Of a stretch of DNA of 6,465 nucleotides, positions 1 to 6,465 are shown piece by piece. A program made the translations under genes and the position numbers. The first letter of the stretch is position 1. Each line of letters starts with the position of its first letter. The notes below the pieces were generated by a model that saw nothing but the letters and a program-made list of their open reading frames with translations, searched no databases and was not told the origin of the DNA. Origin of the DNA: Actinomycetes bacterium (GTDB lineage: Bacteria > Actinomycetota > Acidimicrobiia > Acidimicrobiales > SZUA-35); contig JAAETV010000303.1 of assembly GCA_024227975.1 (NCBI GenBank), positions 1-6,465 of the forward strand, read 5' to 3'.

Positions 1-733
1 CCGAGTCCAAGAGTTGTTGGAGGCCCGGCGGAATCAGCGTCGAGAGAGGAGGCGGATCCCCGTCGAGGATGCGCACGAGGTAGGCGGGTTGGGAATCACC
101 ATCGGCGACATGGAAGGGGGGATGGCCGGCGATCAGGGTGTGGAGGGTCGACGCCACCGAGTACAGATCCGATCGCTCGTCTCGAACGTCACGCCCGTCG
201 GCGAAGGTCTCTGGTGGGCAATGAGCCAGGGTGTACCCGATCTGGGTTGCCGTCGACTGGCGGATAGCGGCGATACCGAAATCGGTGAGTTTCGGGCCCT
301 CGGCCGCCAGGAGGATGTTTCCGGGCTTGACGTCTCGATGCAGGATCCCCTGCTCATGGGCATGACCCAGGGCCGAGACAACCGGGATCAGATACTCGAC
401 CGCCTCGCGCCACGGCACTCGGCCCCGAGCTTCCAAGAGATCGTCGAGCGAGCCATTGGGAACGAACTCCATCACGAGAAACGGAGAGCCAGCCGGCGTG
501 TAGCCAGCCTGGAACGGAGTGATGACATTAGGGTGAGATGAGAGGCGGCCCATGATGGCACGCTCCCGATCGAAGCGACGGCGACCATCGGCATCGATGT
601 TGCGTAGCACCTTCACTGCTACCTGGCGGTGGAACCCCTCATCCCAGGCCACATAGACCGTGCTGAACCCGCCCTCCCCTATCGGCTGGAACTGGGACAG
701 TTCCTCGACGCCCAGATCGATGTGTCGCTCCAC
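1..733 (-). CDS. Hanks-type Ser/Thr protein kinase, N-terminal part (runs off left edge)
   Basis: This gene encodes a eukaryotic-like Ser/Thr kinase catalytic domain that would phosphorylate proteins in the cytoplasm; its substrate is unknown. I translated 244 residues from the GTG at 733-731. The catalytic landmarks are in order: glycine loop IGEGGFSTVY (residues 18-27), VAVK with ATP-anchoring K41, helix-C E57, hinge VMEFV (87-91), catalytic loop HRDVKPGN (132-139, D134 and N139), DFG (151-153), PPE in place of APE (173-175), and DLYS with D189. All residues needed for catalysis are present, so it should be active. The stretch before PPE (GYTLAHC) differs from the usual GTxxYxAPE. GTG is chosen as start because AGGAGG lies 9 nt upstream and the glycine loop begins about 18 residues in, as usual for the family. 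The C-terminal part, including any membrane segment or sensor domain, is outside the window. It is divergent from the DUF885 gene. Confidence 0.95.
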   Translation of the reverse strand, partial: MERHIDLGVEELSQFQPIGEGGFSTVYVAWDEGFHRQVAVKVLRNIDADGRRRFDRERAIMGRLSSHPNVITPFQAGYTPAGSPFLVMEFVPNGSLDDLLEARGRVPWREAVEYLIPVVSALGHAHEQGILHRDVKPGNILLAAEGPKLTDFGIAAIRQSTATQIGYTLAHCPPETFADGRDVRDERSDLYSVASTLHTLIAGHPPFHVADGDSQPAYLVRILDGDPPPLSTLIPPGLQQLLDS

Positions 734-820
734 TCGACCCGTCCTCCTAGATCCCGATGGGCTCGGTCGAACCTACCAGGCCACGAGGACCAATAATCTC
801 GGCGTCGTAGGGTTGGATTC
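734..820. promoter_or_regulatory. Divergent intergenic spacer, kinase / DUF885 gene
   Basis: This 87-bp spacer must hold the 5' signals of both divergent genes unless transcription starts further inside one of them. The only AT-rich core is CAATAAT at 791-797. AATAAT (792-797) resembles a -10 hexamer for the rightward gene, with TCGAAC (768-773) as a poor -35 at an 18-bp spacing. The rightward ribosome site is weak (AGGG about 9 nt before the ATG). No palindrome or terminator is apparent. The promoter assignment is tentative. Confidence 0.3.
743..748 (-). promoter_or_regulatory. Shine-Dalgarno site for the kinase gene
   Basis: The minus strand reads AGGAGG here, followed by 9 nt and then the GTG codon at 733-731. 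This strong site decides the non-ATG start, because there is no ATG at a suitable position between it and the glycine loop. Confidence 0.75.
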
Positions 821-2482
821 ATGACTGAGCTGTTCGATCTGAGCGATCGGGCGGTCAACGAGTTCGTTGCCGCCGATCCGCTCCTAGGTACCTACTCCGG
901 GGTGGCCGGCCATGATCATCGCTGGCCCGACATGAGCCCTGAAGGTCACGCAGAGTCGGTGACTCTCCATCGTGCGATGCGGGACGAGGCGCTGGCCACC
1001 ACCGCCGAAACCTCACAGGATCGGCTGGCCCAGCGGGTGTTGGTTGACTATTGCGACGATGCTCTTGCCGCTCACGATGCCGCCCTTTACCTCACCGATC
1101 TCAACAACATCGATTCACCCCACCAAACGGTGCGGCAGGTCTTCGACGTTCATGCCGCCGATTCGGCCGAGGATTGGGAGTCGATCCTCACCCGGCTCGA
1201 GACCATCAACGAGCCTCTCGATGGGTATCGCCTGACCCTCGAGTCCGGGCTCAAGGTGGGACACATAGCGAGCCGACGCCAGGTCGAAGCCGTGGTCGAA
1301 CAAGGGACGATGGCGGCTGGCCCGGATTCATCCTTTGGCTCATTGCGGCGGCGCTTGGCCGAAGCATCGGTCGACAGCGCCCGGTACAAGGTGCGCCTGG
1401 ATGCCGCCATCGACGGAGCACGCTCTGCCTACGCGGACTTGAACCGCTGGTTGACCGAACAATATGCCCCCCACGCGGGGGAAGCGGACGGTGTCGGCGA
1501 GGAGCGGTACAGAGCATCCAGCCGAATGTTCTTGGGGACTGAGCTCGATCTTCACGCCACCTACCGGTGGGCCTGGGATGAGGTCGAACGGCTGTGGGCT
1601 GAATTGGAGAGGGTCTGCGCCAAGATCGACTCGGGGTGCAGTGTTCTAGAGGTGTACGAGCTCTTGTCGACCGATCCAGCCCGCGTGGCCGGCTCGGCTG
1701 ACGAGTTCATTGCTCTGATGCAGGAACGCCAGGAGACAGCGCTACGAAATCTCGACGGCACCCACTTTGATGTCCCAGACGAGATCCGAGCCATTGATGT
1801 TCTGGTTGAGCCGGCCGGCGGAGCCCTGGCGGCCCACTACCTTCCGCCGTCGGAGGACTTCAGCCGAGCCGGAAGCGTCTGGTATCCGATCGAGGGAATG
1901 ACCTCGATCCCGATCTTCAAGGAGATCACAACCGCGTACCACGAAGGCTTCCCCGGTCATCACCTCCAGGTGGGAGTGCAAGCGACCCAACAGGACCAGC
2001 TATCTCGATTCCACCGCATGCTCGTCTGGTATCCCGGTTCGGGCGAAGGCTGGGCCTTGTACGCCGAGCACCTGATGGGTGAGCTGGGATATCTCGAGTT
2101 GCCTGACTATCAGGTCGGGCTGCTGTCGTCGCAGATGTTGCGGGCCTTGCGCGTCGTAATCGACATCGGGGTCCATCTCGATCTTGCGATTCCCGACGAT
2201 GTCTCATTCCATCCCGGCGAGCCGTGGACCTATGACGTCGCCTATGACCTGTTGGCGAAACAGGCCGGCGAAGGGCCAGCTACAGCCCAATCCGAGGTCG
2301 TGCGGTACTTCGGGTGGCCCGGTCAGGCCAGCTCCTACAAGGTCGGCGAGCAGGCCATCCTCGATCTACGGGCTGAGCAGCAGAAGCGACCGGACTTCGA
2401 CCTCAAGACCTTCCACGCCAACGTTCTCGCCGTCGGTTCCATCGGCCTCGACTTGCTCCGCCATCAGATTGCCTTGGCCTGA
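821..2482 (+). CDS. DUF885-family putative zinc metallopeptidase
   Basis: This is a 553-residue protein of the DUF885 family, whose members are predicted zinc-dependent peptidases with poorly defined substrates. The N-terminus (ADPLLGTYSGVAGHDHRWPD, from residue 19) is the usual family opening. The diagnostic metal-binding motif HEGFPGHH is at 374-381, preceded by EITTAY and followed by LQVGVQ. The second conserved block, GEGWALYAEH, is at 408-417. H374, E375 and a histidine of H380/H381 are presumed to act in metal binding and catalysis, by analogy with gluzincins. The length is normal for the family. No signal peptide or membrane segment is visible, so the protein is probably cytoplasmic, unlike the lipoprotein members of the family. 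The ATG at 821 is chosen because the family N-terminus starts directly after it. It stands alone, divergent from the kinase and convergent with the IclR gene 16 bp away. A role in peptide turnover is plausible; the substrate cannot be told. Confidence 0.93.
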   Translation: MTELFDLSDRAVNEFVAADPLLGTYSGVAGHDHRWPDMSPEGHAESVTLHRAMRDEALATTAETSQDRLAQRVLVDYCDDALAAHDAALYLTDLNNIDSPHQTVRQVFDVHAADSAEDWESILTRLETINEPLDGYRLTLESGLKVGHIASRRQVEAVVEQGTMAAGPDSSFGSLRRRLAEASVDSARYKVRLDAAIDGARSAYADLNRWLTEQYAPHAGEADGVGEERYRASSRMFLGTELDLHATYRWAWDEVERLWAELERVCAKIDSGCSVLEVYELLSTDPARVAGSADEFIALMQERQETALRNLDGTHFDVPDEIRAIDVLVEPAGGALAAHYLPPSEDFSRAGSVWYPIEGMTSIPIFKEITTAYHEGFPGHHLQVGVQATQQDQLSRFHRMLVWYPGSGEGWALYAEHLMGELGYLELPDYQVGLLSSQMLRALRVVIDIGVHLDLAIPDDVSFHPGEPWTYDVAYDLLAKQAGEGPATAQSEVVRYFGWPGQASSYKVGEQAILDLRAEQQKRPDFDLKTFHANVLAVGSIGLDLLRHQIALA

Positions 2483-2498
2483 AGCCCAAGAACCCGAT

Positions 2499-3269
2499 CT
2501 ACCGATTCGACGGTGCGAGGTCGCCCGTCCATCCAAGCTGGCGAGACATCCGGGCCGCGGCGTGGGTGAGGGCAGCCGCCACCGGGTCATCGTGACCAAC
2601 GGGCGGGAAGCGGTAGGAGGGTCCGTGGCTGTGCAGAGCACCAACTAGGGTGCCGGTGTCATCGAACAAGGGCGCCGCCACCGAATTCACACCAGGGTGG
2701 AATTCGCCCTTCGTCCAGGCGTACCCAGCCTGCCGGATCTCAGCCAGGCGGACCTTGATGGCGTCGGGGTCAGTAACGGTCCGGTTGGTGTACCTCTTCA
2801 GGTCGCCGTCGAGGTAAGCATCGACCTCAGCCTGTGGGGCGCTGGCCAGAAACACCAAGCCCGGGGACACGACGTGAAGGGGAAGCCGGTCACCGGTCCA
2901 GTCCCGAATCTGGACCTCGTCCTGGCTATCGACTTGAGTGAGATAGAGCACCTCGGAGCCCGACTGGGCCGACAACCCAACGACCTCGCCCAGTCGGGCT
3001 GAGAGTTGGCTGAGATCGGACCGGTCGAGAGCAGCAATGTCCCCAGGAAGACGGGCCTTGGAGGCCAGAGCCAGAGTGGCCGACCCCAGTCGGTAGACAC
3101 CAGACGTATCTCGTTCGACGACCCGGACCTTCTCCATCGTCTTCAGTAACCGTGCCACCGTGCTGGTCGGCAACTCGACCCGGCGGGCAAGTTCGCTGAT
3201 CCCGGCCGGCCCACCGGCAACCGCCTCCAGCAGCTCGAAAGAGCGTTCAACGCTCTGCACGAAGGTCAT
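2499..3269 (-). CDS. IclR-family transcriptional regulator
   Basis: This is a 256-residue DNA-binding regulator of normal IclR length. Residues about 3-60 form the winged helix-turn-helix: SVERSFELLEAVA, then GISELARRVELPTSTVARLL as HTH, then the wing ending GVYRLG. Residues about 75-245 form the effector-binding domain, with the family signature GEFHPGVNSVAAPLFDDTG at 188-206 and a GPSYRF block at 216-221. The ATG at 3269-3267 is chosen because IclR proteins typically begin a few residues before the VQSVERSFELL stretch. No strong Shine-Dalgarno precedes it; it may be poorly or leaderlessly translated, or coupled to a short upstream frame that ends on ATGA. The effector is unknown. It is divergently placed next to the betaine-domain channel/BCCT operon across a repeat-bearing spacer, so it is the obvious candidate local regulator (inference). 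Its 3' end faces the DUF885 gene with only 16 bp between stops, and no clear terminator hairpin is seen there. Confidence 0.94.
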   Translation of the reverse strand: MTFVQSVERSFELLEAVAGGPAGISELARRVELPTSTVARLLKTMEKVRVVERDTSGVYRLGSATLALASKARLPGDIAALDRSDLSQLSARLGEVVGLSAQSGSEVLYLTQVDSQDEVQIRDWTGDRLPLHVVSPGLVFLASAPQAEVDAYLDGDLKRYTNRTVTDPDAIKVRLAEIRQAGYAWTKGEFHPGVNSVAAPLFDDTGTLVGALHSHGPSYRFPPVGHDDPVAAALTHAAARMSRQLGWTGDLAPSNR

Positions 3270-3291
3270 TGGACATCCATGGGGTCGCTCA

Positions 3292-3339
3292 CTAGGGTCA
3301 CCACCATACGGCGACTCACCACATCGTGGCGAATCACCA
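3292..3339. promoter_or_regulatory. Candidate operator: three TCACCA repeats spaced 18 bp
   Basis: TCACCA occurs at 3298-3303, 3316-3321 and 3334-3339, exactly 18 bp apart. The last two sit in near-identical 12-mers (GGCGACTCACCA at 3310-3321, GGCGAATCACCA at 3328-3339). Between them is an interrupted near-palindrome, TCACCACATCGTGGCGA (3316-3332), pairing at 6 of 7 positions around a 3-nt centre. The symmetry extends with mismatches to 3310-3338. The position, between a divergent IclR regulator and the operon it probably controls, fits a repressor or activator binding site. The DNA arrangement is directly seen; the identity of the binding protein is inferred. Confidence 0.45.
3303..3332 (-). 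promoter_or_regulatory. Possible promoter of the IclR gene
   Basis: Reading the minus strand, TCGCCA (3332-3327) and TATGGT (3308-3303) each match 4 of 6 bases of the -35 and -10 consensus and are separated by 18 bp. Transcription would start near 3297, giving an untranslated leader of about 28 nt. The elements overlap the TCACCA repeats, so a protein bound there would be expected to block this promoter; autoregulation is common in the IclR family. In a GC-rich genome such weak matches arise by chance, so confidence is low. A rightward promoter is even less clear (TTGGAC at 3269-3274 with TAGGGT at 3293-3298). Confidence 0.25.
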
Positions 3340-3348
3340 TGTCAGCAG

Positions 3349-3364
3349 CCGCCGATCTCGGCGG
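3349..3364. repeat. Perfect 16-nt palindrome CCGCCGATCTCGGCGG
   Basis: Two 7-bp arms (CCGCCGA / TCGGCGG) flank a TC centre, 28 bp upstream of the channel gene start. It could be a second protein-binding site or, in RNA, a short GC hairpin in the 5' leader just before the purine-rich ribosome site. A 2-nt loop is tight for RNA, so in RNA the stem would open by a pair. It has no trailing T-run and is not a typical intrinsic terminator. Confidence 0.4.
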
Positions 3365-3392
3365 TAGGGCCCGGGGGGGAGCTGGATAGAAG

Positions 3393-5588
3393 ATGCGATC
3401 GAGCATCCCGAAGACTGCCCTCGCAATCCGGGTTGGGCCACGCCCCAGAACCACAGCCGTGGCGATGGCCGGGCCGATCGCAGTCCTGCTGGTTGTACTG
3501 ACCGGGCTTTCTCGCCCGGCCGAGGCGGTCGACCCCCAGGAGACCCCGGGCGGTGGAGAGACCGTTCGCCTGGCTCGCCCGACCTGGGATACCGGCTGGT
3601 TCCAGGCCGAAGTCGTCTCCCAACTGCTGGAAGAGCTCGGCTACCGGGTCGACGGGCCGACGACCATGGAGAACGAGTCTTTCTACCGGGCCGTAGACCG
3701 GGGCGAGGTCGACCTCTGGGTCAACGGCTGGTTCCCTCTCCACGATGGCCTCCTCGACCAGGCTCCGGGAGCGACCGCGTTGGGGTTCGAGGTCCGGGGT
3801 GGTGCCCTCCAGGGCTACCTGGCCGATCGGGAAACCGTCGAGGCCCTCGGCATCGAGACCCTGGCCGACCTGGCCGATCCCCGCATCGCGTCGGCCTTCG
3901 ATAGCTCTGGGGATGGCAAGGCAGATCTCATCGGCTGCAACCCCGACTGGTCATGCGGGCCGATCGTCGACCACCACCTCGAGGCGTACGGGCTGTCCGA
4001 CACCGTGACCCAGGTCCAAGGCGACTATGGGCCCCTGATGCGGGCCACGGTCGAAAGGCACCAGGCCGGCGAATCGATCCTGTTCTACACCTTCACCCCG
4101 AACTGGACAGTGGGCCAGCTGGTTCTGGGGCACGACGTGGTCTGGGTCCCGGCGCCTTTCCCCAGCCTGCCAGCTGGCATCACTGACCAGGAACCATTGA
4201 CGGTTGTGGCTGGGATCGACGGATGCCTCGCCGATCCCTGTTCGATGGGTTTCGCGCCCAACGACATCCGAGCAGTTGCATCAACGGACTTCCTGACCGC
4301 CAACCCAGCTGTCAAGGCGTTGCTGAACCGTCTCGAAATCCCCCTCGACGACATCTCTGATCAGAACGCCACGATGATGCGGGGCGAGGACGCGGCCAGC
4401 GACATCGCGACCCACGCCCGCCAGTGGATCGACGACAACCGCCAGCTGATCAACAACTGGCTGGATGAAGCGGTGGTCGCCCACACCACGGCCGGGCTAG
4501 TCCTGGCTCCCGGACCGACGCCATCGGCCGACGGCTCGACCAGCCCAGACGGGGACACCATCGACCGGGTCGGGCCGGTGCGGGTGGTGACTCGCTTGGC
4601 CCCACCGTTCGTCACCTACGACGAAGGACGCTACGGGGGCTTCAGCATCGAATTGCTGCGGTTGGTGGCAGATGACGTCGGTGCCGAGGTCGATCTCTAC
4701 GCCGTCAACAGCACAGCCAAGCTGATCGACGATGTGGCCCGCGACCAGGCTGACATTGGCATCGGCGCGGTGGCCATCACATCCCGCAGGGAGCAGTCAG
4801 TCGACTTCACCCAACCCTATATCGACTCCGGACTCCAGATCCTGGTCGCCGACCGCGATGAAGGAGCATTCGGAGGCCGGCTGGGGGCCGTTGCCCGGGC
4901 CATCTTCTCGCCCGGTCTGCTGATCCTGATACTGGTGCTGATGGTGGCACTGGTGGTAGCCGCCCACGCCATCTGGTTGACCGAGCGCAAGACCAATCCT
5001 GACTTCCCTGAGTCGTACCGATCCGGAATCTGGGAGTCGCTGTGGTGGGCGTCGGTCACAGCCACAACGGTTGGCTATGGAGACAAGACTCCCAAGGGGA
5101 CATTGGGACGAGTCTTCGGCCTATTGTGGATGTTCAGTGGGCTGTTCGTTCTGGCCTACTTCACGGCCGGGATCACGACCTCGTTCGCCATCGATGAGCT
5201 GTCGCGGGCCATCGATGGGCCCGCCGACCTGCGAGGACATGCGGTCGGGGCCACCGCCGACTCGGCCGCCATCGAGTTCCTTCAACTCCAGGGCATCGGC
5301 GCTACCGAGTACCCGACCGCCGACGAAGCCTACGACGCCCTCCTGACCGGCGACTTGGATGCCGTGGTTCACGACGCTGCCATCCTCCAGCACTTCGTGG
5401 CCACCGACGGCCGGGGTGGGGCCGACGTCTCAGGCCTGGTGTTCGCCGAGCGAGGCTTCGGACTCGCCGTACCAACCGACAGCGACCTGACCGAGACCCT
5501 CAACCGGGCTCTCCTGCGGGTCGTGGAGTCCGGTGAATACAAAGCCTTGCACGACAGATGGTTCGGGGCCGCCCCGGCCGGAAGCTGA
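3393..5588 (+). CDS. ProX-type betaine-binding domain fused to GluR0-type K+ channel
   Basis: This 731-residue hybrid is predicted to be a ligand-gated potassium channel in the cytoplasmic membrane with two extracellular binding modules. Residues 1-45 are a signal peptide (basic n-region, core GPIAVLLVVLTGL, likely cut after AEA at 45). Residues about 57-362 form a complete OpuAC/ProX domain: NGWFPLHD (111-118), DSSGDGKADLIGCNPDWSCG (170-189), FYTFTPNW (231-238) and VVWVPAPF (249-256). W113, W186 and F234 align with the E. coli ProX aromatic cage W65, W140 and W188. C182 and C188 match its disulfide. Residues 363-393 are a Pro/Ser/Thr/Gly-rich linker. Residues about 395-490 are receptor lobe 1 (AITSRREQSVDFTQPY, R466). 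TM1 is 503-528, the pore is 545-566 with filter TTVGYGD (558-564), TM2 is 572-598, and lobe 2 is about 600-727 (VVHDAAIL, D661). The ATG is fixed by an in-frame TAG two codons upstream; GGAG lies 11 nt before it. The BCCT gene follows after 59 bp without a terminator. The domain calls are firm; the gating ligand is inferred. Confidence 0.95.
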   Translation: MRSSIPKTALAIRVGPRPRTTAVAMAGPIAVLLVVLTGLSRPAEAVDPQETPGGGETVRLARPTWDTGWFQAEVVSQLLEELGYRVDGPTTMENESFYRAVDRGEVDLWVNGWFPLHDGLLDQAPGATALGFEVRGGALQGYLADRETVEALGIETLADLADPRIASAFDSSGDGKADLIGCNPDWSCGPIVDHHLEAYGLSDTVTQVQGDYGPLMRATVERHQAGESILFYTFTPNWTVGQLVLGHDVVWVPAPFPSLPAGITDQEPLTVVAGIDGCLADPCSMGFAPNDIRAVASTDFLTANPAVKALLNRLEIPLDDISDQNATMMRGEDAASDIATHARQWIDDNRQLINNWLDEAVVAHTTAGLVLAPGPTPSADGSTSPDGDTIDRVGPVRVVTRLAPPFVTYDEGRYGGFSIELLRLVADDVGAEVDLYAVNSTAKLIDDVARDQADIGIGAVAITSRREQSVDFTQPYIDSGLQILVADRDEGAFGGRLGAVARAIFSPGLLILILVLMVALVVAAHAIWLTERKTNPDFPESYRSGIWESLWWASVTATTVGYGDKTPKGTLGRVFGLLWMFSGLFVLAYFTAGITTSFAIDELSRAIDGPADLRGHAVGATADSAAIEFLQLQGIGATEYPTADEAYDALLTGDLDAVVHDAAILQHFVATDGRGGADVSGLVFAERGFGLAVPTDSDLTETLNRALLRVVESGEYKALHDRWFGAAPAGS

Positions 5589-5636
5589 CCAGCCCGAGAA
5601 CGCGCAACAGCCAGCAGAACCCAGAAGACAACCATC

Positions 5637-5643
5637 AAGGGGG
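5637..5643 (+). promoter_or_regulatory. Shine-Dalgarno site for the BCCT gene
   Basis: AAGGGGG ends 4 nt before the GTG at 5648, supporting this non-ATG start. The rest of the 59-bp gap after the channel gene stop (5586-5588) is purine/C-rich, with no hairpin plus T-run. The two genes are therefore probably on one transcript. Confidence 0.6.
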
Positions 5644-5647
5644 AACA

Positions 5648-6465
5648 GTGAGTGACCGGACAGAGTTACGGACGGCCCGACGGGCCCAACGGCATCGGGA
5701 AAGGGAGGAACGCGAACGGGCCGTCGCCGAGCGAGAGGCGTTCGAAGGCCTCCAGGTCGATCCCGAGACCGAGTACTACGAGGAGATTGCCGATCGGAAG
5801 CCCGGCGATGGCAACATCGTCAAGTGGGGGTTCGATCTGCACCCCCAAGTGGCGTTCAGCTCGGCCGGCTTCCTGATCGTCTTCCTGGCCTTGACCCTGA
5901 TCTTCAACGATCAGGCCGAGACGTTCTTCCAGGAAGCTCTGACATTCATCGGCGACAACTTCGGCTGGTTCTACATCCTGGCCGCCAACATCTTCCTGGT
6001 CGCCATCATCTTCTTCGGCTTCAGCCGGTTCGGCCGGATCCGCCTCGGCGGCCAAGACGCCAAGCCGGAATTCACCAACTTCGCCTGGTACTCCATGCTG
6101 ATCAGCGCCGGCATGGGCATCGGCCTGATGTTCTGGAGCGTGGCCGAGCCGATCTACCACTACCAGGGACCGGCCCCGTTCTTCGGTGGCGAGGCGAACA
6201 CCCCCCAGGCGGCTGATGCCGCCATGGTGACCACCTTCTACCACTGGGGGCTCCACCCTTGGGGTATCTACGCCTTGGTCAGCCTGGCACTGGCCTTCTT
6301 CACCTTCAACCGGGGTCTGCCCCTGACCATGCGCTCGGTGTTCTACCCCATCCTGGGCGAACGAATCTACGGCTTCTGGGGCAATCTCATCGACACCATC
6401 GCCGTCATCGCCACCCTGTTCGGGCTGGCGTCATCGCTTGGCTTCGGAGTCAAACAGGTATCGGC
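5648..6465 (+). CDS. BCCT-family betaine/choline/carnitine transporter, N-terminal part (runs off right edge)
   Basis: This gene encodes a secondary transporter of the BCCT family (BetP/OpuD/BetT relatives), which import quaternary-ammonium compatible solutes across the cytoplasmic membrane. I translated 272 residues from the GTG at 5648. Residues 1-50 are a highly charged cytoplasmic tail rich in Arg and Glu. Membrane helices follow at about 67-88, 106-126, 145-168, 193-219 and 247 onward. Family blocks are GGQDAKPEF (134-142), SAGMGIGLMFWSVAEP (153-168), HWGLHPWGIYA (199-209), FNRGLPLTMRS (220-230) and TLFGLASSLGFG (256-267). The glycine stretch GMGIG (155-159) and W200, W205 and Y208 match the betaine-binding residues of BetP (G149-G153, W189, W194, Y197). 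This suggests a Na+-coupled betaine-type carrier rather than a carnitine antiporter. The C-terminal half, including the rest of the substrate site and any regulatory tail, is outside the window. It follows the betaine-domain channel gene in the same direction, which supports a joint osmotic role. Confidence 0.95.
   Translation, partial: MSDRTELRTARRAQRHREREERERAVAEREAFEGLQVDPETEYYEEIADRKPGDGNIVKWGFDLHPQVAFSSAGFLIVFLALTLIFNDQAETFFQEALTFIGDNFGWFYILAANIFLVAIIFFGFSRFGRIRLGGQDAKPEFTNFAWYSMLISAGMGIGLMFWSVAEPIYHYQGPAPFFGGEANTPQAADAAMVTTFYHWGLHPWGIYALVSLALAFFTFNRGLPLTMRSVFYPILGERIYGFWGNLIDTIAVIATLFGLASSLGFGVKQVS

What the first reader, a model, noticed from the sequence alone, without database searches (positions are those of the whole stretch)
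3393..5588. Betaine-binding (ProX-like) domain fused to a GluR0-type potassium channel
One uninterrupted frame encodes a full periplasmic-type glycine-betaine-binding domain, a flexible linker, and a full bacterial ionotropic-glutamate-receptor module (lobe 1, TM1, pore, TM2, lobe 2). Synechocystis GluR0, the known prototype, has only the receptor module. Here the extra binding protein sits where animal glutamate receptors carry their amino-terminal domain, but it is of a different fold class (type II, OpuAC-like). I know of no characterised channel with this architecture. It could be a compatible-solute-sensing K+ channel. The domains are seen in sequence; the sensing role is inference.
Basis: partly seen in the sequence, partly recalled or inferred. 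Interest (0 to 1): 0.93.

Follow-up and report, generated by a model that had tools for sequence, protein, structure and literature searches.

The report
Betaine-sensing potassium channel in bacteria
In this bacterial gene a domain of the glycine-betaine-binding (ProX) family is joined to a glutamate-receptor-type channel that carries a potassium filter, and relatives of the gene usually sit beside a transporter gene of the betaine/choline/carnitine family, so the protein is predicted to sense the osmoprotectant betaine outside the cell and would link its uptake to potassium flow.

Summary
ORF 3393-5588 (+, 731 aa) encodes a ProX/OpuAC domain, a flexible linker and a complete GluR0-type module with a K+ filter. 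It is not a chimera: all 120 listed best hits of a protein search, one being the window's own, carry both halves, and 57 loci, window included, hold the channel module. In 149 of 149 aligned full-length sequences the filter reads TTVGYGD; two betaine-box tryptophans are invariant and the third position is aromatic. New here: in 42 of 57 loci a BCCT-family transporter gene lies close by, in four gene orders. In 31 of 57 a separate ProX-type gene is there too, while ProW is near only 1 of 57. Best reading: a betaine-sensing, K+-selective prokaryotic glutamate receptor with an added N-terminal domain, working with a predicted Na+/betaine-type symporter and releasing K+ as betaine enters. Architecture and context are shown; ligand, gating and flow direction are inferred. 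In the listings and passages I saw no paper describes it. Verdict: a real, widespread new variant of GluR0-type channels.

The parts
3393..5588 (+). ProX-GluR0 fusion gene, 731 aa (alternative start ATG 3465, 707 aa)
3465..3527 (+). likely signal peptide (residues 25-45, hydrophobic stretch then AEA)
   Evidence: hydropathy; cleavage site read by eye, not predicted by a tool
3540..4481 (+). ProX / OpuAC-type betaine-binding domain, residues 50-363
3729..3731 (+). W113 = E. coli ProX W65 (betaine box)
   Evidence: 149 of 149 W
3948..3950 (+). W186 = E. coli ProX W140 (betaine box)
   Evidence: 149 of 149 W
4092..4094 (+). F234 = E. coli ProX W188 (betaine box)
   Evidence: W 98, F 44, Y 7 of 149; in the locus set 51 of 52 aromatic
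4482..4574 (+). flexible linker, residues 364-394
   Evidence: aligned stretch 357-394 is 23-41 aa long in 149 sequences; low pLDDT
4575..4868 (+). lobe S1 of the amino-acid-binding domain, residues 395-492
4788..4790 (+). R466, expected alpha-carboxylate ligand
   Evidence: aligned with the 2pyy Arg; 145 of 149
4911..4985 (+). TM1, residues 507-531
5064..5084 (+). K+ selectivity filter TTVGYGD, residues 558-564
   Evidence: 149 of 149
5100..5207 (+). TM2 helix, residues 570-605
5217..5573 (+). lobe S2 of the amino-acid-binding domain, residues 609-727
5373..5375 (+). D661, expected alpha-amino ligand
   Evidence: aligned with the 2pyy Asp; 147 of 149
5648..6465 (+). BCCT-family transporter, likely start GTG 5648, cut by the window end; 59 bp after the fusion gene, no terminator-like site between
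2499..3269 (-). IclR-type regulator, divergent from the fusion gene; also beside it in the near relative L046

Best explanation
The gene encodes a glutamate-receptor-type (GluR0-like) protein with a potassium-channel filter and, at its amino end, a second binding domain of the ProX family, which is predicted to sense glycine betaine outside the cell and would gate or tune potassium flow in step with a BCCT-family transporter encoded next door. Shown: domain order, K+ filter, largely kept betaine box, kept amino-acid-site residues, wide conservation, and linkage to BCCT and OpuAC-family binding-protein genes. Inferred: (1) topology as in GluR0, with both binding domains outside and the pore inverted; (2) betaine (or a close methylammonium solute) closes the ProX clamshell, and this acts through a short flexible linker on the S1S2 clamshell, which still looks able to bind an alpha-amino acid; (3) the tetramer then opens and K+ leaves as betaine is taken up by the BCCT symporter. 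That would swap the emergency osmolyte K+ for betaine and balance the positive charge carried in with Na+.
For: Domains and fold. Betaine box W65/W140/W188 of E. coli ProX maps to W113/W186/F234; W113 and W186 are kept in 149 of 149, position 234 is aromatic in 149 of 149, filter TTVGYGD in 149 of 149, R466 in 145, D661 in 147. Context: BCCT, within about 1.5 kb, in 42 of 57 loci with the channel module, against 0 of 22 loci with a ProX gene but no channel, L056 set aside because its fusion is cut by a contig end; with L056 counted it is 1 of 23 (Fisher p 5e-10 for 42 of 57 against 0 of 22, loci not independent). By record titles the linkage occurs in Actinomycetota, Chloroflexota, Kiritimatiellota and deltaproteobacterial MAGs, in four gene orders: divergent 25, same strand upstream 8, same strand downstream 5, convergent 4. 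Five further genomes, not among the kept loci but of the same class as most of them: 5 of 5 carry it. Five full-length neighbouring BCCTs (L003, L028, L040, L046, L052) fit the betaine-uptake model best (542-570 bits, below its 650 cut-off) and exceed the general BCCT cut-off; 42 of 42 have GxGIG and 40 of 42 FFVTSSDSGS. Physiology: Synechocystis GluR0 carries K+ and slows shrinkage in KCl upshock, with both lobes outside (PMC13099474: abstract, Results part 1 of 2 and Discussion). K+ is replaced by betaine and other solutes in the second response to osmotic upshift (PMC10906006, passages).
Against: No ligand, current or phenotype is known. The fused ProX domains are freer than free ones at two positions: H117 (E. 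coli H69) is kept in 45 of 52 fused but 22 of 22 ABC-type and 30 of 30 cassette ProX, and the G141 position (S in the window) varies more; position 234 is F in the window, and one fused locus sequence of 52 has R there. Eight cyanobacterial loci and L005, L041, L042, L054 show no BCCT in the flanks held, besides three with very short flanks. For the one neighbouring BCCT compared with solved structures (L046) the closest is a trimethylamine transporter (538 bits; choline carrier 378; BetP 330), and that transporter did not bind betaine (PMC11708041, passages), so the cassette's solute could be another methylammonium compound. In a GluA1-viral-channel chimera the NTD was not needed for agonist responses (PMC6385376, passages), so the ProX domain might only modulate. 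The direction of K+ flow cannot be read from sequence. 28 of 33 fusion-bearing genomes searched (33 of 57 loci) have a ProW-like permease elsewhere, so an ABC partner in trans is not excluded.
Confidence: 0.5

Rival explanations
1. The channel is gated by an amino acid such as glutamate through S1S2, as in GluR0, and the ProX domain only modulates, assembles or anchors it, with betaine as a minor or structural ligand.
Against: The box tryptophans are as well kept as in free ProX, and BCCT and OpuAC-family neighbours point to betaine.
Confidence: 0.22
2. Same architecture and mechanism, but the sensed solute is another methylated compound: TMAO, DMSP, choline, proline betaine or trimethylamine.
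Confidence: 0.17
3. The ProX domain is a tethered scavenger that hands betaine to the BCCT transporter (or to an ABC transporter in trans), and the channel supplies the charge-balancing K+ path without being gated by betaine.
For: Separate ProX-type genes lie near BCCT in 31 of 57 loci, with ProW near 1 of 57, as if BCCT worked with binding proteins; 28 of 33 genomes have a ProW-like permease elsewhere.
Against: ProW is near 18 of 23 loci without the channel module but near only 1 of 57 with it. BCCT carriers are not known to me to need a binding protein (recalled). A scavenger need not be fused to a channel.
Confidence: 0.1
4. Assembly chimera or chance run-on of two genes.
For: None found.
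Against: All 120 listed best hits have both halves; full-length fusions in 19 of 296 genomes of the class of L001 and, by record titles, in several phyla.
Confidence: 0.01

Closest known systems
Synechocystis GluR0 (slr1257; LBD 1ii5) and Nostoc GluR0 LBD (2pyy)
   Same: S1-TM1-pore-TM2-S2 order, K+ filter, Arg and Asp of the amino-acid site
   Different: GluR0 lacks an NTD (PMC6385376, passages); here a complete ProX domain is fused in front, and the gene is linked to BCCT in 42 of 57 loci
E. coli ProX (1r9l), binding protein of the ProU ABC transporter
   Different: not a free binding protein; fused to a channel; ProW near only 1 of 57 loci
Animal ionotropic glutamate receptors (NMDA, AMPA, delta)
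   Same: a binding domain ahead of the S1S2 domain; S1S2 plus pore match GluN2 and GluD in sequence and AMPA, NMDA and delta receptors in fold
   Different: animal NTD is of the LIVBP class and animal receptors have M4 and other pore sequences (recalled, partly PMC6385376 passages)
Nematode betaine-gated channels (DEG-3/DES-2 and others)
   Same: ion channels opened by betaine (titles and abstracts in the search listing)
   Different: nicotinic-receptor-type animal channels, no kinship to iGluRs (recalled)
OpuA-type ABC importer with fused binding domain (7ahh)
   Same: OpuAC-family domain on one chain with a membrane protein (7ahh; the fusion itself recalled)
   Different: joined to an ABC permease, not to an ion channel

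Membership tests
GluR0-type prokaryotic ionotropic glutamate receptor (Group 1 of Ger et al. 2010) | S1 and S2 halves of a family-3 binding domain flanking TM1-pore-TM2 | tested here: met
GluR0-type prokaryotic ionotropic glutamate receptor (Group 1 of Ger et al. 2010) | K+-channel-like selectivity filter | tested here: met
   TTVGYGD in 149 of 149; Ion_trans_2
GluR0-type prokaryotic ionotropic glutamate receptor (Group 1 of Ger et al. 2010) | Arg in S1 and Asp in S2 for the amino-acid ligand | tested here: met
   R466 145 of 149, D661 147 of 149; definition from PMC2950845, Results part 1
GluR0-type prokaryotic ionotropic glutamate receptor (Group 1 of Ger et al. 2010) | K+ current gated by glutamate or another amino acid | not testable with these tools
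   needs electrophysiology or flux assay
ProX / OpuAC glycine-betaine-binding protein | profile above curated cut-off | tested here: met
   NF008334 329 bits vs 215; PF04069 156 bits vs 21
ProX / OpuAC glycine-betaine-binding protein | aromatic box W65/W140/W188 | tested here: met
   W113, W186, F234 in the window; aromatic at all three in 149 of 149, 51 of 52 at position 234 in the locus set. W65 and W188 as box residues from a passage in PMC8601584, W140 recalled
ProX / OpuAC glycine-betaine-binding protein | binds glycine betaine | not testable with these tools
   needs calorimetry or a structure
ProU ABC importer | ProV and ProW genes beside proX | tested here: not met
   no ProV or ProW hit in the window; ProW near 1 of 57 loci with the channel module
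Animal iGluR with NTD | NTD of the LIVBP class | tested here: not met
   the front domain is ProX/OpuAC and Pfam lists no LIVBP-type family

The most novel reading that the evidence does not exclude
Bacteria have an NTD-bearing, two-ligand glutamate-receptor channel: betaine at a ProX domain and an amino acid at S1S2 are read together by one K+ pore, which with a BCCT symporter and orphan ProX proteins forms a dedicated K+-for-betaine exchange module for osmotic stress.
Probability: 0.33. Interest if true: 0.92.

Novelty: new variant of a known kind. Interest (0 to 1): 0.83.

Why it matters
GluR0, the prototype of prokaryotic glutamate receptors, is described as lacking an amino-terminal domain (PMC6385376). 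Here is a wide bacterial family that has one, taken from another binding-protein class than that of animals. It makes two open questions testable: how a second clamshell comes to control an iGluR pore, and how bacteria trade K+ for compatible solutes. The gene linkage gives a concrete ligand hypothesis. Several database copies are named as ABC protein ProX, so the channel half is easily missed.

Tried and rejected
Assembly chimera: rejected. ABC partner beside the gene: ProW near 1 of 57 loci with the channel module but 18 of 23 others; ProV-like hits near three (L002, L010, L048), which may be other ABC ATPases. 28 of 33 genomes have a ProW-like permease somewhere, so a partner in trans stays open. 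A first neighbour count that used longest ORFs only (37 with BCCT) missed genes in GC-rich DNA and was replaced by tblastn (42 of 57). Stand-alone GluR0 control: of 32 loci examined 2 are fusions; the other 30 show no BCCT, but 28 of these are cyanobacterial with about 1.5 kb of flank, and the 8 cyanobacterial fusion loci lack BCCT too, so this control is confounded and I do not rest on it. Single origin of the fusion: the GluR-module tree (quick method, long branches flagged) puts the 37 sampled fusions (36 of 148 database fusions, plus the window) in one starred clade of 51 rows with 14 'alone' rows; of these at least P0126, P0128, P0129, P0130 and P0134 begin in ProX sequence and so look like fragments, while P0136 and P0154 look truly stand-alone. 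The ProX tree needs 3 changes for 52 fusion rows (L003, L042, L045 lie outside), of which starred branches force 1 (5 of 57 loci, and 1 of 31 free cassette ProX, were left out; the row labelled L056_trunc is in fact that locus's free ProX). One origin is not excluded, not proven. Ligand of S1S2: not decided. RNA family in the window: none at gathering threshold. Promoter-like sites 3250-5700: none. Conservation counts left out 9 of 158 listed proteins shorter than 640 aa. The residue regexes for the glycine and aromatic stretches matched nothing; the glycine stretch was redone, the aromatic one not. PMC2950845: outline, Results part 1 of 2, and a term search that gave no betaine, OpuAC or ProX in its main text. 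PMC5818414: passages only, not used. Searches were paper searches for background. Literature outside open-licence PMC was not seen.

Full report

IT IS A REAL, WIDE FAMILY. A protein search gave 441 hits at E<=1e-3; the best 120 are listed and all of these (one is the window's own protein) carry OpuAC, SBP_bac_3, Lig_chan and ion-channel domains. A scan of the genome collection (84,980 species) gave 79 loci, the best of 96 confirmed stretches; 56 of them, plus the window, hold the channel module. Their record titles name Acidimicrobiia, Nitriliruptorales and Jiangellaceae (Actinomycetota), Cyanobacteria, Chloroflexi, deltaproteobacteria, Bacteroidetes and Kiritimatiellae, mostly MAGs. In an even draw of 296 genomes of the class of L001 (that genome included), 19 have a full-length fusion and 25 any match at E<=1e-60. 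Where sources name such proteins, several say 'glycine betaine/L-proline ABC transporter substrate-binding protein ProX'.

THE WORKING RESIDUES ARE LARGELY KEPT. E. coli ProX W65, W140 and W188 correspond to W113, W186 and F234 here, H69 to H117, C136/C142 to C182/C188, and G141 to S187. W65 and W188 as box residues come from a passage of PMC8601584 citing Schiefner 2004; W140, and contacts of H69 and G141, are recalled. In 149 aligned sequences (148 database proteins of 640 aa or more, plus the window; 9 shorter rows dropped) W113, W186, C182 and C188 are invariant, position 234 is W 98, F 44, Y 7, and H117 is kept in 135. The filter TTVGYGD is invariant. R466 is kept in 145 and D661 in 147. 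The aligned linker stretch 357-394 is 23-41 residues long. In the locus set, 52 fused domains keep the two tryptophans as fully as 22 ABC-type and 30 free cassette ProX (one ABC-type lacks W113), but H117 is kept in 45 of 52 fused against 22 of 22 and 30 of 30, and one fused row has R at 234. So the box is intact, with some freedom at the carboxylate side.

THE NEIGHBOURHOOD POINTS TO BETAINE. In the window a BCCT transporter gene starts 59 bp after the fusion gene, on the same strand, with no terminator-like site between. By tblastn, BCCT lies within about 1.5 kb in 42 of 57 loci with the channel module. Of the 15 without, 8 are cyanobacterial (L014, L016, L022, L026, L037, L047, L048, L057; some with short flanks), 3 have very short flanks (L006, L009, L024) and 4 remain (L005, L041, L042, L054; L041 has only 132 bases on one side). 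Of 23 loci without a channel module one has BCCT, L056, whose fusion is cut by the contig end. Without L056 the contrast is 42 of 57 against 0 of 22, p about 5e-10, but loci are related and so not independent. More telling is that the linkage occurs in four gene orders (25 divergent, 8 upstream same strand, 5 downstream same strand, 4 convergent) and in four lineages. Five genomes outside the kept loci, from the same class as most of them, all show it (seven of the twelve fetched regions have contig lengths already seen).

A THIRD GENE. 31 of 57 loci carry a second, free ProX-type gene near BCCT, 20 of 31 with a lipobox-like N-terminus by a simple pattern, several of the others with an N-terminal hydrophobic anchor by eye. 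In L040 the intervening gene is an OpuAC protein nearest to OsmF, and in L049 an OpuAC protein nearest to the choline-binding model, both below those models' cut-offs; L053 has an OpuAC protein at the same place and L052 a similar one that I did not scan. By longest ORF it overlaps the fusion frame by 10 bases in L049 and L052. ProW is near only 1 of 57 such loci against 18 of 23 others. The cassette thus often pairs a secondary transporter with binding proteins and a channel, without ABC subunits. The free cassette ProX proteins form one clade (98*, quick tree) apart from fused and ABC-type ones.

THE TRANSPORTER. Five full-length neighbouring BCCTs score 542-570 bits on the betaine-uptake model (cut-off 650, so not assigned) and above the general BCCT cut-off. 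Of 42, all have a GxGIG stretch and 40 FFVTSSDSGS. For L046's BCCT the closest solved one is the Na+/trimethylamine symporter TmaT (538 bits; a choline carrier 378; BetP 330), which did not bind betaine (PMC11708041 passages). So the substrate is best called a methylammonium solute, probably betaine, and Na+ coupling is predicted.

HOW IT LIKELY WORKS. Synechocystis GluR0 carries K+ in E. coli, has its lobes outside, and slows cell shrinkage in KCl upshock (PMC13099474: abstract, Results part 1 of 2, Discussion). Bacteria first take up K+ with glutamate and later replace it by betaine and other solutes (PMC10906006 passages). A K+ channel whose outer part binds betaine, encoded with a betaine-type symporter, is well placed to let K+ out when betaine comes in and to offset the charge of Na+-coupled uptake. 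This last step is inference. S1S2 still looks able to bind an amino acid, so the channel may need both ligands or be tuned by one. Direction and sign of the effect are not known.

COMPARISON. By the defining features that could be tested, the protein is a GluR0-type channel (Group 1 of Ger et al. 2010, PMC2950845, Results part 1) and its front part a ProX protein; it is not part of a ProU transporter at its locus. GluR0 is described as lacking an NTD (PMC6385376 passages). Searches for betaine with GluR0, OpuAC with ion channel, ProX with glutamate receptor, BCCT with potassium channel, and betaine-gated or betaine-sensing terms gave no paper on this architecture among the listings and passages I saw; the one paper with betaine and GluR0 only tested betaine on a placozoan receptor. 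Animal betaine-gated channels appear in the listing and belong to another channel family (recalled).

ODDS. On checking I lowered the main confidence from 0.55 to 0.5 (and rivals and the novel case slightly) because H117 and the G141 position are less strictly kept in fused domains, and so that the alternatives add to one.

Noticed in passing
L028:2908-5722, also L008, L011, L012, L017 and others: Free ProX-type binding proteins beside a BCCT gene without ProV/ProW: possibly a binding-protein-assisted secondary betaine transporter, a kind I do not know to be described for BCCT (recalled, not searched for in depth).
   Followed up: partly
L040:7020-8000, L049:5009-5926, L053:4875-5792: Other OpuAC-family proteins (OsmF-nearest, choline-model-nearest) occupy the place of the free ProX in other lineages, as if different binding proteins were recruited to the same cassette.
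   Followed up: partly
window 2499-3269 (-): IclR-type regulator divergent from the fusion gene, with a 61% identical counterpart at the same place in L046; may control the fusion and BCCT genes.
   Followed up: partly
window 821-2482 (+) and 2-733 (-): DUF885 protein and a protein kinase domain (cut by the window edge). The tblastn run printed no match outside the window for either at E<=1e-15, but the kinase query was translated in a frame I did not check.
   Followed up: partly
L053:5929-8084, L048:5881-8114: Fusion split over two reading frames in these assemblies (frameshift or sequencing error).
   Followed up: no
listing, e.g. P0004, P0069: Some source names call these fused channels ABC substrate-binding protein ProX, hiding the channel half.
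   Followed up: no
L010:3106-6365: The only one of 57 loci with both ProW- and ProV-like hits beside the fusion.
   Followed up: no
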